From contig NZ_RAPQ01000008.1 in assembly GCF_003610555.1 (NCBI RefSeq), positions 2,348,490-2,412,489 on the forward strand: 64,000 nt of DNA, given 5' to 3'. The translations under genes were made by a program, and so were the position numbers. The DNA comes from Marinifilum flexuosum (GTDB lineage Bacteria; Bacteroidota; Bacteroidia; Bacteroidales; Marinifilaceae). The notes below the pieces were generated by a model, which was not told the origin of the DNA, did no database searches, and saw only the letters and a list, made by a program, of their open reading frames with translations. Of this stretch, positions 1 through 64,000 are shown in pieces. Within the stretch, counting starts at the first letter, position 1, and the number at the start of each line of letters is the position of its first letter.

Positions 1-199
1 AGTATGTTAAGAGATATTGATGTTTAAAATAGTTCTGTGTAGTATTAATGAGCTTATAAACATGGGTATTGAAATCTCTTGTATTGCCTGAGTGCACAGG
101 AGTATATAGTTTTATAGTAAGTTTGAGAAGGGGGATGATTTACCGTTAAATGATGAACTTTTAATGCGAAGTAAGTGAGGTCATACCTAGGGTGTGTAT

Positions 200-425
200 G
201 ACATAAATGTAGGAAAAGATGAGCTGAACACGGAAATATATGAAGCTGACGTAGGAAAAGCTCATCTGAACATAGGAAAATATGAACTTGACCCTAATTT
301 TTGAGATATTTTTGTGGAAATGGATGTCATATTCTTACAAAAATATGATGTGAACTTACCCAAAATGGACCAAAAAATGCGTTGATGTGATTCCGACGCG
401 CGTCAGGCTCATCTTTTCCTACGTT
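200..425. repeat. Degenerate ~21-nt repeats in direct and inverted orientation
   Basis: Positions 1-755 hold no convincing gene. Between 209 and 293 a word of about 21 nt beginning TAGGAAAA and ending CTGAAC or CTTGAC recurs (209, 252, 273, with a weaker copy near 231). An inverted copy lies at 402-422. Farther on, CCTAGGT words recur near 460-486. What this array does is not recognised. Confidence 0.5.
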
Positions 426-568
426 TGTCTCAGGCAAACATGCGTTCAGATCAAGTAAACCTAGGTCAGCGTCACATCTACCTAGGAATGGAACTCATCT
501 ATGCGCGTAGGGGAGAGGGTGACGCATGAAAGTATCTTATTACTATGGACAATGTTCATACCCTTGCT

Positions 569-668
569 AGCCCTGATTTGCAATCAGGGCTCATGGCGTT
601 TAGAATTTAAATTCGATTTTGAGGATTGGAAATCCCAAACTTGAAACCTGTGAATTACAAATTCACAG
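569..668 (+). repeat. Cluster of three short hairpins (REP-like)
   Basis: Three hairpins lie close together: 569-591 (arms AGCCCTGAT/ATCAGGGCT), 623-635 (GGATT/AATCC) and 648-668 (arms CTGTGAATT/AATTCACAG around ACA). The last two, separated by 12 nt, have the same architecture as a pair at 47163-47210 with different stem sequences. This resembles REP-type elements mobilised by RAYT transposases, but no transposase gene is present here. Confidence 0.55.
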
Positions 669-698
669 AAGCAGGAAATTGTCATTGGCGTTAGTCAA

Positions 699-730
699 TA
701 AAAAAGGCCTTACAATCCTGCAAAGCCTTT
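699..730 (-). terminator. Rho-independent terminator of the DUF819 gene
   Basis: Stem AAAGGC (703-708) pairs with GCCTTT (725-730). On the minus strand it is followed by a T-rich run. It lies just past the stop of the DUF819 gene. Confidence 0.7.
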
Positions 731-755
731 CTCCAATGTGTGGTTATAAATATAT

Positions 756-1922
756 CTAACTCAGATAGATGGCAATGGATACGCCAATAAAAGTACCAAT
801 TACATAGCCTAGAATTCCGACTAAAATACCAGGTGTAACCAGTTTCTTTTGTCCCATGGATGCAGCCATAGGAGCAGCAACCGACGGGCCCATGATATTG
901 GCAGCCGAAGAGATTACCACTTCGTAAACATCAAGTTTGAACAGTTTGGCCAATGACAGTAGAAACAAGAAGTGGAAAACCATAATGGTTAGGTAGAAAG
1001 CCAATACTGCTGGTCCGATACTGAATATCTGCTGAATATTGGTAGCGGCACCAATTACTGCCAAAAACACATACATCATCCATAAACCAACCGAGAATGC
1101 GGTGTTTTCGAGAGGTTGTAAGAGTTTAGGAAACAGGTTGGCTGCCAGCACGGCAAAAACCGTAATGATTAGGATGCTTAAATTGATATCTGTATTTAAA
1201 AGACTTTGCAAATAAGGCGATACAAAGCTACCTGCACCTGCAATGAAAGCTGCAATAAATACCGAAACGGCAATTCGCTCCATGGTGATAGGATATTCTG
1301 CTTTTTTTGCTGAGCTTTCTTCTACGCGATTTTCGGCCTTAGGCTTTACAAAAAAGCGAGCCAAAAATAGGAGAGAAGGAGTTAAAAACAGGAATAGGGT
1401 GTACAGGTTGGAAACAAAGTTATCAACAGCAATGGTAGCTGTAAACAATGGGTTTGTACTAAAATTAAGCGCTTCGGCAGCAGCTATAAAATTTACACTT
1501 CCACCAACAAGCGTTGCCGCAATAACCCCGGCAGTTTTTCCCGAATCAGGACCTAAATTGATAATGTTGAAGGCTAAAAAACAACCCAAAACAATCCCAA
1601 TGGCTCCTAAAATGTAAGCAACAAGCAATTTGCCACTTTCCTTTACAATTTTTACAATGTTAGAACTAAACAGGAGCATAGGAATGGAAATGGGAATGAA
1701 GTACGAAAATACCAATTCGTAAACATCTACCTTAATGTTTGGGTTCGATGCTACCGGAACAACTCCAGCCATTGCCAATAAGGACATGGAAATCATGGTA
1801 ACCAAGATACCTGATAGTTTTCCAAACCATTTTTTGTGTTCTGAATAGATTCCAAAGGCGGCAGCACCTGCCACAACGAAAAACAACACCATGTTGCTTT
1901 CGGGAGAGATAAGTGATTGCAT
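756..1922 (-). CDS. DUF819 family integral membrane protein (YjcL-like)
   Basis: 388 residues with roughly ten hydrophobic membrane segments separated by short loops, matching the DUF819/YjcL family in length and pattern. Glycine- and alanine-rich segments are seen near residues 130-150 (GGSVNFIAAAEAL) and near the C-terminus (NIMGPSVAAPMAA), reminiscent of the discontinuous transmembrane helices of secondary transporters. The substrate is not known for the family. The gene stands alone and has its own terminator hairpin. The family call is from recognition of the sequence; a transport role is inference. Confidence 0.85.
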   Translation of the reverse strand: MQSLISPESNMVLFFVVAGAAAFGIYSEHKKWFGKLSGILVTMISMSLLAMAGVVPVASNPNIKVDVYELVFSYFIPISIPMLLFSSNIVKIVKESGKLLVAYILGAIGIVLGCFLAFNIINLGPDSGKTAGVIAATLVGGSVNFIAAAEALNFSTNPLFTATIAVDNFVSNLYTLFLFLTPSLLFLARFFVKPKAENRVEESSAKKAEYPITMERIAVSVFIAAFIAGAGSFVSPYLQSLLNTDINLSILIITVFAVLAANLFPKLLQPLENTAFSVGLWMMYVFLAVIGAATNIQQIFSIGPAVLAFYLTIMVFHFLFLLSLAKLFKLDVYEVVISSAANIMGPSVAAPMAASMGQKKLVTPGILVGILGYVIGTFIGVSIAIYLS

Positions 1923-2285
1923 GTATAAGATATTGAAATTAGTGTATTAGACCATTTTGCTTGAGTTCAAACAAAATGGCTTACCGAATTTAATAAATAA
2001 TTTGAATCAAGGATTGAAAATTTCCCTATATCCTCAAGCCGGAAGGCTTTTACTTTTTCCATTGATGAAAAAGTAAACAAAAAATCTAGGGCGTGTAAGC
2101 TAAAACTGCTTCTACTTGAAAACTTTAAGTGCGGCGGAGTGATCTTCGAACAAGTTCTCAGCTTCTCCGTCTTTCTAAAAGTTTACTGCGTATAATCAGC
2201 TTGACCTTCCAATGCCCCAAAGACATGATGTTATACTAAACCTTTTTAAAGGAAATATCACAATCCTGGACTCTTAAAATATTCA
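1923..2285. other. Intergenic region with a TTTACTTTTTC palindrome
   Basis: No gene seen. Around 2050-2080 there is an inverted repeat (TTTACTTTTTC against GAAAAAGTAAA), followed by a low-complexity segment. This type of intergenic repeat is common in Bacteroidota genomes; no function can be assigned. Confidence 0.4.
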
Positions 2286-2293
2286 AAAGAAAA

Positions 2294-2316
2294 GCTCAAA
2301 CTATATTGGTTTGAGC
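2294..2316 (-). terminator. Terminator of the DEAD-box helicase gene
   Basis: Perfect 8-bp stem GCTCAAAC (2294-2301) / GTTTGAGC (2309-2316), with a T-rich run on the minus strand, directly after the helicase stop codon. Confidence 0.75.
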
Positions 2317-2326
2317 TCGAAGTATT

Positions 2327-3571
2327 TTACTTTTTCTTTCTTTTTTTCTTTTTTGGATTTTCGAAGTATTCATCTGCTTCATCCATAAGTTCTTTCAAAC
2401 TTTTTGAATAATCTTCCGAAAAGTCGATGGTTGCAGAGTATTCCTGGTGTGAGATATCCATCACTTGAATTTCCCCTCCAAGATAATCTTCAATTTCGTT
2501 TAAAAGTTCCTTTTCTGTATCAGGGCAGCAAAACGAAATGGCAGTCCCTTTTTGTACGCCACGTCCTGTACGTCCAACACGGTGTACGTAGTTCTCAGAA
2601 ACATCAGGAAGGTCGTAGTTTACCACGTAATCTACGTTAGGAATGTCAATTCCACGAGCACTTACATCGGTAGCAATTAAGATTTTTACTTTGCCAGATT
2701 TAAATTCATTTAAAGCTGCCAATCGATCTTTTTGTTCTCTATCGCCATGAATCAATTGAGTTTTTACGCCCACACGATCCATTGCTTTGTGTACACGTTC
2801 TGCACGAACTTTGGTTCTTACAAAAACCAAAATTTTACTTTCCTCATGCTCTTTGGCAATGCGCTCCAGGAAGAAACGCTTGTCATCCATTTTTACATAT
2901 GCCAATGAATGCTCCACATTTCTTGATACCGGATCTTTCGGTGAAATTTGAATGCGAATGGCTTTTCGAACCAATGAATAGGCCAACTTCTTAATTTTTG
3001 GTGTAATGGTTGCCGAAAAGAATAAGGTTTGTCTGTTTCTTGGCAAAAATTTAATTAGGTCTTGAATGTCTTTAATAAAGCCCAAATCCAACATGTGATC
3101 GGCTTCATCCAATACCAGGGTGTCAATGTTTCTCAAATTGATATAGCCTTGGCTTGTAAGGTCGAACATTCTGCCTGGAGTCGAAATTAAGATGTCGATT
3201 CCTTTCTGCAATTTTGCAATTTGCGGATCTTGTTCAACGCCACCAAAAACGCAAAAGCTCTTTACTTTGGTGTACTTGCCAACTTCCTGAAACACTTCGG
3301 TAATTTGTATTGCCAGCTCGCGAGTAGGAACCATTACAACACATTTAATGTCTTTACTGCTTTTGTTTTTCTTCGATTTGTGAATTTTATCGATAATAGG
3401 AATGGCAAAGGCTGCCGTTTTACCGGTACCGGTTTGTGCAATAGCCAAAACATCCTCACCTTTTACAATGGGTGGAATGGCTTTGTACTGAATATCGGTG
3501 GGTCTTTTAAAACCAAGTGTTTCCAGATTCTTCTTAATATCTGGAGAAAAGTTATATTGACTAAACTTCAT
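2327..3571 (-). CDS. DEAD-box ATP-dependent RNA helicase, RhlE-like
   Basis: 414 residues with a complete set of superfamily 2 helicase motifs: a Q-motif near residue 28, Walker A AQTGTGKT, motif Ia PTRELA, motif II VLDEADHMLD, motif III SAT and motif VI HRVGRTGR. The C-terminus ends in a strongly basic tail (NPKKKKRKKK), typical of RhlE/CshA-like helicases that use basic tails for RNA binding. It likely remodels rRNA or mRNA structure in the cytoplasm. Bacteroidota carry several paralogues, so a specific gene name is not justified. Confidence 0.93.
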   Translation of the reverse strand: MKFSQYNFSPDIKKNLETLGFKRPTDIQYKAIPPIVKGEDVLAIAQTGTGKTAAFAIPIIDKIHKSKKNKSSKDIKCVVMVPTRELAIQITEVFQEVGKYTKVKSFCVFGGVEQDPQIAKLQKGIDILISTPGRMFDLTSQGYINLRNIDTLVLDEADHMLDLGFIKDIQDLIKFLPRNRQTLFFSATITPKIKKLAYSLVRKAIRIQISPKDPVSRNVEHSLAYVKMDDKRFFLERIAKEHEESKILVFVRTKVRAERVHKAMDRVGVKTQLIHGDREQKDRLAALNEFKSGKVKILIATDVSARGIDIPNVDYVVNYDLPDVSENYVHRVGRTGRGVQKGTAISFCCPDTEKELLNEIEDYLGGEIQVMDISHQEYSATIDFSEDYSKSLKELMDEADEYFENPKKKKRKKK

Positions 3572-3603
3572 TCTTCTTTGTCTTCAAATTTGCGACAAAG
3601 ATA

Positions 3604-3954
3604 GTTGTAAAAACTGAGTTTGCAGGCATATCCATTTTCTGATTTTCACAATTAATTCTGTTTCATGCAAGCAATATCTACAATAATGCAATGAATTATT
3701 AATTGATGATCCGATTTAGAATGTCTAAATGCTAGTAAAAGATACTTATGCCACGCTGCGCTGCAGCTTTCTTTGTTAACCATCTTTTCTGCTATAATTA
3801 CTTCGCCACTCTGTGGCTTGTTTCGTATTGATTTTAATTAAAAACAAATTGATAAAGTGCGTAGCACTAAAGTCTCTATAGAATAAATGAGTTGAATAAA
3901 ACCTAAGGTGCAGGGCACCGCAGTATGTAATACCAATACTACTCCATGTGCTAT
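3604..3954. repeat. Intergenic region with several small GC hairpins
   Basis: No credible gene. Small hairpins occur at 3856-3868 (AGTGC/GCACT) and 3907-3919 (GGTGC/GCACC), plus a CCAC/GTGG pair near 3810. The pattern resembles multi-hairpin intergenic repeats seen in this phylum. A 67-codon open frame over it has no recognisable protein character. Confidence 0.4.
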
Positions 3955-4941
3955 TTATGCCCGCTTCATTTCTACCCAATATCTAAAATAACCATATCCA
4001 CCCAGCACAAGGGTTCCGATAAAAGTTAGCCCGTTGGATAAAATTCCAAAACTAATTCCTGCATTGGCATCGAGCTGATAGGCCAAAAATAATTGTAGCA
4101 AAAAGAAATGCGTGGTTCCTATTCCGCCCGGACTTGGTAGTGCCCATCCTAATCCGCCAATAAATAAAATTACCACGGCAAAGAAGATCGAATATTCCGA
4201 TGTTTCAGGCAAACATAGCAAGTAAATGTAATTTAGAATTACCAGTGTCATCCAAATTAAGAGAGTAAGTAGGATAAACTTGAATCTCTTTTTTAACAAC
4301 AAACCTTGTTTTAGTGATTCAAACATGCTTTGCAAAAATCCCACAACTTTCTTGATAATTGGTTTCTCTGATTTTTTAAGTCTTTTAAGACTAACCAAAA
4401 ACAAAATAACAAAGAGAATTAAAAAGATTGGCAAGACATAGATGTAACGATATCCGTAAATGTGTGAAATGCCACCAATGGTTGAATCAATAATTCCTTG
4501 AAGTCTTTCCAATTCGATAAAGAAAATGCATAAAATTCCCAACCCCAGTATTAATAAGTCATATGCACGTTCAGCCATTACACTTCCCATGGAAACAGCC
4601 ACCGGAACTTTCGAGTTTTTTTGAAGTGATGTACAACGGATGATTTCGCCAAGTTTAGGCGTGAAACTATTTACGAAATATCCCAAAAGGAGTGAGGTAA
4701 ATACTTTATCGGATTTAGGAGTTTCGCCTGCCTCTTCAATTAATAGTTTCCAACGCAATGCTCTTAAGTAAAAGACTAAAAACAGGCATAGAAAACTCAG
4801 AAAGATGAAAAAATAATCGGCTCCTGCCAAACTCTCCCATACAGGCCCTAATGGCTTTTCGTGTAGGGTAAGAAAAAGGAATACTGCTCCGATAATTACA
4901 CCAGATAGGTTTTTAAATATGCTTTTTATATTATTTATCAT
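3955..4941 (-). CDS. Flippase-like integral membrane protein (LPG synthase transmembrane-domain family, UPF0104)
   Basis: 328 residues with about eight transmembrane segments. The motif region near residues 95-140 (SFTPKLGEIIRCTSL and VMAERAYDLLILG) and the glycine-rich WALPSPGGIGTTHFF segment near residue 265 match the family that shares the membrane domain of MprF lysylphosphatidylglycerol synthase. There is no cytosolic aminoacyltransferase domain, so it is not a full MprF. Members are thought to flip lipids or lipid-linked intermediates; the substrate here is unknown. Confidence 0.85.
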   Translation of the reverse strand: MINNIKSIFKNLSGVIIGAVFLFLTLHEKPLGPVWESLAGADYFFIFLSFLCLFLVFYLRALRWKLLIEEAGETPKSDKVFTSLLLGYFVNSFTPKLGEIIRCTSLQKNSKVPVAVSMGSVMAERAYDLLILGLGILCIFFIELERLQGIIDSTIGGISHIYGYRYIYVLPIFLILFVILFLVSLKRLKKSEKPIIKKVVGFLQSMFESLKQGLLLKKRFKFILLTLLIWMTLVILNYIYLLCLPETSEYSIFFAVVILFIGGLGWALPSPGGIGTTHFFLLQLFLAYQLDANAGISFGILSNGLTFIGTLVLGGYGYFRYWVEMKRA

Positions 4942-4986
4942 CTATTAAAATTTCAATTGTAATTAGAGGAGAAGCAAAAATATAAA

Positions 4987-5400
4987 TTATTTTTTCCTCA
5001 CGGTCCAATAGGCAGCCTTTATCCAATCCTTTATTTGTGTATCGAAATCTTCTGGCTCCGCTATTACAAGCCTATGAAGCACTCTGTTTTTAGATATTCG
5101 CTTGCAAAAGATTACAGGGAAAACATCTTCATCCTGATGGAGTTGATATTCCAATACGAGTCGATCTTTTTTAGGGTAAACCGATAAGAAATTTGCGCCA
5201 ATTTTAAACTGAATGCAGGTTTTTAGGTACAAAACCTCAATGTTTTCAAATGTTTTTACATACTCTTCCAATTGAACAAAGGTAGCCACTACACAATCAT
5301 TCATTTTATTGGTATGAGTTTCTTTATCGGTGATATAACACGAATGATATTGATTGGGTCCGGGAAGAATTCGTTTACAATTGGGGCAAGTCCAAGGCAT
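4987..5400 (-). CDS. DUF5655 domain protein
   Basis: 137 residues. The N-terminus (MPWTCPNCKRILPGPNQYHSC) has a CxxC pair followed by His and Cys, which suggests a small zinc-ribbon-like knob. The rest matches the DUF5655 family: a helical start followed by FKIGANFLSVYPKKDRLVLEYQL and the arginine-rich KRISKNRVLHRLVI. Function of the family is not established. The gene lies 45 nt downstream of the flippase-like gene's start on the same strand. Confidence 0.8.
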   Translation of the reverse strand: MPWTCPNCKRILPGPNQYHSCYITDKETHTNKMNDCVVATFVQLEEYVKTFENIEVLYLKTCIQFKIGANFLSVYPKKDRLVLEYQLHQDEDVFPVIFCKRISKNRVLHRLVIAEPEDFDTQIKDWIKAAYWTVRKK

Positions 5401-5461
5401 ACTTACAATTCAATAATTTTTGGAAAGATACAACAAATCTTAATTTAAGGTCGAACTCAGA

Positions 5462-7006
5462 TTAATTTAGATCTGACCTACCCAAAGCAATTTGTTGCAT
5501 GCTATTGTTGATCCTTTTTAAAGCATCTTGAATGCTCTCTTCGGGCTTTATAACGTTGCTTTTTCCCCAAAAAGTAGGATCATAGATTGTTCGGTGATTG
5601 GAGAAAATGGTTGTTGGTGTTATGGATTCTCTGTATTTAAATCGAACAACATCCTCTGATTTTATATTTGTGGTTGCCATCTCGAATGAAGTGGAGAAAT
5701 AACTAGAGAACAATTTCTTTTTATTTTTCACTTTGAATTTTAGACTCCCCAAAGCGTGATTCAAATAATATTTTCCGTTGATGTCGCGATAGCTAACAGC
5801 ATAATTTACCATGGTTGGTTTTGCCTTGGTTTTTGAACTGCCTTTTACAATGAATCGGTTTTTTAACTCATTCAGTCTATACTTTTCGTAACCAAATTCG
5901 GCTCGAATGATGGCCAGGTTATTAGTTTCAATAAACAACCTTCCTTCCAATAAAGGTTCACTCAGTTTGGGTCTTGGTTCAAACTCAATAATGTATACCG
6001 AACGATTGTTGTATGTACTGATATCCACTAAACGATAATTGTACAAATGAGTATAATCTTCGCTAAGAAATTCTGGTAGATTCTTTACAATATCTAATTG
6101 TAAACATCCTTGAATTCCACCCTTTAGTCGAAACGAAATGGTATCTAATCTGGTAACATCGTAAATTTTACGGCTCTTAAAAACTTTTACTCTTTCCAGC
6201 GCATTTTGGTTAGAATAGGAACTTTTGTAAATATCCAATACCGATTCCAGATAAATCATGTATTTGTTATTTTTCATCACAGATTCTCGGTAAAAAGATG
6301 TTAAGTTCGTTGATTTTTGAGGATAGTTTTTGTGTATGTTATGCACGGCTGCACGAACCAAAGCCAAAGGATCATTATTACGAATAATTACTTCTTGAAG
6401 GGAAATAAAATCTTCTTTGAGTTCCACTTCAATTTGATTTTTCTTCAAATTAGAAACAACAATTTCATTATTCTGATATCCAACATATGAAAATACCAAG
6501 GTATCATTTAAGTTCTCTGAAGATATGCTTAGTGAGAATTCACCATCTTGGTTGCTTATGGTACCCACGTGCTTTCCTCTTATTCCAATACTGGCATATG
6601 GTAATGCTTTCTTTGAATTCAAATCTTTAACAATACCAGTTAATTTTCGGTAAGAAATGTATGGTATAATTTCCTTAGGAGGTGGAATATTTAATGCTTC
6701 TTTAACCGGAACAATAACAATGTGTTTTTTGGTAACATGAAAATTAAGGTCTTTGTCAGGGATTAATTTTCTTAGTACACTTGAAAGTTTTTCATTTTTG
6801 ATATTAACGTTCAGAGGCTTGCGATCTTTAAAAAGGTTGGCGTTGTAGGTGAAATAGCATTGTGCTTTTTGTTCAATGCTATCTAGTGCATTTTCAATGG
6901 TTGTTTTAGATAAATTTAGGTTTATCTTTTTATCCAATAAATGAATTTGAGCTTTGGTATTAAAGCATAGAAATAGCAGAATGAAAAGTATTGTATTTTT
7001 TTTCAT
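5462..7006 (-). CDS. Exported STN + carboxypeptidase-regulatory domain protein, no TonB barrel
   Basis: About 514 residues from the chosen start, which places MKKNTILFILLFLCFNTKAQ as a signal peptide; an in-frame ATG at 7039 is the alternative. An STN (secretin/TonB short N-terminal) domain is followed by a CarboxypepD_reg-like beta-sandwich (LTGIVKDLNSKKALPYASI...NQDGEFSLSIS) and a ~300-residue C-terminal region with FYRESVMKNNKY, no TonB plug or barrel. In SusC-type receptors STN contacts FecR; here the gene directly follows fecR-like and sigma genes. The C-terminal region is paralogous to that of the 8828-10132 protein. Confidence 0.85.
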   Translation of the reverse strand: MKKNTILFILLFLCFNTKAQIHLLDKKINLNLSKTTIENALDSIEQKAQCYFTYNANLFKDRKPLNVNIKNEKLSSVLRKLIPDKDLNFHVTKKHIVIVPVKEALNIPPPKEIIPYISYRKLTGIVKDLNSKKALPYASIGIRGKHVGTISNQDGEFSLSISSENLNDTLVFSYVGYQNNEIVVSNLKKNQIEVELKEDFISLQEVIIRNNDPLALVRAAVHNIHKNYPQKSTNLTSFYRESVMKNNKYMIYLESVLDIYKSSYSNQNALERVKVFKSRKIYDVTRLDTISFRLKGGIQGCLQLDIVKNLPEFLSEDYTHLYNYRLVDISTYNNRSVYIIEFEPRPKLSEPLLEGRLFIETNNLAIIRAEFGYEKYRLNELKNRFIVKGSSKTKAKPTMVNYAVSYRDINGKYYLNHALGSLKFKVKNKKKLFSSYFSTSFEMATTNIKSEDVVRFKYRESITPTTIFSNHRTIYDPTFWGKSNVIKPEESIQDALKRINNSMQQIALGRSDLN

Positions 7007-7045
7007 TGAGTACTTTTGATATGTTTTAATACTGTCCATAAGTAA

Positions 7046-8041
7046 TTAAATTCCTTTTTTCAATATGATGGTTTGACCTTTTTTCTCATATGTCAAATTA
7101 AATGACATACAGATATTATTTAAAACATGACTAAGCGATTCCTGATTGAAAGTGGTATTAATTTTCTCTTTTGCAATTTCATCGCTTTCAAATTGAATTT
7201 GAACGTGATAAGTTCTTTCAATTACTTTGGCAACTTCTTTTAGTTCCATTCTTCTAAAAACCATCTTTTGCGTTTTCCACGATAAGTAATTGTCATCGTT
7301 CATTAAGCTTTTGCTTAGTAAGCTTTCTTTCAAAATCGCAAAATCACCTTTTTCAAGTATAACCGATTCTTTATTGTTGATCTCGGAAAATTTAACTTTA
7401 CCAGATTTAACCAGAACTTCAACTTTGTCATCCTTGGCAATTACATTAAAAGATGTTCCCAATACTTTAATTTCGGCATCTTTTGCTGTAATAATAAAGG
7501 CTTTGTTTGGGTTTTTAGCAATATTAAAAAAAGCTTCACCTTCCAGGCTTACATTTCTGGTGTCATCATTAAAATTTCTTGGATAAACCAGTTTGGCTTC
7601 TCCGTTTAGAGTAATGGTTGAACCATCTGCAAGCACAATGGATTTATTGCTTTCATGGGCTTTCGAAATAAAAGTTTGATAAGGCGATAGGTATTCATTG
7701 TAAACTTTGTTAGAAATCAGACCTAAGCCAATTACTACAATAATCATTGCTGCAAACTGAAGAACTCTCTTGGCATTAAGAATTATCTTTTTGCCACTCT
7801 TCTTATTCGTAATTTGGTCGTTTACTTTGTTCCAGGCAATATCAGCATTGTATTGCTCTCTGATGTGCATTACATCTTCAACCAAACCCAAATCCTTTTC
7901 TGATGCTGCAATAATTTGAGCATATTCGGGGTTCGAATCAATCACCTTTTTAAAGGCTGCCTTTTCTTCCTCACTCATTTCTCCGCTTAAATACTTCGAA
8001 ATGATTTCCCATTCAATGTTATGTGATGTTTCGTTCTTCAT
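7046..8041 (-). CDS. FecR-family anti-sigma factor
   Basis: 331 residues: a cytosolic N-terminal segment with the ISKYLSGEMSEEEKAAF helix that binds sigma, one transmembrane helix near residues 92-112 (FAAMIIVVIGLGLI), a periplasmic FecR domain (SIVLADGSTITLNGEAKLVYP...LEGEAFFNIAKNP...VLGTSFNVIA) and the C-terminal STN-interacting subdomain (FRRMELKEVAKVIERTY). It is encoded 6 nt after the sigma factor stop, the standard FecI-FecR arrangement. Confidence 0.93.
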   Translation of the reverse strand: MKNETSHNIEWEIISKYLSGEMSEEEKAAFKKVIDSNPEYAQIIAASEKDLGLVEDVMHIREQYNADIAWNKVNDQITNKKSGKKIILNAKRVLQFAAMIIVVIGLGLISNKVYNEYLSPYQTFISKAHESNKSIVLADGSTITLNGEAKLVYPRNFNDDTRNVSLEGEAFFNIAKNPNKAFIITAKDAEIKVLGTSFNVIAKDDKVEVLVKSGKVKFSEINNKESVILEKGDFAILKESLLSKSLMNDDNYLSWKTQKMVFRRMELKEVAKVIERTYHVQIQFESDEIAKEKINTTFNQESLSHVLNNICMSFNLTYEKKGQTIILKKGI

Positions 8042-8047
8042 TTTATT

Positions 8048-8602
8048 TTAAAGCACAATAATACTAACGTAATCTTTTAAATTTTTGCGAAATGCCTTTA
8101 ATGCTTTTCCCATATTGGCTTCAACAGTTTTTACCGATATGGAAAGTTTGTCAGCTATTTCATGATATTTTAATCCTTCAAATCTACTCATTTTAAATAT
8201 TTTACTGCATCTTTCTGGAAGATTTGATAGTGTGTTTTGTATAATGGTTTGAATTTCCTTTTCCTCCAAGCTATGATTTGTGGCTGAATCGTTAATTCTG
8301 GTGTTTTTTAAATGATCTTCGTATTGGTTTCTAATTCCTTTTTTTCTTAAGTATTGCAAGCTATTTAAGTAGGTTGCTTTGTACAAATAAGCTTTGAAAG
8401 AGGTATGAATTTTTAGTTTCTTTCTATCTTCCCAGACTTGGCAAAATAGATTTTGAACAACTTCTTCTGCTTGATCTGGATTTTTGACAAATTTTACCGC
8501 ATAATGACATAATAGTGGATAATAAAACTTAAATAATTTTTCAAACTCTTCAATATTGCCTTTTTGGATGCTTAATAATATGGTGTTTGTATCTTCCGAC
8601 AT
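8048..8602 (-). CDS. ECF RNA polymerase sigma factor (Bacteroidota sigma-70 family)
   Basis: 184 residues with sigma region 2 (FEKLFKFYYPLLCHYAVKFVKNPDQAEEVVQNLFCQVWEDR is the region; key block AEEVVQNLF) and region 4 (RCSKIFKMSRFEGLKYHEIADKLSIS, key block YHEIADKL, then SVKTVEANMGKAL). It should direct polymerase to the promoters of its own cluster when released by the adjacent FecR. It is followed at once by fecR and preceded by a 225-nt leader with a nested hairpin. Confidence 0.93.
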   Translation of the reverse strand: MSEDTNTILLSIQKGNIEEFEKLFKFYYPLLCHYAVKFVKNPDQAEEVVQNLFCQVWEDRKKLKIHTSFKAYLYKATYLNSLQYLRKKGIRNQYEDHLKNTRINDSATNHSLEEKEIQTIIQNTLSNLPERCSKIFKMSRFEGLKYHEIADKLSISVKTVEANMGKALKAFRKNLKDYVSIIVL

Positions 8603-8724
8603 TCTTGTTTTCGTATTCCTGATATATTAGTTTAATAATTTTCTAATATAGGATATTTAGTTATTAATTCCTTAAGATATGTTTAATTTAAAAGTGTGTT
8701 TTTTTGATGTTTTCTTAAGGAATT

Positions 8725-8787
8725 AATGGAAAGAACCACATTTACTCTTTGTTATCCCCAAATAAAGAGTTTGTAATTCTTTCCATT
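8725..8787. promoter_or_regulatory. Nested hairpin between the two carboxypeptidase-regulatory/ECF units
   Basis: Outer arms AATGGAAAGAA (8725-8735) and TTCTTTCCATT (8777-8787) enclose inner arms ACTCTTT (8744-8750) and AAAGAGT (8764-8770). It sits downstream of the 434-residue protein gene and upstream of the sigma gene, so it could be a terminator for the former or a leader for the latter. There is no strong T-run. Confidence 0.5.
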
Positions 8788-8827
8788 ATTAGTGCTTTAT
8801 CAGTTAATAGTAGGTTAAGCTATTTAT

Positions 8828-10132
8828 TTAACGAGCTTTTCTTTTTAATTTTCGAATTGCTGCCTCAATAGATTGATCTGGTTCAATTGTGTTATGGGCG
8901 CCCCAGAAATTCTTATCAGCAAAGTTTCCAATTTCATCAACCATTACTTGATTTCGTTTGAATTTTTCATGTCGATTGAATTTAATAACATTGGAATCAT
9001 CTCTGTCAGTAATTGCAATTTCAGTCATTGCTTTGTAGTTGGTATTGAATAATTTTCTTTTCCAATTACATTTGAAATTGATTTCTCCTCGAGCATAGTT
9101 GAAATACCATTTGCCTCCATTTTCATGATAATTCACGATATAATCAGCAGAGGTTGGAGTTATTTTAACACCTATTGGTTTTCTTCGAATAAATAACCTG
9201 CTTGCTTCTTCTGGATTATCAAGATTTAAGCTGAATTTTGCACTAGTCAATGCCAGGTTTTCAGTTTCCACATAAAGTAATCCATAGTATAGAGGAATGT
9301 CAACATCTTCCTTTTGAATAAAATCAATTACGTAATGTAATTTCCCATTAATCTGTGTGATTGATTTTAAATTGAACTTATAGCTTTGGCTAAAGTCTTC
9401 GGAAAGCAAGTTGTAAGGATTTTTAATTACATCAAGTAAGAGTGCTGTTGCAGGTCCACCTTGTAGTTTAAAAAGAAGAGTGTCCATTTTCTTAACATCT
9501 TGGCTTTTTCTTCCTTTAAAAACCTGTACCTGGTCTGATTTGGCTTGCTTATAGCCTGATTTGTGAATGTTAACAATCGCTTCAGATATTGCTACATAGT
9601 TTCTGTTTTTACGAACAGTTTCTCTGTAGAATCCTTCCATCATATTGGGCGTTGTTGAGTAGTTTTCACCTACCTTCTTTAAAATTCTTCTGACCAATTG
9701 CTCAGGATCCAAAGGATAAATATTGATTTCATTTAGAGGAACAACGGCCATTTGAAGTTGTAATACATTTTTCTTAGGTTTTAATGATTTGATATCAACT
9801 TCTAGATTTTTGTATCCAACATGGCTGATCTCAATTTTACTAACAGGTAAGCCTTTAGCAATTTTTAGTAAGAATTCGCCTTCATTGTTTGACACAGTGG
9901 CTACATTAACACCTTTTACAGCAATTGTTGCAAAAATTAGAGGATCTTTAGAATCCTTATCTTGTATTTTACCTTTATACACATTGTATTTTAAGGTATC
10001 AATTACATGCTGTACCTTATTCTTTTCTTTCTTCTTTTTTTTCTTCCATTCTCCTGCTGATACAGAAATGGATGACAATAATAAAAATGCCGAAAGTAGA
10101 ATGGTAATTTTTGAAATAAAATTTGTTCTCAT
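8828..10132 (-). CDS. Exported carboxypeptidase-regulatory domain protein, paralogue of 5462-7006
   Basis: 434 residues with a signal peptide (ITILLSAFLLLSSISVSAG), a lysine-rich stretch, then a CarboxypepD_reg-like domain (YKGKIQDKDSKDPLIFATIAV...SNNEGEFLLKI) and a ~290-residue C-terminal region. Shared blocks with the 5462-7006 protein include GFYRETVRKNRNY / SFYRESVMKNNKY, QVFKGRK / KVFKSRK, LSEDFSQSYKFNL / LSEDYTHLYNYRL and a closing FWG...EPDQSIEAAIRKL / KPEESIQDALKRI. Unlike the paralogue it has no STN domain. The conserved region is of unknown function. Confidence 0.82.
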   Translation of the reverse strand: MRTNFISKITILLSAFLLLSSISVSAGEWKKKKKKEKNKVQHVIDTLKYNVYKGKIQDKDSKDPLIFATIAVKGVNVATVSNNEGEFLLKIAKGLPVSKIEISHVGYKNLEVDIKSLKPKKNVLQLQMAVVPLNEINIYPLDPEQLVRRILKKVGENYSTTPNMMEGFYRETVRKNRNYVAISEAIVNIHKSGYKQAKSDQVQVFKGRKSQDVKKMDTLLFKLQGGPATALLLDVIKNPYNLLSEDFSQSYKFNLKSITQINGKLHYVIDFIQKEDVDIPLYYGLLYVETENLALTSAKFSLNLDNPEEASRLFIRRKPIGVKITPTSADYIVNYHENGGKWYFNYARGEINFKCNWKRKLFNTNYKAMTEIAITDRDDSNVIKFNRHEKFKRNQVMVDEIGNFADKNFWGAHNTIEPDQSIEAAIRKLKRKAR

Positions 10133-10381
10133 GGCAAAATGTTTTTATCTGTTTATATTATTGTTGTTTATATGGAATTACGATCGTTCAATTTCCTGTT
10201 TCTATTACTATGATGCATGAGTTTGAGTTTACCCTATTAAAAACTTCTATTTTTTTTAATTTGTGAGTAATTAACTTCAGTTCATACATGTAGGTTATTA
10301 ATAATAAGTAATGCATAGACATTTCGGATTTTATAAGTAATTTTAGTTTGATTCATTAAGCAAATAATTATTTAAATTAAT
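10133..10381. other. Divergent intergenic region
   Basis: About 250 A/T-rich bases between divergently read genes. It must hold promoters for both sides, but no specific site can be named with confidence. Confidence 0.4.
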
Positions 10382-11092
10382 ATGAAAGTAGATTTCTGTA
10401 AAGAGGAACTGGTTTTAAAAGTTTACCCGACTATTGGAGGGTGTTTTCAAGAAGGATGGAATGTTTTGAAGAATCATTTTTTGATTCTGTTGCTGGCAGT
10501 TATTCTTGCAGCGTTACTCGATATTCCAATGGGGTATAAGCAATACATGGAAAATGTTGATGATTCTTATTCAGTGGGGATTTCTTTTTTCAATTTAATT
10601 GGATTCATTTACTATGTGATGATCATTACACCATTTAATTATGGTTTTGATTGGATATATTTAAATGCAGCCAGAAAGAAAGAGCCGCAATTCGAAGAAA
10701 TACTTTCAGGCTTTAAAAAATACCTGGTAGTTATTTTGAGTCATTTGTTGGTGATCGGTATTACCGGCTTTGGGTTTATTTTGCTGATTATACCAGGTAT
10801 ATATCTATTGTGTAAATTGGTTTTTGTGCCTTATCTGGTTATGGATAAAAACGTTGATCCAATTCAAGCTGTAAAGCTAAGTTATTATCTTACCAAAGGT
10901 TACTTCTGGACCATTCTGGGAATGGGTATTCTATCGTTCTTTATTATAATTCTGGGTGTTATTTGCCTTGTTGTAGGTGTGTTTGTTTCATTGGTTTGGG
11001 TACACTCAGCCTTTGCGGTTTTATACAGGGCAGTTGATGAATTACATTTCAAAGAAGCTTGTGAATTAGCTGGAGTAAAAATAAAGGAATAA
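10382..11092 (+). CDS. Integral membrane protein of unknown function
   Basis: 236 residues with about five to six hydrophobic segments (near residues 27-45, 67-90, 115-145, 175-215). The pattern of long helices interrupted by KLVFVPYLVMDKNVDPIQAVKLSYYLTKGYFW resembles the YciC/DUF975-like helical membrane proteins often loosely annotated in Bacteroidota. No catalytic motif is visible. It stands alone, convergent with nadA, and shares a bidirectional terminator with it. Confidence 0.7.
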   Translation: MKVDFCKEELVLKVYPTIGGCFQEGWNVLKNHFLILLLAVILAALLDIPMGYKQYMENVDDSYSVGISFFNLIGFIYYVMIITPFNYGFDWIYLNAARKKEPQFEEILSGFKKYLVVILSHLLVIGITGFGFILLIIPGIYLLCKLVFVPYLVMDKNVDPIQAVKLSYYLTKGYFWTILGMGILSFFIIILGVICLVVGVFVSLVWVHSAFAVLYRAVDELHFKEACELAGVKIKE

Positions 11093-11094
11093 TA

Positions 11095-11122
11095 AAAAAG
11101 CCATCACATTTGATGGCTTTTC
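11095..11122. terminator. Bidirectional terminator
   Basis: AAAAAGCCATC (from 11095) pairs with GATGGCTTTT across a 6-nt loop; A-run on one side and T-run on the other serve both convergent genes. Confidence 0.8.
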
Positions 11123-11130
11123 TTATACAA

Positions 11131-12057
11131 TTACAGATTTAACTGTTTCGACATTTCAAGCATTTTAACTATTGGAGCTTTGGCATTCTCCATGATATCA
11201 TCGGGAAGGATGATTTCTGGTTGTTCATTTTTAAGAGCCAAATAAATTTTCTCCATGGTATTTAACTTCATGTATGCACAATCGTTGCATGAGCAAGTTT
11301 CATCAGCAGGAACAATTAAAAATTCCTTTTCAGGTGAATCTTTTTTCATTTGATGAAGAATTCCTGTTTCGGTAGCAACAATAAATTTCTGAGCATCGCT
11401 GTTTTTGGTATATTTCAACATAGCCGTTGTAGATCCAACAAAATCAGCAAGCATTAAAACAGGCTGAGGACATTCTGGATGAGCGATTAAAGTTGCATCA
11501 GGGTTTTCAACTTTCATTTTCATGATTTTTTCTGCTGAAAGAATATCGTGTACCTCGCAAGTTCCATCCCATAAAACCATATCTCTACCAGTTACTTCAT
11601 TAATGTAACGACCTAGGTTTTTATCTGGTGCGAATATTATTTTCTGATCTTTAGGCAATGACTCAACCAATTGTACAGCATTTCCTGATGTGCAAATTAA
11701 ATCAGAAAGGGTCTTTATTTCTGCACTACAATTAATATAAGAGATCACCATGTGATCGGGATATTTTGCTTTGAATTTTGCAAAATCACTTGCAGGGCAT
11801 GATTCTGCCAATGAGCATCCAGCTTCCAAATCAGGAAGAAGAACTTTGGTATTAGGATTAAGTATTTTTGCAGTTTCGGCCATAAAATGAACCCCCGCAA
11901 ATAAAATAATATCTGCATCTACTTCAGTTGCCTTTTGTGCAAGTGCCAGGCTATCACCTTTAAAATCCGCAATTTCCTGAATATCCGGAGTTTGGTAATA
12001 GTGTGCTAAAATAACTGCATTCTTTTCTTTTGCCAGTTGAAGAACTTTCTCTCTCAT
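11131..12057 (-). CDS. nadA: Quinolinate synthase
   Basis: 308 residues from MREKVLQLAKEK; an ATG 42 nt upstream would add an atypical extension. It condenses iminoaspartate with dihydroxyacetone phosphate to quinolinate in NAD biosynthesis, using a [4Fe-4S] cluster. Seen: the substrate-binding AHYYQTPDIQEIADFKGDSL, the cluster cysteine in DLEAGCSLAESC, the second in AHPECPQPV and the third within the ETCSCNDCAYMKLN segment. nadB and nadC are not adjacent. Confidence 0.96.
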   Translation of the reverse strand: MREKVLQLAKEKNAVILAHYYQTPDIQEIADFKGDSLALAQKATEVDADIILFAGVHFMAETAKILNPNTKVLLPDLEAGCSLAESCPASDFAKFKAKYPDHMVISYINCSAEIKTLSDLICTSGNAVQLVESLPKDQKIIFAPDKNLGRYINEVTGRDMVLWDGTCEVHDILSAEKIMKMKVENPDATLIAHPECPQPVLMLADFVGSTTAMLKYTKNSDAQKFIVATETGILHQMKKDSPEKEFLIVPADETCSCNDCAYMKLNTMEKIYLALKNEQPEIILPDDIMENAKAPIVKMLEMSKQLNL

Positions 12058-12160
12058 CAAATTTTTCTTTGCTATAAAGTTGTATAAATACAGATGCAAA
12101 TATCTTTAAATTCTTGAGAAATCCAAGAGGAGTCAGATTATTTTAACAGGTTCTTAAAAA

Positions 12161-15100
12161 TTAAGCAGAGGGCAGAGTAAATAGAAATGTACTTCCTTCA
12201 CCTAATTTGCTTTCCACTTTTATCTGTCCTCCGTTATTTTCTACAAATTCTTTGCAAAGGAGTAATCCCAATCCTGTACCTTTTTCTCCTGCTGTACCCG
12301 ATGATTTATATTTCAGGTCAATTCTGAATAGTTTGTCTATGTTCTCTTTATCAATTCCAATGCCTTGATCTATGATTTGAATTTCATGAAAATCGGTGTG
12401 TGGAATAACCCTGATCGAAACCTCGCTGGTATTATGAGAAAATTTGATTGCATTATTAATCAGGTTTCTTAAAACAGAACTACACATGTTCCGATCTGCT
12501 TTCACCCTTATTTCTTCAGGGCAAAATTTAGTGAGATTGATCTGTTTTTTATCTGCTGAAGCTTCGTATAGACTTAATGTGTCTGATATCAATTCACACA
12601 AATCAAATTCACTTGGTTCAAAATCAATTTTTCCGGTTTGTGAACGTGACCAGGTAAGAAGATTTTCTAATAAATTGAAAATATGCTTTACAGATTCATG
12701 AATTTTTCGAATGCCAATTTGTTTTTCTTCCTCTTCAACATGTTCGTAATTTTCATGAATCATCTCACTAATCGAAAGTAAGCTGGTAAATGGATTTTTT
12801 AAGTCATGAGATATAATTCTAAAAAACTTGTCTTTGGTGGCAACCAGCTCTTTAAGGTTTTGTTCCGATTCTTTAAGATTTTTATTGGCAGTTTTAATTT
12901 TCTCGTTTTGTGCACTGAGTAGTTTATTGGTCTTAATGTTTAAAAGATAACCATATACAAAAACGATGATACCACTAGCAATCATTACCAAAAGAAGAAT
13001 AAACCACCAGGTCATGTAAAATGGGGGATGAATGATGATTTGCAACTCTTTGGGAGTTTCGCTCCATTTTCCGTAAGGGTTTTGTGCAATTACCTGGAAA
13101 CTATATTTGCCAGGCGAAAGGTTAGAGTAGGATGCAAAATTTCTTTTCTCAGAATACACCCATTTTTTTTCCAGGCCTTTAAGTCGATAGGCATAATTAA
13201 CCTTGTCGGGAGAAAAGTTTGACAAGGTTGAGAATTCAAATGAAATGAATCGATGCTCATAATCCAATTCGATTGAATCAGTAAAGGCAATGCTTTTTGA
13301 AAAACCATAGCTGTCGTTTTCTTTGTTATAGGATATTTTATTGCCTTTTGAAATTGCTGGAAGAACATTTACTGGCTGACCATGAATCTCGAATTTTGTG
13401 AGCACAGCATCATACAATGCATCTTCTGTAATTTCTTTATCAGGATTGATAATATTTAATCCATAAACTCCACCAAAATAGAACAAGCCACTTTTTCCTT
13501 TGTGGAATGCACCTCCATTAAATTCATTGCTTTGCAATCCGTCATGAACATCAAAATTGTTACAAGAATGGTTGTTTAATGAGAACTTACATATTCCGGA
13601 ATTGGTGCTGAGCCACAAATTGTTTTTGTTGTCGGGAAGAACTCCATAAATTACATTATTTGGTAAGCCGTGTTCTGTTCCAAAATGTTCAAATTGCTGA
13701 GTGTTGGGATTGAACTTGTTTAATTTGTTGTTCGTGCCAATCCACAAAGTTCCATTTTTCTCTTCGTAAATTGAGAATACCACATCGTCTGAAATTGTGT
13801 TTTGAGAATTGTTGGTGTAGGTATAGCTTTTGAATGATTTTGACTCTTTGTTGTATACATTTAAACCTCCGCCATAGGTTCCTACCCAAATGTTTCCTTT
13901 GGTATCCTCGAATATTACTGAATAAACAAAATTGTGGGAAATGCTGTTGGGATCATTATCCGAATGTTTGAATTGTGAGAATTTCTCTGTTTTTGGATCA
14001 AGCAGATTTAAGCCATTTTGTGTGCCAACCCACAGTAAACCTTCGCTGTCCTCAAAAATCACACGAACGGAATTGTTGCTAATCGATTGCTTGTTGTTTG
14101 AATTATTGGTATAGTATTTTCTTTTCCCATTTGAAGGATTATAACGGATCAGACCGTCGCCATCAGTACCTATCCAAATCAGGCCTTTTCGATCTTCATA
14201 AACTTTACGAATGGCTTTATGCGGAAGCTTTCTGGATTGTCTAAAATCATATCTGATAAAGGTATCTTGACTTACCTGATATTGTGTAAGACCTTGGTTG
14301 TTTGTTCCTATCCAAACATTAGCGTCTTTATCTTCGCAAATAGACCAAATAAAATTACCTGGTAAACTATTTAAATCTAAAGGATCGTGTTTTAATAAAT
14401 CGAATTTGTGCAATTGAGGATCGTAGATGCTAATACCCGCTCCAAAGGTTCCAATCCAAATAACTCCATTTTTATCTTCGTAAATGCAATTGATGGAGTT
14501 TTCAGATAAACTTTGAGAATCTGCAGAGTTGTTTTTGTAGTGGTATTTTTTCTGTTCCCTGGTATCCAATCGAAACAATCCTGAACCAAATGTGCCAAAC
14601 CATAAATTGTTGTTGTTATCAATTATTAGTGGTTTTTCCGTATTAATGGAAAGACTATTTGTTGATTCGAATGATTTTACTGACTTTTTAAAATGTGCAG
14701 CATCTTTAGGTTTATAGAGCAGTGCGTTATTGGTAGAAATCCATATCGTGGAGTCTTTATCGAATATGATTCTTTCCACTTCAATATCTTTAAGGAAATG
14801 TTGGTGTTTGGCTTTTAGATTTTTATCGAGAAGATAAAAACCATTGTTGGTCCCAACCAAAATGGATTTAGGGGTTTGAACTAAGGTCGTGATTTGAATG
14901 CTATCCTGACCATCAGAAAGTTTCTCTTTTGTGATTTGATTGGATTTTTGACTGTATGAGTACAATCCGACATCTGTTGCGATTAAGATGATATTGGAAT
15001 TGATCTGGAGAATACCATTAATCCTTGATGAAATGATTGGTGAATTTTTAATACTGATGGAACTTAACTTTTCAATATCAATGCAATTGATACCATTTAA

Positions 15101-15547
15101 AGTGCCAATCCACAAACGCTTATGAGAATCTTCATACAAATGTGTAATGGTGTCGTTTGTTAAAGCTTTATTGACTCCTAAGCCTCTAAATTGTGTAAAT
15201 TGTTCATGAACAGGATCAAATTGAGTGAGTCCGCCTTGAGAGCCAAGCCATAATTTTCCTTTGCTATCTTCATAAATATGCTCTATCCATTTGTGAGTTA
15301 TGGTGTTTAAATCATCGGGATTGCTTCGATAAATCACAAAGTTTTTGCCATCGTATCGGTTTAAACCATCTTCGGTTCCAAACCACATGAAGCCTTTAGA
15401 GTCCTGAAAAATGCAGTAAACGGAACTTAGTGACAGACCATCATTAATTGTAATACGTTTAAATCGAATGTTATTTTGTTGAGCGAAAACATTGCCAAAT
15501 GACAACAAAATAATAAGGAGCAGCAAAAATGTTTTTTGGTGGTTCAT
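12161..15547 (-). CDS. Two-component-propeller sensor histidine kinase (Reg_prop / Y_Y_Y / HisKA / HATPase)
   Basis: 1128 residues from MNHQKTFLLLLIILLSFGNVFA, a clear signal peptide; an ATG 24 nt upstream is possible. About twelve or more Reg_prop beta-propeller blades (recurring ED..G.(L/I)W(I/V)GT pattern) fill residues ~25-690 in the periplasm, followed by a Y_Y_Y domain (NYAYRLKGLEKKW), one transmembrane helix, HisKA with HDLKNPF, and a HATPase domain (NLINNAIKFS, GTGLGL). Unlike the hybrid members common in Bacteroides there is no receiver or AraC domain, so it needs a separate response regulator, which is not adjacent. Confidence 0.93.
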   Translation of the reverse strand: MNHQKTFLLLLIILLSFGNVFAQQNNIRFKRITINDGLSLSSVYCIFQDSKGFMWFGTEDGLNRYDGKNFVIYRSNPDDLNTITHKWIEHIYEDSKGKLWLGSQGGLTQFDPVHEQFTQFRGLGVNKALTNDTITHLYEDSHKRLWIGTLNGINCIDIEKLSSISIKNSPIISSRINGILQINSNIILIATDVGLYSYSQKSNQITKEKLSDGQDSIQITTLVQTPKSILVGTNNGFYLLDKNLKAKHQHFLKDIEVERIIFDKDSTIWISTNNALLYKPKDAAHFKKSVKSFESTNSLSINTEKPLIIDNNNNLWFGTFGSGLFRLDTREQKKYHYKNNSADSQSLSENSINCIYEDKNGVIWIGTFGAGISIYDPQLHKFDLLKHDPLDLNSLPGNFIWSICEDKDANVWIGTNNQGLTQYQVSQDTFIRYDFRQSRKLPHKAIRKVYEDRKGLIWIGTDGDGLIRYNPSNGKRKYYTNNSNNKQSISNNSVRVIFEDSEGLLWVGTQNGLNLLDPKTEKFSQFKHSDNDPNSISHNFVYSVIFEDTKGNIWVGTYGGGLNVYNKESKSFKSYTYTNNSQNTISDDVVFSIYEEKNGTLWIGTNNKLNKFNPNTQQFEHFGTEHGLPNNVIYGVLPDNKNNLWLSTNSGICKFSLNNHSCNNFDVHDGLQSNEFNGGAFHKGKSGLFYFGGVYGLNIINPDKEITEDALYDAVLTKFEIHGQPVNVLPAISKGNKISYNKENDSYGFSKSIAFTDSIELDYEHRFISFEFSTLSNFSPDKVNYAYRLKGLEKKWVYSEKRNFASYSNLSPGKYSFQVIAQNPYGKWSETPKELQIIIHPPFYMTWWFILLLVMIASGIIVFVYGYLLNIKTNKLLSAQNEKIKTANKNLKESEQNLKELVATKDKFFRIISHDLKNPFTSLLSISEMIHENYEHVEEEEKQIGIRKIHESVKHIFNLLENLLTWSRSQTGKIDFEPSEFDLCELISDTLSLYEASADKKQINLTKFCPEEIRVKADRNMCSSVLRNLINNAIKFSHNTSEVSIRVIPHTDFHEIQIIDQGIGIDKENIDKLFRIDLKYKSSGTAGEKGTGLGLLLCKEFVENNGGQIKVESKLGEGSTFLFTLPSA

Positions 15548-15747
15548 GTTGGGTAAATCTGGGTTAATCAATCCACAACAAATTAATGAAAAAAGTTCTT
15601 TTTACGTAATTTATAAAATTAAAGATTGTTAAATCAGCTATTTGGTATAAAATACCGTTCCAGATTCAAAATTTATTGTGTTTTGTGAGAAGAGAAAATT
15701 ACTTTTACCTTTTTAAATCTTAATGTTAGAAAAGAACCTGAGAGAGA

Positions 15748-16482
15748 ATGTTAGAAATTTGTTGTTATTCTGTGCAATCGGCAATAATTGCTGAACAATC
15801 TGGTGCCAACCGTATTGAATTGTGTGCTGGTGTTTATGAAGGTGGTACAACACCAAGTTTGGCTACAATACAATTGGTAAAAGAAAAAGTAGACATCCCC
15901 GTACATGTTATTATTAGACCTAGAGGCGCCGACTTTTGTTATTCGGATGTTGAATTTGAATGCATGAAGAAGGATATCCTATCTTGTAAAAAAGAAGGTG
16001 TAGAAGGTGTTGTATCAGGTATTTTGCTTGCCGATGGAAAAATTGACATCGAGCGAACCAAAGAACTGGTTGATTTGGCAAAACCAATGAGTTTTACCTT
16101 TCACAGGGCATTCGATATGGTTGAAAATCATACTGAGGCATTGCAGGAATTAATGGAAATGGGTGTCGACAGAATCCTTACTTCGGGTGGGATGCAAACT
16201 GCAGAAGAAGGAATCGACTTATTGGCAGAATTGGTAGAAAAAGCAAAGAATAGAATCATCATAATGCTTGGTAGCGGGGTAAACGAAGATAATATAGGCA
16301 AACTTCGAGATGTAACAGGAGCCAGGGAGTTTCATTGTTCTGCCAAAAGGCTGGTAAAGAGTAAAATGGAATATCAGAATCCGAATATCAATATGGGAGG
16401 AGAGGGAAGTATTCCCGAATTTGAATATTACGAAGCAGATTCTGAGAAAATAAAGAAGGTTTTAAGCAAGCTTCAAGTATAA
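15748..16482 (+). CDS. cutC: CutC family protein (copper homeostasis protein)
   Basis: 244 residues, full length. The TIM-barrel family signature is clear: GANRIELCAGVYEGGTTPS at residues 21-39, VHVIIRPRGADFCYS, TFHRAFDM and the late block ILTSGGM. CutC was linked to copper tolerance in E. coli, but its biochemical role remains uncertain. No copper gene is adjacent. Confidence 0.93.
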   Translation: MLEICCYSVQSAIIAEQSGANRIELCAGVYEGGTTPSLATIQLVKEKVDIPVHVIIRPRGADFCYSDVEFECMKKDILSCKKEGVEGVVSGILLADGKIDIERTKELVDLAKPMSFTFHRAFDMVENHTEALQELMEMGVDRILTSGGMQTAEEGIDLLAELVEKAKNRIIIMLGSGVNEDNIGKLRDVTGAREFHCSAKRLVKSKMEYQNPNINMGGEGSIPEFEYYEADSEKIKKVLSKLQV

Positions 16483-16538
16483 TAAAAACTTTCATGATGA
16501 AATGCGAATCACCAACAGAAATGAAACTTTGCGTGTCG

Positions 16539-16550
16539 CGATAGCTATCG
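16539..16550. repeat. CGATAGCTATCG palindrome
   Basis: A perfect 12-nt palindrome within TCGCGATAGCTATCGGGA, in the non-coding gap after cutC. Closely related palindromes are frequent in intergenic DNA of Bacteroidota. Confidence 0.5.
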
Positions 16551-16677
16551 GGAGTGTAATTTTCTTATTGTGTGATTGTGGAATTAGAACTATGCGTCAG
16601 TGCATTATTGTGTTGTCCATTGAATTTTACAACTTTTCTACCTTTCCACTATTCAAACTTTTCAAGACTTTCAGAAT

Positions 16678-16713
16678 AAAAAGAGCTGTTTCAATCATGA
16701 AACAGCTCTTTTT
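16678..16713. terminator. Bidirectional terminator between cutC and deoB
   Basis: A 15-bp inverted repeat (AAAAAGAGCTGTTTC, 16678-16692, with GAAACAGCTCTTTTT, 16699-16713) around a 6-nt loop, placed between convergent genes. Confidence 0.85.
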
Positions 16714-16747
16714 ATTGGTTTGAAAACTTTTAGTTGAATTCAGTATT

Positions 16748-17926
16748 TTAGTACAGGTCTTTGGCAAAACTTCCTTCCCCTTTATTGCCTAGTAACAATT
16801 CTTCAACTGTAGCTGCAATATCGGCAAAAGTAGCTCTGGTACCCAGATTAACATTCTGTTTGATGTTTTTACCATATACCATTACGGGAATGTATTCCCT
16901 TGTATGATCGGTTCCTTTATAGGTTGGATCACAACCGTGGTCTGCTGTTAAAATTAAAATTTCGTCTTCTTTTAGTTTTTCCTGAATTTGTGGCAGGTAC
17001 TTGTCGAATTCTTCCAAGGCATCTTTGTATCCTTCAGGATTTCTTCTGTGCCCGTAAACCATGTCAAAATCAACAAGGTTGGTAAAGATTAATCCTTTTG
17101 AATCCTCTTCAAGAGCAACAAGTGTTTTTTCAATACCATCAACATTGTCTTTGTTGGTACCTCTTGAATCGGTGATTCCTTGTCCTGCAAAAATATCTTT
17201 GGTTTTACCAATTCCAATTACATCCAAATTGTTCTCTTTTAAGCGATCAAGAACGGTTGGTTTTGGAGGCGTAACCGAATAATCATGACGGTTGGCAGTA
17301 CGAGTAAAGTTGCCTTTTCCGCTTCCCAGGTATGGACGAGCAATTACACGAGCTACTGGTTCATGCTCAGAACAAATCTCTAAAGCAATTTCACAAGCTT
17401 TGTATAACTCTTCCAAAGGAATTACTTCTTCGTGTGCTGCAATTTGAAATACAGGATCCGCAGAGGTATAAACAATCCAATTTCCTGTTTTCATTTGCTC
17501 ATCGCCATATTCATCAAGAATTGCTGTTCCCGAAGCTGGCTTGTTTGCCATTACTTTTCTACCGGTTCGTTCTTCGAATAATTTGATGGTTTCCTCAGAA
17601 AATCCATTGGTATAAGTAGGGAACGCTTTTTCTAATTTCACACCAGCAATTTCCCAGTGGCCAGTAGTTGTATCTTTACCTTTCGATGCTTCAGCTGCTT
17701 TTCCATAAGCTCCATTGGCATTATTTTCAGGCTTAACACCTTCAATATCGATGATGTTACCTAAACCAAGTTTTTGCATGTTTGGCAGCTTGATACCTCC
17801 GCAATGTTTTGCAATATTTCCGATGGTGTTCGATCCAACATCACCAAATTCTTCAGCATCTGGCAAATAACCAACACCTGCGCTATCCAATACTACGATT
17901 GTAGCACGTTCAATTTTTGGAATCAT
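16748..17926 (-). CDS. deoB: Phosphopentomutase
   Basis: 392 residues from MIPKIERATIVVLDSAGVG; an upstream in-frame ATG would add 26 atypical residues. Alkaline-phosphatase-fold enzyme interconverting ribose-1-phosphate and ribose-5-phosphate in nucleoside salvage. Metal-site motifs are seen: VLDSAGVGYLPDA at the start, GKDTTTGHWEIAG near residue 85 with the phospho-acceptor Thr region, and the C-terminal ILTADHGCDPTYKGTDHTRE with the metal ligands D and H. Convergent with cutC. Confidence 0.96.
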   Translation of the reverse strand: MIPKIERATIVVLDSAGVGYLPDAEEFGDVGSNTIGNIAKHCGGIKLPNMQKLGLGNIIDIEGVKPENNANGAYGKAAEASKGKDTTTGHWEIAGVKLEKAFPTYTNGFSEETIKLFEERTGRKVMANKPASGTAILDEYGDEQMKTGNWIVYTSADPVFQIAAHEEVIPLEELYKACEIALEICSEHEPVARVIARPYLGSGKGNFTRTANRHDYSVTPPKPTVLDRLKENNLDVIGIGKTKDIFAGQGITDSRGTNKDNVDGIEKTLVALEEDSKGLIFTNLVDFDMVYGHRRNPEGYKDALEEFDKYLPQIQEKLKEDEILILTADHGCDPTYKGTDHTREYIPVMVYGKNIKQNVNLGTRATFADIAATVEELLLGNKGEGSFAKDLY

Positions 17927-18171
17927 AAAGTATAATGTTTTTATGTATTTCGAAAAATACAGATGATGGGTTGTTTTTGTAGTGCTGCAAAGATAGGGGA
18001 TCAATTAGTAATTAACAATTAATATTGAATAATATTAGAGCAAGGCGGTCAGCAGTCAGCTTCAGGTAACAAGTAACAAGCGAAATGAATTCAAATCCCA
18101 GTTAATGCTAATTACTAATTGTTCATTATTCATTGTTTACTGTTCATTGCTCATTGCTCATTGAAAAAAAG
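17927..18171. repeat. Intergenic region with TTCATTG short direct repeats
   Basis: No gene. Between about 18116 and 18163 the words GTTCATT, ATTCATTG, GTTCATTG and GCTCATTG follow one another in near-tandem. Similar words recur near 58380 and 27260. Confidence 0.45.
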
Positions 18172-18199
18172 ATCCCCCAAACGCGAACGCCCGGGGGAT
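18172..18199 (-). terminator. Terminator of the ABC-F gene
   Basis: ATCCCCC (18172-18178) pairs with GGGGGAT (18193-18199); a T-run follows on the minus strand. Confidence 0.75.
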
Positions 18200-18223
18200 G
18201 AAATATTGAAGGTTTATATAGAC

Positions 18224-19882
<1,659 letters not shown>

Positions 19883-19993
19883 TTATTCTCTTTAATAAAA
19901 CATATAAGCCATGAAGTTTTTGTAAATAAATGGTTCGCATAAAAGTAAAGACGTAGCACGCTACGTCTCTACTAGTTATAAATGAATACTATT

Positions 19994-22042
19994 TTATTGA
20001 TGAGATATCGATTCCTCTACATAGATTTTTTCGGCATTTGGCACTGTAAACCTAAATGTTGTTCCGTGCCCTTCTTCACTTTCTACCCAAATTTTACCAT
20101 GATTTCTCTCGATAAAATCCTTACATAGTATCAAGCCCAAGCCATTTCCTTTTTCTCCGCGCGTTCCACTACTTGTAGTATCCAACTCAAAAATGTGGGA
20201 AATTGCTTCATCGGATATTCCAACACCACTGTCTTCTATATAAATCTCGGTGTGATCTTCTTTCATTTCTGCCCCAAGTACAATTAAGCCACCTTCGGGC
20301 GTAAATTTTAAGGCATTGTTTAAAAGGTTACGTACTACGGTTTCCAACATTGGTCGGTCGGCATATACAAAAAGATTTTGCGATAGTGATAATTCCAACA
20401 AAATGTTTTTTTGTTGAGCACCAGTTTTATAGATTTCCAAAATGCCAGACAAAAGTTTCTTGACAGGGATAACTACAGGTGTAAAAGGCAATTTGCCAGA
20501 TTGATTCAATGACCAAGACAAAAGGTTATCGGTGAGGTTAAGAACTCTTGTTACGCATTCGTTCAAATCTTGGCTGGTTTCATCTAATTCGTGATATCTT
20601 CCTTGCCTCAAAAGAATTTGTATTAAATGGGATATGCCCGATACCGAAGCCAAAGGGGAACGCAAATCATGAGAGATGATTTGGAACAGTTTATTTTTGG
20701 TTTGGTTCGACACTTTTAATTCTTTGTTCCTGCAATCAAGAAGTTCTTTCGACCACTCAATTCGTGATTTTTGTAGGCTAAGTAATCTTGTTAGTTTTTT
20801 GTTACTGTAATACGAATAGACTATAAATCCGGCATAAGCTGCAATTAGTATCAATATAACAACTAGGCCATTACGTTGCATAGCCTTATTATTGTTCTCT
20901 TTCTTTAGCAAAGCAATTTGCGCTTCTTTCTTTTCTGCTTCGTATTTGGCCTGAATCTCGGTTACCTGTTTTAAACTCTCTTTGTTAATCAAACTATCTT
21001 TAAGCTGATCGTATATTTCCCAATAACGCAGGGCGCTATCCGCCTGGTGTTGATGGGTTAGGATATGAAATATTCTGGATGCACTATTTTTTTGATAATC
21101 AATATGTCCAATTTCTTTTCCTAATTCATAAGCTCTTTTGCTATAGTTTAATGCATCATCTAAATTTCCCATTACATAATGGGCTTGAGATAGTCCATTT
21201 AAAGAGGTGATGATTAAATTCTTGTTCCCTATTTTTTCCTTTAATTGTAAACTCTGTTTTTGGTAATCGATAGCCATGGCGTATTGCTTCATTTCCAGAA
21301 AACATGCACCAATGTTGTGATAGGTTTGCGCCAGACGATATTTGTTGGGTTTTGCTTTAAGTACATCTAAGTTTTTCTTGTGGTAGTTTAAGGCTTCCTG
21401 AAATTTATTTTGGATGGAATAGATATTGGCGATATTTGTATTTGAATGGTAAAGAGTAGAAGTTATATTATTTCTTGAACTTACGTCAATAGATTTTATA
21501 TAATAATTTAATGCATTTTTATAATCTTTTAAGTTTTTATATACAAGGCCCAAATTGTTATAAACGCTTGCGAGCATCTTCATTTGTTTCTCATTATTAA
21601 AATAATGAATACATTTAAAATAATCTATTAAGGCCAAATCATATTTTTCAAGATTATTGTAAATATTTCCTCTGTTAAACAGAGCTTTATTAATACCAGC
21701 AGAATCTTTACTTGTTTTATAATGATCTAGTGCCTCTGTGTAATATTTTAAAACTTTCTTATTGTTTCCTCTTCTTTTATGAACTAATCCAATTCTTATT
21801 AAGGCATCTCCGGCACCAGAATGGTTATTAACTTGATTCGCAAGTTCAAGACATTTTTCTGAATAAAACAATGCTTCATTAAGGTGTTTTCTGTAGTTTT
21901 TTCCGGTCCAATCGTTTAAGAATTTGATCTGTTCATGAACATCTTGTATGGAATCCAATTGTCTATCTACAAACGAATTGTTTTGACCAAATGATTGTAT
22001 GGTGAATGCAAGTATGAATGTAAAAAGAAGTAGTTTTTGCAT
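19994..22042 (-). CDS. TPR-containing sensor histidine kinase
   Basis: 682 residues with a signal peptide (KLLLFTFILAFTIQSFG), about seven to eight TPR repeats over residues ~35-330 (for example ALIRIGLVHKRRGNNKKVLKYYTEAL), a coiled segment ~360-390, one transmembrane helix near 395-415 (GLVVILILIAAYAGFIVYSYY), HisKA with HDLRSPL and HATPase (NLLNNALKFTP, NGLGLIL). The TPR part is predicted periplasmic and may bind a protein or peptide. It lies 131 nt downstream of the GG-leader peptide cluster on the same strand, with a terminator hairpin in between. No partner response regulator is adjacent. Confidence 0.92.
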   Translation of the reverse strand: MQKLLLFTFILAFTIQSFGQNNSFVDRQLDSIQDVHEQIKFLNDWTGKNYRKHLNEALFYSEKCLELANQVNNHSGAGDALIRIGLVHKRRGNNKKVLKYYTEALDHYKTSKDSAGINKALFNRGNIYNNLEKYDLALIDYFKCIHYFNNEKQMKMLASVYNNLGLVYKNLKDYKNALNYYIKSIDVSSRNNITSTLYHSNTNIANIYSIQNKFQEALNYHKKNLDVLKAKPNKYRLAQTYHNIGACFLEMKQYAMAIDYQKQSLQLKEKIGNKNLIITSLNGLSQAHYVMGNLDDALNYSKRAYELGKEIGHIDYQKNSASRIFHILTHQHQADSALRYWEIYDQLKDSLINKESLKQVTEIQAKYEAEKKEAQIALLKKENNNKAMQRNGLVVILILIAAYAGFIVYSYYSNKKLTRLLSLQKSRIEWSKELLDCRNKELKVSNQTKNKLFQIISHDLRSPLASVSGISHLIQILLRQGRYHELDETSQDLNECVTRVLNLTDNLLSWSLNQSGKLPFTPVVIPVKKLLSGILEIYKTGAQQKNILLELSLSQNLFVYADRPMLETVVRNLLNNALKFTPEGGLIVLGAEMKEDHTEIYIEDSGVGISDEAISHIFELDTTSSGTRGEKGNGLGLILCKDFIERNHGKIWVESEEGHGTTFRFTVPNAEKIYVEESISHQ

Positions 22043-22118
22043 AGTATTAAAATGATTAGCAAAAACTAAGATATGAAAAACTGTAATTATATCAGCAAAA
22101 AGAAATGAAAATAAAAAT

Positions 22119-22143
22119 GGACATTAGTTTATTCCTAATGTCC
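22119..22143 (-). terminator. Terminator after GG-leader peptide gene A
   Basis: GGACATTAG (22119-22127) pairs with CTAATGTCC (22135-22143); a T-rich run follows on the minus strand. Separates the peptide genes from the TPR kinase. Confidence 0.75.
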
Positions 22144-22173
22144 ATAAATTTTTACAAGTAAGATTTCTAATTG

Positions 22174-22293
22174 TTAAGGAACTTCTCCTATAGCATCATC
22201 ATAATCCACATCCGTTCTGTTGTCTTCTTCAGGATTACCACCGAATACTTTGTTTAGTTCTTCATTGGTCAATTGTTCTTCGAAAAAATTCAT
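22174..22293 (-). CDS. Double-glycine-leader acidic peptide A (39 aa)
   Basis: Translated by hand: leader MNFFEEQLTNEELNKVFGG, then core NPEEDNRTDVDYDDAIGEVP. The leader has the LxxEEL...GG pattern recognised by C39 peptidase-containing ABC exporters in bacteriocin and natural-product precursor peptides. The 20-residue core carries eight acidic residues and one arginine and no cysteine. First of three tandem paralogues counting from the TPR kinase; nucleotide sequence, upstream region and start context are shared. No exporter gene is in the window, so processing is inference. Confidence 0.8.
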   Translation of the reverse strand: MNFFEEQLTNEELNKVFGGNPEEDNRTDVDYDDAIGEVP

Positions 22294-22309
22294 AAAATTT
22301 TAATTTTAA

Positions 22310-22380
22310 TTAAATAAAGCCTAAATATATATATATATATAGCAGTGCTTTACAAAATTTAACCAACTTTTGGAGGAGTA
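22310..22380 (-). promoter_or_regulatory. Predicted promoter of peptide gene A with (AT)8 tract
   Basis: On the minus strand a TTTTG box is followed by TAAAGCACTGC, a 17-nt alternating AT tract (22325-22341), then TTAGGCTTTA, before the ATG. This resembles the Bacteroidota -33 TTG / -7 TAnnTTTG layout, but the spacing here is unusually long because of the tract. Confidence 0.45.
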
Positions 22381-22390
22381 TAAATAAAAA

Positions 22391-22414
22391 CGGACATTGA
22401 TTAGTCAATGTCCG
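22391..22414 (-). terminator. Terminator after GG-leader peptide gene B
   Basis: Perfect 10-bp stem CGGACATTGA (22391-22400) / TCAATGTCCG (22405-22414) with a 4-nt loop and a T-rich run on the minus strand. Confidence 0.8.
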
Positions 22415-22438
22415 TTCTATTTTTAATGAAAAAATTAC

Positions 22439-22558
22439 TTAAAGAATTTCTTCTTCAGCATCATCATAATCCACATCCGTTCTGTTGTCTTCTTCAGGAT
22501 TACCGCCGAATACTTTGTTTAGTTCTTCATTGGTCAACTGTTCTTCGAAAAAATTCAT
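22439..22558 (-). CDS. Double-glycine-leader acidic peptide B (39 aa)
   Basis: Leader identical to peptide A (MNFFEEQLTNEELNKVFGG). The core is NPEEDNRTDVDYDDAEEEIL: the first fifteen residues equal those of A, the last five differ. Ten acidic residues, one basic, no cysteine. The unit from this gene's promoter to its terminator is nearly identical to its neighbours, showing recent tandem duplication of about 263 bp. Confidence 0.8.
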   Translation of the reverse strand: MNFFEEQLTNEELNKVFGGNPEEDNRTDVDYDDAEEEIL

Positions 22559-22569
22559 AAAATTTTAAT

Positions 22570-22640
22570 TTTAATTAAACAAAGCCTAAATATATATATA
22601 GCAGTGCTTTACAAAATTTAACCAACTTTTGGAGGAGTAT
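22570..22640 (-). promoter_or_regulatory. Predicted promoter of peptide gene B with (AT)5 tract
   Basis: Same sequence as the peptide A promoter except that the alternating AT tract is 11 nt (22590-22600), so the distance from the TTTTG box to TTAGGCTTTG is 6 bp shorter. Confidence 0.45.
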
Positions 22641-22649
22641 AAATAAAAA

Positions 22650-22673
22650 CGGACATTGATTAGTCAATGTCCG
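22650..22673 (-). terminator. Terminator after GG-leader peptide gene C
   Basis: The same perfect stem as after gene B: CGGACATTGA (22650-22659) / TCAATGTCCG (22664-22673), followed on the minus strand by a T-rich run. Confidence 0.8.
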
Positions 22674-22697
22674 TTCTATTTTTAATGAAAAAATTAC

Positions 22698-22820
22698 TTA
22701 AAGAATTTCTTCTTCAGCATCATCATAGTCCAAATTTGTACTATTGTCTTCTTCAGGATCTAATCCGCCTAATACTTTGTTTAGTTCTTCATTGGTCAAT
22801 TGTTCTTCGTAAAAATTCAT
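22698..22820 (-). CDS. Double-glycine-leader acidic peptide C (40 aa)
   Basis: Leader MNFYEEQLTNEELNKVLGG and core LDPEEDNSTNLDYDDAEEEIL. It is the most diverged of the three: Tyr for Phe at position 4, Leu for Phe before GG, an extra core residue and no basic residue in the core. The C-terminal AEEEIL equals that of B. The substitutions keep the leader pattern and the acidic character, which argues for a real, selected gene. Confidence 0.8.
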   Translation of the reverse strand: MNFYEEQLTNEELNKVLGGLDPEEDNSTNLDYDDAEEEIL

Positions 22821-22834
22821 AAAATTTCAATTTT

Positions 22835-22895
22835 AATTAAGCAAAGCCTATATATATATAGCAGTGTTTTACAAAATTGAATAAGCTTGTATGTA
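22835..22895 (-). promoter_or_regulatory. Predicted promoter of peptide gene C with (AT)5 tract, shortest spacer
   Basis: TTTTG box, TAAAACACTGC, 11-nt AT tract (22850-22860), then AGGCTTTG with two bases fewer than copy B. The box-to-box distance is the most normal of the three. Upstream sequence beyond the box is no longer shared with copies A and B. Confidence 0.45.
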
Positions 22896-23000
22896 TAAAT
22901 GTTATAACAATAATCGAATAAAACTGTATTATAAATCTGCTTAATTCACTGTCAATTTAATACTAAAAAAAAATTAGATTGTATACAGATTAAAAAAAAA

Positions 23001-23029
23001 GGGCTGTTTCAACTAATTTGAAACAACCC
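23001..23029 (-). terminator. Terminator of the 114-residue tail-sharing protein gene
   Basis: GGG-TGTTTCAA (23001-23012) pairs with TTGAAACA-CCC (23018-23029), with one mismatch, and a run of nine Ts follows on the minus strand. Confidence 0.8.
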
Positions 23030-23059
23030 TAAAAGTTCTTATGAAGAAAACATCAAATG

Positions 23060-23404
23060 TTATGGGACATCAACTTGAGCATCATCATAATCCACATCGG
23101 TTCTGTTGTCTTCTTCAGGATTGGCCATCAATGCGGTATCTACCATTACCATGCTAACGGTTTTAACTTCATCGGTTGGGCCTTGTTCCAATGGCACTGA
23201 GAATTCAGCGATTTCGGTTCCAACACCACCATTAGAAGTAATGGTTGCCGTAACTGCCCAAAGCTTTTGGCCATCTTTTTCAATTTCTCCTTGGCTAAGC
23301 GTATTTAAAGCATAGCCTTTTGGTACCGATACGACCGAATTTAGTGTGTAAACTCCATTTGATGCAGACTTGATCAAATTCACATAGGGTTTTAGTAATT
23401 TCAT
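23060..23404 (-). CDS. 114-residue protein ending in the acidic tail of the GG-leader peptides
   Basis: Residues 1-91 form an unrecognised, probably beta-rich domain (GVYTLNSVVSVPKGYALN, KLWAVTATITSNGG, TEIAEFSVPLEQG) without signal peptide or GG leader. The last residues, NPEEDNRTDVDYDDAQVDVP, repeat the core of peptides A and B for fifteen positions, with DNA identity broken by a single base in that stretch. So the tail was copied between an ordinary protein and the small peptides. It stands first in the co-directional series leading to the TPR kinase. Function unknown. Confidence 0.72.
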   Translation of the reverse strand: MKLLKPYVNLIKSASNGVYTLNSVVSVPKGYALNTLSQGEIEKDGQKLWAVTATITSNGGVGTEIAEFSVPLEQGPTDEVKTVSMVMVDTALMANPEEDNRTDVDYDDAQVDVP

Positions 23405-23534
23405 ATGGCAATTATTTTAATTGTACAATAAATCAATTTTGAAATTAGCAAAAAAGTACCAATCAACCAATAAATTTCATACATAAATTTATTTCATGAT
23501 AATGATTTTTTTGAAGCTCAATATTCTAGCTAAC

Positions 23535-24524
23535 CTAACTTTTTAAGATTTCTTCTATTTCTTTCAATTCGAAAATTTCAAAGTGTAGGTTGTTTACACT
23601 ATCGATATTCTGATCGAGTTGAGCAACCGAACTAGCTCCAATCAGAACAGAGCTTACACGTTCATCTTTCAATAGCCATGCAATGGCCATTTGTGCCAGA
23701 CTTTGACCTCTTCTTTCTGCCATTTGGTTTAAGGCTTTTACCTTATCAATTGCCTTATCGGTAATCTGCTCTTTTTGTAAGAATCCGTGAGATTTGGCTG
23801 CTCGTGAGTTTTCCGGAATTCCTTTTATGTATTTGTTGGTGAGCAAGCCTTGTGCAAGAGGCGAGAAGACGATTGAACCAATTCCATCTTTTTCGATCTG
23901 ATCCAGCAAGCCATCTTCCACCCAACGATCGAACATCGAATACCTTGGTTGATGAATCAGGCATGGTGTTCCCAATTCACGCAAAATTCTCGCTGCTTCG
24001 CGGGTTTGATCAGGAGAATAGGATGAAATTCCTGCGTATAATGCTTTGCCCTGGCGTACCACATGATCCAAAGCCATCATGGTCTCCTCAAGTGGCGTAT
24101 TGGGATCTGGTCGGTGCGAGTAGAAGATATCCACATAATCCAAACCCATTCGCTTTAAACTTTGATCGAGACTTGCAATTAAATATTTTCGCGATCCCCA
24201 TTCACCATAAGGTCCTGGCCACATGTGATAACCAGCCTTGGTAGAAATGATCATCTCATCGCGGTAATGATTCATGTGTTCACGAAGAATCTTACCAAAG
24301 TTTTCTTCTGCCGAACCAGGAGGTGGTCCGTAATTGTTTGCCAAATCGAAATGAGTAATTCCTCTATCGAATGCTCTGAATAGTATTTGTTTGAAATTAT
24401 CGTATAAATCGACATGTCCGAAATTGTGCCATAATCCTAATGAAATGGCTGGCAGCAATAATCCACTTCTTCCACATCTTCGGTAAGGCATATTTTCATA
24501 CCTATCTTCACTTGCTTTGTGCAT
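23535..24524 (-). CDS. Aldo/keto reductase, YghZ-like (L-glyceraldehyde 3-phosphate reductase group)
   Basis: 329 residues from MHKASEDRYENMPYRRCG; the longer frame upstream runs through repeats and is not credible. TIM-barrel NADPH-dependent reductase with the catalytic tetrad blocks HFDLANNYG (D, Y), STKAGY (K) and YSHRPDPNTPLEE (H), and the cofactor block FSPLAQGLLTNKY. The AEENFGKIL and WPGPYGEWGSRKYL blocks match the YghZ/Gpr group. It follows phoR on the same strand, 134 nt away, and is probably a separate unit. Confidence 0.9.
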   Translation of the reverse strand: MHKASEDRYENMPYRRCGRSGLLLPAISLGLWHNFGHVDLYDNFKQILFRAFDRGITHFDLANNYGPPPGSAEENFGKILREHMNHYRDEMIISTKAGYHMWPGPYGEWGSRKYLIASLDQSLKRMGLDYVDIFYSHRPDPNTPLEETMMALDHVVRQGKALYAGISSYSPDQTREAARILRELGTPCLIHQPRYSMFDRWVEDGLLDQIEKDGIGSIVFSPLAQGLLTNKYIKGIPENSRAAKSHGFLQKEQITDKAIDKVKALNQMAERRGQSLAQMAIAWLLKDERVSSVLIGASSVAQLDQNIDSVNNLHFEIFELKEIEEILKS

Positions 24525-24554
24525 TTTTTTGTAGTTTGATGAAGCTTGAAGATA

Positions 24555-24658
24555 AGGATAAAGTCTAATAGTACAACAGTTAAACTGTCTAAAAGTAGAA
24601 CAGTCGAACCGTCCCATAGTCGAACTGTCGAACTGTTGGACTGTTGAACAGTTTGACT
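24555..24658. repeat. AACTGT/ACAGTT short-repeat tract
   Basis: About seven copies of ACAGTT- or AACTGT-like words, each near 10-14 nt apart (for example ACAGTTAAACTGT, AACAGTCGAACCGT, AACTGTCGAACTGT, GGACTGTTGAACAGT). Most form local palindromes. It fills the gap between phoR and the reductase gene. Confidence 0.6.
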
Positions 24659-26455
24659 TTAAGATAACTGTTTCTTCAAAGAGAAGAAAAACTCTGTACC
24701 ACCTTCTTTTCTTGCTTTAACAAAAATGCGTCCCTTGTGAAAGCCTACAGCATTTTTAACAATGGATAAGCCCAGTCCGGTGCCGCCCATTTTTCTTGAT
24801 CTTCCGTTATCGGCACGGTAGAAACGTTCAAAAATTCTTGGCAAATGATCCTCCGAAATGCCAATTCCATTGTCATGATAGGAGAAGTAATGGTAGTTGT
24901 TATCCTCAAAGTAATTTTCTACCACGATGCTTGCTCCTTCGCCAGCATATTTAATTGAGTTATCGATCAGGTTTCTAAAAACAGAATCCAACAATTCAGA
25001 ATTGCCTTTGATGTTTAAATCTTCAGGTATATGAAGCTGGATGTCCATTTTAGCATGTTCCAATTTTAACTCAAAATCATCCAACATTTCATTCAACAGC
25101 TTGCCAATACTAACATCACCAATAGTAAACAGTTGTTGAGTTTCTTCCATTTTGGTAAGCACCGAAATGTCCTGAATTAAATTCGATAAGCGGTTGATTT
25201 GCACGCAGGATCGTTCAATGAACAGAATCTTTTTATCCTCGGGCATATCCGGATTGTCCTTAATGGTTTCTAAAAAACCAGAAACAGCAGTAACAGGAGT
25301 TTTAAGCTCATGCGCAATGTTCAGCGTCATTTCTTGCTTTATGGTTTTCTCGTTTTCCGATTTGGTAATATCGTTAATCGAGATTTCGAAATTGCAATCG
25401 GGGAAAACCACAACCTGGTATAAAAACATTTTATGGCCCACGGTAACTACATTTTTCGAGCTAATGATATCAACATTAGGGATGTAGTTTTTCTCCAGTT
25501 TTTTAATGTTTGATTTAATAAAATCATTAATCTCTTTCAGTTCGGGCAACTCGAATATTTCCTCGTAGTTATGCGTTGAAATGTTGGACAGGTAATTGAT
25601 ATAATCGATAAAATGACTGTTCCACAAAATTAAGTTCCTGTCTTTATCAAAAATCGCTACACCTTCCTGAGCAATCTGAAGGTGCATAATTAGCTTTTCC
25701 TTTTCTTTTACCAGGTCTTCCTTGGTTTTGCTCAACTTGTTGTAAATCTTTACAATTTGATGGCTAATTTCTCCTAATTCTGTTTTTCCAAAATTCTCAT
25801 GTGGATCAATAGGTCGGTTTTTGGCAGCATTAATGGCAAATTTGCGAAGCTTGGCAATGGAGTTACCAAAATGCTCTGTTGCATAAAGCAAGAACAGAAT
25901 GGTTACGCCAAATAATGCGATTAGGAAATAGAAAAACAGCTTGTTGGCCTTTAAAAAAGAGACTACACTTTCGTTGTAGGGTAGTGCAGCCCTTACAAAG
26001 TGGGTGTAGTAATGCTTTGAATAATAATAATAGGTTTGTCCTGTTGATCCTGATAATCGGATGTTACTTCCTTTGTTCGCATGAATCGACTTTTGAACTT
26101 CAGGTCGATTGCTGTGATCGTCAAGTCGATCTATATTGTCAATATCAGAATCATAAACAACATTACCATCTCGCAAAATAACGGTCAATCGTATATTGTG
26201 GTCTGGCATCAAGCTTCTTAATGAATCAATCTCAAAAAATTCCTTTTTGGGAATTAAGTCTTTCTGTCTGATTAACTCTTGAACCTGTTCGGTGTAAATA
26301 TTCAGCGCATACTCTAACTTTTCTCTTCGGTAGGCAATCTCCTGGTTGTATTGGAAACCACCAATTAGCATTGAAAAAACCAATACAATCAAAAAGAAGT
26401 AAACAAATAAGCGCTTCTTGTATTTTGATCCGGAGTTAGGAAAGTTTGTTGTCAT
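24659..26455 (-). CDS. phoR: Phosphate-regulon-type sensor histidine kinase PhoR
   Basis: 598 residues: transmembrane helix near 17-35, a periplasmic sensor of ~125 residues, second helix near 172-190, a HAMP-like segment, a PAS domain (IAQEGVAIFDKDRNLILWN), HisKA with HELKTPVTAV, and HATPase (NLIDNSIKYA, GTGLGLSIVKN). It should phosphorylate the response regulator encoded 18 nt upstream. Being the last gene of the pst-phoU-phoB order supports a phosphate role. Confidence 0.9.
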   Translation of the reverse strand: MTTNFPNSGSKYKKRLFVYFFLIVLVFSMLIGGFQYNQEIAYRREKLEYALNIYTEQVQELIRQKDLIPKKEFFEIDSLRSLMPDHNIRLTVILRDGNVVYDSDIDNIDRLDDHSNRPEVQKSIHANKGSNIRLSGSTGQTYYYYSKHYYTHFVRAALPYNESVVSFLKANKLFFYFLIALFGVTILFLLYATEHFGNSIAKLRKFAINAAKNRPIDPHENFGKTELGEISHQIVKIYNKLSKTKEDLVKEKEKLIMHLQIAQEGVAIFDKDRNLILWNSHFIDYINYLSNISTHNYEEIFELPELKEINDFIKSNIKKLEKNYIPNVDIISSKNVVTVGHKMFLYQVVVFPDCNFEISINDITKSENEKTIKQEMTLNIAHELKTPVTAVSGFLETIKDNPDMPEDKKILFIERSCVQINRLSNLIQDISVLTKMEETQQLFTIGDVSIGKLLNEMLDDFELKLEHAKMDIQLHIPEDLNIKGNSELLDSVFRNLIDNSIKYAGEGASIVVENYFEDNNYHYFSYHDNGIGISEDHLPRIFERFYRADNGRSRKMGGTGLGLSIVKNAVGFHKGRIFVKARKEGGTEFFFSLKKQLS

Positions 26456-26473
26456 GTGTAAAAACGAATTAAT

Positions 26474-27163
26474 CTATTTTAAACGAGGATCAAAATAATA
26501 TCCATACCCCGATTTGGTTTTAATTAAATTGTGATATTCTCCAATTTTCTTTCTGATTCGTCGTACATTTACATCAACCGTTCGATCGCCTACAAAGGTG
26601 TCGCCCTCCCAAATTTTATTCATGATTTCATCACGAGAGTAAATTCTTCCTGCATGGTTTAAAAGCAGGTGTAAAATTTCAAACTCCGTTTTGGTCAAAC
26701 CTACATCAATATTGTTGATCGTAACTTGTTTCGATTCTGGAATCAATCTCAAATTTTCATATTCGAAACCAGATTCCTTTTTCGATTCAGAGAAAACACG
26801 TTTGCAAATTACATGAATTCGAGCAATAACTTCCTTTACAGAAAAAGGTTTTGCAACATAATCATCAGCTCCTGCTTTAAATCCTAGCAGTTTGTCGGTT
26901 TCACTCCCTTTGGCAGTGATAAACAGTATGGGTTTATCCTCCAAATCGGGATTGCGACGAATAATTTTAGCCAATTCCAGACCTGAGATTTCTCCCATCA
27001 TAATATCTAAGAGGAAGAAATCATATTTGCTCAAGTCCAATTGTAATGCCTGTTCCGATGAAAAAGCTATATCTGCTTTAAAACCTTCTTGTTCGAGATT
27101 GTATTGCAGGATTTCACACAAATCCTCTTCATCATCGACTACTAATATCTTTAAATCCTTCAT
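26474..27163 (-). CDS. phoB: Response regulator PhoB-like (OmpR/PhoB family)
   Basis: 229 residues: receiver domain with VVDDEEDLCE, phospho-acceptor Asp in FFLLDIMMG and switch Thr in FITAKG, then a winged-helix effector domain (LTKTEFEILHLLLNHAGRIYSRDEI...VDVNVRRIRKKIG). It pairs with the kinase encoded immediately downstream and probably activates the pst genes upstream. Confidence 0.92.
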   Translation of the reverse strand: MKDLKILVVDDEEDLCEILQYNLEQEGFKADIAFSSEQALQLDLSKYDFFLLDIMMGEISGLELAKIIRRNPDLEDKPILFITAKGSETDKLLGFKAGADDYVAKPFSVKEVIARIHVICKRVFSESKKESGFEYENLRLIPESKQVTINNIDVGLTKTEFEILHLLLNHAGRIYSRDEIMNKIWEGDTFVGDRTVDVNVRRIRKKIGEYHNLIKTKSGYGYYFDPRLK

Positions 27164-27291
27164 TTTTTGGAAATCTTTCTGAGTTTTTTGAGCTTATTTA
27201 TTTTAGTAAAGTGTATAGTATTCAGATATTAAAAGTTCCCAGAGAGATTTTATGGTTTATTGCTTACTGATCACAGGTAATTGTTCACCGA

Positions 27292-27984
27292 TTAATCTTC
27301 ATCAGAGATGTCTTTGTGACGCAAGTCGATTCCTTGCTGATAATAGATGGAAGCTTCGGCAATATTGGTTGCATTGTCTGCAACTCTTTCAATACTGCTT
27401 AAGATATTTCCAAAGTTCAGTAAGTTGTACATGTCATTCTGGTCCACGCCTTCAGGAGTTTCCTTTCTTACCATTCTCTTCATTAAATCAGATCTCATTT
27501 CATCTACAAACTCATCATTTTTAATGGTCCAAATGGCATATTCCATATCATTGTCTTCGAATGATATTAATGCTTTACGTACCATTTTTTCACTTATCGA
27601 TAGCATGTTTAGTAATGAATCGCGATGTTTTTCAGGAATAAATGGTGGTTCCATATGTTCGATGTATCGCAATACATTATTGAGTTGGTCTCCAATGCGC
27701 TCCATAAATCCAATCATCCTGAAGTAGGAGACAAGCAAACGCAATTCACTTGCCATAGGCTGTTGTAATCCCATGGTTATAATGATATTATCACTCATTT
27801 TAATCTCCAGATTGTCCAGTTTATCTTCGTTGGATTTGAACTTTTCAATCCTTTTGGCATTGATGATATCAAGGCCATATGATACTACCTCATCCATAAT
27901 TTCAAATTGTTCCTGAAGGATTAGCTTCATTTTACTGAAATCGGAATGTAGCTTATCGAATTTTTTATCTTTTTTGATTGACAT
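27292..27984 (-). CDS. phoU: Phosphate signalling protein PhoU
   Basis: 230 residues, all helical, two PhoU three-helix repeats with the metal-binding E/D-rich blocks (IGFMERIGDQLNNVLRYIE near residue 92 and LSSIERVADNATNIAEA near residue 197). It modulates PhoR and the Pst transporter. Located 54 nt after pstB. Confidence 0.93.
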   Translation of the reverse strand: MSIKKDKKFDKLHSDFSKMKLILQEQFEIMDEVVSYGLDIINAKRIEKFKSNEDKLDNLEIKMSDNIIITMGLQQPMASELRLLVSYFRMIGFMERIGDQLNNVLRYIEHMEPPFIPEKHRDSLLNMLSISEKMVRKALISFEDNDMEYAIWTIKNDEFVDEMRSDLMKRMVRKETPEGVDQNDMYNLLNFGNILSSIERVADNATNIAEASIYYQQGIDLRHKDISDED

Positions 27985-28038
27985 TTTAAATTAATTACGA
28001 ATTAATAATTAGGAATTACGAGTCATGTAAATGATGGA

Positions 28039-28887
28039 TCAACCAAATTTACCGGTTAGATATTCTTCGGTGCGCTTGTCTTTAGGTGTGGTAAACATTT
28101 GCTTGGTCTTGCCATATTCTACCAACTCTCCCAGGTACATAAACATTGAGTAGTCGGAGATACGTGCTGCCTGCGACATGTTGTGTGTTACCAATACGAT
28201 GGTAAAGTCTTTCTTCAATTTTACCAGCAAGTCTTCAATTTTAGAAGTTGCAATAGGGTCAAGTGCCGAAGTAGGTTCATCCAGCAAAATAATGTCAGGA
28301 GTATAAGCCAAGGCACGTGCAATGCACAACCTTTGCTGCTGTCCGCCAGATAAGAAAGTTCCTCGGTTGTGAAGTGTATCTTTTACCTCGTCCCACAAGC
28401 CAACTTCGCGAAGAGACCTCTCTACAATCTCATCTTTTTCCGATCTTTTTAGCTTAATTCCATTCAGGTTAAAACCTGCAATTACATTGTCGTAAATGCT
28501 CATGGTTGGAAATGGGTTTGGACGTTGAAACACCATGCCAATCTTTCTTCTCAATTGAATAGGATTCAGTTCGTAGATGTTTTCATCACCCAGGTAAACT
28601 CCACCTTTATTGTGAGTATTAGGATACAATTCGTGCATGCGGTTAATGGCTCTTAAAAGCGTACTTTTTCCGCATCCTGAAGGACCCATAATTGCTGTAA
28701 TTTTGTTTTTTGCGATGCCAGCAGATACATTTTGTATTGCATACTTATCACCTCCGTACGAAACCGATAAGTCATCGATTTTTAAAACAGGAGATTCAAT
28801 CTTTTCAATAGGATTCTTTATCACGACCTTCTCTTTATATTTTTGCTCTGTAGGCATTTGCTCTTGTTTTAGTATTGTACTTTCCAT
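28039..28887 (-). CDS. pstB: Phosphate ABC transporter ATP-binding protein
   Basis: 282 residues from MESTILKQEQMPTEQ, chosen because earlier ATGs lie deep inside pstA; this start overlaps pstA by 19 nt. Walker A GPSGCGKST, Q-loop VFQRPNPFPTMSIYDNV, signature LSGGQQQRL and Walker B ILLDEPTSALDP are intact. The N-terminus is about 30 residues longer than in most PstB proteins, charged and of no recognised function. Confidence 0.95.
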   Translation of the reverse strand: MESTILKQEQMPTEQKYKEKVVIKNPIEKIESPVLKIDDLSVSYGGDKYAIQNVSAGIAKNKITAIMGPSGCGKSTLLRAINRMHELYPNTHNKGGVYLGDENIYELNPIQLRRKIGMVFQRPNPFPTMSIYDNVIAGFNLNGIKLKRSEKDEIVERSLREVGLWDEVKDTLHNRGTFLSGGQQQRLCIARALAYTPDIILLDEPTSALDPIATSKIEDLLVKLKKDFTIVLVTHNMSQAARISDYSMFMYLGELVEYGKTKQMFTTPKDKRTEEYLTGKFG

Positions 28888-29762
28888 TTTCTTGCGATTG
28901 CTTTGGCTGATAAATTCAGACCTAAGATTAATAGTAATAGGAATAAGGAGGCACTCCATATCATATTTACCAGGTTGGGATCGTTGTAAAATTCCCAAAC
29001 CAAAAGAGGTACAGCACTCGAAGGTTCTGTAATATTGGTGTTGATAACCGTACTTCCCAAAGCTGTAAGCATAAGAGGAGCTGTTTCTCCTGCAATACGT
29101 GATATTCCAAGGATTACTCCGGTAAGGATACCTGAAATTCCTGTTGGTAAAATCACTTTAAGGATTACCTTGTGATAAGGAACACCTAGAGATAAGGCAG
29201 CTTCCTTTAATGTTCCTGGAATCATTTTTAAGGTTTCTTCAGTTGAACGGACAATAGATGGCAACATCATAATCGATAAGGCAACACTACCAGCCAACGC
29301 AGAGAAGCCGCTGGTAACTGGTTTTACGATCCAGATGTAGCCGATTACACCCAATACGATGGATGGTACACCTTGAAGCATATCCACAATAAATCGAACC
29401 AAGCCTGCGAATTTTCCTTTGGCATTTTCGGCAAGGTATGTACCGCATATAATTCCCAGCGGGATAGCAATTAATGAAGCCAAGCCAACAATAATAAGCG
29501 TACCAACAATACCATTGGCAATACCACCAGGTATAATCTCATTGTTGGCTACTGCAATCATTGCTTCCATGGTATCCGGAGCCTCCTCGAAGATAAAACT
29601 GATGTTTAACTGACGATATCCCTTTATTGCCAATTGGTATAAAATCAGGAACAAAGGCACACCTGAAAGGAAAGCAAGGAAAATCATTCCATTGGTAAAG
29701 ATCTTGTCTTTCAACAAGCGTTGCTTCATCTTCCTGTCTGATATTTCTGTAGAGATATTCAT
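28869..29762 (-). CDS. pstA: Phosphate ABC transporter permease PstA
   Basis: 297 residues from MNISTEISDRKMKQRL; an ATG 57 nt upstream would add a lysine-rich leader. Six transmembrane segments and the permease EAA-type loop (KEAALSLGVPYHKVILKVILP) are present. Forms the inner-membrane channel with PstC. Confidence 0.94.
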   Translation of the reverse strand: MNISTEISDRKMKQRLLKDKIFTNGMIFLAFLSGVPLFLILYQLAIKGYRQLNISFIFEEAPDTMEAMIAVANNEIIPGGIANGIVGTLIIVGLASLIAIPLGIICGTYLAENAKGKFAGLVRFIVDMLQGVPSIVLGVIGYIWIVKPVTSGFSALAGSVALSIMMLPSIVRSTEETLKMIPGTLKEAALSLGVPYHKVILKVILPTGISGILTGVILGISRIAGETAPLMLTALGSTVINTNITEPSSAVPLLVWEFYNDPNLVNMIWSASLFLLLLILGLNLSAKAIARKWKVQY

Positions 29763-29848
29763 TTCTTGTATAAAAACCTTTTTTTTTATTAAATTTTTTG
29801 GTTTAGTTCCGATATGCATTTTTCAAATGTATATCGGTATTATAAAGG

Positions 29849-30703
29849 CTAAGCCGATAATTTTTTCATGATTAACTTTCCGATATAATTCACGATACCA
29901 GTGATGACGAAGAGGATCAATCCAATCTCGATAAGAGCAGTGTATTTTAAACCTTCTGCTTCGCCAAACTGGTTGGCAATTAAACTGGCCATGGTATTTC
30001 CCAAATCGAAAATTCCCGTCGGCATATTATTGGAATTACCAATCAGCATGGTAACTGCCATGGTTTCACCAATAGCTCTACCTAAGGCAAGTATGTAACC
30101 TGCAAATATTCCCGAACCTGCATTGGGAACAATTACGTTTCTAACCACTTCGAAGCGAGTTGCTCCAAGTGAGTAAGCAGCTTCTTTTAAACTACCTGGA
30201 ACCATTGAAATAACTTCGGCACCAAGAGAAGAAGCATAAGGAATAATCATGATCGCCAGAATTACCGATGATGTGAATATTCCGAATCCTTGTGCATTAA
30301 GACCCAGTTCTGCAACCAAAGGTTTTAATGCGTAAAATCCCCACAATCCGTATACAACCGATGGAATACCAGCCAACAGATCAACTACCGATCTCAAAAA
30401 GGAAGGCAAGGCACCATCTTTAAAATATTCGCCTAAGAACAAGGAAATGGAAAAGGCGAAAGGAAATGTAATGATTAGTGCCAGAATGGAGGTTAGGAGT
30501 GTACCGATAATAAATGGCAAAGCACCATAAGATTCACGTCCTTCTGTTGGATCCCATTCTGTAGAAAATAAAAATCCAAACCCAAACTCTTTAAAAGAAG
30601 GGATGGAGCCAACAAATAGTGTAGCAACAATTCCCAGGGCAATCAGCACCATAAGAACACCACTGCTAACTAATAAATATTTGAAGATTTTTTCGCTGTT
30701 CAT
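29849..30703 (-). CDS. pstC: Phosphate ABC transporter permease PstC
   Basis: 284 residues, six transmembrane helices, EAA loop LKEAAYSLGATRFEVVRNVIVP and the LGRAIGETMAV block. Separated from pstS by a ~130-nt palindromic element, and from pstA by 86 nt. Confidence 0.94.
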   Translation of the reverse strand: MNSEKIFKYLLVSSGVLMVLIALGIVATLFVGSIPSFKEFGFGFLFSTEWDPTEGRESYGALPFIIGTLLTSILALIITFPFAFSISLFLGEYFKDGALPSFLRSVVDLLAGIPSVVYGLWGFYALKPLVAELGLNAQGFGIFTSSVILAIMIIPYASSLGAEVISMVPGSLKEAAYSLGATRFEVVRNVIVPNAGSGIFAGYILALGRAIGETMAVTMLIGNSNNMPTGIFDLGNTMASLIANQFGEAEGLKYTALIEIGLILFVITGIVNYIGKLIMKKLSA

Positions 30704-30799
30704 AAGATTTGAACGATTCTATAAATAATAATGAAATTCAATGGTTACTCTTTACTTTTACAATGTAGAGCAGACAATGATGAATAACATCTATAATTT

Positions 30800-30930
30800 T
30801 CAAGTTGAGTTTTTCCCTTTAAAGGGAAAATGCCGACAGGCAAAAGGGTGAAATAAAAATATTATCCTCAAAAAACACCCTTCTGGCTGTCGCCATCTCC
30901 CCTAAAAGGGGAGAATCCTCAAGTTAAGCT
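30800..30930. repeat. Long imperfect palindrome between pstS and pstC
   Basis: Left arm from about 30803 (TTGAG..TTTTCCC..CCGACAGGC..AAGGGTG) pairs with a right arm ending near 30925 (CACCCTT..GGCTGTCG..CTCCCC..CTCAA). Arms are about 48 nt with a ~28-nt loop. Inside each arm there is also a small palindrome (CCCTTTAAAGGG; CTCCCCTAAAAGGGGAG). It looks like a MITE-type element that may now act as a transcript-stabilising or terminating hairpin. Confidence 0.65.
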
Positions 30931-31009
30931 TTTGCATATTCTTATTTCTATTTAAAAATATAGAATAGAAAGGAAATACGCTTTTTATGACTAGAGGACA
31001 ATGTATGTA

Positions 31010-32077
31010 CTAAAGTGCTTTTCCGTTATAAGTTACTTTACCAAGAACTGCTTTGGCTTTAGCTACTGCAGCTTCTGGAAGTGGAGCATAGTGTACCTTT
31101 GTAGTTTCTTTTTGAGCTTCAGGACTAACAACCCATTCAATTAGCTTGATGGTTTGAGCAGCTTGATCGGCACTTCTGTCGTTGTAGTTTTGTTCTTTGT
31201 AAAGAATTAACCATGTAAAGCTGGAGATAGGATATCCATCAGCAGCATCGGTATTGGTTAAGCTTACACGAGTATCAGCTGGCATTTCACCTTTTGCAGA
31301 TGCACTTACCGACTCAACTGAAGGAAGAATAAAGTTACCTGCTTTGTTCTGGATACTTGCTACAGGAATACCCATTGCAAAAGCATATTCAGACCCGATG
31401 TAACCAATGGCACCTTCAGTTTGGCTAATTGTACCAGCAACACCAGGGTTACCTTTAGCGCCAATACCAACAGGCCATTTTAAAGCTTTACCGGCACCAA
31501 TTTGCTCTTTCCAATCCGCACTTACTTTGCTCATATAATCGCTGAAGATAAAAGTGGTACCTGATCCGTCAGAACGATAAACAACAGTGATTTCCATATC
31601 AGGAAGTTTTACACCTGGGTTTACTGCTGCAATTTTAGCATCGTTCCATTTATTGATTTTACCCATGAAAACACCTTCCATCAATTCAGGAGTGAATTTT
31701 AATTCTGGTTTTCCCGGTAGGTTGTAAGCAGCAACTACAGCACCCAAACATGTAGGAACGTGAAGTACTTCTGCTGGCATGTCGGCTAGCTTCTTGTCAT
31801 TCAGGAATGCATCACTTGCTCCAAAGTCAACAATTTTATCTTTCAAGCTTCGGATACCTCCACCTGAACCAATTCCACCATAGGTTACCAATAAACCTTT
31901 TTCTTTGGTGTAGCTCTTGAAAATTTTGTTGTAAAATGGCTGTGGGAAGGTAGCTCCGGCACCTGTTATTGTTTTAGCCTTTTTGTTGCTTGCAGTTTTA
32001 TCTTTGCCTGCATTCCCGCAACTTGCCATTAAAGCAACTGCAATAACAGCAGTAAAAAGCAATTGAAATTTTTTCAT
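31010..32077 (-). CDS. pstS: Phosphate ABC transporter substrate-binding lipoprotein
   Basis: 355 residues. The lipobox LMASCGNAG at the N-terminus predicts a lipid-anchored protein. Phosphate-binding signatures are visible: GAGATFPQPFYNKIF, GSGGGIRSLKDKIVDFGASDAFL, and VVYRSDGSGTTFIFSDYMS. First gene of the pst-pho cluster, reading divergently from the sirtuin gene. Confidence 0.95.
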   Translation of the reverse strand: MKKFQLLFTAVIAVALMASCGNAGKDKTASNKKAKTITGAGATFPQPFYNKIFKSYTKEKGLLVTYGGIGSGGGIRSLKDKIVDFGASDAFLNDKKLADMPAEVLHVPTCLGAVVAAYNLPGKPELKFTPELMEGVFMGKINKWNDAKIAAVNPGVKLPDMEITVVYRSDGSGTTFIFSDYMSKVSADWKEQIGAGKALKWPVGIGAKGNPGVAGTISQTEGAIGYIGSEYAFAMGIPVASIQNKAGNFILPSVESVSASAKGEMPADTRVSLTNTDAADGYPISSFTWLILYKEQNYNDRSADQAAQTIKLIEWVVSPEAQKETTKVHYAPLPEAAVAKAKAVLGKVTYNGKAL

Positions 32078-32368
32078 CTTGGTTTAAATTTTAGTTTAAA
32101 AAACGATTGTTCTTAGATTTTTTAATATTTTAAAATCTTGTTTGATACATTTACATAGTGTAAAAAGAATTAACTTGTATCTTTTCACACTACAATGTTA
32201 GAACACTAATGTTACAGGAATATTACAGCAATGTTAATAAATCGTTACTAGTTGTAAGTGTCGCAAAATCAATAGTAAAGAGAGTTTTTGTAGTTGTGTG
32301 GAATCATTTTAAATAGATTTTTTATTAAAATTATCTCTCTTTGTTACAGTTAAAATAATGTAGAAAGT

Positions 32369-33106
32369 ATGAAAAAAGATTTGCAAGAAGTCGCTGATAT
32401 TATTTCAAACTCAAAAGGTATGATTGCTTTTACAGGAGCAGGAATATCTGTTGAAAGTGGAATACCTCCTTTCAGAGGACCAGATGGATTGTGGAGTAAA
32501 TATGATCCCAAATGTCTGGATCTGGATTATTTTCATTTGAATCCTGTTGAATCGTGGAAGGCCATAAAGTCGATCTTTTATGATTTTTTTGGAGAAGCAA
32601 GCTACAATGGCGCTCACAAAGTATTAGCACAACTTGAGGAGAAAGGATTACTTAAAGCTGTGGTAACCCAAAATATCGACAATTTACATCAAGAGGCAGG
32701 TTCAAAAACGGTTTATGAATTTCATGGCAATTCTCAGAAGTTGGTTTGTTTGCAATGTGGCAAAAGCTATGTTCCATCTGAGGTAAATTTGAATAAATTG
32801 CCTCCCAAATGTGAGCATGACAAGAAAATTCTGAAACCCGACTTTGTCTTTTTTGGAGAAGGGATTCCTGAAGCAGCCTATCGAAAATCATTGCAGGCAG
32901 CCAGAGATGCTGATGTAGTATTGGTAATAGGAACTACTGGTGAAGTAATGCCTGCTGCCATGATTCCTACCGAGGCCAAACGAAATGGAGCGGTGGTAAT
33001 CGAAATCAATACCGAAGAATCGAACTATACAGATGGAGTTACGGATTACTTTTTGCAAGGAAAGGCGAGTGAGATCTTGGAAAAGATTTATGGAATGGTG
33101 AAATGA
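32369..33106 (+). CDS. NAD-dependent protein deacylase, sirtuin (SIR2/CobB family)
   Basis: 245 residues. NAD-binding GAGISVESGIPPFRG, TQNIDNLH and catalytic His119 in EFHGN are intact. Zinc ribbon has Cys127, Cys130 and Cys148, but the expected fourth Cys is absent (KCEHDKK), leaving His150 as the only nearby replacement ligand. It removes acyl groups from lysines using NAD. Which acyl group is preferred cannot be read here. Confidence 0.92.
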   Translation: MKKDLQEVADIISNSKGMIAFTGAGISVESGIPPFRGPDGLWSKYDPKCLDLDYFHLNPVESWKAIKSIFYDFFGEASYNGAHKVLAQLEEKGLLKAVVTQNIDNLHQEAGSKTVYEFHGNSQKLVCLQCGKSYVPSEVNLNKLPPKCEHDKKILKPDFVFFGEGIPEAAYRKSLQAARDADVVLVIGTTGEVMPAAMIPTEAKRNGAVVIEINTEESNYTDGVTDYFLQGKASEILEKIYGMVK

Positions 33107-33678
33107 GATTGTAAGAGTAAAAGAATAACCCAACAACAGTCTGCGAGAACAAAATCCTGACAAAAAAATGGCAACAACACGCTGCGAGAGCCCAATCGGC
33201 CTCAAAATTTGCTTCTCGCGACCTGCGAGAGCAAAATCATGACATAAAAACGACAACAACAGCCTGCGAGAAGTAAAATGGCCTCATTTTTTTGTTCTCG
33301 CAGGCTGTTGTTCTATTTTTTGGCTCCCAAATATGTTCTCGCAAGCTGTTGTTCTATATTTTGGCATCTAAAATTGAGAATCACAAGAATAATAAAGAAA
33401 TTTTTCTTCAAGAGATAGACTTTAAAATTGTGATTTACCAAGAAGCAAGTAAGTTTAAAAACGAGCTTGTATTTATTTGATATATTGGTTTGTGAACTAA
33501 GATTTGTGATTTTGACGGGTTTGTATTTGTTGCAGAACGGACTTTCTTATGTCATTTAAGAAGGCATTATAGGCGAAAATATTTTATATTTGTTAGCGAT
33601 TTTGGTGTTTGGGCTCATTTGCGAGTAGGAACGCCATCCTTAATCAAGAATATATTTTTAATAAAAATAGAATTTCAC
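33107..33678. other. Long intergenic region before fabG
   Basis: 572 bases without a credible gene. The first half is the 41-bp-period repeat array described separately; the second half is A/T-rich and should carry the fabG promoter. No terminator is obvious after the sirtuin gene, unless the array's inverted half serves as one. Confidence 0.5.
33131..33364. repeat. 41-bp-period repeat array, four direct and two inverted units
   Basis: The word CTGCGAGA recurs at 33141, 33182, 33223 and 33264, exactly 41 bp apart, mostly preceded by AACAACA and followed by an A-rich segment. Its reverse complement TCTCGCAG/TCTCGCAA occurs at 33296 and 33337, again 41 bp apart, followed by CTGTTGTT. The array can thus fold back on itself. 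Not a CRISPR: the inter-word DNA is also related between units. Confidence 0.75.
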
Positions 33679-34425
33679 ATGAAGTTATTAGAAGGAAAAA
33701 CAGCGATTGTTACCGGTGCTTCTCGCGGTATTGGTAAAGCGGTTGCAATTGAATTTGCAAAACAAGGTTGTAATGTTGCTTTTACTGACTTGTTCTACAA
33801 TGAGCAAGCTATCGAAACTGAAAAAGAAATTGCTTCTTACGGTGTAAAAGCAAAAGGATATGCTTCTGACGCAAGTAACTTTGCTGATACTGATAAGGTA
33901 GTTGCTGAAATCGTAAAAGAATTTGGTGCTATTGACATCTTGGTAAACAATGCTGGTATTACTAAAGATACTTTATTAATGCGTATGACTGAAGAGCAGT
34001 GGGATGCAGTAATCAACGTGAACTTGAAATCTGTTTTCAACTTTACCAAAGCAGCTCAAAGAACAATGTTGAAGCAGCGTAGCGGTTCTATCATCAACAT
34101 GAGTTCTGTAGTTGGTGTTAGCGGTAACGCTGGTCAGTCAAACTACTCAGCTTCTAAAGCTGGTATCATCGGATTCACAAAGTCTGTAGCTAAAGAGTTA
34201 GGTTCCAGAGGTATCCGTTCTAATGCAATTGCTCCAGGTTTCATCATTACTGAAATGACTGGTAAATTACCAGAAGATGTAGTAAAAGAGTGGGCAGGAA
34301 AAATTCCATTGAAACGTGGTGGTACACCAGAAGAAATTGCTCAAACATGTGTTTACTTGGGATCAGATTTGTCTTCATACGTAACAGGTCAAACACTTCA
34401 CGTTTGTGGTGGTATGAACATGTAA
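33679..34425 (+). CDS. fabG: 3-oxoacyl-[acyl-carrier-protein] reductase
   Basis: 248 residues from MKLLEGKTAIVTGASRG; the longer frame adds 20 residues of non-family sequence. SDR with TGASRGIG, NNAGIT, and catalytic Ser (NMSSVVG), Tyr and Lys (YSASKAG). The NAIAPGFIITEMT and C-terminal YVTGQTLHVCGGMNM blocks are typical FabG. Reduces beta-ketoacyl-ACP in fatty acid elongation. Codon choice is more biased than in neighbouring genes, consistent with high expression. It is a stand-alone gene with its own terminator. Confidence 0.95.
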   Translation: MKLLEGKTAIVTGASRGIGKAVAIEFAKQGCNVAFTDLFYNEQAIETEKEIASYGVKAKGYASDASNFADTDKVVAEIVKEFGAIDILVNNAGITKDTLLMRMTEEQWDAVINVNLKSVFNFTKAAQRTMLKQRSGSIINMSSVVGVSGNAGQSNYSASKAGIIGFTKSVAKELGSRGIRSNAIAPGFIITEMTGKLPEDVVKEWAGKIPLKRGGTPEEIAQTCVYLGSDLSSYVTGQTLHVCGGMNM

Positions 34426-34448
34426 GAAATATCACATATAAAGATATG

Positions 34449-34477
34449 AGCCATCTCGTTTGAGGTGGCTTTTTTTG
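34449..34477 (+). terminator. fabG terminator
   Basis: AGCCATCTC (34449-34457) pairs with GAGGTGGCT (34462-34470), followed by seven Ts. Confidence 0.85.
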
Positions 34478-34481
34478 TTAA

Positions 34482-34597
34482 TAGACGCAGATTTTTAGGA
34501 TTTTAGATGATTGTTTATGATATGGTTCGTTGGATGATTGAACTTCGCTGAAAGTTAGGGTATCCCAATCATAAACAATCATGATCATCTGCGTCTA
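34482..34597. repeat. ~116-bp palindromic element (MITE-like)
   Basis: Outer arms TAGACGCAGAT (34482) and ATCTGCGTCTA (ending 34597) are perfect, and inner arms ATGATTGTTTATGAT (34507 on) and ATCATAAACAATCAT (34568-34582) are perfect too. This type of 'AGACGCAGA' palindrome is a common intergenic repeat in Bacteroidota. The remaining intergenic bases to 34750 hold no gene. Confidence 0.65.
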
Positions 34598-34750
34598 ATT
34601 ACATGTTTTTCCTTATTTACCCAATAAGTCACATTCCTCTTAATACATACTTCTTACAATTCACTACATCGAAACTACAGTTGATGTCAATTTGTTTTTT
34701 TCTTGTACTCTTTATTCGGAATATTGTATCGTAGGATAAAAAATTAAGAC

Positions 34751-36199
34751 ATGAGAACAAAATATAAAAACATGAAAAAACTTTTACACTTAACCTTCGC
34801 TTTGATAGCAGTATTTATGCTATCTACATTGCCAGCCAATGCAGGAAATGGAGATTGGGATATTGTGATAACCAAGAATAACAATTGGAGAGTTGAAAAT
34901 ATTAAAATCTCTACCAATGGCGATATTGAGTTTAATGAAGACTATACCGATGTAAAAGCCATGTCGGATGATGCTTACATTAAAATAAGCATGGTGAGTT
35001 TCGGTATGAAACGCAAGCTGTACATCAGATCGGACGAAGGAAGAATTAACTATCGATACTATGAGGGGAGCAGAGAAGTTGATTTTGAACCTAAAGGTCG
35101 TGCCTGGATGAAGAAGATGCTTCCGGATATTGTTAGAAATTCGGGCCTTGATCTTGAAAATAGAGTAAATAAAATCTACAAAAAATCTGGCGTTACAGGC
35201 TTTTTGAATGAATTGCAGGAAACGGATAGTGATTATTATCGTTCGCGCATGGTAAAATATTTATTAAAGAACAATAAACTAGATAAGAGCGAACTTCAAA
35301 ATTTACTAAGAGAGTTTCCATATCGAATTAGTTCGGATTATGAATTGTCGCAGATTTATAAGAAGTACAATCCGGTATTTATTCAGGATCCTGAAATTTC
35401 AGCAGAATTTTTTAATAGTCTAGATGAGATCTCATCAAATTATGAGCTTTCACAAGTTTTAAAATCGGTTTATAAATTGAATGAACTTAACGAAGAAAAC
35501 TTTACCCATTTTATTGAGGCAATGGGGGATATTAGTTCATCTTACGAGAAATCAAACCTAATGAAGATGGCTCTTGCTGATGATAAACTGACAGAAGCTC
35601 AATTGAATAAAGTATTGAGTGAAGTTGAAGAACTTTCGTCGAGCTATGAGAAATCACAGATTATCAAATCGATTATTAAGGATGAAGGATTGTCATCTGG
35701 TAATGTGAATAAAATTATTGAATTGACCGAATCTGTATCTTCAGATTATGAGATGGGTCAAATTATCAATTCTATGATTCGAGAAGAGATGATCAGTAAT
35801 TCGAATTTAAATGAATTTACAGAATTATTGGGAAATATATCATCTGATTATACTTATAAGGGAATTCTAGATCAATTGATTGAATATGAGCAATTGGGAG
35901 AGGATCGATTTGACTTTTTATTGAAAGCTTCTGATGATATTTCATCAAGCTATGAATTAAGCAAGTTTTATAAAACCCTTTTGGTGAAAGGGAATTTGAC
36001 TAAAAAGCAGCAATTAACTCTTATTTCCAAATCAGAAAACATATCTTCTAATTACGAATTGGCAAGTTTTCTTTTAACAGCAACCCATCAAATGGATTTG
36101 GAAGATAAAGAAATTAAAGATGCGTTGATTAAGGCAACACAGGAGATAAGCTCAGAGTACGAGTATGGCAAAGTAATGAAAGCCATTTATTCAAAATGA
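34751..36199 (+). CDS. Exported solenoid protein with nine 34-residue SSxYE repeats
   Basis: 482 residues; a second ATG seven codons in is also possible. A signal peptide (KKLLHLTFALIAVFMLSTLPANA) precedes a ~100-residue N-terminal domain. From residue ~193 the motif (I/L/V)SS-x-Y recurs at 193, 227, 261, 296, 329, 363, 397, 431 and 466, spaced 33-35 residues, with a degenerate copy at 158. Each unit reads as a helix pair, so an alpha-solenoid is likely. Similar repeats are found after peptidase M56/BlaR-like proteins, but no peptidase is fused here. Function unknown; it is followed by a kinase cluster. Confidence 0.75.
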   Translation: MRTKYKNMKKLLHLTFALIAVFMLSTLPANAGNGDWDIVITKNNNWRVENIKISTNGDIEFNEDYTDVKAMSDDAYIKISMVSFGMKRKLYIRSDEGRINYRYYEGSREVDFEPKGRAWMKKMLPDIVRNSGLDLENRVNKIYKKSGVTGFLNELQETDSDYYRSRMVKYLLKNNKLDKSELQNLLREFPYRISSDYELSQIYKKYNPVFIQDPEISAEFFNSLDEISSNYELSQVLKSVYKLNELNEENFTHFIEAMGDISSSYEKSNLMKMALADDKLTEAQLNKVLSEVEELSSSYEKSQIIKSIIKDEGLSSGNVNKIIELTESVSSDYEMGQIINSMIREEMISNSNLNEFTELLGNISSDYTYKGILDQLIEYEQLGEDRFDFLLKASDDISSSYELSKFYKTLLVKGNLTKKQQLTLISKSENISSNYELASFLLTATHQMDLEDKEIKDALIKATQEISSEYEYGKVMKAIYSK

Positions 36200-36320
36200 A
36201 ACGTCCATGAGTAAATAATTATTAACTCACACACGAGGATGATTATTTAGGAATGGTAAGTTCCATCTGACCTTGACAAGAAAATTATAAACAGATGAAA
36301 TTAACGAAAATGTAAGAAGA

Positions 36321-36354
36321 TCGATTTATCGGGTAAAAAACTCGATAGATCGAA
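36321..36354. promoter_or_regulatory. Inverted repeat upstream of the LytS-type kinase
   Basis: ATCGATTTATCG and CGATAGATCGAA, 10 of 12 positions paired, about 11 nt apart and ~95 nt upstream of the GTG start. Could be an operator or a transcript hairpin. Confidence 0.35.
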
Positions 36355-36446
36355 TTCTTAATGAAAGATTGTAATTCGACAAAATCATTGCCGTATCTTT
36401 AAATCGAGCACAGGTTTAAATGTAAAATCAGAGAAAAACCATAACC

Positions 36447-37481
36447 GTGAATAAAAATCTCCGCTTTATTATCATCAGTCCTATTCTTGGAATGCTTTGT
36501 TACATTCTGGCATTTTATAGCTATGTAGGCGAATTGCCTGGTTTTGAATACCAGTTGACCGGATATTTGCCTAGCGCTGTATTTGGTTTATGGGCAGGTT
36601 TATCTACCTTATTTGTGGGTAAATATCTTAACAAGTTGGTGAGTTGGAAACAGAGACATGCCATACGTTTTTTAATACAAAGCTCAGTTTTGTACCTTAT
36701 TGGTTTGATTCTAATTGCCATTTATTCTGAAATGTTTTTGATCTCGTTAAGAGGTAATTTAAGTTATTCTCAATTTTGGTTGATTTACAATGATGAAATA
36801 TTTAAGACGCTTTTGATTTTGTTTTTGGTAGTTCTTGTGTATTGCATTATTGATTTCATGATTTACTCATTCAACCAGATGCGAGAAGAGGAAATTAAGT
36901 CGGTGGAGCTAATGAACAATCAGCTTAATCTACAATTCGAAGCATTAAAATCTCAATTGAATCCACATTTCTTATTTAATTCTTTAAATACCATATCATC
37001 TCTGCTTTATAAGGATAAGAAAGTGGCGGAGAAGTTTATTCGAATGTTTGCTGAAAGTTATCGTTTTATATTTAAGCAAAACAATAGCCCATTAATACCC
37101 CTTCAAAAGGAATTGGATTTTGTACAATCATACAATTATTTGTTGCAAGTAAGGTTTCAGGAGGCTTATGAATTAAAGATTAATATACCTGAAAATGCTA
37201 AGGAATCATATGTGCCACCACTTTCGATTCAAATGTTGGTTGAAAATGCCATTAAGCACAACTTAATTTCGCAAACATCACCTTTGTTGGTAGATATTGA
37301 AATCGACAATAATTATTTGTGCGTAAAGAACAATATTAATCCATTAAGAGAGCAACCAGAATCATTTCAAATTGGAATAGAGAATATTAAAAAGAGATAT
37401 TCATACTTTACCAATGACAGCATTTTGCTGGATAAGAATGAGCACTTTAAGGTAAGACTGCCTTTAATACTTCAATCGTGA
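36447..37481 (+). CDS. LytS-type sensor histidine kinase (His_kinase family), intact
   Basis: 344 residues, GTG start. Four transmembrane segments in the first ~140 residues, a coiled region, then the His_kinase domain with phospho-acceptor His174 in QLNPHFLFNSLN and the N-box VENAIKHN (~265-272). The G-box is reduced to IGIENIKKRYSY, usual for this family. Followed after 16 nt by a related but degenerate kinase and then a LytTR regulator, forming one operon. Confidence 0.9.
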   Translation: MNKNLRFIIISPILGMLCYILAFYSYVGELPGFEYQLTGYLPSAVFGLWAGLSTLFVGKYLNKLVSWKQRHAIRFLIQSSVLYLIGLILIAIYSEMFLISLRGNLSYSQFWLIYNDEIFKTLLILFLVVLVYCIIDFMIYSFNQMREEEIKSVELMNNQLNLQFEALKSQLNPHFLFNSLNTISSLLYKDKKVAEKFIRMFAESYRFIFKQNNSPLIPLQKELDFVQSYNYLLQVRFQEAYELKINIPENAKESYVPPLSIQMLVENAIKHNLISQTSPLLVDIEIDNNYLCVKNNINPLREQPESFQIGIENIKKRYSYFTNDSILLDKNEHFKVRLPLILQS

Positions 37482-37497
37482 AACAATACTTTGCCTT

Positions 37498-38535
37498 ATG
37501 AAAACCAGTTATTTAAATAATAATATATACCGTTTGATTACACCTCCGTGTGTTGCGATATTGGTATATCTTTTAATGCTGTTAATTTTTGATCGCTTAA
37601 CCGAGATCAGCAATAATTTTAGCCCCGAAGAATTAATATTCCTAATTGCAGTAACTGCAATTTTATTCGAATCTTACAGATTCTGGTTATTGAAAACTGA
37701 TAAGATTCCAATTCTAAACAGAAATAAGTTGTTAAAATTTTCTGTGATTTATACAGGAAGCTTTTTAATTACTGCAGGTTTGGTGTATGTCTTATTTGCT
37801 GTTTATTATAGGTTTGTAATTGGGATTAGTGAATTTTCTTCAGAACTCGTTTCATTCCTAATTATCTTTATTCTGGTTGGCATTCTGTTTCACCTTTTTT
37901 ATTTGAGTATTCGATTCCTGGACAGACAAAATTCACTTTTGCTTGAGAAAGAGGAACTGAATAGAAAGAATATCGAATTTGAATTAGAAGTGTTTAAAAA
38001 TAAACTGAACCCTGATTTCTTGTATGAATCTTTAGAAAGTGTAATCAGTTTGATAAGAAGAGACCAAGTTGAAGGAGCAGAGGAGTATATCGATCATTTG
38101 GCACTATTCTATAGAAGAATACTGGGCAACAGATATTCCGAGATCATAACACTTGAAGAAGAGAAATTAAAAATAGATGAATATTTAAGACTTAGAAATT
38201 ACAATTACTCAGATAATTTAATTGTAAATTGGGCTCTGGATGACATAAAGAATGTACATGTTGTTCCAAACATGATTTTACAAACCATTCAATTGATTGA
38301 ATATAGTCAACAAGTTGATTTGAATACGAAGTTAGAAATTTCAATTAAGGACTCTGACGATACTATTCTCTTTCGATTTTTGTCATCGGAGCGATTAACA
38401 CCATTGCCAAAATTTAAGAATTTGAAGGAGGCGATACAAAAGACTTTAGCTTTTTATACAGATGCTCAGTTTTTATGGGAAAGAGTTGATAATTATATTC
38501 AGATATCTATACCTAAAATTAACATTGAAGACTAA
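37498..38535 (+). CDS. Degenerate LytS-type histidine kinase (predicted pseudokinase)
   Basis: 345 residues with four transmembrane segments and the same layout as the previous gene. The phospho-acceptor block reads KLNPDFLYESLE: Asp173 replaces the histidine. The N-box asparagine motif is also gone (MILQTIQLIEYSQQ), as is the glycine-rich ATP lid. The reading frame is open and well spaced within the operon, so it is not simple decay. It probably acts as a non-catalytic partner in a heterodimer, which is inference. Confidence 0.85.
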   Translation: MKTSYLNNNIYRLITPPCVAILVYLLMLLIFDRLTEISNNFSPEELIFLIAVTAILFESYRFWLLKTDKIPILNRNKLLKFSVIYTGSFLITAGLVYVLFAVYYRFVIGISEFSSELVSFLIIFILVGILFHLFYLSIRFLDRQNSLLLEKEELNRKNIEFELEVFKNKLNPDFLYESLESVISLIRRDQVEGAEEYIDHLALFYRRILGNRYSEIITLEEEKLKIDEYLRLRNYNYSDNLIVNWALDDIKNVHVVPNMILQTIQLIEYSQQVDLNTKLEISIKDSDDTILFRFLSSERLTPLPKFKNLKEAIQKTLAFYTDAQFLWERVDNYIQISIPKINIED

Positions 38536-38562
38536 CAGACACTAAATACACTACGCCTAAAA

Positions 38563-39333
38563 ATGAATGTTATTATAATTGAAGATGAAGGGTTAGCTGC
38601 GGATAAACTGGAGCGACTATTGCATAAATATGATCCGAAAATTAAGATAATTGATAGATTTGAATCCATTACAGAATCTTCAATTTGGCTTGGAAACCCT
38701 GAAAATACAGCGGACCTAATATTTTTGGATATCCACTTGGTGGATGGTTTAAGCTTTGAAATTTTCAATAGAGTTCAGGTTAAAACTCCTATAATTTTTA
38801 CCACAGCTTATAATGAGTATGCACTAAATGCCTTTAAATTAAACAGTGTGGATTACCTTTTGAAGCCAGTTACTTTTGATAGTCTTTATGATGCGCTTAA
38901 GAAGTATGAAAGCATGAAAGAATCTTTTGGTAAACAATCTATAAAAAGCATTGAGGAACTAAGTGCTGCATTGGCAAATATTCAAAAAGATTACAAGACT
39001 AGGTTCATGGTAAAGGTCGGAGAGAAGTTGAAATCTTTCAGAGCCGAAAGTATAGAACTTTTTTACTCAGAAGGAAGAGATGTTTTCATTTTATTGAATG
39101 AAGGAAAAAGGTACATTATCGATTATAAAATGGAAGAACTACAAGATCTTTTGGATCCGAAGCAATTTTATCGCATCAGTCGCTCTTTTATTGTAAATAT
39201 TAATGCAATAAATGATGTATTGGTGCATTCAAATTCTCGCTTAAAAGTGGTTTTAAACGCAGAGTGCGATAAAGAGCTAATCGTTAGTAGAGAAAAGGTA
39301 GGTAGTTTTAAAAATTGGTTTAGCGGTAGTTGA
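38563..39333 (+). CDS. LytTR-family response regulator
   Basis: 256 residues: receiver domain with IIEDEGLAADKLE, phospho-acceptor Asp in LIFLDIHLVDG, and SVDYLLKPV, followed by a LytTR DNA-binding domain (VKVGEKLKSFRAESIELFYSEGRD is the start; key block FYRISRSFIVNINAI). Partner of the kinase pair encoded upstream. Confidence 0.93.
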   Translation: MNVIIIEDEGLAADKLERLLHKYDPKIKIIDRFESITESSIWLGNPENTADLIFLDIHLVDGLSFEIFNRVQVKTPIIFTTAYNEYALNAFKLNSVDYLLKPVTFDSLYDALKKYESMKESFGKQSIKSIEELSAALANIQKDYKTRFMVKVGEKLKSFRAESIELFYSEGRDVFILLNEGKRYIIDYKMEELQDLLDPKQFYRISRSFIVNINAINDVLVHSNSRLKVVLNAECDKELIVSREKVGSFKNWFSGS

Positions 39334-39732
39334 TTAAAGTTGTTTGATAATTAGTTGCTTTTTTTTGTGAATGATTATTCCCAACATCCACCCCCAAATT
39401 AAATAACACAATAGATAATACCCGCTTCCAGAAAATTTTACTCCAGTAAAAAAGCCAAGTAATAAGAGCAGTAGACCAATGATGCCACCAACTATTATGC
39501 CTTTGGTGGCATTAAAGTTGGTGATTCGAAATCCTATAAGCAGTGCTGCAGCCATTGAAAAGATGAATAAACAGGTCCAATCTATCATGAGTATTTTATT
39601 ACGGAAACTAGTCCATGGTATTGCAAGTTCCTCGGCGAGGTAACTGGTAAATACAAATCCATATAGAAGACTCGTTAGAGTAATACTTGCTAGAGCTCCT
39701 CCAATTATTATGCGTATTGTTTTCTTTTTCAT
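39334..39732 (-). CDS. Small four-helix membrane protein
   Basis: 132 residues with four transmembrane segments and no known motif. The start codon overlaps the stop of the DUF3179 gene by one base (TAATG on the minus strand), so the two are translationally coupled. No function can be assigned; it is likely tied to the DUF3179 lipoprotein. Confidence 0.7.
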   Translation of the reverse strand: MKKKTIRIIIGGALASITLTSLLYGFVFTSYLAEELAIPWTSFRNKILMIDWTCLFIFSMAAALLIGFRITNFNATKGIIVGGIIGLLLLLLGFFTGVKFSGSGYYLLCYLIWGWMLGIIIHKKKQLIIKQL

Positions 39733-40877
39733 TATTTAAAAGATTCAAATCGATAGGCCTTTGCCTTTCCATTTACGATTATTCCTAAAACACGCTCTTT
39801 GGGATGTAATCTATCATCGGCAAAGTTGATTGGGAAATTAATGGTAGAGTTAGTTGGATAACTTCCATAAGGATTAATATCGTAGCTTCGGTTATGGCCT
39901 GTATTTGTAGAAAGAATTCTCCCGGCTGAGGATATTAGTGACCATGTCTCTAAAGAAGTTTCCAATACAAACAGATTGTCAGTTTTTGATTCGATAAGAT
40001 CACCTTGTACACATGTTTGAAGCATTTGACTCCAATTGGAAGAAGTTTGTCTATCGTAAGGTACTACATTGCTATTGTACAAAAAACCTGATACACCATA
40101 GGTAGTAATTGAGCCATTGATAAGTCTGTTCCAAACAGTGGCAGTTCCGGTAAGGGGACAAAATACTACAGAGAAATAATTGTCACCAATTTCATCATTT
40201 ACAATCTCATGCCAATTCAATATGGCATGGGGATAAGCTCTATAGGTATTATCCATACAAACACCAATTATCAATCCTTTTTCTCCAATTACATTAAGGA
40301 AAGTATCATCTTTGGGTTCATTAAATTCAGGAGAATCAATAGCAGGAATTGCATCACGTAAGGCTCCTACGTACACTTTTTCTCTGGGAATTAACCAACC
40401 GTCACTACCAGTAACTGATTCTCCTTCATTTTGAACAGGAAGATTGCTTTCGAAAATCTCCAGGCCAGGAAAGAAAGTTCCCCAAGAGAACCAATATCCA
40501 ATGTATGCATTCATAGGTGTAAGTTGCTTCCCTTGATTTGGCCCACTTAAGGCGGTGCCAAATATATTGTATCTACTACCTTCATCATCTTGCATAATTG
40601 TTGGTAATTCACCATCTATAACTTCAAAATTCATTTCATTGCCGTCAAGTTCAGTTTTATAGGCGACCATAAAATTCCAACCTTCAGATCCGATTACAAC
40701 AAAGTTTTCCTCCTCAAAACTATCGTTTATCAGGTTGATAGCATAAGATGTTGGATTAGTAGGAGGATTGTTATCATTATTTGGAGGATTATCTGCGCCT
40801 ATGTCATCGCTTGAATTACTGCATGATATTATTGTCAATATAAGAATCAGGCTTAAATTTTTAAAAAGAGCTTTCAT
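39732..40877 (-). CDS. DUF3179 domain lipoprotein
   Basis: 381 residues. Lipobox TIISCSNSSDD near residue 19 and a proline/asparagine-rich linker precede a DUF3179 domain: GVCMDNTYRAYPHAILNWHEIVND, VVFCPLTGTATVWNR and the end block VLGIIVNGKAKAYRF. The conserved Cys and His residues suggest metal or redox chemistry, but the family function is unknown. It is followed by the coupled membrane protein and preceded by a barrel-like gene, 22 nt away. Confidence 0.88.
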   Translation of the reverse strand: MKALFKNLSLILILTIISCSNSSDDIGADNPPNNDNNPPTNPTSYAINLINDSFEEENFVVIGSEGWNFMVAYKTELDGNEMNFEVIDGELPTIMQDDEGSRYNIFGTALSGPNQGKQLTPMNAYIGYWFSWGTFFPGLEIFESNLPVQNEGESVTGSDGWLIPREKVYVGALRDAIPAIDSPEFNEPKDDTFLNVIGEKGLIIGVCMDNTYRAYPHAILNWHEIVNDEIGDNYFSVVFCPLTGTATVWNRLINGSITTYGVSGFLYNSNVVPYDRQTSSNWSQMLQTCVQGDLIESKTDNLFVLETSLETWSLISSAGRILSTNTGHNRSYDINPYGSYPTNSTINFPINFADDRLHPKERVLGIIVNGKAKAYRFESFK

Positions 40878-40899
40878 GATATGTATTTGTTTAGAATTG

Positions 40900-41862
40900 C
40901 TATTTTACATTTATTACATAGTTAATGCCGATGTTTGCACGGTAGCTTGTAACCAGTTGAGTGCCTTCAACATTATTACGAATAGGGATTTCAAACTTAG
41001 AGTGCAATTTTACCTTAGGAGAGACTTGTATTTCAAGGTTTGGCACCAAATACATCCAAGTGCCTCCGGTATTAGGAAAGTCACTTCCGTTATTTTCATC
41101 TTTTTGAGTGTGCCGTAGTTTGTATTGAATTCCACCATTTAGAATGGTATTTCCAATTAAAAAACTATCCGAAAGTCCAACGTTTAGAACCATTTCGTTT
41201 CCAAACCTATATTTCTGACCACCATCGTATCTTCCAACTTCGAAGCTGTAACGATAGCTCAATAGGGAATATAAGCTTAGGGTGGGACGAAGCAATCCAT
41301 AATATGAGTATGAAATAGCCCCTATACCGTCCCATGAACCCGTCCCAACTTGCAAATCAGGGGGAAGTAGTATGTCAAATTCATTATCGCGTTTGTATAC
41401 TGTCCCTGTTGGAAATTTTGGTCCGGCTGCTATTAAAACTTGATGCTTCTTACTTTGATGGAGTGTATACTGGCCAAGAAGTACGATATCACCAATACCA
41501 CTTGCCGACTGTGTTGTATTGCCAAAATTTGAAAACACAGTTTGTTCTTGCCATACATATGGAAGTATGCTGGTAACTGTCCATTTATTTGTAATTGGAT
41601 AGCTCAATCTAAGTAAAGTACTTCTTGTTATTCTTTCTCTATTTGCATCATCCAATTTGGAACTGCCGGCATAAAGTTTATCCATTTTGTTGTAGTCGTA
41701 TGAAAAATCAACTATTAATGTATTTTCTGAATAGGATTTTATACCTAAACTACTTGATAATGGAGCGCCACCTGTACAACAAGCTTGAGAAAAAGATTTG
41801 TTTTGTACGATTATCAGACTGATAAGAAGTAATGACAAAGTTGTTATTGTGTTTACATTCAT
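40900..41862 (-). CDS. Outer-membrane beta-barrel protein, unknown cargo
   Basis: 320 residues with a signal peptide (TITTLSLLLISLIIVQNKSFSQ), a cysteine pair ACCTGGAPLSS right after the cleavage site and a long series of alternating amphipathic strands ending in an aromatic-free NIGINYVINVK. It looks like an outer-membrane channel of the MetA-pathway/transporter type. The mature N-terminal CC pair may bind metal or form a lipid anchor. First gene of an operon with DUF3179. Confidence 0.7.
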   Translation of the reverse strand: MNVNTITTLSLLLISLIIVQNKSFSQACCTGGAPLSSSLGIKSYSENTLIVDFSYDYNKMDKLYAGSSKLDDANRERITRSTLLRLSYPITNKWTVTSILPYVWQEQTVFSNFGNTTQSASGIGDIVLLGQYTLHQSKKHQVLIAAGPKFPTGTVYKRDNEFDILLPPDLQVGTGSWDGIGAISYSYYGLLRPTLSLYSLLSYRYSFEVGRYDGGQKYRFGNEMVLNVGLSDSFLIGNTILNGGIQYKLRHTQKDENNGSDFPNTGGTWMYLVPNLEIQVSPKVKLHSKFEIPIRNNVEGTQLVTSYRANIGINYVINVK

Positions 41863-41910
41863 GGTGATATTTATTTATCAATCCTAAATTACGATAAGGC
41901 TAATGATTAA

Positions 41911-41930
41911 AATGTCAGCAGAATGACATT
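41911..41930. promoter_or_regulatory. Perfect inverted repeat, candidate Crp/Fnr-type operator
   Basis: AATGTCA (41911-41917) and TGACATT (41924-41930) with a 6-nt spacer, in the divergent gap between the barrel-protein operon and the Ni-SOD family gene. Its symmetry and spacing are like Crp/Fnr-family sites, and such a regulator is encoded at 42609. Confidence 0.5.
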
Positions 41931-41931
41931 A

Positions 41932-41960
41932 TAGCATTTTACAAGTACTATACAATGCTA
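41932..41960. promoter_or_regulatory. Second inverted repeat in the same divergent gap
   Basis: TAGCATT (41932-41938) and AATGCTA (41954-41960) enclose 15 nt. It directly adjoins the first inverted repeat and may be a second site or a promoter-region structure. Confidence 0.35.
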
Positions 41961-42035
41961 AATGGTATTTGTAATATTCATTAATTAGATTAATTTTAAA
42001 TAAGAATTTAATATTAATAAATAATATTAGTTGTT

Positions 42036-42530
42036 ATGAGAAAATTAATTAGAACTGCAGGTTTAGGACTTGTATTTGTATTGTTTTTAATTGTTGGAAA
42101 TCAGAAAAATACTTTTGCACATTGCGAGGTGCCATGTGGTATTTATGCCGATTCAGTTCGTGTTGTATTGATGAGTGAGCATATAACTACCATCGAGAAG
42201 AGTATGAAGAAAATTGTAGCATTATCAGCTGAAGAGAACGTGAATTACAATCAATTGGTTCGCTGGGTAAATAACAAAGAAGAGCATGCTAAGAAATTAC
42301 AGGAGATTGCTACTCAATACTTCATGTTTCAGCGTGTAAAGCTTACTGATGATGCTGAAAAAATGAAAAAGAATCAGAAATTATTGGCGAAACTTCATGA
42401 AATTTGTGTTTATGCGATGAAAGCGAAACAGACTACCGATTTAAATGTGATTAAGAAATTGAACAATTCGGTTCATGACTTTTCACACTTGTATTTCGGT
42501 CCAGGAAAACATCACCACCATCATCATTAA
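42036..42530 (+). CDS. Exported nickel superoxide dismutase family protein with C-terminal His6
   Basis: 164 residues. The nickel-hook motif HCEVPCGIY (residues 29-37) corresponds to HCDLPCGVY at the mature N-terminus of Streptomyces SodN. It lies exactly after a Sec signal peptide (GLGLVFVLFLIVGNQKNTFA), so signal peptidase would free His29 as residue 1, supplying the amine and imidazole ligands together with Cys30 and Cys34. A four-helix bundle follows. The protein ends in six histidines (GPGKHHHHHH, mixed codons). Known SodN is cytosolic and trimmed by SodX; none is seen here. Activity is inferred. Confidence 0.88.
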   Translation: MRKLIRTAGLGLVFVLFLIVGNQKNTFAHCEVPCGIYADSVRVVLMSEHITTIEKSMKKIVALSAEENVNYNQLVRWVNNKEEHAKKLQEIATQYFMFQRVKLTDDAEKMKKNQKLLAKLHEICVYAMKAKQTTDLNVIKKLNNSVHDFSHLYFGPGKHHHHHH

Positions 42531-42545
42531 GAATCAAAAATATTG

Positions 42546-42574
42546 CAGCCCTTTCATAAGGAATGAGAGGGCTG
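42546..42574 (+). terminator. Hairpin between the Ni-SOD and Crp/Fnr genes
   Basis: CAGCCCT (42546-42552) pairs with AGGGCTG (42568-42574), extended by TTCAT/ATGAG. No T-run, so it may be a weak terminator or a leader structure. Confidence 0.45.
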
Positions 42575-42608
42575 AATTCAATTACAAAATCAAAAAGCAA
42601 TTTATAAA

Positions 42609-43277
42609 ATGAATAACTCAATTTGGTGTTTCGAGAATGTAAATCTATTTCAAATTCTATGTCCACATAAATTAAAGCAATATCAAAAAGATCATTTTGA
42701 GGGATTTAAAAAAGGAGATGTTATTTACTTCCCTGATGATTCTTCCAAATCCATTTTTATGGTGAGTAAAGGGAAAGTTAAAATTGTTTCCTATAGTGAT
42801 GAAGGTGAAGAAATTGTGAAAGCGATTTTAGGTAAAGGAGAGATTTTTGGAGAGAAAGCTTTATTGGGAGAAGAGAAAAGAGATGACTATGCATTGGCTT
42901 GTACTGAACCTACCGAGCTTTGCCCAATGAGACTTCCCGATATGTATGAATTGATGCGTCAGAATGAAAAGTTTGGTTTGTCGATTTATAAGTTAATAGG
43001 GTATAGAATTAAGAAGATGGAACGCAGGTTCGAAGCCCTTTTGCATAAAGATGTAAAGACTCGTTTGTGTGAATTCCTTAAAGAAATGGCAAATGAGAAT
43101 GGAATTGAGAGTGGTTCAGAGGTAATTGTGAATCATTTTCTGACACAAAAAGACTTTGCAGATTTAATTGGAACAAAAAGAGAAACAGTAACCAGATTGT
43201 TTAATGAATTGAAACAGGATGGGATAATAGATTATACCAGAAAAGAAATTCGTATACGAGGTGTAGAAAATCTATAA
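42609..43277 (+). CDS. Crp/Fnr family transcriptional regulator
   Basis: 222 residues: cyclic-nucleotide-binding-type beta-roll (KKGDVIYFPDDSSKSIFMVSKGKVKI, key block GEIFGEKALLGEEKRDDYALA) and a C-terminal winged helix (HFLTQKDFADLIGTKRETVTRLFNEL, key block TKRETVTRLF). It lacks the Fnr four-cysteine cluster signature; Cys residues near the N-terminus (WCFENVNLFQILCP) are only two. Likely controls the surrounding redox/metal genes. Confidence 0.9.
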   Translation: MNNSIWCFENVNLFQILCPHKLKQYQKDHFEGFKKGDVIYFPDDSSKSIFMVSKGKVKIVSYSDEGEEIVKAILGKGEIFGEKALLGEEKRDDYALACTEPTELCPMRLPDMYELMRQNEKFGLSIYKLIGYRIKKMERRFEALLHKDVKTRLCEFLKEMANENGIESGSEVIVNHFLTQKDFADLIGTKRETVTRLFNELKQDGIIDYTRKEIRIRGVENL

Positions 43278-43375
43278 AAAACCAACTTTCTGTCCTTTAT
43301 GTGATGCAGCTTACATTTTTTGGATTGCGAAGGAAGTACTTTTGAATTAAAGTATTAATCCAAAAATTGTTCGAT

Positions 43376-44254
43376 ATGAGAAATTTACTATTATTTGCAG
43401 CTGCAAGTCTATTTCTATTTTCAGCTTGCGACGACGACGATAATGATGTGATGGTTCAGGATAAACTAAATCTTAATATTACAGGATTAGAAGATTTAGG
43501 AGATGACTATGCCTACGAAGGATGGCTTATTGTTAACGGGAAAGCAATTTCGGCTGGTATCTTTAATGTGAATGAATCAGGAGCCCTATCACAAACATCA
43601 TTTCCCATTAATTCGGCTGATTTAAGTAATGCAGCAGCCTATGTATTAACGATTGAACCAAGTCCAGATAATGATCCGGCACCATCGAATATTCATATTC
43701 TTGCGGGTGATTTTTCAGGTTCAAAAGCGACATTATCGGTTGGACATTCCTCAGCACTAGGTTCAGATTTTTCAAGCTCGACAGGAAGTTACATTTTAGC
43801 AACTCCTACCGATGGAGCTGATAGTAATGAGAAGAGTGGAGTTTGGTGGCTTGATCCTTCGGGCGGACCAGGAGCAGGTTTATCTTTACCAACTTTGCCA
43901 TCGGGTTGGAAATACGAAGGTTGGGCAGTAATTGATGGTGTTCCTGTTACCACAGGTAAATTTACTTCCGTTTCTGGTGCTGATGATAGTGCTCCATTTA
44001 GCGGAAATCAAGCGGGACCTCCATTCCCAGGCGAAGATTTTCTTATGAATGCGCCAACAGGAGTGATATTTCCAACAGATTTGGCAGGCAAAACAGTTGT
44101 TATTTCAGTAGAGCCAGAGCCAGATAACAGTGCAGCTCCATTTTTACTAAAGCCATTAGTAGGTATGGTACCAGCAGATGCTGATGATCATACACTTTAC
44201 GACATGAGCAATAACTCACAAGCAACAAATCCTACAGGAAACGTAACAAGATAA
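43376..44254 (+). CDS. Lipoprotein with two RskA-like repeats
   Basis: 292 residues from MRNLLLFAAASLFLFSACDDDD, with lipobox FSAC followed by acidic residues. Two homologous halves follow: LGDDYAYEGWLIVNGKAISAGIF and LPSGWKYEGWAVIDGVPVTTGKF, each closing with an IEPSPDNDPAPS or VEPEPDNSAAPF block. This resembles the extracytoplasmic domain of anti-sigma factor K/RskA, but without membrane or sigma-binding parts. Follows the Crp/Fnr gene by ~100 nt. Function unknown. Confidence 0.78.
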   Translation: MRNLLLFAAASLFLFSACDDDDNDVMVQDKLNLNITGLEDLGDDYAYEGWLIVNGKAISAGIFNVNESGALSQTSFPINSADLSNAAAYVLTIEPSPDNDPAPSNIHILAGDFSGSKATLSVGHSSALGSDFSSSTGSYILATPTDGADSNEKSGVWWLDPSGGPGAGLSLPTLPSGWKYEGWAVIDGVPVTTGKFTSVSGADDSAPFSGNQAGPPFPGEDFLMNAPTGVIFPTDLAGKTVVISVEPEPDNSAAPFLLKPLVGMVPADADDHTLYDMSNNSQATNPTGNVTR

Positions 44255-44300
44255 AAAAGACTGATTAAGCTGGATAATATTTCAGATTAAAGCAACTATA

Positions 44301-44333
44301 AAAACAATAAGCTCGATTGGGGCTTATTGTTTT
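44301..44333. terminator. Bidirectional terminator
   Basis: AAAACAATAAGC (44301-44312) pairs with GCTTATTGTTTT (44322-44333). It overlaps the stop codon of the ATP-grasp gene and serves both convergent genes. Confidence 0.85.
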
Positions 44334-45568
44334 TCTTTGCATTCAAGTTGTAAGTAAGCACCAAACACCTTATTCTGATTAAAACTCACCAAAGGCAAAT
44401 ACCCTTCAAACCATTTGCCATCTTTCCATTTCAATGGATGATTCTTTGCCATTTCTTTATGGAACTGGTCAAAAGTAGATTTTGGTTGAAAATGTACTTT
44501 GAATATTCCTTTGGTCTCAGCGTGTAAATGCTCGTCAAGTTTAAGGGCAAGAATACCCATATTGTATCTCAAATTGATTTCAAGACAGGGTTGAAGTTTC
44601 ATTTCTCCATACTGATCTCTAAAGAGCATACAATCAATACCCAAATAGCCATAGTAGTTTTGCGCAACACCACAGGTAATCAAAGCTTCCTTCAAGTCTT
44701 CCGATAGCTGTTGCATCTTATCATCAGAAAGAAATTCTTTTATTTCTGTAGGCATTCCACCTATTATATTACCATCGTACTGACCATTGCTGTTGGTAGC
44801 AAAGAAACCATTACCGATATAATTCACCTCACCTTTGGCATCAATGTAAAATTGAAGAGAGAAATCATATTTTTTATCCAACAAGGGTTCAACCATAACA
44901 TAGCCCTGAATACCCAAGGTTCCATTGATCCACTGTATGATGGAATCATTTAAATGAGATTGACGAAGTACCTGCAGACCTCTACCCGAAGAACTCCAGG
45001 GAGCTTTAATTACAATTTGCTTCCACTGATTAATCAACTTTTCTATCTCAGAAACAGAAGTACATATTGTTGCAATTTGTTCTTTTTCGATATAGAGAGA
45101 ATTGTTGGTATGATCCAGAAAAAAGTTCAAAACTTCCAATGCCTTTTTACGACTGTACAAATCTTTGTGATTCGCTTGCCATTCAGCATTGGGGCGATTC
45201 TTAAACTCTTGCTGACAAGAATCTTTCAGGTGTTTGAAAATGTGATGAATTCTTGGACTCCATCCCCAAGGTTCCAAACTCTCTTTGGCAGATTTTACAA
45301 ACTCTTTATCCTGTATTGATGATTCGAACAGTTTGAATTCTGGCAAAGAAATACCAGCTTCCTTCATAACAGTTATAAATTCCTGATCAGGCAACTGATT
45401 GATCAAAACCACATCTTTTTCATCGGCAAAATGCATGGGCAAAACATCCAAATCCTTCTCAAATCGCGAAAGCGTTTTATTGGGCATATAGCTTGCTGTA
45501 CCATTGGCAATGGCAATTTCGCATGTTGGGTTGTAGATAAATATTTTAGGAAGTATTTCGCTGCTCAT
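44324..45568 (-). CDS. Orphan ATP-grasp-like protein
   Basis: 414 residues from MSSEILPKIFIYNPTCEIAIANG. The N-terminal ~160 residues are not recognised. From about residue 200 an ATP-grasp core is suggested by IVIKAPWSSSGRGLQVL (nucleotide-binding lysine and glycine-rich loop), MVEPLLDKKYDFSLQFYI, and GYLGIDCMLFRD followed by CLEINLRYNMG with the metal-binding Glu/Asn. This predicts a carboxylate-amine ligase of unknown substrate. Divergent from sfsA and unlinked to any pathway genes. Confidence 0.75.
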   Translation of the reverse strand: MSSEILPKIFIYNPTCEIAIANGTASYMPNKTLSRFEKDLDVLPMHFADEKDVVLINQLPDQEFITVMKEAGISLPEFKLFESSIQDKEFVKSAKESLEPWGWSPRIHHIFKHLKDSCQQEFKNRPNAEWQANHKDLYSRKKALEVLNFFLDHTNNSLYIEKEQIATICTSVSEIEKLINQWKQIVIKAPWSSSGRGLQVLRQSHLNDSIIQWINGTLGIQGYVMVEPLLDKKYDFSLQFYIDAKGEVNYIGNGFFATNSNGQYDGNIIGGMPTEIKEFLSDDKMQQLSEDLKEALITCGVAQNYYGYLGIDCMLFRDQYGEMKLQPCLEINLRYNMGILALKLDEHLHAETKGIFKVHFQPKSTFDQFHKEMAKNHPLKWKDGKWFEGYLPLVSFNQNKVFGAYLQLECKEKQ

Positions 45569-45655
45569 GTTTAGATTCTTGGTTTTGATGAGGCAAAAGT
45601 AGCGCAAATCAACATATATTTGTCATTCGAGTAGAATTTTTACAAACATTAATTT

Positions 45656-46360
45656 ATGATATTTCCTAAGCCTCTTGTTCATGGCAAATTCCTTCGCCGA
45701 TACAAAAGATTTTTAACAGATATGGAACTGGATAATGGAGAAGTTGTGATTGCACATACCTCAAATTCCGGCAGTATGAAATCTTGCCTCGAGGAAGGAG
45801 CAGAGGTATACCTCACTCATGTTAATGATCCCAAACGCAAAACCAAGTATACCTGGGAGATGATCAGGATCAATGGAGCTTGGGTGGGTATCAATACTGC
45901 GGTTCCCAATGTGTTGGTGTACGAAGCTGTGCTGAATCAGGAGATAGAAGCATTAAAGGGGTATACTATCGTAAAGCGAGAAGTAAAATTCGAGGATAGC
46001 CGTTTTGATGTATTTGCCAGCAATGAGGATGAAGAATGTTTTATAGAGGTGAAGAACGTGAGCTTAAAGGATGGAAAATATGCTCGTTTCCCTGATGCCG
46101 TAACCACTAGAGGCAAGAAACATCTGGAAACTTTAATGAGAGTAAAAGCAGAAGGCAAACGCGCTGTAATGGTGTATGTAATTCAACGCAGCAATGTAGA
46201 AATCTTCACCCCGGCCTTTGATATCGATCCTGATTATGCAGCGACACTAAAAAAAGCTTACGAGAGCGGAGTAGAGGTGTATCCGATTCGTGCTGCTGTA
46301 AGTCCTGAGAAAATTGAATTGGCAGAAATTCTTCCTTTTCAGTTATCAGTGAGCATATGA
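45656..46360 (+). CDS. sfsA: SfsA family DNA-binding protein / nuclease
   Basis: 234 residues matching SfsA throughout: KPLVHGKFLRRYKRFLTDMELDNG, HTSNSGSMKSCLEEG, the PD-(D/E)XK-like core DSRFDVF and CFIEVKNVSLKDG, and FPDAVTTRGKKHLETL. Named for sugar-fermentation stimulation in E. coli. Followed by a YkgJ gene. Confidence 0.93.
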   Translation: MIFPKPLVHGKFLRRYKRFLTDMELDNGEVVIAHTSNSGSMKSCLEEGAEVYLTHVNDPKRKTKYTWEMIRINGAWVGINTAVPNVLVYEAVLNQEIEALKGYTIVKREVKFEDSRFDVFASNEDEECFIEVKNVSLKDGKYARFPDAVTTRGKKHLETLMRVKAEGKRAVMVYVIQRSNVEIFTPAFDIDPDYAATLKKAYESGVEVYPIRAAVSPEKIELAEILPFQLSVSI

Positions 46361-46369
46361 AAGTTTGCA

Positions 46370-46410
46370 CATACTAAAGTCCCCCTTTCAGGGGGGATTT
46401 AGGGAGGTGT
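46370..46410. repeat. CCCCCTTTCAGGGGG palindromic intergenic repeat
   Basis: AGTCCCCCTTTCAGGGGGATTTAGGG. A related copy, AGTCCCCATCTTAGGGGGATT, is at about 47088-47110, and a distant relative is in the pstS-pstC palindrome. Confidence 0.5.
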
Positions 46411-46450
46411 TTTGACATTTTTTCTACATTTGCAAAAAATAGCAAAGGAA

Positions 46451-46984
46451 ATGAACGAAATGGCAAGAGAAGGATTGGCAAAGTACCGCCAATTAAGAGA
46501 TGAGGTAAGTGAATTGAGTGAGAAACTGGCCAATCTGCATAAAGATCAGATGGCATGTAAAAAAGCTTGTTCGGAGTGTTGTATGAATTTTCAGGTTTTG
46601 CCAGTGGAGTATTTTGCAATTTTGGATGAATTGAAGCAGAATCCTCCTGCACAATGCCGGGAACTTGACGATGAGGCAGAGGAATGTAATTTCCAGATTA
46701 ATGATTTGTGTCAGATTTATGCATCTCGTCCGTTTATTTGTCGAACTCATGGGCTTCCGCTATTGTTTATGAATCAGGAAGGCGATGCCTGGGAGTTATC
46801 GGCTTGTCCGCTAAACTTTACTGATTTTGATGACTTTCATGCAGAGAATACCTATCCTCAGGATACCTACAATAGCAAAATCTTCATGATTAATCAAGAG
46901 TTTATCAAGCATTACGAGGCCGAACAATTCGGAGAGTTTGATTTGATTCCTGTTAATCGATTGGTAGCGGATTTGAAGAAATAA
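46451..46984 (+). CDS. YkgJ family cysteine cluster protein
   Basis: 177 residues from MNEMAREGLAKYRQL; the longer frame reads through the repeat upstream. Metal-binding cysteine pattern is seen: CKKACSECCMNF, then CQIYASRPFICRTHG and the late Cys in LSACPLNF. Members of this zinc/iron-chelating family coordinate a metal with conserved cysteines; the role is unknown. Probably co-transcribed with sfsA. Confidence 0.88.
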   Translation: MNEMAREGLAKYRQLRDEVSELSEKLANLHKDQMACKKACSECCMNFQVLPVEYFAILDELKQNPPAQCRELDDEAEECNFQINDLCQIYASRPFICRTHGLPLLFMNQEGDAWELSACPLNFTDFDDFHAENTYPQDTYNSKIFMINQEFIKHYEAEQFGEFDLIPVNRLVADLKK

Positions 46985-47012
46985 AGGGGTTTAAAGAAAA
47001 GTTTCGCGCAAA

Positions 47013-47052
47013 GAGCGCTAAGATTAAACATTTGATCTATGCGCTTTTTTGT
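47013..47052 (+). terminator. Weak terminator after the YkgJ gene
   Basis: AGCGC (47013-47017) pairs with GCGCT (47041-47045), followed by a T-rich run. Confidence 0.5.
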
Positions 47053-47162
47053 TTTTAATATTCAGGTTCAAATATGCAGCAGCCAAAGTCCCCATCTTAG
47101 GGGGATTCAGAGGGTGTTGTATTTATGGGTTATGAGCTAAGGATTTTTTTCCATTCTAAAGT

Positions 47163-47210
47163 GAAATTAGAAATTTCAAGTTTGACAAACCTCAAATTAC
47201 AAATCTGAGG
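47163..47210 (+). repeat. Second two-hairpin REP-like element
   Basis: GAAATT/AATTTC (47163-47177), a 12-nt linker, then a 21-nt hairpin with arms CCTCA/TGAGG around ATTACAAAT (47190-47210). Same architecture as 623-668, with different stems. Confidence 0.6.
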
Positions 47211-47273
47211 TAGCTTGAGCCTTTCACGAAAAGAACTCAGCTTATTATACAAATAACTTGAAAATACAGGCAG

Positions 47274-48584
47274 TTAATTCAACTGCGGGTTCTTTGCTTT
47301 TCCTGATAAAAGAAGAAGAAGCACTACGATTGCCACACCAATGTATCCCGCAAGGAAATAATTGCCGGTAAGCGTATAAATTCTGCTAAAGAACAAAGGA
47401 GCAATTGCGCTGGCAAAAACAATAAGCGACATGGATAATCCGCTAATGGCACCCAAATGCTTTCGGCCAAAAAATCGAGGCCAGGTTAGCGATGCCAATA
47501 CTGCAAATAAGCCTCCCATAACACCATTGCCGAATATTAAAATGTAATATCCCATAGGATAATTTAGAATTGCCACACCAAGTGCCGATAGCAAACATCC
47601 AAGTAAATACACCAATAAAAGCTTTTGCAATCGAGTATAATCGCTAAGAATGTTGCCAACAAAGGCTGTGATGATAGATACGATAGATGTTGGTATAAAT
47701 ACGCTTAGGGCTTTTTGTTCGGAATAACCACATGAATCGAAAATAGAGATCACATTAAATGTAAAACCTGTAACAAAGAAAGCGCTAAAGCATAAGGCAA
47801 GGGCAAAAATCCAGAATACCCATGTGCTGCGAGCTTCGGGTAAGGTATAGTCTCTTTTGGGGGTAAAAGAAGTGTTGTTTTTCGATTTTGCTTCAAGTAC
47901 TTTTCCATCGGGAATTAAACCACATTCTTCAGGATTATCTCGGTAAACGATAAAGGCAAAAACCACGAACAAAAGTGTTAAGATTGCCAATATCTGGTAT
48001 GCGGTTCTCCAATCGAATTCACCAATTAACATGGCGATAAACAAAGGTGCTACTGCAAAACCAAAGGATTGTATGGCACTGGAAATGCTATTGGCCAACC
48101 CTCTGCGTTTGTCGAACCATTTCATAATAAGGTTGCGCGAAGCAAGGGTTAATACCCCTTGTCCCGAAAAGCGCAATAGAAAGAAGAAGATGGATACCAT
48201 TGCGAATGAAACCACAGAGTATTTAATGCTGAAGGTTTTTGACAAGCCGCTTGCTATACCTGTTGAAGCTGAAAACAGCATGAGTGTAATGGCAAGGGTT
48301 AATGCTGCGATAATGGCAGTAAATCTTGCTCCGAATTTGTCGTATATTTTACCAGCATAGGTCAATATGGTCGAGCTTGCCACGGTTCCGATTAAATAAG
48401 CAGTACTTAATGCATCTCTGTTTAATTGTAATTCGTCAATTAAATAATCGGTAAAGACAGAAACACCAATGGTTTGTCCGGGAATGCTGCAAAGTACACC
48501 AATGGTACCGGCAGCCATACTTATCCATCCGTAGAAAAATGGGATTTTTGCAGGTGCAAAAGGAAAATTCGGATTTCTTTTCAT
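47274..48584 (-). CDS. Major facilitator superfamily transporter (oxalate/formate-antiporter-like)
   Basis: 436 residues with twelve transmembrane segments. The first loop YDKFGARF, the mid loop WFDKRRGLANSI and the second-half GRKHLGAISG match MFS signatures, especially the OFA/monocarboxylate branch. Substrate cannot be told from sequence. Divergent from the DoxX gene. Confidence 0.88.
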   Translation of the reverse strand: MKRNPNFPFAPAKIPFFYGWISMAAGTIGVLCSIPGQTIGVSVFTDYLIDELQLNRDALSTAYLIGTVASSTILTYAGKIYDKFGARFTAIIAALTLAITLMLFSASTGIASGLSKTFSIKYSVVSFAMVSIFFFLLRFSGQGVLTLASRNLIMKWFDKRRGLANSISSAIQSFGFAVAPLFIAMLIGEFDWRTAYQILAILTLLFVVFAFIVYRDNPEECGLIPDGKVLEAKSKNNTSFTPKRDYTLPEARSTWVFWIFALALCFSAFFVTGFTFNVISIFDSCGYSEQKALSVFIPTSIVSIITAFVGNILSDYTRLQKLLLVYLLGCLLSALGVAILNYPMGYYILIFGNGVMGGLFAVLASLTWPRFFGRKHLGAISGLSMSLIVFASAIAPLFFSRIYTLTGNYFLAGYIGVAIVVLLLLLSGKAKNPQLN

Positions 48585-48726
48585 TCAAGTTTTGGTTGAT
48601 AGCTATTGACCTGCAAAGGTAGTCGATTTTGTTTATCTTGTTAATTAAAATTAAATAACAGATTATTAACAGTTCACAAAAGAATTACTCTCTATTTTGA
48701 TCCGCGAAAATTAAAAACCAATTAAA

Positions 48727-49125
48727 ATGGAAAATTTAGGAAAATTACTACTTAGAGTAAGTGTTGCAGGTTTAATGTTGCCTCACGGTATTCACAAATT
48801 AATGAACGGAATTGGTGGTGTAAAATATTTGTTGGGACAGGCTGGTATGCCACAGTTTTTGTCCTATGGAGTTTATATTGGTGAAATTGTAGCTCCAATT
48901 TTAATGATATTGGGTTTGTACACCAGAGTTTCAGGACTATTGATTTCATTTACCATATTGGTAGCTACTGCGGCGGCTCATGCTCACGAAATATTTAAAT
49001 TTACCGAGTATGGTGGCTTGGTTATAGAGTTAAATGCACTTTATATATTTGCCGCACTGGCTGTAGCACTTATCGGACCAGGTAAATTCCGATTGGGAAA
49101 TCAGAGAGGATTCTGGAAAGAATAG
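48727..49125 (+). CDS. DoxX family membrane protein
   Basis: 132 residues with four transmembrane helices and the DoxX signatures LLRVSVAGLMLPHGIHKLM and EIVAPILMILGLYTRVSGLL. Family members are linked to redox or thiol stress in some bacteria. Single-gene unit. Confidence 0.88.
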   Translation: MENLGKLLLRVSVAGLMLPHGIHKLMNGIGGVKYLLGQAGMPQFLSYGVYIGEIVAPILMILGLYTRVSGLLISFTILVATAAAHAHEIFKFTEYGGLVIELNALYIFAALAVALIGPGKFRLGNQRGFWKE

Positions 49126-49500
49126 TGATCAGTTAGCAGTTAGCAGTTATCGGTTATCGGTGTTGATTTGATATTATTTTTATCTTGCTGAGAAATATAG
49201 TGATATGAGTATTTTAGCTTATTAACAGATAATTTGAAAACAAAGAAGTTTGCCTGAAGGGCAAAAATATGAATAGCCCAGGGTAAAGAAGTGAAGGGAC
49301 TGCTACCCTGGCTTAATTGTTTATAGCACAAATCGTCGCACTTAATGTCCTTAATTATTGAGATTTTATTGTTGCGACGAGAATAAATTATTGATTACTT
49401 CTTTTTTGGATTTAGGGGGTAATCATAGAAATTAACAATAGATTAAGAAATAGAACTCGAAATACATTGTACATTTGTACTTGTACTTCGAGTTTTTTTT
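49126..49500. other. Intergenic region with two long-loop inverted repeats
   Basis: No gene seen. Near-tandem AGTTAGCAGTT and ATCGGTT words lie at 49134-49165. CCAGGGTA (49278-49285) pairs with TACCCTGG (49304-49311), and TCGTCGCA (49333-49340) with TGCGACGA (49373-49380). These look like remnants of repeat elements. Confidence 0.45.
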
Positions 49501-50853
49501 ATGATCAGACATTTTACTCGCTTTTTTCAGCGAGAACAACAATATTCAGCAGTAGGAAAAGATCTATTTAAATTGGCCATTCCAATTATTGGATCTTATT
49601 TATTGCATACAGCTTATAATCTTACCGATATGATATGGGTAGGATCATTGGGAAGTAATGCTGTAGCGGCGGTAGGATCGGCAGGTTTCTTTCTGCACCT
49701 GGGCTGGGCAATGGCTTCCATAGTTACGGTTGGAGCCAATATTAAGATTTCACATTCGGTAGGAGCAAAGGATGAGGAGGGAGCAGGTAGGTTTGCTACC
49801 TCGGCACTTTGGGGAATTGGAATTATTGCCGCCATATTTTCAATCATTTTCTGGGCATTTCCCGATAAATTTATCAATTTCTTTCAGATGCAGGATCCAG
49901 AGGTGAACGAAATGGCCACCTCTTATTTGGTGATTAGTACATTTGGCGTGATATTAAGTTATGCCAATCTCTTATTTATTAGCATGTTTAATGCTCATTC
50001 GGAAACCAAAATTTCTTTTAAAGCCAGTTTAATTGGAACTGCGGCCAATATCGTACTCGATCCCATATTGATTTTTGCTTTGTCGCTTGGTGTTGATGGA
50101 GCAGCATATGCAACCATTATAGGTCGCAGCTTAAGCTTGATTTATTTCTTTGTGATATACAAGAAAACTGCAAATATTAATTTCAGAGGACTATTGCCTA
50201 ACCTGGACAAGTTTAAAACCATATTTGCTGTTGGAACACCAGCTGCCATTCAGAGAATATCATTTTCCATTATCTATATCTTTTTGGCAAGAATTATTGC
50301 AGAATGGGGACCTAATGCCATTGCCGTGCAAAAGATTGGAGTGCAGATAGAATCCATTACCTTTATGATTGTAGGAGGCTTTATGCAGGCAGTTACCATT
50401 ATGGTAGGACAGAGCTATGGTGCTAAAAATCTGACCAAAGTTCCCAATATTTACAGGGCTGGTTGGAGAATGTCATTTGCTGTGGGATCGGTAACTACAA
50501 TTATTTTTCTATTGTTGCCTGAAACCTTATTCTCCATATTTGTTCCTGAACAGGAAAGTATATTAATGGGTAAGGAATATTTAATGATTTTAGCAGTTTC
50601 TCAGCTGTTTATGTGCCTGGAGATGATTAATGCTGGGGTGTTTAATGGTTTGGGAAAAACAAATATATCGGCAGCCGTAAGCGTTGTTTTTACAACTTTA
50701 CGTTTGCCGGGAGCATACTTCCTGGGTTTCTATACATTCTTAAGCTTAAATGGTGTATGGTGGAGTATTACAGGAAGTAGTATATTGAAGGGAATTGTAA
50801 TGTATTTGCTGCTTAGGGCATATATGAAAAAAGATACTTTTGGAAAAATTTAA
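49501..50853 (+). CDS. MATE family efflux transporter
   Basis: 450 residues in two six-helix halves, with the MATE blocks AIPIIGSYLLHTAYNLTDMIWVGSLG at the start and VGQSYGAKNLTKVPNIYRAGWRMS in the second half. Sodium- or proton-coupled drug/metabolite export from the cytoplasmic membrane is expected. Its stop is 4 nt before the gshF start, so the two form an operon. Confidence 0.92.
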   Translation: MIRHFTRFFQREQQYSAVGKDLFKLAIPIIGSYLLHTAYNLTDMIWVGSLGSNAVAAVGSAGFFLHLGWAMASIVTVGANIKISHSVGAKDEEGAGRFATSALWGIGIIAAIFSIIFWAFPDKFINFFQMQDPEVNEMATSYLVISTFGVILSYANLLFISMFNAHSETKISFKASLIGTAANIVLDPILIFALSLGVDGAAYATIIGRSLSLIYFFVIYKKTANINFRGLLPNLDKFKTIFAVGTPAAIQRISFSIIYIFLARIIAEWGPNAIAVQKIGVQIESITFMIVGGFMQAVTIMVGQSYGAKNLTKVPNIYRAGWRMSFAVGSVTTIIFLLLPETLFSIFVPEQESILMGKEYLMILAVSQLFMCLEMINAGVFNGLGKTNISAAVSVVFTTLRLPGAYFLGFYTFLSLNGVWWSITGSSILKGIVMYLLLRAYMKKDTFGKI

Positions 50854-50857
50854 TGGT

Positions 50858-53170
50858 ATGAATCATTTAATCAATAATATTACAAAAACATTGACTTGCC
50901 CAGGTATTAAAGCAAGTATTACGGATGGTTTATTTGGAATCGAAAAAGAGAACGTTCGTGTTGATGAGATGGGGAAAATGGCCAATACGCCACATCCCGG
51001 GATTTTAGGCGATAAGTTTCGTCATCCATTTATTACTACTGATTTTTCTGAGAGTCAGGTGGAAATGATTACCCCACCATTGAAGAGTATTGCAGAGGTA
51101 CATGGTTTCCTGGAAACACTAAACGATGTGATTTCGGAGAATTTAGGAGAGGAATTGTTATGGCCGCAAAGTTTGCCTCCATTATTGCCTGATGAGGAAG
51201 AAATTCCGATTGCAAAGTTTGGAGAAGAAGGAGTGCATAAGGAAAAATACAGAGAAGAACTGGCTATTAGGTATGGAAAAGAAAGACAGATGTTGACTGG
51301 AATTCATTTCAATTTTTCTTTATCAGATCGATTGGAACGAAAGCTTTGTAAAGCCATTAATTGGCAAGGAAATCAAACTAATTTTCGAGAGGTAGTGTAT
51401 TTGAAAATGGTTCGCAACTTTATGCGTTACCGTTGGCTTTTGGTTTGGTTGTTTGGCGAAAGCCCGGAAGCTGACCCATCATTAAAGATGAAATCCTTGC
51501 GTACCGGCGAAAAAATGAGAATGGGCTGTAGAAAAGCGGTATCAATTCGTACCAGCTCAACGGGCTATAGAAATGCAGAGGAGTATTTTGTTGATTTCAA
51601 CAGTCTGCTGTTGTTTAAAGAATCGATGAAGAACCTTGTTGGTTCTGGTAAACTACTTTTAGATGAGGAATTGTACCTGCCAATCCGTTTGAAATTTGCG
51701 AACGATGGCAAGAGTATCTCGCATCTTGAAGTTCGAATTCTTGATTTGGATCCTTTCGAAAAGTCGGGTGTATCAAAAAACAGGTTGTACTTTATTCATC
51801 TGTTTATGCTGTATTGTTTGTTCAAAGAGGAAGAGAATACTTACAGCGAAGCAGAGCAAAAAATAGCTGCAAAAAATCACGATTGGGTGGCTTGCAGTGG
51901 TATGAATCCTGATCTTTTGTTGAAAGATTTCGATGGAAATATGCTGAAGATTGAGGAAATGCTTCAAAATATCCTGTTTGAGGTCAAAGATTTTGCAAAA
52001 GCATCAGGAATTATTGATAATGAATGTTATCGACTGGCTTTGGAGGAAACCGAAGGTTTAATCCTTGATCCAGACACCCGTTCTTCGCTAAAGGTAAAGC
52101 AGCAAATAGAAGAGGAAGGCTTTATTAATTTCCATTTAAAGCTTGCAAAAAAATACAAAACCGAAAGTGAGATGAGTGGCTTCCGTTTTCACGGATTTGA
52201 AGACTTGGAATTGTCTTCTCAGCTGTTAATGAAAGCTGCATTGCGCCGTGGTGTGGAATTTAAAATTTTAGATCGAAGCGAGAATTTTATCAGCCTGCAC
52301 AGAGGGGATAAAACCGAATATGTAATGCAGGCCACACGAACATCATTAGACAATTATTCAAGTGTTCTGATGATGGAAAACAAGTTGGTTACAAAGAAGA
52401 TTCTGGAAAAATCGGATATTCGTGTTCCTGGTGGTTTGGATTATCGTGACGTGAGAGAAGCACAATCGGATTTTGATTTGTTTGAAGGAAAAGGAATTGT
52501 GATCAAACCCAAATCAACCAATTTTGGCTTGGGAATTACAATCTTGAAAGAAAATAATAGCGAAGAGGTATACAAACGCGCTGTTGAGATCGCTTTCGAG
52601 CATGACAATAGTATTTTGATAGAGGAATTCGTTTCCGGAAAGGAATATCGATTCTTTGTAATTAACGAACAAGTTACAGGTATTCTTCATCGTGTACCAG
52701 CCAATGTTAGAGGCGATGGGAGTAGTTCAATAAAACAATTGGTTGAGGAAAAGAATAAGGATTCATTGCGTGGTAGAGGATACCGAACACCTTTGGAAAA
52801 AATCAGACTGGAGGAAGCAGAAGCAATGTTTTTACAGGATCAGAGCTTGGATTTTGATAGCGTTCCTGCAAAAGATGAAATGGTATACCTGAGAGAGAAT
52901 TCCAATATCAGCACAGGAGGCGATAGCATCGATTTTACAGATGATATTCATCTTTCCTATAAGGAAATTGCGGCAAAATCAGCAAAGGCTTTGGGTGTTA
53001 GAATTACAGGTTTGGATATGATGATTGAAGACATCACAAAACCAGCAACAAAAGACAACTATGCCATTATTGAAATGAATTTCAATCCGGCAATTCATAT
53101 TCATTGTTATCCATACCAAGGGGAGAATCGCAAGTTGAACGAAAAAATATTGGATGCATTGGGTTTTTAA
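50858..53170 (+). CDS. gshF: Bifunctional glutamate-cysteine ligase / glutathione synthetase
   Basis: 770 residues from the ATG at 50858; the longer frame uses TTG at 50840 and overlaps the MATE gene. The N-terminal ~480 residues are a GshA-type ligase (FGIEKENVRVD, TDFSESQVEMITPP, LTGIHFNFS, CRKAVSIRTSSTGY). The C-terminal part is an ATP-grasp domain (GIVIKPKSTNFGLGI, LIEEFVSGKEYRFFVI, ITGLDMMIED, IEMNFNPAIHIH). It makes glutathione from Glu, Cys and Gly in one protein. Confidence 0.95.
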   Translation: MNHLINNITKTLTCPGIKASITDGLFGIEKENVRVDEMGKMANTPHPGILGDKFRHPFITTDFSESQVEMITPPLKSIAEVHGFLETLNDVISENLGEELLWPQSLPPLLPDEEEIPIAKFGEEGVHKEKYREELAIRYGKERQMLTGIHFNFSLSDRLERKLCKAINWQGNQTNFREVVYLKMVRNFMRYRWLLVWLFGESPEADPSLKMKSLRTGEKMRMGCRKAVSIRTSSTGYRNAEEYFVDFNSLLLFKESMKNLVGSGKLLLDEELYLPIRLKFANDGKSISHLEVRILDLDPFEKSGVSKNRLYFIHLFMLYCLFKEEENTYSEAEQKIAAKNHDWVACSGMNPDLLLKDFDGNMLKIEEMLQNILFEVKDFAKASGIIDNECYRLALEETEGLILDPDTRSSLKVKQQIEEEGFINFHLKLAKKYKTESEMSGFRFHGFEDLELSSQLLMKAALRRGVEFKILDRSENFISLHRGDKTEYVMQATRTSLDNYSSVLMMENKLVTKKILEKSDIRVPGGLDYRDVREAQSDFDLFEGKGIVIKPKSTNFGLGITILKENNSEEVYKRAVEIAFEHDNSILIEEFVSGKEYRFFVINEQVTGILHRVPANVRGDGSSSIKQLVEEKNKDSLRGRGYRTPLEKIRLEEAEAMFLQDQSLDFDSVPAKDEMVYLRENSNISTGGDSIDFTDDIHLSYKEIAAKSAKALGVRITGLDMMIEDITKPATKDNYAIIEMNFNPAIHIHCYPYQGENRKLNEKILDALGF

Positions 53171-53211
53171 GTAAATTCAGGCAATAAATCTCAATTTGAA
53201 CCCTTCTCTGC

Positions 53212-56200
53212 ATGAACAAAACGAAATACATCCTTAAAAGTTTGTGGTATTATCGCAAGCAGCATTTGGCTGTTTTGCTAGGAACAATTGTTAGTACAGC
53301 CGTATTAACCGGAGCGCTAATTGTAGGCGATTCTGTAAGAAACAGCCTGCATGAATTGGTGAACCTACGTTTGGGCAAAGTAGAATATGCCATGACAACT
53401 GGCGATCGTTTTGTGCGTGCCGAATTGGCAAATGAAATTGCAAATGATCTGGATGCATATGTGGTTCCTCTTATACAGACTGATGGCATAGCTGTTCAGC
53501 CAGAGAGCAACACGAGAATCAATAACATTCAAGTTTATGGTGTTGATGCTTCTTTCAACAATTTATCCGATACGCAGCTTTACAATTTAAAAGCAGATGA
53601 AGCCTGTTTGAGTGCAAATCTTGCTGAAAGAATGAATGTAAAGCAAGGTGATACTTTCTTGTTGCGCTTAAAGAAGGCCAGTGTAATTCCTGCCAATGCG
53701 CCTTTTGTATCCGATGAAGATCAGAATGTTGCCTTAAGACTAAAGGTAAAGGCCATTTGTGATGATTTACAATTGGGTAGGTTTAGCTTAAAGAGCAATC
53801 AGGTTGCGCCTTACAACATATTTCTTTCAAGAAAATACTTAGCGAAAGAGTTGGAATTGGAATCGGTAGCCAATTTGATTTTAGTTGCTTCTAAAGGTGT
53901 AAAAGAGCTGGATTTACAACAATTGCAGGAAAGCTTATCCACAAACTGGAAACTGGAAGATGCCAGCTTGAAAATTCAAGATGTAAAAGGAAGCTCGCAA
54001 ATAGAATTGATATCCGATCGAGTTTTTATTGATACTCCAATTACTGATTTGGTTCATGAAATTTCGGGTAAGAAAGAATATGTGTTGAGCTATTTTGTGA
54101 ATAACTTAGGTGTAAATGATAAGGAAACGCCATATTCTTTTATTACTTCAGTTGATACATGTCAAATTAAAGAAAATGAAATTATTATTAACTCTTGGTT
54201 GGCCGATGATTTAAATGCTAAACTTAGCGATACACTTCAAATTAAATACTACAGAATTGGAGCTTTAAGGCAATTGGTTGAGGAGTCCAGAGCATTTATC
54301 ATCAAGGATATTCTTCCAATTACTGATTCGCATTGGGATCAATCCATGATGCCATCATTTCCAGGTTTAACAGATGCTGGCTCATGTAGTGAATGGGAGG
54401 CAGGTGTTCCGGTTGATTTTTCAAAAATCAGACCGAAGGATGAAGATTACTGGAAAAAGTACAAAGGAACTCCTAAGGCTTATATTTCATCGAATACAGC
54501 CATTAACTTATGGAGTAACAAATACGGGACTTATACTGCTGTAAGGTTTGATACAAAAGATGATATCAGATCGAAAGTTCAGGAGCTGGTTACACCAGAT
54601 GTATTGAATGTTGGATTTGAAGATGTTAGAAATGAAGGAAAAAGAGCAGCCAGTAACATGGTAGATTTTGGAGGTCTATTCCTAAGTTTAAGCTTCTTTA
54701 TTATCGCGGCAGCAATTTTGCTTACTGTTTTAATCTATTCTTTGAACCTGGATAACAGGAATGAAGAAACAGGGATTCTTCTTGGTATAGGTTTTAGCAA
54801 GTCGAAAATCATTGCCATTCGAATTTACGAATCTATCATTACCGTAATTCTTGGTGGCATTTTAGGTGTATTGTTGGGCATCATTTACAACAAGTTGATC
54901 TTATCCGCATTGAATTCTGTTTGGCAAGACGTGGTACGAACCAATATGCTGGGAGTTCATTTGGATAGGAGTACATTGACAATTGGTTTTGCTTCAGGTG
55001 TGATCATTGCTATCATATGCATTGTATTTGTAACCCGAAAAAAGGTGAAGCAATCGGTTGTTGAGCTGATCAAAGATGTTCATCAAGAGAATCTTGCAGA
55101 TAAAAGGTCAACTTACTCCATTTGTATCGCTTTGTTTTCATTATTGGTGAGTATTACCATTATAGCATATGCATTCTCATCTTCGCTGGAACAGAATGCC
55201 GAGTTATTGTTATCAGCAGGAGGTCTGTTTTTAGTATCTTTTTCTGCATTTGTGCATTATTATTTGAATAGGTTCAGTACAAAATTCAGCAAGCAAACTC
55301 CAAGTATAAAAGACTTATCGGTTAAAAATGCTGCGCGAAATGTAAAGCGCAGTCTGGCAATAGTTGTTTTGTTGGCATTGGGGACATTTTCGGTTTTAAT
55401 CACCGGAGCGAATCGCAAAACATTTCAGGATTCGGAAAATTCCAATCAATCGGGAACAGGTGGATATGAATATTGGATTGAGGCTACGCTTCCTATTCTA
55501 AATGATTTAAATACAAGTGAGGGCCAGGAAAAAGTTGGATTCTGGGAAGGAGATTTGGATGAATCAGTAAGCTTTGTGCAGTTTAGAGCATTGGAAGGAG
55601 ATGATGCGAGTTGCTTGAATTTGAATCAGGTAAGTAAACCAAGAATATTGGGATTTAATACTGCGGATTTTGAAGATAGAAAGTCCTTTAGTTTTGCAAA
55701 GTTACTTCCTGAGGTTGATAAAGAGAATCCTTGGAGTGCATTAAATCAAAACTTTGGTGAAGATGTGATACCTGCCGTTGCAGATCAGACTGTGATATTG
55801 TGGGGCTTGAAAAAAGCAGTAGGAGATACTTTGGTTTACCAGAACGAATATGGAAAAGATGTGAAGCTGTTGCTTGTTGGAGGTATGGCAAATTCTATTT
55901 TTCAAGGCAATATATTGATATCTGATAGCTTGTTCCAAAAGAACTTCCCATCGGTTAGTGGCTCTAAAATTATTTTGGCAGAATGTCCAAAAAAGGATTC
56001 TTTGTTTATGATCAATTTTGAAGATAACCTTCAGGACTTCGGTGTAAGAGGAAGTAAAAGTTCGGAAAGAATGGCTGCCTTCTATTCTGTTGAGAATACC
56101 TATTTAAGTATGTTTATGATACTGGGAGGTTTGGGTGTAATTATAGGAACAATTGGTTTAGGCATTGTTTTGTTGCGAAATGTTTGGGAACGCAAAAAGG

Positions 56201-56478
56201 AGTTGGCTGTGCTAAGGGCTATCGGTTATACCGAGAGCAATATCTTTAAACTCTTGTTTAGTGAGAATTTGTTTTTATTGGTACTTGGTTTGCTTGGAGG
56301 AATTTTATCAGCATTAATTGGCGTGCTGCCTTCTTTGTTTACGAATGCCTTCCAGATGCCATACTTGTATGTGTTGTTGCTTATATTGGCCATTACCATT
56401 AGTGGCTTGGCATGGATTTATATCCCTTTAAAGGTAATTCGCAGACAGAATATCATTGAGTCCTTACAAAACGATTAA
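53212..56478 (+). CDS. ABC transporter permease with two FtsX domains
   Basis: 1088 residues. The first helix near 15-35, a large ~450-residue periplasmic domain (MacB_PCD-like), three helices near 490-620 forming the first FtsX domain, two more near 645-680, a second periplasmic domain, then three closing helices of the second FtsX domain (VIIGTIGLGIVLLRNVWERKKELAVLRAIGYTE is the region; key block LAVLRAIGY). No ATPase gene is adjacent, so the partner must be encoded elsewhere. Lipoprotein or peptide export is a typical role. Confidence 0.88.
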   Translation: MNKTKYILKSLWYYRKQHLAVLLGTIVSTAVLTGALIVGDSVRNSLHELVNLRLGKVEYAMTTGDRFVRAELANEIANDLDAYVVPLIQTDGIAVQPESNTRINNIQVYGVDASFNNLSDTQLYNLKADEACLSANLAERMNVKQGDTFLLRLKKASVIPANAPFVSDEDQNVALRLKVKAICDDLQLGRFSLKSNQVAPYNIFLSRKYLAKELELESVANLILVASKGVKELDLQQLQESLSTNWKLEDASLKIQDVKGSSQIELISDRVFIDTPITDLVHEISGKKEYVLSYFVNNLGVNDKETPYSFITSVDTCQIKENEIIINSWLADDLNAKLSDTLQIKYYRIGALRQLVEESRAFIIKDILPITDSHWDQSMMPSFPGLTDAGSCSEWEAGVPVDFSKIRPKDEDYWKKYKGTPKAYISSNTAINLWSNKYGTYTAVRFDTKDDIRSKVQELVTPDVLNVGFEDVRNEGKRAASNMVDFGGLFLSLSFFIIAAAILLTVLIYSLNLDNRNEETGILLGIGFSKSKIIAIRIYESIITVILGGILGVLLGIIYNKLILSALNSVWQDVVRTNMLGVHLDRSTLTIGFASGVIIAIICIVFVTRKKVKQSVVELIKDVHQENLADKRSTYSICIALFSLLVSITIIAYAFSSSLEQNAELLLSAGGLFLVSFSAFVHYYLNRFSTKFSKQTPSIKDLSVKNAARNVKRSLAIVVLLALGTFSVLITGANRKTFQDSENSNQSGTGGYEYWIEATLPILNDLNTSEGQEKVGFWEGDLDESVSFVQFRALEGDDASCLNLNQVSKPRILGFNTADFEDRKSFSFAKLLPEVDKENPWSALNQNFGEDVIPAVADQTVILWGLKKAVGDTLVYQNEYGKDVKLLLVGGMANSIFQGNILISDSLFQKNFPSVSGSKIILAECPKKDSLFMINFEDNLQDFGVRGSKSSERMAAFYSVENTYLSMFMILGGLGVIIGTIGLGIVLLRNVWERKKELAVLRAIGYTESNIFKLLFSENLFLLVLGLLGGILSALIGVLPSLFTNAFQMPYLYVLLLILAITISGLAWIYIPLKVIRRQNIIESLQND

Positions 56479-56697
56479 TTTGTAAAGCCAAAAGCTAATA
56501 GCTTTACTAACAAGAGGCTTAGTTTTAAATTATCAGTCTGGTTGGATGAGCTGCAAAGATGAAACAGACTTAATCGTATGTTTAAGGGCAATGTTTTAGA
56601 ATAGCCTTTTTAATAGATTGAGGAAATCATTTTGTTTTATCTTTGTCTGTATACTTCATTAAATAGAAATAACACACAAAATTTAAATTATCATATC

Positions 56698-58302
56698 ATG
56701 TCCGAATTTAAATATCAGAAACCATTTCCGATAACAAAGGATACTACAGAATATCGTTTGTTGACTAAGGATTATGTATCAACAATTGATGTTGATGGAA
56801 GAAAAATTCTTAAGGTTGATCCTAAGGGATTAGAGATGTTGTCGAAAGCTGCATTCTCTGATGTTTCTTTTTATTTACGTCCTGCACACCTTGAAAAGTT
56901 GCAGAACATCTTAAAAGATGAAGAAGCTTCAGATAACGATAAATTCGTTGCTCATACCATGTTGATGAACCAGGTAGTTTCGGCTGATGGACAGTTGCCA
57001 ACTTGTCAGGATACTGGTACTGCAATTGTGGTAGCAAAAAAAGGTGAAGATGTTTACACTGGTGCAAATGATGCTGAGCATCTTTCAAGAGGTGTTTACG
57101 AAACTTATCAGGAAAGAAACTTAAGATATTCTCAAGTTGTTCCTTTCAGCATGTTCGAAGAAAAGAACACAGGAAATAACTTGCCAGCACAAATTGATAT
57201 CTATGCAAATCAAGGAAGCGAATATGAATTCTTGTTCTTAACCAAAGGTGGTGGATCAGGAAACAAAACTTTCTTGTACCAGCAAACCAAGGCTCTTTTG
57301 AACGAAGAGAACTTGACCAAGTTTATCAAGGAAAAAATTAAAGATCTGGGTACTTCTGCATGTCCTCCATACCATTTGGCTTTGGTAATTGGTGGTACTT
57401 CTGCTGAAGCAAACCTTGCTACAGTTAAAAAAGCATCTACCGGTTATTTCGATCATTTGCCAACAGAAGGTAATGAAGGTGGTCAGGCTTTCCGCGATTT
57501 AGAGTGGGAAAAGAAAGTAGAGCAAATCTGTCGTGAAAGTGAAATTGGAGCTCAGTTTGGTGGTAAATATTTCGTTCACGATGTGAAAGTAATTCGTTTG
57601 CCTCGTCACGCTGCTTCTTGTCCGGTTGGCATAGGTGTAAGCTGTAGTGCAGATAGAAATATCAAAGCTAAAATCAACGAGGATGGTATCTTCCTAGAGC
57701 AATTGGAGAAAGATCCGGTAAAATACTTGCCAGAAGAAGCTCCTGCAATGAAGGAAGCTGTTGATATCGATTTGGATCAACCAATGGAAGACATCTTGAA
57801 GGAGTTGACCAAGTATCCAATCAAAACTCGTTTGAATCTTTCAGGAACTATGATTGTTGCCAGAGATATGGCACATATGAAAATTCAGGAAATCTTGGAT
57901 GAAGGTAAAGAGATGCCTGAATACTTCAAGAATCACCCGGTATATTATGCAGGACCAGCTAAAACTCCGGAAGGAATGGCTTCAGGTAGTTTCGGACCAA
58001 CTACTGCAGGTCGTATGGACCCATATGTTGACGTGTTCCAAAAAGTTGGTGGTTCAATGGTTATGGTGGCAAAAGGTAACCGTTACCAATCAGTAACCGA
58101 TGCTTGTAAAGCAAATGGTGGATTCTATTTGGGATCAATTGGTGGACCAGCTGCAGTATTGGCTAAGAACAGCATTAAATCAATCGAAGTGATCGATTTC
58201 CCTGAATTGGGAATGGAAGCGGTTCGTAAGATTCGTGTAGAAAACTTCCCGGCATTTATTATTGTTGACGATAAAGGAAATGATTTCTTTGCAGATATGT
58301 AA
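56698..58302 (+). CDS. Fumarate hydratase class I (Fe-S)
   Basis: 534 residues from [15 protein letters not shown]; the ATG 66 nt upstream would add an unrelated leader. Interconverts fumarate and malate with an oxygen-labile [4Fe-4S] cluster. Cluster-cysteine blocks are visible at [11 protein letters not shown] and [17 protein letters not shown], as are [19 protein letters not shown] and the C-terminal beta-domain [14 protein letters not shown] and [15 protein letters not shown]. Fused alpha+beta architecture as in FumA/FumB. Strong codon bias suggests high expression. Confidence 0.96.
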
Positions 58303-58325
58303 AAAGAGAATCAATATAAAAATGA

Positions 58326-58357
58326 AAGCTTGCATCATTTGGTGCAAGCTTTTTTTA
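58326..58357 (+). terminator. Fumarase gene terminator
   Basis: AAGCTTGCA (58326-58334) pairs with TGCAAGCTT (58343-58351), followed by a run of Ts. Confidence 0.85.
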
Positions 58358-58399
58358 TGAAAGTATATGGTTTATTGCTAACTGTTCATTGTTCACTGA

Positions 58400-58819
58400 T
58401 CATTGTAAATCAGGTTTTCTTCTACTTTCCTTCTTTTTCGAAAGCTCTTGTTTATCAGTCTTTCGTTTTTCAATAGAAGCTCTTGTTGGACGAGTTTTCT
58501 TCCTTGGTTTTACTGGTTTTAAAGCCAATTCAATCCATTGATAAAATTTCTGAATTGCAATTTCTTTATTCAGAACTTGTGAGCGTTCGGTTTGAGCAGT
58601 TACAGACAATATTCCTTGACTATTGATATGGTGATATAGTTTTTTGAAAATGGTTTCTTTTTCTTCCTGTGAAAGAATGTTTGAATCAAACACGGAAAAA
58701 CGCAATTCAACTTTTGAATTCACCTTGTTTACATTTTGTCCTCCCGGACCACTGCTTCGTGAAGTGATAAATTCAAATTCTTTGCTCAGATCTTTTGAAA
58801 ATTTATAGTCATCTTTCAT
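58400..58819 (-). CDS. arfB: Alternative ribosome-rescue factor ArfB (peptidyl-tRNA hydrolase)
   Basis: 139 residues from MKDDYKFSKDL; the upstream ATG adds 27 atypical residues through the terminator. The catalytic GGQ motif (SSGPGGQNVNKVNSKVEL) and the basic C-terminal tail (KPRKKTRPTRASIEKRKTDK) needed to enter the empty mRNA channel are both present. It releases peptides from ribosomes stalled on broken mRNA. Confidence 0.93.
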   Translation of the reverse strand: MKDDYKFSKDLSKEFEFITSRSSGPGGQNVNKVNSKVELRFSVFDSNILSQEEKETIFKKLYHHINSQGILSVTAQTERSQVLNKEIAIQKFYQWIELALKPVKPRKKTRPTRASIEKRKTDKQELSKKKESRRKPDLQ

Positions 58820-58866
58820 AGTAAGTAAAGATATATTCAATATTTGAAATAGAAAGGGATAGCATG

Positions 58867-58895
58867 AAAAATGCTGCCCATTTGCGCAGCATTTT
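58867..58895. terminator. Terminator of trpB
   Basis: AAAATGCTGC pairs with GCAGCATTTT (58886-58895); bases before it give a T-run on the minus strand, so it serves trpB. Confidence 0.8.
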
Positions 58896-58912
58896 GACAT
58901 ATTTAATGTTCT

Positions 58913-60115
58913 TTATTCAGGTAATCCATATTTTTCAACAACAAAGTCAAGATCTTTGTCGCCACGACCGCTCAAATTCAATAGGATGGATTGACGAGGA
59001 TTTTTCTGGGCCAATTTCAATGCATAAGCAACTGCATGCGAGCTTTCCAAAGCAGGAATAATACCTTCCGAACGGCTAAGCTCAAAGAATGCATCAATAC
59101 ATTCTTTGTCTGTGACAGAATGGTATTCTACTTTATTCCAATCTTTAAGCATAGAGTGTTCTGGTCCAACTCCAGGATAATCCAATCCACTTGCAACAGA
59201 GTAGACAGGATCTGGTTGACCTTCTTCATCTTGCAAAAGATAACATTTAAAGCCATGAATCACTCCTGGTTTCCCAAATGTTAAAGTTGCAGCATGTTCT
59301 CCTTTATCGAATGATCTACCTGCAGGTTCAACACCATGTAATTTACATTCCTTATCCTCTAAAAATGCAGAGAAAATTCCCATTGCATTACTACCACCGC
59401 CAACACAGGCAACAACATTATCGGGAAGTTCACCTGTCATTTCCTGAAATTGATCTCTTGCTTCAATCCCTATAACTCTTTGGAACTCTCTTACCATCAT
59501 AGGAAATGGGTGAGGACCAACAACAGAACCAATACAATAAATCGTATTAACAGGATCTTTAAGGTAGGATTGAAAAGCAGAATCAACAGCTTCTTTTAGC
59601 GTTTTTAAACCATGCGTAACAGGAATCACAGTGGCACCCAAGATTTTCATGCGCATCACATTGGGATGCTCTTTGGCAATATCCACTTCACCCATATGGA
59701 TTTCACATTCTAAACCAAAATAAGCAGCTGCTGTTGCCAAAGCAACTCCATGCTGGCCAGCACCTGTTTCTGCAATCAATTTCTTTTTGCCCATGTATTT
59801 AGCAAGTAAGGCTTCTCCCATACAGTGGTTCAATTTATGGGCACCAGAGTGATTTAAATCTTCTCTTTTAAGATAGATTCTTCCTCCATATTTATTGGAT
59901 AATCTGTTACAGTAGTATACAGGTGTTGGTCTACCTTGAAAATGCTTGCGAATACTTCTTAACTCAGAAATGAATTCATGAGATTTACTGATGGAATAAT
60001 AGGCATCATTAATTTTCTGCATTTCTGCATTTAACTCTTCTGGAATATAACTTCCTCCATACTCACCAAAATACCCTTTCTCGTCAGGATATGTCTTAAA
60101 ATAATTGCTCGACAT
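58913..60115 (-). CDS. trpB: Tryptophan synthase beta chain, stand-alone
   Basis: 400 residues. PLP-lysine block [15 protein letters not shown], catalytic Glu in [24 protein letters not shown] and the phosphate-binding GGGSNAMG are intact. It condenses indole and serine to tryptophan. There is no trpA or other trp gene near it, which is unusual, so it may salvage indole, or the rest of the pathway may lie elsewhere. Confidence 0.93.
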
Positions 60116-60473
60116 GTATTAAAATTTGGTTAATAATCTTTTGTGGTTTTTAATTATCAGCTCAAATATAGCAATCGGAATTGGTTTTGTTTATCGTTGC
60201 TGATTGTTGTATAACAAAAATGCAATGTCCCTTAAAAACTTCCAGCCCGGAATGCCATTGGAAAAGATTATAGACTACTCGCACCCGGATAAGAAATCGC
60301 AGAAACATTGCATTGTTGACAAAGGTAAAAAAATAACGATTCATCACATTTATCTTGTAGTATTGATTTTAACTGAATTTTCTAAATAGTATTTAACTGC
60401 TTATTTACATTGCAATTGGATAGCGATATTTGTAATTTGTATAGATTCAATTTAAATAAAAACGGAGGTTGCG
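60116..60473. other. Divergent region between trpB and the SDR gene
   Basis: 358 bases. TGCAATGT (near 60221) and ACATTGCA (near 60304) form an inverted repeat about 80 nt apart, which would lie in the trpB leader on the minus strand. The GGAGG at about 60464 is an unusually good ribosome-binding site for the SDR gene. No known riboswitch was recognised. Confidence 0.4.
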
Positions 60474-61238
60474 ATGAGTGAATTAAAAGTATCCCCAAAT
60501 GGGCGAGTTGCTTTTGTAAGTGGGGCAAATAGAGGAATTGGAAGGGCAATAACCATTGAATTGTTAGAAGCCGGAGCAAAAAAAGTTTATGCAGGTGTTA
60601 GAAATATCAAGTCTCTCGATGATTTAAAACCAGAATATGGAGAGAGATTGGTACCAATTTTATTAGATCTTAAAAATGATAAGACGATTATTAGAGCGGC
60701 AAGGCAAGTAAAAGATGTTGAAATTTTAATTAATAATGCAGGAGTATATGATGCAGGAGGTTTTTTTTCAGATGATACATTAGATAGTTTATCTGATAAT
60801 TTTGAAGTGAATGTTTGGGGATTGGTAAAACTCAGTACTTCCTTAATTGATCATTTGTTGAATAAACCATTTTCGGCAATAGTAAATGTTGCTTCGGTGT
60901 TAGGTTTGGCAAGCATGCCCGTAGCTGGCACTTATTCTGCTTCAAAAGCGGCAGTTCATAGTATTACCCAAGGAATGCGAGGAGAGCTTCTAAATTCGAA
61001 TGTACTGGTAATGGGTGTATATCCAGGTCCGATTGATACGGATATGACCAGAGATCTTGATATGGATAAAGATTCTCCTCAGAATGTGGCAAAGAATATC
61101 ATAACAGGATTAAAGAAGGGACAGGAGTATGTATTCCCAGATATGATGTCGAAACAGGTTGGTGAATTGTACCTTACTGAACCAATTACAGTAGAAAAGC
61201 AGTTTGCTCACTTTGTTTCAGAAGAGCAAGAAGTCTAA
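60474..61238 (+). CDS. SDR family oxidoreductase
   Basis: 254 residues. Rossmann-fold nucleotide motif SGANRGIGRAI, NNAGVYDAGGF, catalytic Ser (NVASVLG) and Tyr/Lys (YSASKAAVHS). The substrate is unknown. An SD-like GGAGG sits ~9 nt before the ATG. Confidence 0.88.
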   Translation: MSELKVSPNGRVAFVSGANRGIGRAITIELLEAGAKKVYAGVRNIKSLDDLKPEYGERLVPILLDLKNDKTIIRAARQVKDVEILINNAGVYDAGGFFSDDTLDSLSDNFEVNVWGLVKLSTSLIDHLLNKPFSAIVNVASVLGLASMPVAGTYSASKAAVHSITQGMRGELLNSNVLVMGVYPGPIDTDMTRDLDMDKDSPQNVAKNIITGLKKGQEYVFPDMMSKQVGELYLTEPITVEKQFAHFVSEEQEV

Positions 61239-61262
61239 TCAAGAGTATATGATGTTAAAGGA

Positions 61263-61287
61263 GAGATCAGTATTGATCTCTTTTTTT
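61263..61287 (+). terminator. Terminator of the SDR gene
   Basis: GAGATCA (61263-61269) pairs with TGATCTC (61274-61280), followed by seven Ts. Confidence 0.85.
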
Positions 61288-61346
61288 GTGTTAAAAAATT
61301 TGCGAAATGAGAATATTCTCAATATGTTTGTTTTAAAATTATTGAT

Positions 61347-61751
61347 ATGCCACGACGTACAAGATTAAGAAAGGTTGTAGAACCTCCACGATTTAAAGGA
61401 TATAGGCCTTATGGTGTAAATTCTAAAAGACGAGAATCTATTGAATTGCTTTATGAAGAATATGAAGCCATTAAGTTGGCGGATTACGATTTGATGAATC
61501 ATAAGGAAGCGGCAGAAATTATGGGAATTTCACGTCCTACTTTTGCCAGAATTTATGAAGCTGCAAGAAGAAAAATTGCCCAGGCTTTAGTGGAAGCAAA
61601 AAATATCAAAACAGTATACGGCAATGCCATAATGGATAAAGATTGGTTTGTTTGTAATAAATGTCACGCTCGTTTTAATATCCCTAAAACAATGACAAGT
61701 GACAAATGTCCTGCATGCAATTCCAATGATATAGAATCTTTAAATAAATAA
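61347..61751 (+). CDS. DUF134 DNA-binding protein with C-terminal zinc ribbon
   Basis: 134 residues. The N-terminus matches DUF134/UPF0251 (MPRRTRLRKVVEPPRFKGYRP), with a sigma-like helix-turn-helix (HKEAAEIMGISRPTFARIYEAARRKIAQAL is the region; key block MGISRPTFARIYE). A C-terminal CNKCHARF...CPACNS zinc ribbon follows. Probably regulates the NifX/DUF5320 genes that follow within 5 nt. Confidence 0.88.
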   Translation: MPRRTRLRKVVEPPRFKGYRPYGVNSKRRESIELLYEEYEAIKLADYDLMNHKEAAEIMGISRPTFARIYEAARRKIAQALVEAKNIKTVYGNAIMDKDWFVCNKCHARFNIPKTMTSDKCPACNSNDIESLNK

Positions 61752-61756
61752 GATAG

Positions 61757-62074
61757 ATGAAAACAATAATAACAGCAACAGGAAAAGGAGAAGAGAAACT
61801 ATTTGATTTACGTTTTGGACGTGCAGCTTGGTTCTGCATTTACGACGATGAAACAGACAATATGGAATTCTTCGAAAACAAACATGTAGATGCTCCATCA
61901 GGTGCAGGAGGTAAAGTAGTAGAAGAAGTTGTAGAGTGGGGAGTATCAAGAGTAATTTCAGGTGATTTTGGACCTAAAGCGAAAGACTTATTGGAAAAGT
62001 TCGATATACAAATGGTGATCCTGAAAGATGATTGTAAAACCATTAAAGAGATCGTAGAGAATTTTAAATCATAA
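61757..62074 (+). CDS. NifB/NifX-type (dinitrogenase iron-molybdenum cofactor-binding) protein 1
   Basis: 105 residues of the Nitro_FeMo-Co family: FDLRFGRAAWFCIYDDETDN, then GAGGKVVEEVVEWGVSRVISGDFGPKAKDLLEK. The family includes small proteins in genomes lacking nitrogenase, thought to bind metal clusters. Part of a six-gene run on one strand. Confidence 0.88.
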   Translation: MKTIITATGKGEEKLFDLRFGRAAWFCIYDDETDNMEFFENKHVDAPSGAGGKVVEEVVEWGVSRVISGDFGPKAKDLLEKFDIQMVILKDDCKTIKEIVENFKS

Positions 62075-62085
62075 AACAATTTGTT

Positions 62086-62265
62086 ATGCCACGAATGGAT
62101 CGAACCGGCCCCGAAGGAAAAGGTTGTAGAACGGGTCGCGGATTAGGAAAATGCCGAAGTAAAGATGACCGAACATTACTAGATAAGCTAGGCACAGGTT
62201 TAGGCTTGAAAAGAAAGAGTGGCGGTGGATTAGGTAAGCAAAGAAGGAATAAAAGCGGAGAATAG
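62086..62265 (+). CDS. Small DUF5320-like protein (59 aa)
   Basis: Translated by hand: it begins MPRMDRTGPEGKGCRTGRG and ends in a Lys/Arg/Gly-rich segment (KRKSGGGLGKQRRNKSGE). The GTGP-G-G-TGRG pattern is that of the DUF5320 family often found beside NifX-like genes. 11 nt after the first NifX-like gene, 31 nt before the second. Function unknown. Confidence 0.8.
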   Translation: MPRMDRTGPEGKGCRTGRGLGKCRSKDDRTLLDKLGTGLGLKRKSGGGLGKQRRNKSGE

Positions 62266-62296
62266 ATAATCTCTAAAAGAACTAAAATCATAAACA

Positions 62297-62635
62297 ATGA
62301 ATAAGAAAATCGCAATACCAGTAAAGGAAGGCGTATTAGATTCGCATTTTGGACATTGTAGCCATTTTGCATTAATTGAAGTTGAAGGAAAAGAAATAAT
62401 TGCAGAGGAATTGGTAGAAGCACCGCCACATGTACCAGGAAAATTGCCTCCATTTTTGGCTAATCTTGGAGTAACTGATGTTCTTGCAGGAGGAATGGGA
62501 GCGAGAGCCATTGAAATATTTAATGCCAATAATGTGAATGTATTTGTAGGTGCTCCAGCATTACAAGCTAAAGAGTTGGTTACTGGTTTCTTAAATGAAA
62601 CCATTGAATTTAATGCTAACTGTTGCAATCACTAA
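62297..62635 (+). CDS. NifB/NifX-type (dinitrogenase iron-molybdenum cofactor-binding) protein 2
   Basis: 112 residues, paralogous to protein 1 in fold: VLDSHFGHCSHFALIEVEGKE, HVPGKLPPFLANLGVTDVLAGGMGARAIEIF and the C-terminal CCNH. The C and H residues are candidates for metal-cluster binding. Confidence 0.9.
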   Translation: MNKKIAIPVKEGVLDSHFGHCSHFALIEVEGKEIIAEELVEAPPHVPGKLPPFLANLGVTDVLAGGMGARAIEIFNANNVNVFVGAPALQAKELVTGFLNETIEFNANCCNH

Positions 62636-62650
62636 TTACCTTAGTTTAAT

Positions 62651-63496
62651 ATGAATTCAGAATGTTTAGCTTGTCAGGCTAAAACAATAAATCATATTGC
62701 AAATAAATTCGGATCAGATCAAAAAGCGACTGCTAAATTCAAAGAGGAAGCAAATTACATTGTTGCCAATAGCCAGTCGCTTCCTACTCCTTATTCTGGT
62801 TTATTACTACATCGTCTGGCAAAGAGAATTTTTAAAACCGAGAATTTATATGCCAATGAAAAACTGAAGGCAAATAAACTTCTTCAACTGAATTATTCGC
62901 ATTGGAAATCTCTTGTTTCAAAATCTGAAAACCCTTTGTATGTAGCGGCTAAGTTAGCTGTAATTGGCAATATTATTGATTATGGAGCTCATTCGGTTCC
63001 CGATGATATTGATTCAGAAATTAAGCATCTTTTGAAAAAGGAATTCGCATTAAATGAGAGCGAAGAGATGTTTGAGGCAATAAAAAATGCCAAAACTGTT
63101 CTTTACTTAGGCGATAATGCAGGAGAAATTGTTTTTGATAAACTCTTTATTGAGACTTTAAATCATCCCAACTTAATCTTTGTGGTAAGAGGTGAACCAA
63201 TTATCAATGATGTTACTTTCGAAGACTCTCAGTTTGTAAAAATGGAGGAGGTGTGCAAGGTGATCTCCAATGGTCATGATGCCCCTTCAACGCTGTTGGA
63301 AAATTGTTCAAGCGAACTCCAAAACTTATACAAAAATGCTGATGTGGTGATATCCAAAGGACAAGGAAATTTGGAAGGTCTTTTGGATGAAAAAAGGGAC
63401 AACTTGTTTTTCATGCTAATGGCAAAATGTGATTTAATAGCGGGTAGGCTTGGAGTTAAGAAAAGAGATTTAGTGATTAAGCAAAACAAGAAATAA
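62651..63496 (+). CDS. DUF89/ARMT1-like domain protein
   Basis: 281 residues. MNSECLACQAKTINHIANKF at the start and the DUF89 metal-site block LYLGDNAGEIVFDKLFIE, then ISKGQGNLEGLLDE. Related DUF89 proteins are metal-dependent phosphatases. 15 nt after the second NifX-like gene. Confidence 0.88.
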   Translation: MNSECLACQAKTINHIANKFGSDQKATAKFKEEANYIVANSQSLPTPYSGLLLHRLAKRIFKTENLYANEKLKANKLLQLNYSHWKSLVSKSENPLYVAAKLAVIGNIIDYGAHSVPDDIDSEIKHLLKKEFALNESEEMFEAIKNAKTVLYLGDNAGEIVFDKLFIETLNHPNLIFVVRGEPIINDVTFEDSQFVKMEEVCKVISNGHDAPSTLLENCSSELQNLYKNADVVISKGQGNLEGLLDEKRDNLFFMLMAKCDLIAGRLGVKKRDLVIKQNKK

Positions 63497-63620
63497 TACC
63501 GATTACGAAATAAGTAAGAGTCTTTTATTTTAAAAGGCTGACAGATTATATATCGGCATTATACCTAAATAATTTGAGAGCATTTAACAGCTCTCTATCT
63601 AAAAAAAATGGTATAAGATT

Positions 63621-64000
63621 ATGAGCTATAAAATAGCCGTTTGTAGTGGAAAAGGAGGAACGGGTAAAACAACCCTTGCGGTTAATCTTTTTTCTACCAT
63701 ACAAACGAAGTGGACAAAAAGTGTACAGTTAATCGATTGTGATGTGGAAGAGCCTAACGATTTGCTGTTCTTTAAGGATGCCAAAATAATTAACCGCTCA
63801 ACAGTAAATCAGCCTGTTCCTGTAATTGATGAATCGCAATGTACTTTTTGCCGCAAATGTGAAGAGTATTGTGAGTTTAATGCCATATCAATTATTCCAT
63901 CGGTAAAGTATGCATCAGTTGATCCCAACATGTGCCATTCTTGTGGTGCCTGCTTGCATGCTTGCAAGTTTGGTGCAATTCAGGAACATCAGCATCCGAT
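63621..64000 (+). CDS. MinD-superfamily P-loop ATPase with inserted ferredoxin (partial)
   Basis: The start MSYKIAVCSGKGGTGKTT is clear; the gene runs off the window end after 126 codons. The deviant Walker A (GKGGTGKTT), the DCDVEEPND block and two ferredoxin-type [4Fe-4S] motifs (CTFCRKCEEYC and CHSCGACLHAC) are seen. This Mrp/NBP35-related type is thought to assemble or transfer Fe-S clusters. Follows the DUF89 gene by ~125 nt. Confidence 0.93.
   Translation, partial: MSYKIAVCSGKGGTGKTTLAVNLFSTIQTKWTKSVQLIDCDVEEPNDLLFFKDAKIINRSTVNQPVPVIDESQCTFCRKCEEYCEFNAISIIPSVKYASVDPNMCHSCGACLHACKFGAIQEHQHP

Follow-up and report, generated by a model that had tools for sequence, protein, structure and literature searches.

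The genome of Marinifilum flexuosum carries, within the 64,000-nucleotide stretch analysed here (the window), three tandem genes for small peptides with double-glycine (GG) leaders, and the acidic core of these peptides recurs as the C-terminal tail of a neighbouring 114-amino-acid protein (the long form), whose gene stands beside that of a tetratricopeptide-repeat (TPR) sensor histidine kinase. The long form is paired with a kinase of this type in every relative in which it was found, and this suggests that Bacteroidota have a peptide signalling system which has so far gone unrecognised. On balance, we lean towards an explanation in which the periplasmic TPR sensor would have the acidic tail as its ligand, with the GG genes supplying a C39-exported form of that tail.

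The three peptide genes lie on the minus strand at 22174..22293 (A, 39 amino acids), 22439..22558 (B, 39 amino acids), and 22698..22820 (C, 40 amino acids, a diverged copy). They form direct repeats at 265- and 262-bp spacing, in accordance with a first-pass annotation of this DNA which had described three tandem GG-leader genes arising from a duplication of about 263 bp. The leader is MNFFEEQLTNEELNKVFGG in both A and B, and that of C differs from it by Y4 and L17, as had also been recorded there. The cores of 20 to 21 residues, which had been called acidic and cysteine-free, carry net charges of -7 (A), -9 (B), and -10 (C) and contain no Cys; they end in DDAIGEVP in A and in DDAEEEIL in both B and C. 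All three leaders have V-4, L-7, E-8, and L-12 ahead of the GG. Compared with the leader positions given in the excerpted text of PMC6363468, A, B, and C display the features of a C39/PCAT cleavage site, namely G-2 G-1 and hydrophobic residues at -4, -7, and -12, so that the earlier assignment to the C39 type holds. When the 64 kb were scanned for the GG-leader pattern, A, B, and C were the only frames to pass. The annotation had also proposed selection on the product: the comparison of A with C (dN 0.12, dS 0.28) agrees in direction and is compatible with purifying selection, although over 39 codons it is weak by itself. A, B, and C are real genes. Two antisense frames of 50 to 51 amino acids on the plus strand (22408-22560 and 22667-22822), which overlap GG genes B and C, are taken as by-products of the repeat.

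A conserved block, TTTTGTAAARCACTGC...TATATATWTAGG, stands ahead of each unit, at about 22586-22628 before B and at about 22849-22888 before C. In unit A, comparison of the repeats and alignment delimit a promoter-like block at 22321..22369 on the minus strand (TTTTGTAAAGCACTGC ... TATATTTAGG), which may be a Bacteroidota promoter; a sigma-70 scan detected promoter-like sites in no excess (11 versus 10.0 by chance). According to a hairpin scan, terminator-like hairpins follow, on the minus strand, the 3' ends of A (22117..22145), B (22387..22418), C (22646..22677), and the long form (23000..23030). These four places account for seven hits, as three of the hairpins were also scored on the opposite strand; shuffled sequences gave 0.6 +/- 0.9 hits.

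When the own genome was searched with peptide B, four places were recovered, the fourth being the C terminus of the long form (23060..23404, minus strand, 114 amino acids). This protein consists of a conserved N-terminal part (residues 1 to about 92), unrelated to the GG leader, and of the acidic tail NPEEDNRTDVDYDDAQVDVP. The segment NPEEDNRTDVDYDDA is common to the long-form tail and to copies A and B, with 44 of 45 nucleotides the same and the single difference silent. The earlier reading as peptide genes is therefore sound as regards genes and leaders but incomplete, as the core is also present on the long form beside a TPR kinase, both of which are encoded in the window. Peptides A, B, and C end differently from the own long form: core A is identical to the long-form tail of Marinifilum breve (20 of 20 residues, 59 of 60 nucleotides), and the core ends of B and C resemble the long-form tail end of strain D737. 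Similarly, in Labilibaculum manganireducens the GG core (locus L022, 10523-10663) is closer to the L. euxinus long-form tail (45 of 46 nucleotides) than to the tail of its own long form, which parallels copy A and its better fit to the M. breve tail than to its own.

The own long form has no match in Pfam or NCBIfam, the 26 family members examined give scattered weak ones, and a search for the family in Pfam, NCBIfam, and PHROGs returned nothing convincing. Judged by eye, it has no obvious signal peptide. Its AlphaFold model consists of beta strands and a disordered tail and is of low confidence (pLDDT 51); the best candidate for a relative of solved structure, a 984-amino-acid chain at an E value of 0.0067, was taken as a chance match.

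A scan of contigs identified 13 long-form loci, all belonging to Marinifilum, Labilibaculum, or Marinifilaceae, in the order pst-phoU-phoBR, aldo-keto reductase, long form, GG gene where there is one, TPR kinase, ABC-F, and deoB; three of them (L020, L025, and L026) are interrupted by contig ends. By profile search, long forms were found in 17 of 56 genomes of the own family. A second Bacteroidales family, f98, yielded 12 good frames in 25 genomes, with only a weak partial match in a 13th genome, and another class yielded eight good frames in 244 genomes, after two further hits with E values above 0.03 had been dropped. The own class, own genome not counted, contributed three long forms in 395 genomes, a fourth hit being dropped as it had no open frame. 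A narrower profile matched 6 of 393 genomes at the level of the order (the own genome, three of f98, and two taken as chance) and 4 of 395 at that of the phylum (the own genome, G520, and two taken as chance). The long-form family is patchy within Bacteroidota. Its tail features a nearly invariant Thr followed by acidic residues; in g114, the tails are Gly-rich (DPDGEGKTGSGNGE) and the architecture is unchanged.

The sensor histidine kinase of the window (19994..22042, minus strand, 682 amino acids) comprises TPR-like helix pairs, a long helix, and a HisKA-HATPase module, and its hypervariable block spans residues 61-200. An N-terminal signal peptide and a transmembrane stretch in the long helix were recognised by eye. 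In the fetched loci, all 41 distinct long-form frames, counted at E values up to 0.001 and lengths of 90 to 200 amino acids (L026 from a 122-amino-acid partial frame at a contig end), are followed on the same strand by a TPR-kinase-like frame. Forty of these pairs were found by a script that looked within 1 kb for similarity to the sensor region of five seed TPR kinases; the 41st long form, L148, overlaps its kinase frame beyond the cut-off of the script and was counted separately. Pfam confirmed TPR and kinase domains in six of the paired frames. The paired loci represent at least four lineages and differ in their flanking genes, and in many of them the long-form gene ends immediately ahead of the kinase gene or runs into it. 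At other TPR-kinase loci taken from the own genome (G000), G398, and G520, no long form was detected by profile. In the own genome and in G398 the kinase is of the HisKA type (below cut-off in G398) and has no adjacent regulator, while in G520, G1178, G1302, and G1271 the long form is followed by a HisKA_3-type TPR kinase and then by a LuxR-type response regulator. Since the kinase half changes type and the TPR half is constant, the conserved partner of the long form is the TPR sensor half. The constant linkage that marks a pheromone gene and its cognate kinase gene is thus seen for 41 of 41 long forms, and a GG gene is present at five of these loci.

In three genomes of the own class, G1178 among them (L170, L171, and L172), a Peptidase_C14 (caspase) gene was observed near the operon of long form, kinase, and regulator. 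In G1178 it lies about 7 kb off the operon, beside a second TPR kinase, and genes for an S8 subtilase and a PatG-domain protein are located just upstream of the operon. A protein of up to 139 amino acids (L170, 12829-13263), which looks like another small domain with a tail of its own, precedes the set of second TPR kinase, regulator, and caspase. PADLOC returned mainly generic TPR, caspase, and subtilase models.

To find GG versions of the tail in relatives, 524 small frames around the 41 long-form loci were compared with the local tail. Scores of 61 to 91 were reached by seven GG peptides, and the next frame scored 26; with shuffled tails, the best score was 27 to 47 in each of 20 rounds. 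Three of the seven are those of the window, and L. manganireducens (G044), G398, G851, and G852 have one each, in two families overall. All seven carry GG-type leaders (GA in G044, GD in G852) and are encoded on the kinase strand. When 96 related genomes were searched with peptide B, GG forms were recovered only in the own genome and in G044. The earlier reading depended on leader-bearing homologues in other genomes, and the L. manganireducens gene (L022) is one, resembling the window genes in leader, frame, and upstream block, the last established by alignment. As this block is shared, the G044 gene is probably the same ancestral gene as that of the window. Four loci of g114 have two TPR kinases in succession, and the gap between them (L069, about 6960-7440; L177, 5810-6290; L178, 5700-6190; L180, 6300-7080) holds small peptides with Pro/acid cores, of which one in G840 (L180) has a GG leader (MILEELELTIEELFLIRGG...) and another is without. 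To judge by these frames, the pattern of two vehicles, with and without a GG leader, is repeated there with another core and another kinase.

Among close relatives, variation is concentrated in the sensor and in the tail. In comparison with L015, L016, L017, and L018, respectively, the own sensor is 81, 76, 61, and 71% identical and the kinase domain 99, 96, 95, and 97%; as controls, the sensor of the neighbouring PhoR is 93, 91, 90, and 94% identical, and that of the second kinase of the window 90-97% (three relatives comparable). Across these four pairs, dN amounts to 0.12-0.29 for the sensor, 0.12-0.28 for the tail, and 0.01-0.03 for the N-terminal part of the long form. The tail has dN below dS in four of four close pairs, and neither sensor nor tail gave a direct sign of positive selection in these pairs, dN being below dS. 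In L015 the difference falls on residues of about 61-200, i.e., TPR2-4, where identity per 20-amino-acid window is 15-70%, and the flanks are 95-100% identical; in L017 and L018 the sensor also differs outside this block. The dS of L015 is 0.41 in the sensor versus 0.06 in the kinase domain, raised as it would be after replacement by recombination. In g114 (G398, G851, and G853), the sensor of the first kinase, HK1, is 63-83% identical versus 82-94% for its kinase domain, and the tandem second kinase, HK2, is without such a sensor excess in three comparable pairs; in these genomes the tail (89-94%) equals or exceeds the N-terminal part of the long form (77-88%) in conservation.

The end of the tail and the type of the TPR2-4 block co-vary, and the independent support that the sequences lend to this is modest. 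With kinase distance removed, distances between tail C-terminal ends correlate with TPR2-4 distances at r 0.66 over 13 sequences (0 of 5000 permutations) and with TPR5-8 distances at r 0.09 (p 0.28, 13 sequences); for the whole tail and TPR2-4, r is 0.37 (p 0.002). Without two near-duplicates (11 sequences), tail end and TPR2-4 give r 0.41 (p 0.023), with p becoming 0.034 when L022 is also left out and 0.12 when the own sequence is left out instead; the seven Marinifilum sequences alone give r 0.12 (p 0.31). With duplicates included, 18 sensors give r 0.77 (0 of 4000 permutations). In this set, TPR2-4 identity is 0.74-1.00 in the 15 pairs with identical ends and 0.42-0.62 in nine intermediate pairs, and it has a median of 0.41 and a maximum of 0.66 in the 129 pairs with clearly different ends. 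Four of six same-end sensors are 99-100% identical in TPR2-4 and, in five of their six pairs, 77-83% identical in TPR5-8; as TPR1 and the linker are conserved to a degree similar to that of TPR2-4, the contrast in these four is with TPR5-8 only, and L137 and L143, which carry that same end, do not show it. L021 and L023 have near-identical tail ends and TPR2-4 blocks that are 42% identical. Of 12 blocks compared, the closest to the own TPR2-4 block (62%) comes from L. manganireducens, the one further member of the family for which a GG gene was detected; the long tails of both end in AQ[VI]DV.

The AlphaFold model of the sensor kinase (pLDDT 87, the TPR region mostly above 90) features eight TPR-like helix pairs (residues of about 35-350) that run into one long helix. 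The top 24 rows of a Foldseek search are TPR domains of LGN/Pins/Gpsm2, from entries titled as complexes with partner proteins, and the pheromone receptors NprR and Rap appear at ranks 45 and 47-49. LGN reads acidic peptides. An Asn occupies position 6 of TPR3-6, and no enrichment of variable TPR sites on the concave face was found in the sensor model.

No exporter was seen in the window, as had been noted earlier, and the genome-wide search for C39 peptidase-ABC transporters which had been recommended returned a single match in the own genome, outside the window (G000:C1:63635, a 739-amino-acid frame). G044 has four such matches and G398 and G851 one each; the search found none in G852 (79% complete) and none in six of the eight long-form genomes of the other class. 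In view of these six genomes, the long form, and with it the ancestral tail, cannot depend on C39 export. Other GG-leader-like peptides of L. manganireducens, which contain Cys, are encoded near C39 exporters (L070, 14830-15114; L071, 12505-12693), and one of them lies beside a frame resembling a radical SAM enzyme.

The suggestion that the peptides are precursors of modified products gained no support in the own genome, where the only RimK/ATP-grasp match (26 bits versus a cut-off of 21) falls at about 52376-52705 of the window, in a frame of about 776-780 amino acids (50840-53170, plus strand) which is not beside the GG peptides. RimK-like frames of 780 and 771 amino acids match likewise in G001 and G044; G044 has six RimK matches in all, and the search in G398 found none. 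Assignment as a graspetide was rejected, since neither the own genome nor G398 has an evident ATP-grasp ligase with a precursor. A class II bacteriocin was likewise rejected, as all matches are below the curated cut-off and confined to residues 4-20, which correspond to the leader.

In the mechanism that we propose, two vehicles would carry the tail. The long form, a small domain with the tail at its C terminus and its gene upstream of the kinase gene in several Bacteroidota lineages, is the more widespread and probably the ancestral one; the GG mini-gene, in Marinifilaceae and one other Bacteroidales family, would be the second. The C39-ABC exporter would cut off the GG leader and free the 20-residue tail, repeats 2-4 of the TPR sensor would read it, the C-terminal six residues setting specificity, and the tail-bound kinase would signal to a response regulator. 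We infer export with removal of the leader, binding, phosphotransfer, and a role between cells, and our confidence in these steps differs: that the GG genes encode an exported form of the tail is deemed likely, that the TPR sensor has the tail as its ligand somewhat likely, and that the signal serves between cells is given slightly less than an even chance. Since the GG copies carry the tail ends of sibling species, signal interference is possible, and the ends of A, B, and C would be in keeping with interference or cross-talk, or simply with old alleles that a repeat array has retained. The more far-reaching idea of a Bacteroidota-wide pherotype system, in which the sensor reads the last six residues of the tail and the GG genes of the present strain export sibling-type decoy or cross-talk signals at its relatives, is in our opinion unlikely.

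Some of the observations would also suit a long form which is a non-secreted accessory subunit and controls the kinase inside the cell, with the tail docking and the GG peptides serving as soluble competitors or a side branch rather than as a cell-to-cell signal. The long form is without a visible signal peptide, many loci have its gene immediately before, or overlapping with, that of the kinase, and C39 is absent from six of eight other-class genomes. However, the constant partner is the sensor half, which is periplasmic according to the signal peptide seen by eye, while it is the kinase half that changes type, and GG leaders with V/I-4, L/M-7, and L-12 normally serve export; we therefore consider an intracellular subunit improbable. 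Strong acidity and the spaced Asp pattern (D-x-D-x-D-D) could instead denote a calcium- or metal-binding segment, whose exported copies would be metal scavengers or metal-dependent sensors. Yet the tail turns Gly-rich in g114 while the architecture stays, and its variable C-terminal ends co-vary with the sensor, more weakly without the near-duplicates, so that metal binding is given little credence.

Modification of the core, as in a graspetide or another RiPP with its enzyme encoded elsewhere in the genome, might be read from the nearly invariant Thr followed by acidic residues, from genes for a PatG-domain protein and an S8 peptidase that lie close to the long form in a single genome, G1178, and from the six RimK matches of G044. 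With a single match in the own genome, in the frame of about 780 amino acids, none in G398, and no modifying enzyme that recurs beside long forms in the neighbourhoods seen, this reading appears very doubtful. Hardly any weight is given to bacteriocins or microcins: the leaders are of the C39 type and their region weakly matches bacteriocin and ComC models, below cut-off, but the cores are acidic and free of Cys, the core is also carried by a protein without an export signal, and the kinase neighbour is conserved. The view of the first-pass annotation that such acidic cores are unlike bacteriocins and more probably a signal is judged right.

In Gram-positive bacteria, signalling by peptides is a familiar phenomenon. 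For the periplasmic TPR kinases of Bacteroidota, we are not aware of any peptide ligand that has been described, and a search of the open-licence full-text literature found neither such a ligand nor a system of this type. The reading of the tail as sensor ligand names a candidate ligand, receptor, and exporter and the residues that possibly set specificity, so that a synthetic 20-mer would allow a direct test of what the TPR kinases of Bacteroidota sense.

To our knowledge, the description of FimS includes no peptide gene. The best NCBIfam match of the own kinase is to the FimS-type TPR histidine kinases of Bacteroidota (NF053520; residues 134-669), with 279 bits, which is below the curated cut-off of 600. 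The Bacteroidales GG-leader RiPP clusters described in the excerpted text of PMC10352776 likewise combine GG precursors with PCAT exporters, and some include TPR or histidine kinase genes; in contrast to what that excerpt describes, no radical SAM or maturation gene was seen here beside the peptides, and the core is shared with a non-GG protein. With the RRNPP/RRNPPA family, of which NprR and Rap are among our structural matches, the present system has in common a TPR domain as the proposed peptide receptor. The receptors of that family are cytoplasmic and bind re-imported peptides, whereas here the TPR domain, preceded by a signal stretch, stands ahead of a transmembrane helix (both judged by eye) and a histidine kinase; the proposed ligand, for its part, is acidic and made with a GG leader. 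ComC/CSP-ComD is a Gram-positive GG-leader pheromone with its sensor kinase. There, too, a GG-leader mini-gene is found beside a sensor histidine kinase, and a variable ligand and a variable sensor are combined with a conserved kinase. The differences are that the sensor is a periplasmic TPR superhelix here and a polytopic membrane domain there, that the host is a Gram-negative member of the Bacteroidota, and that the putative ligand is also carried by a second, unrelated, and more widespread vehicle.
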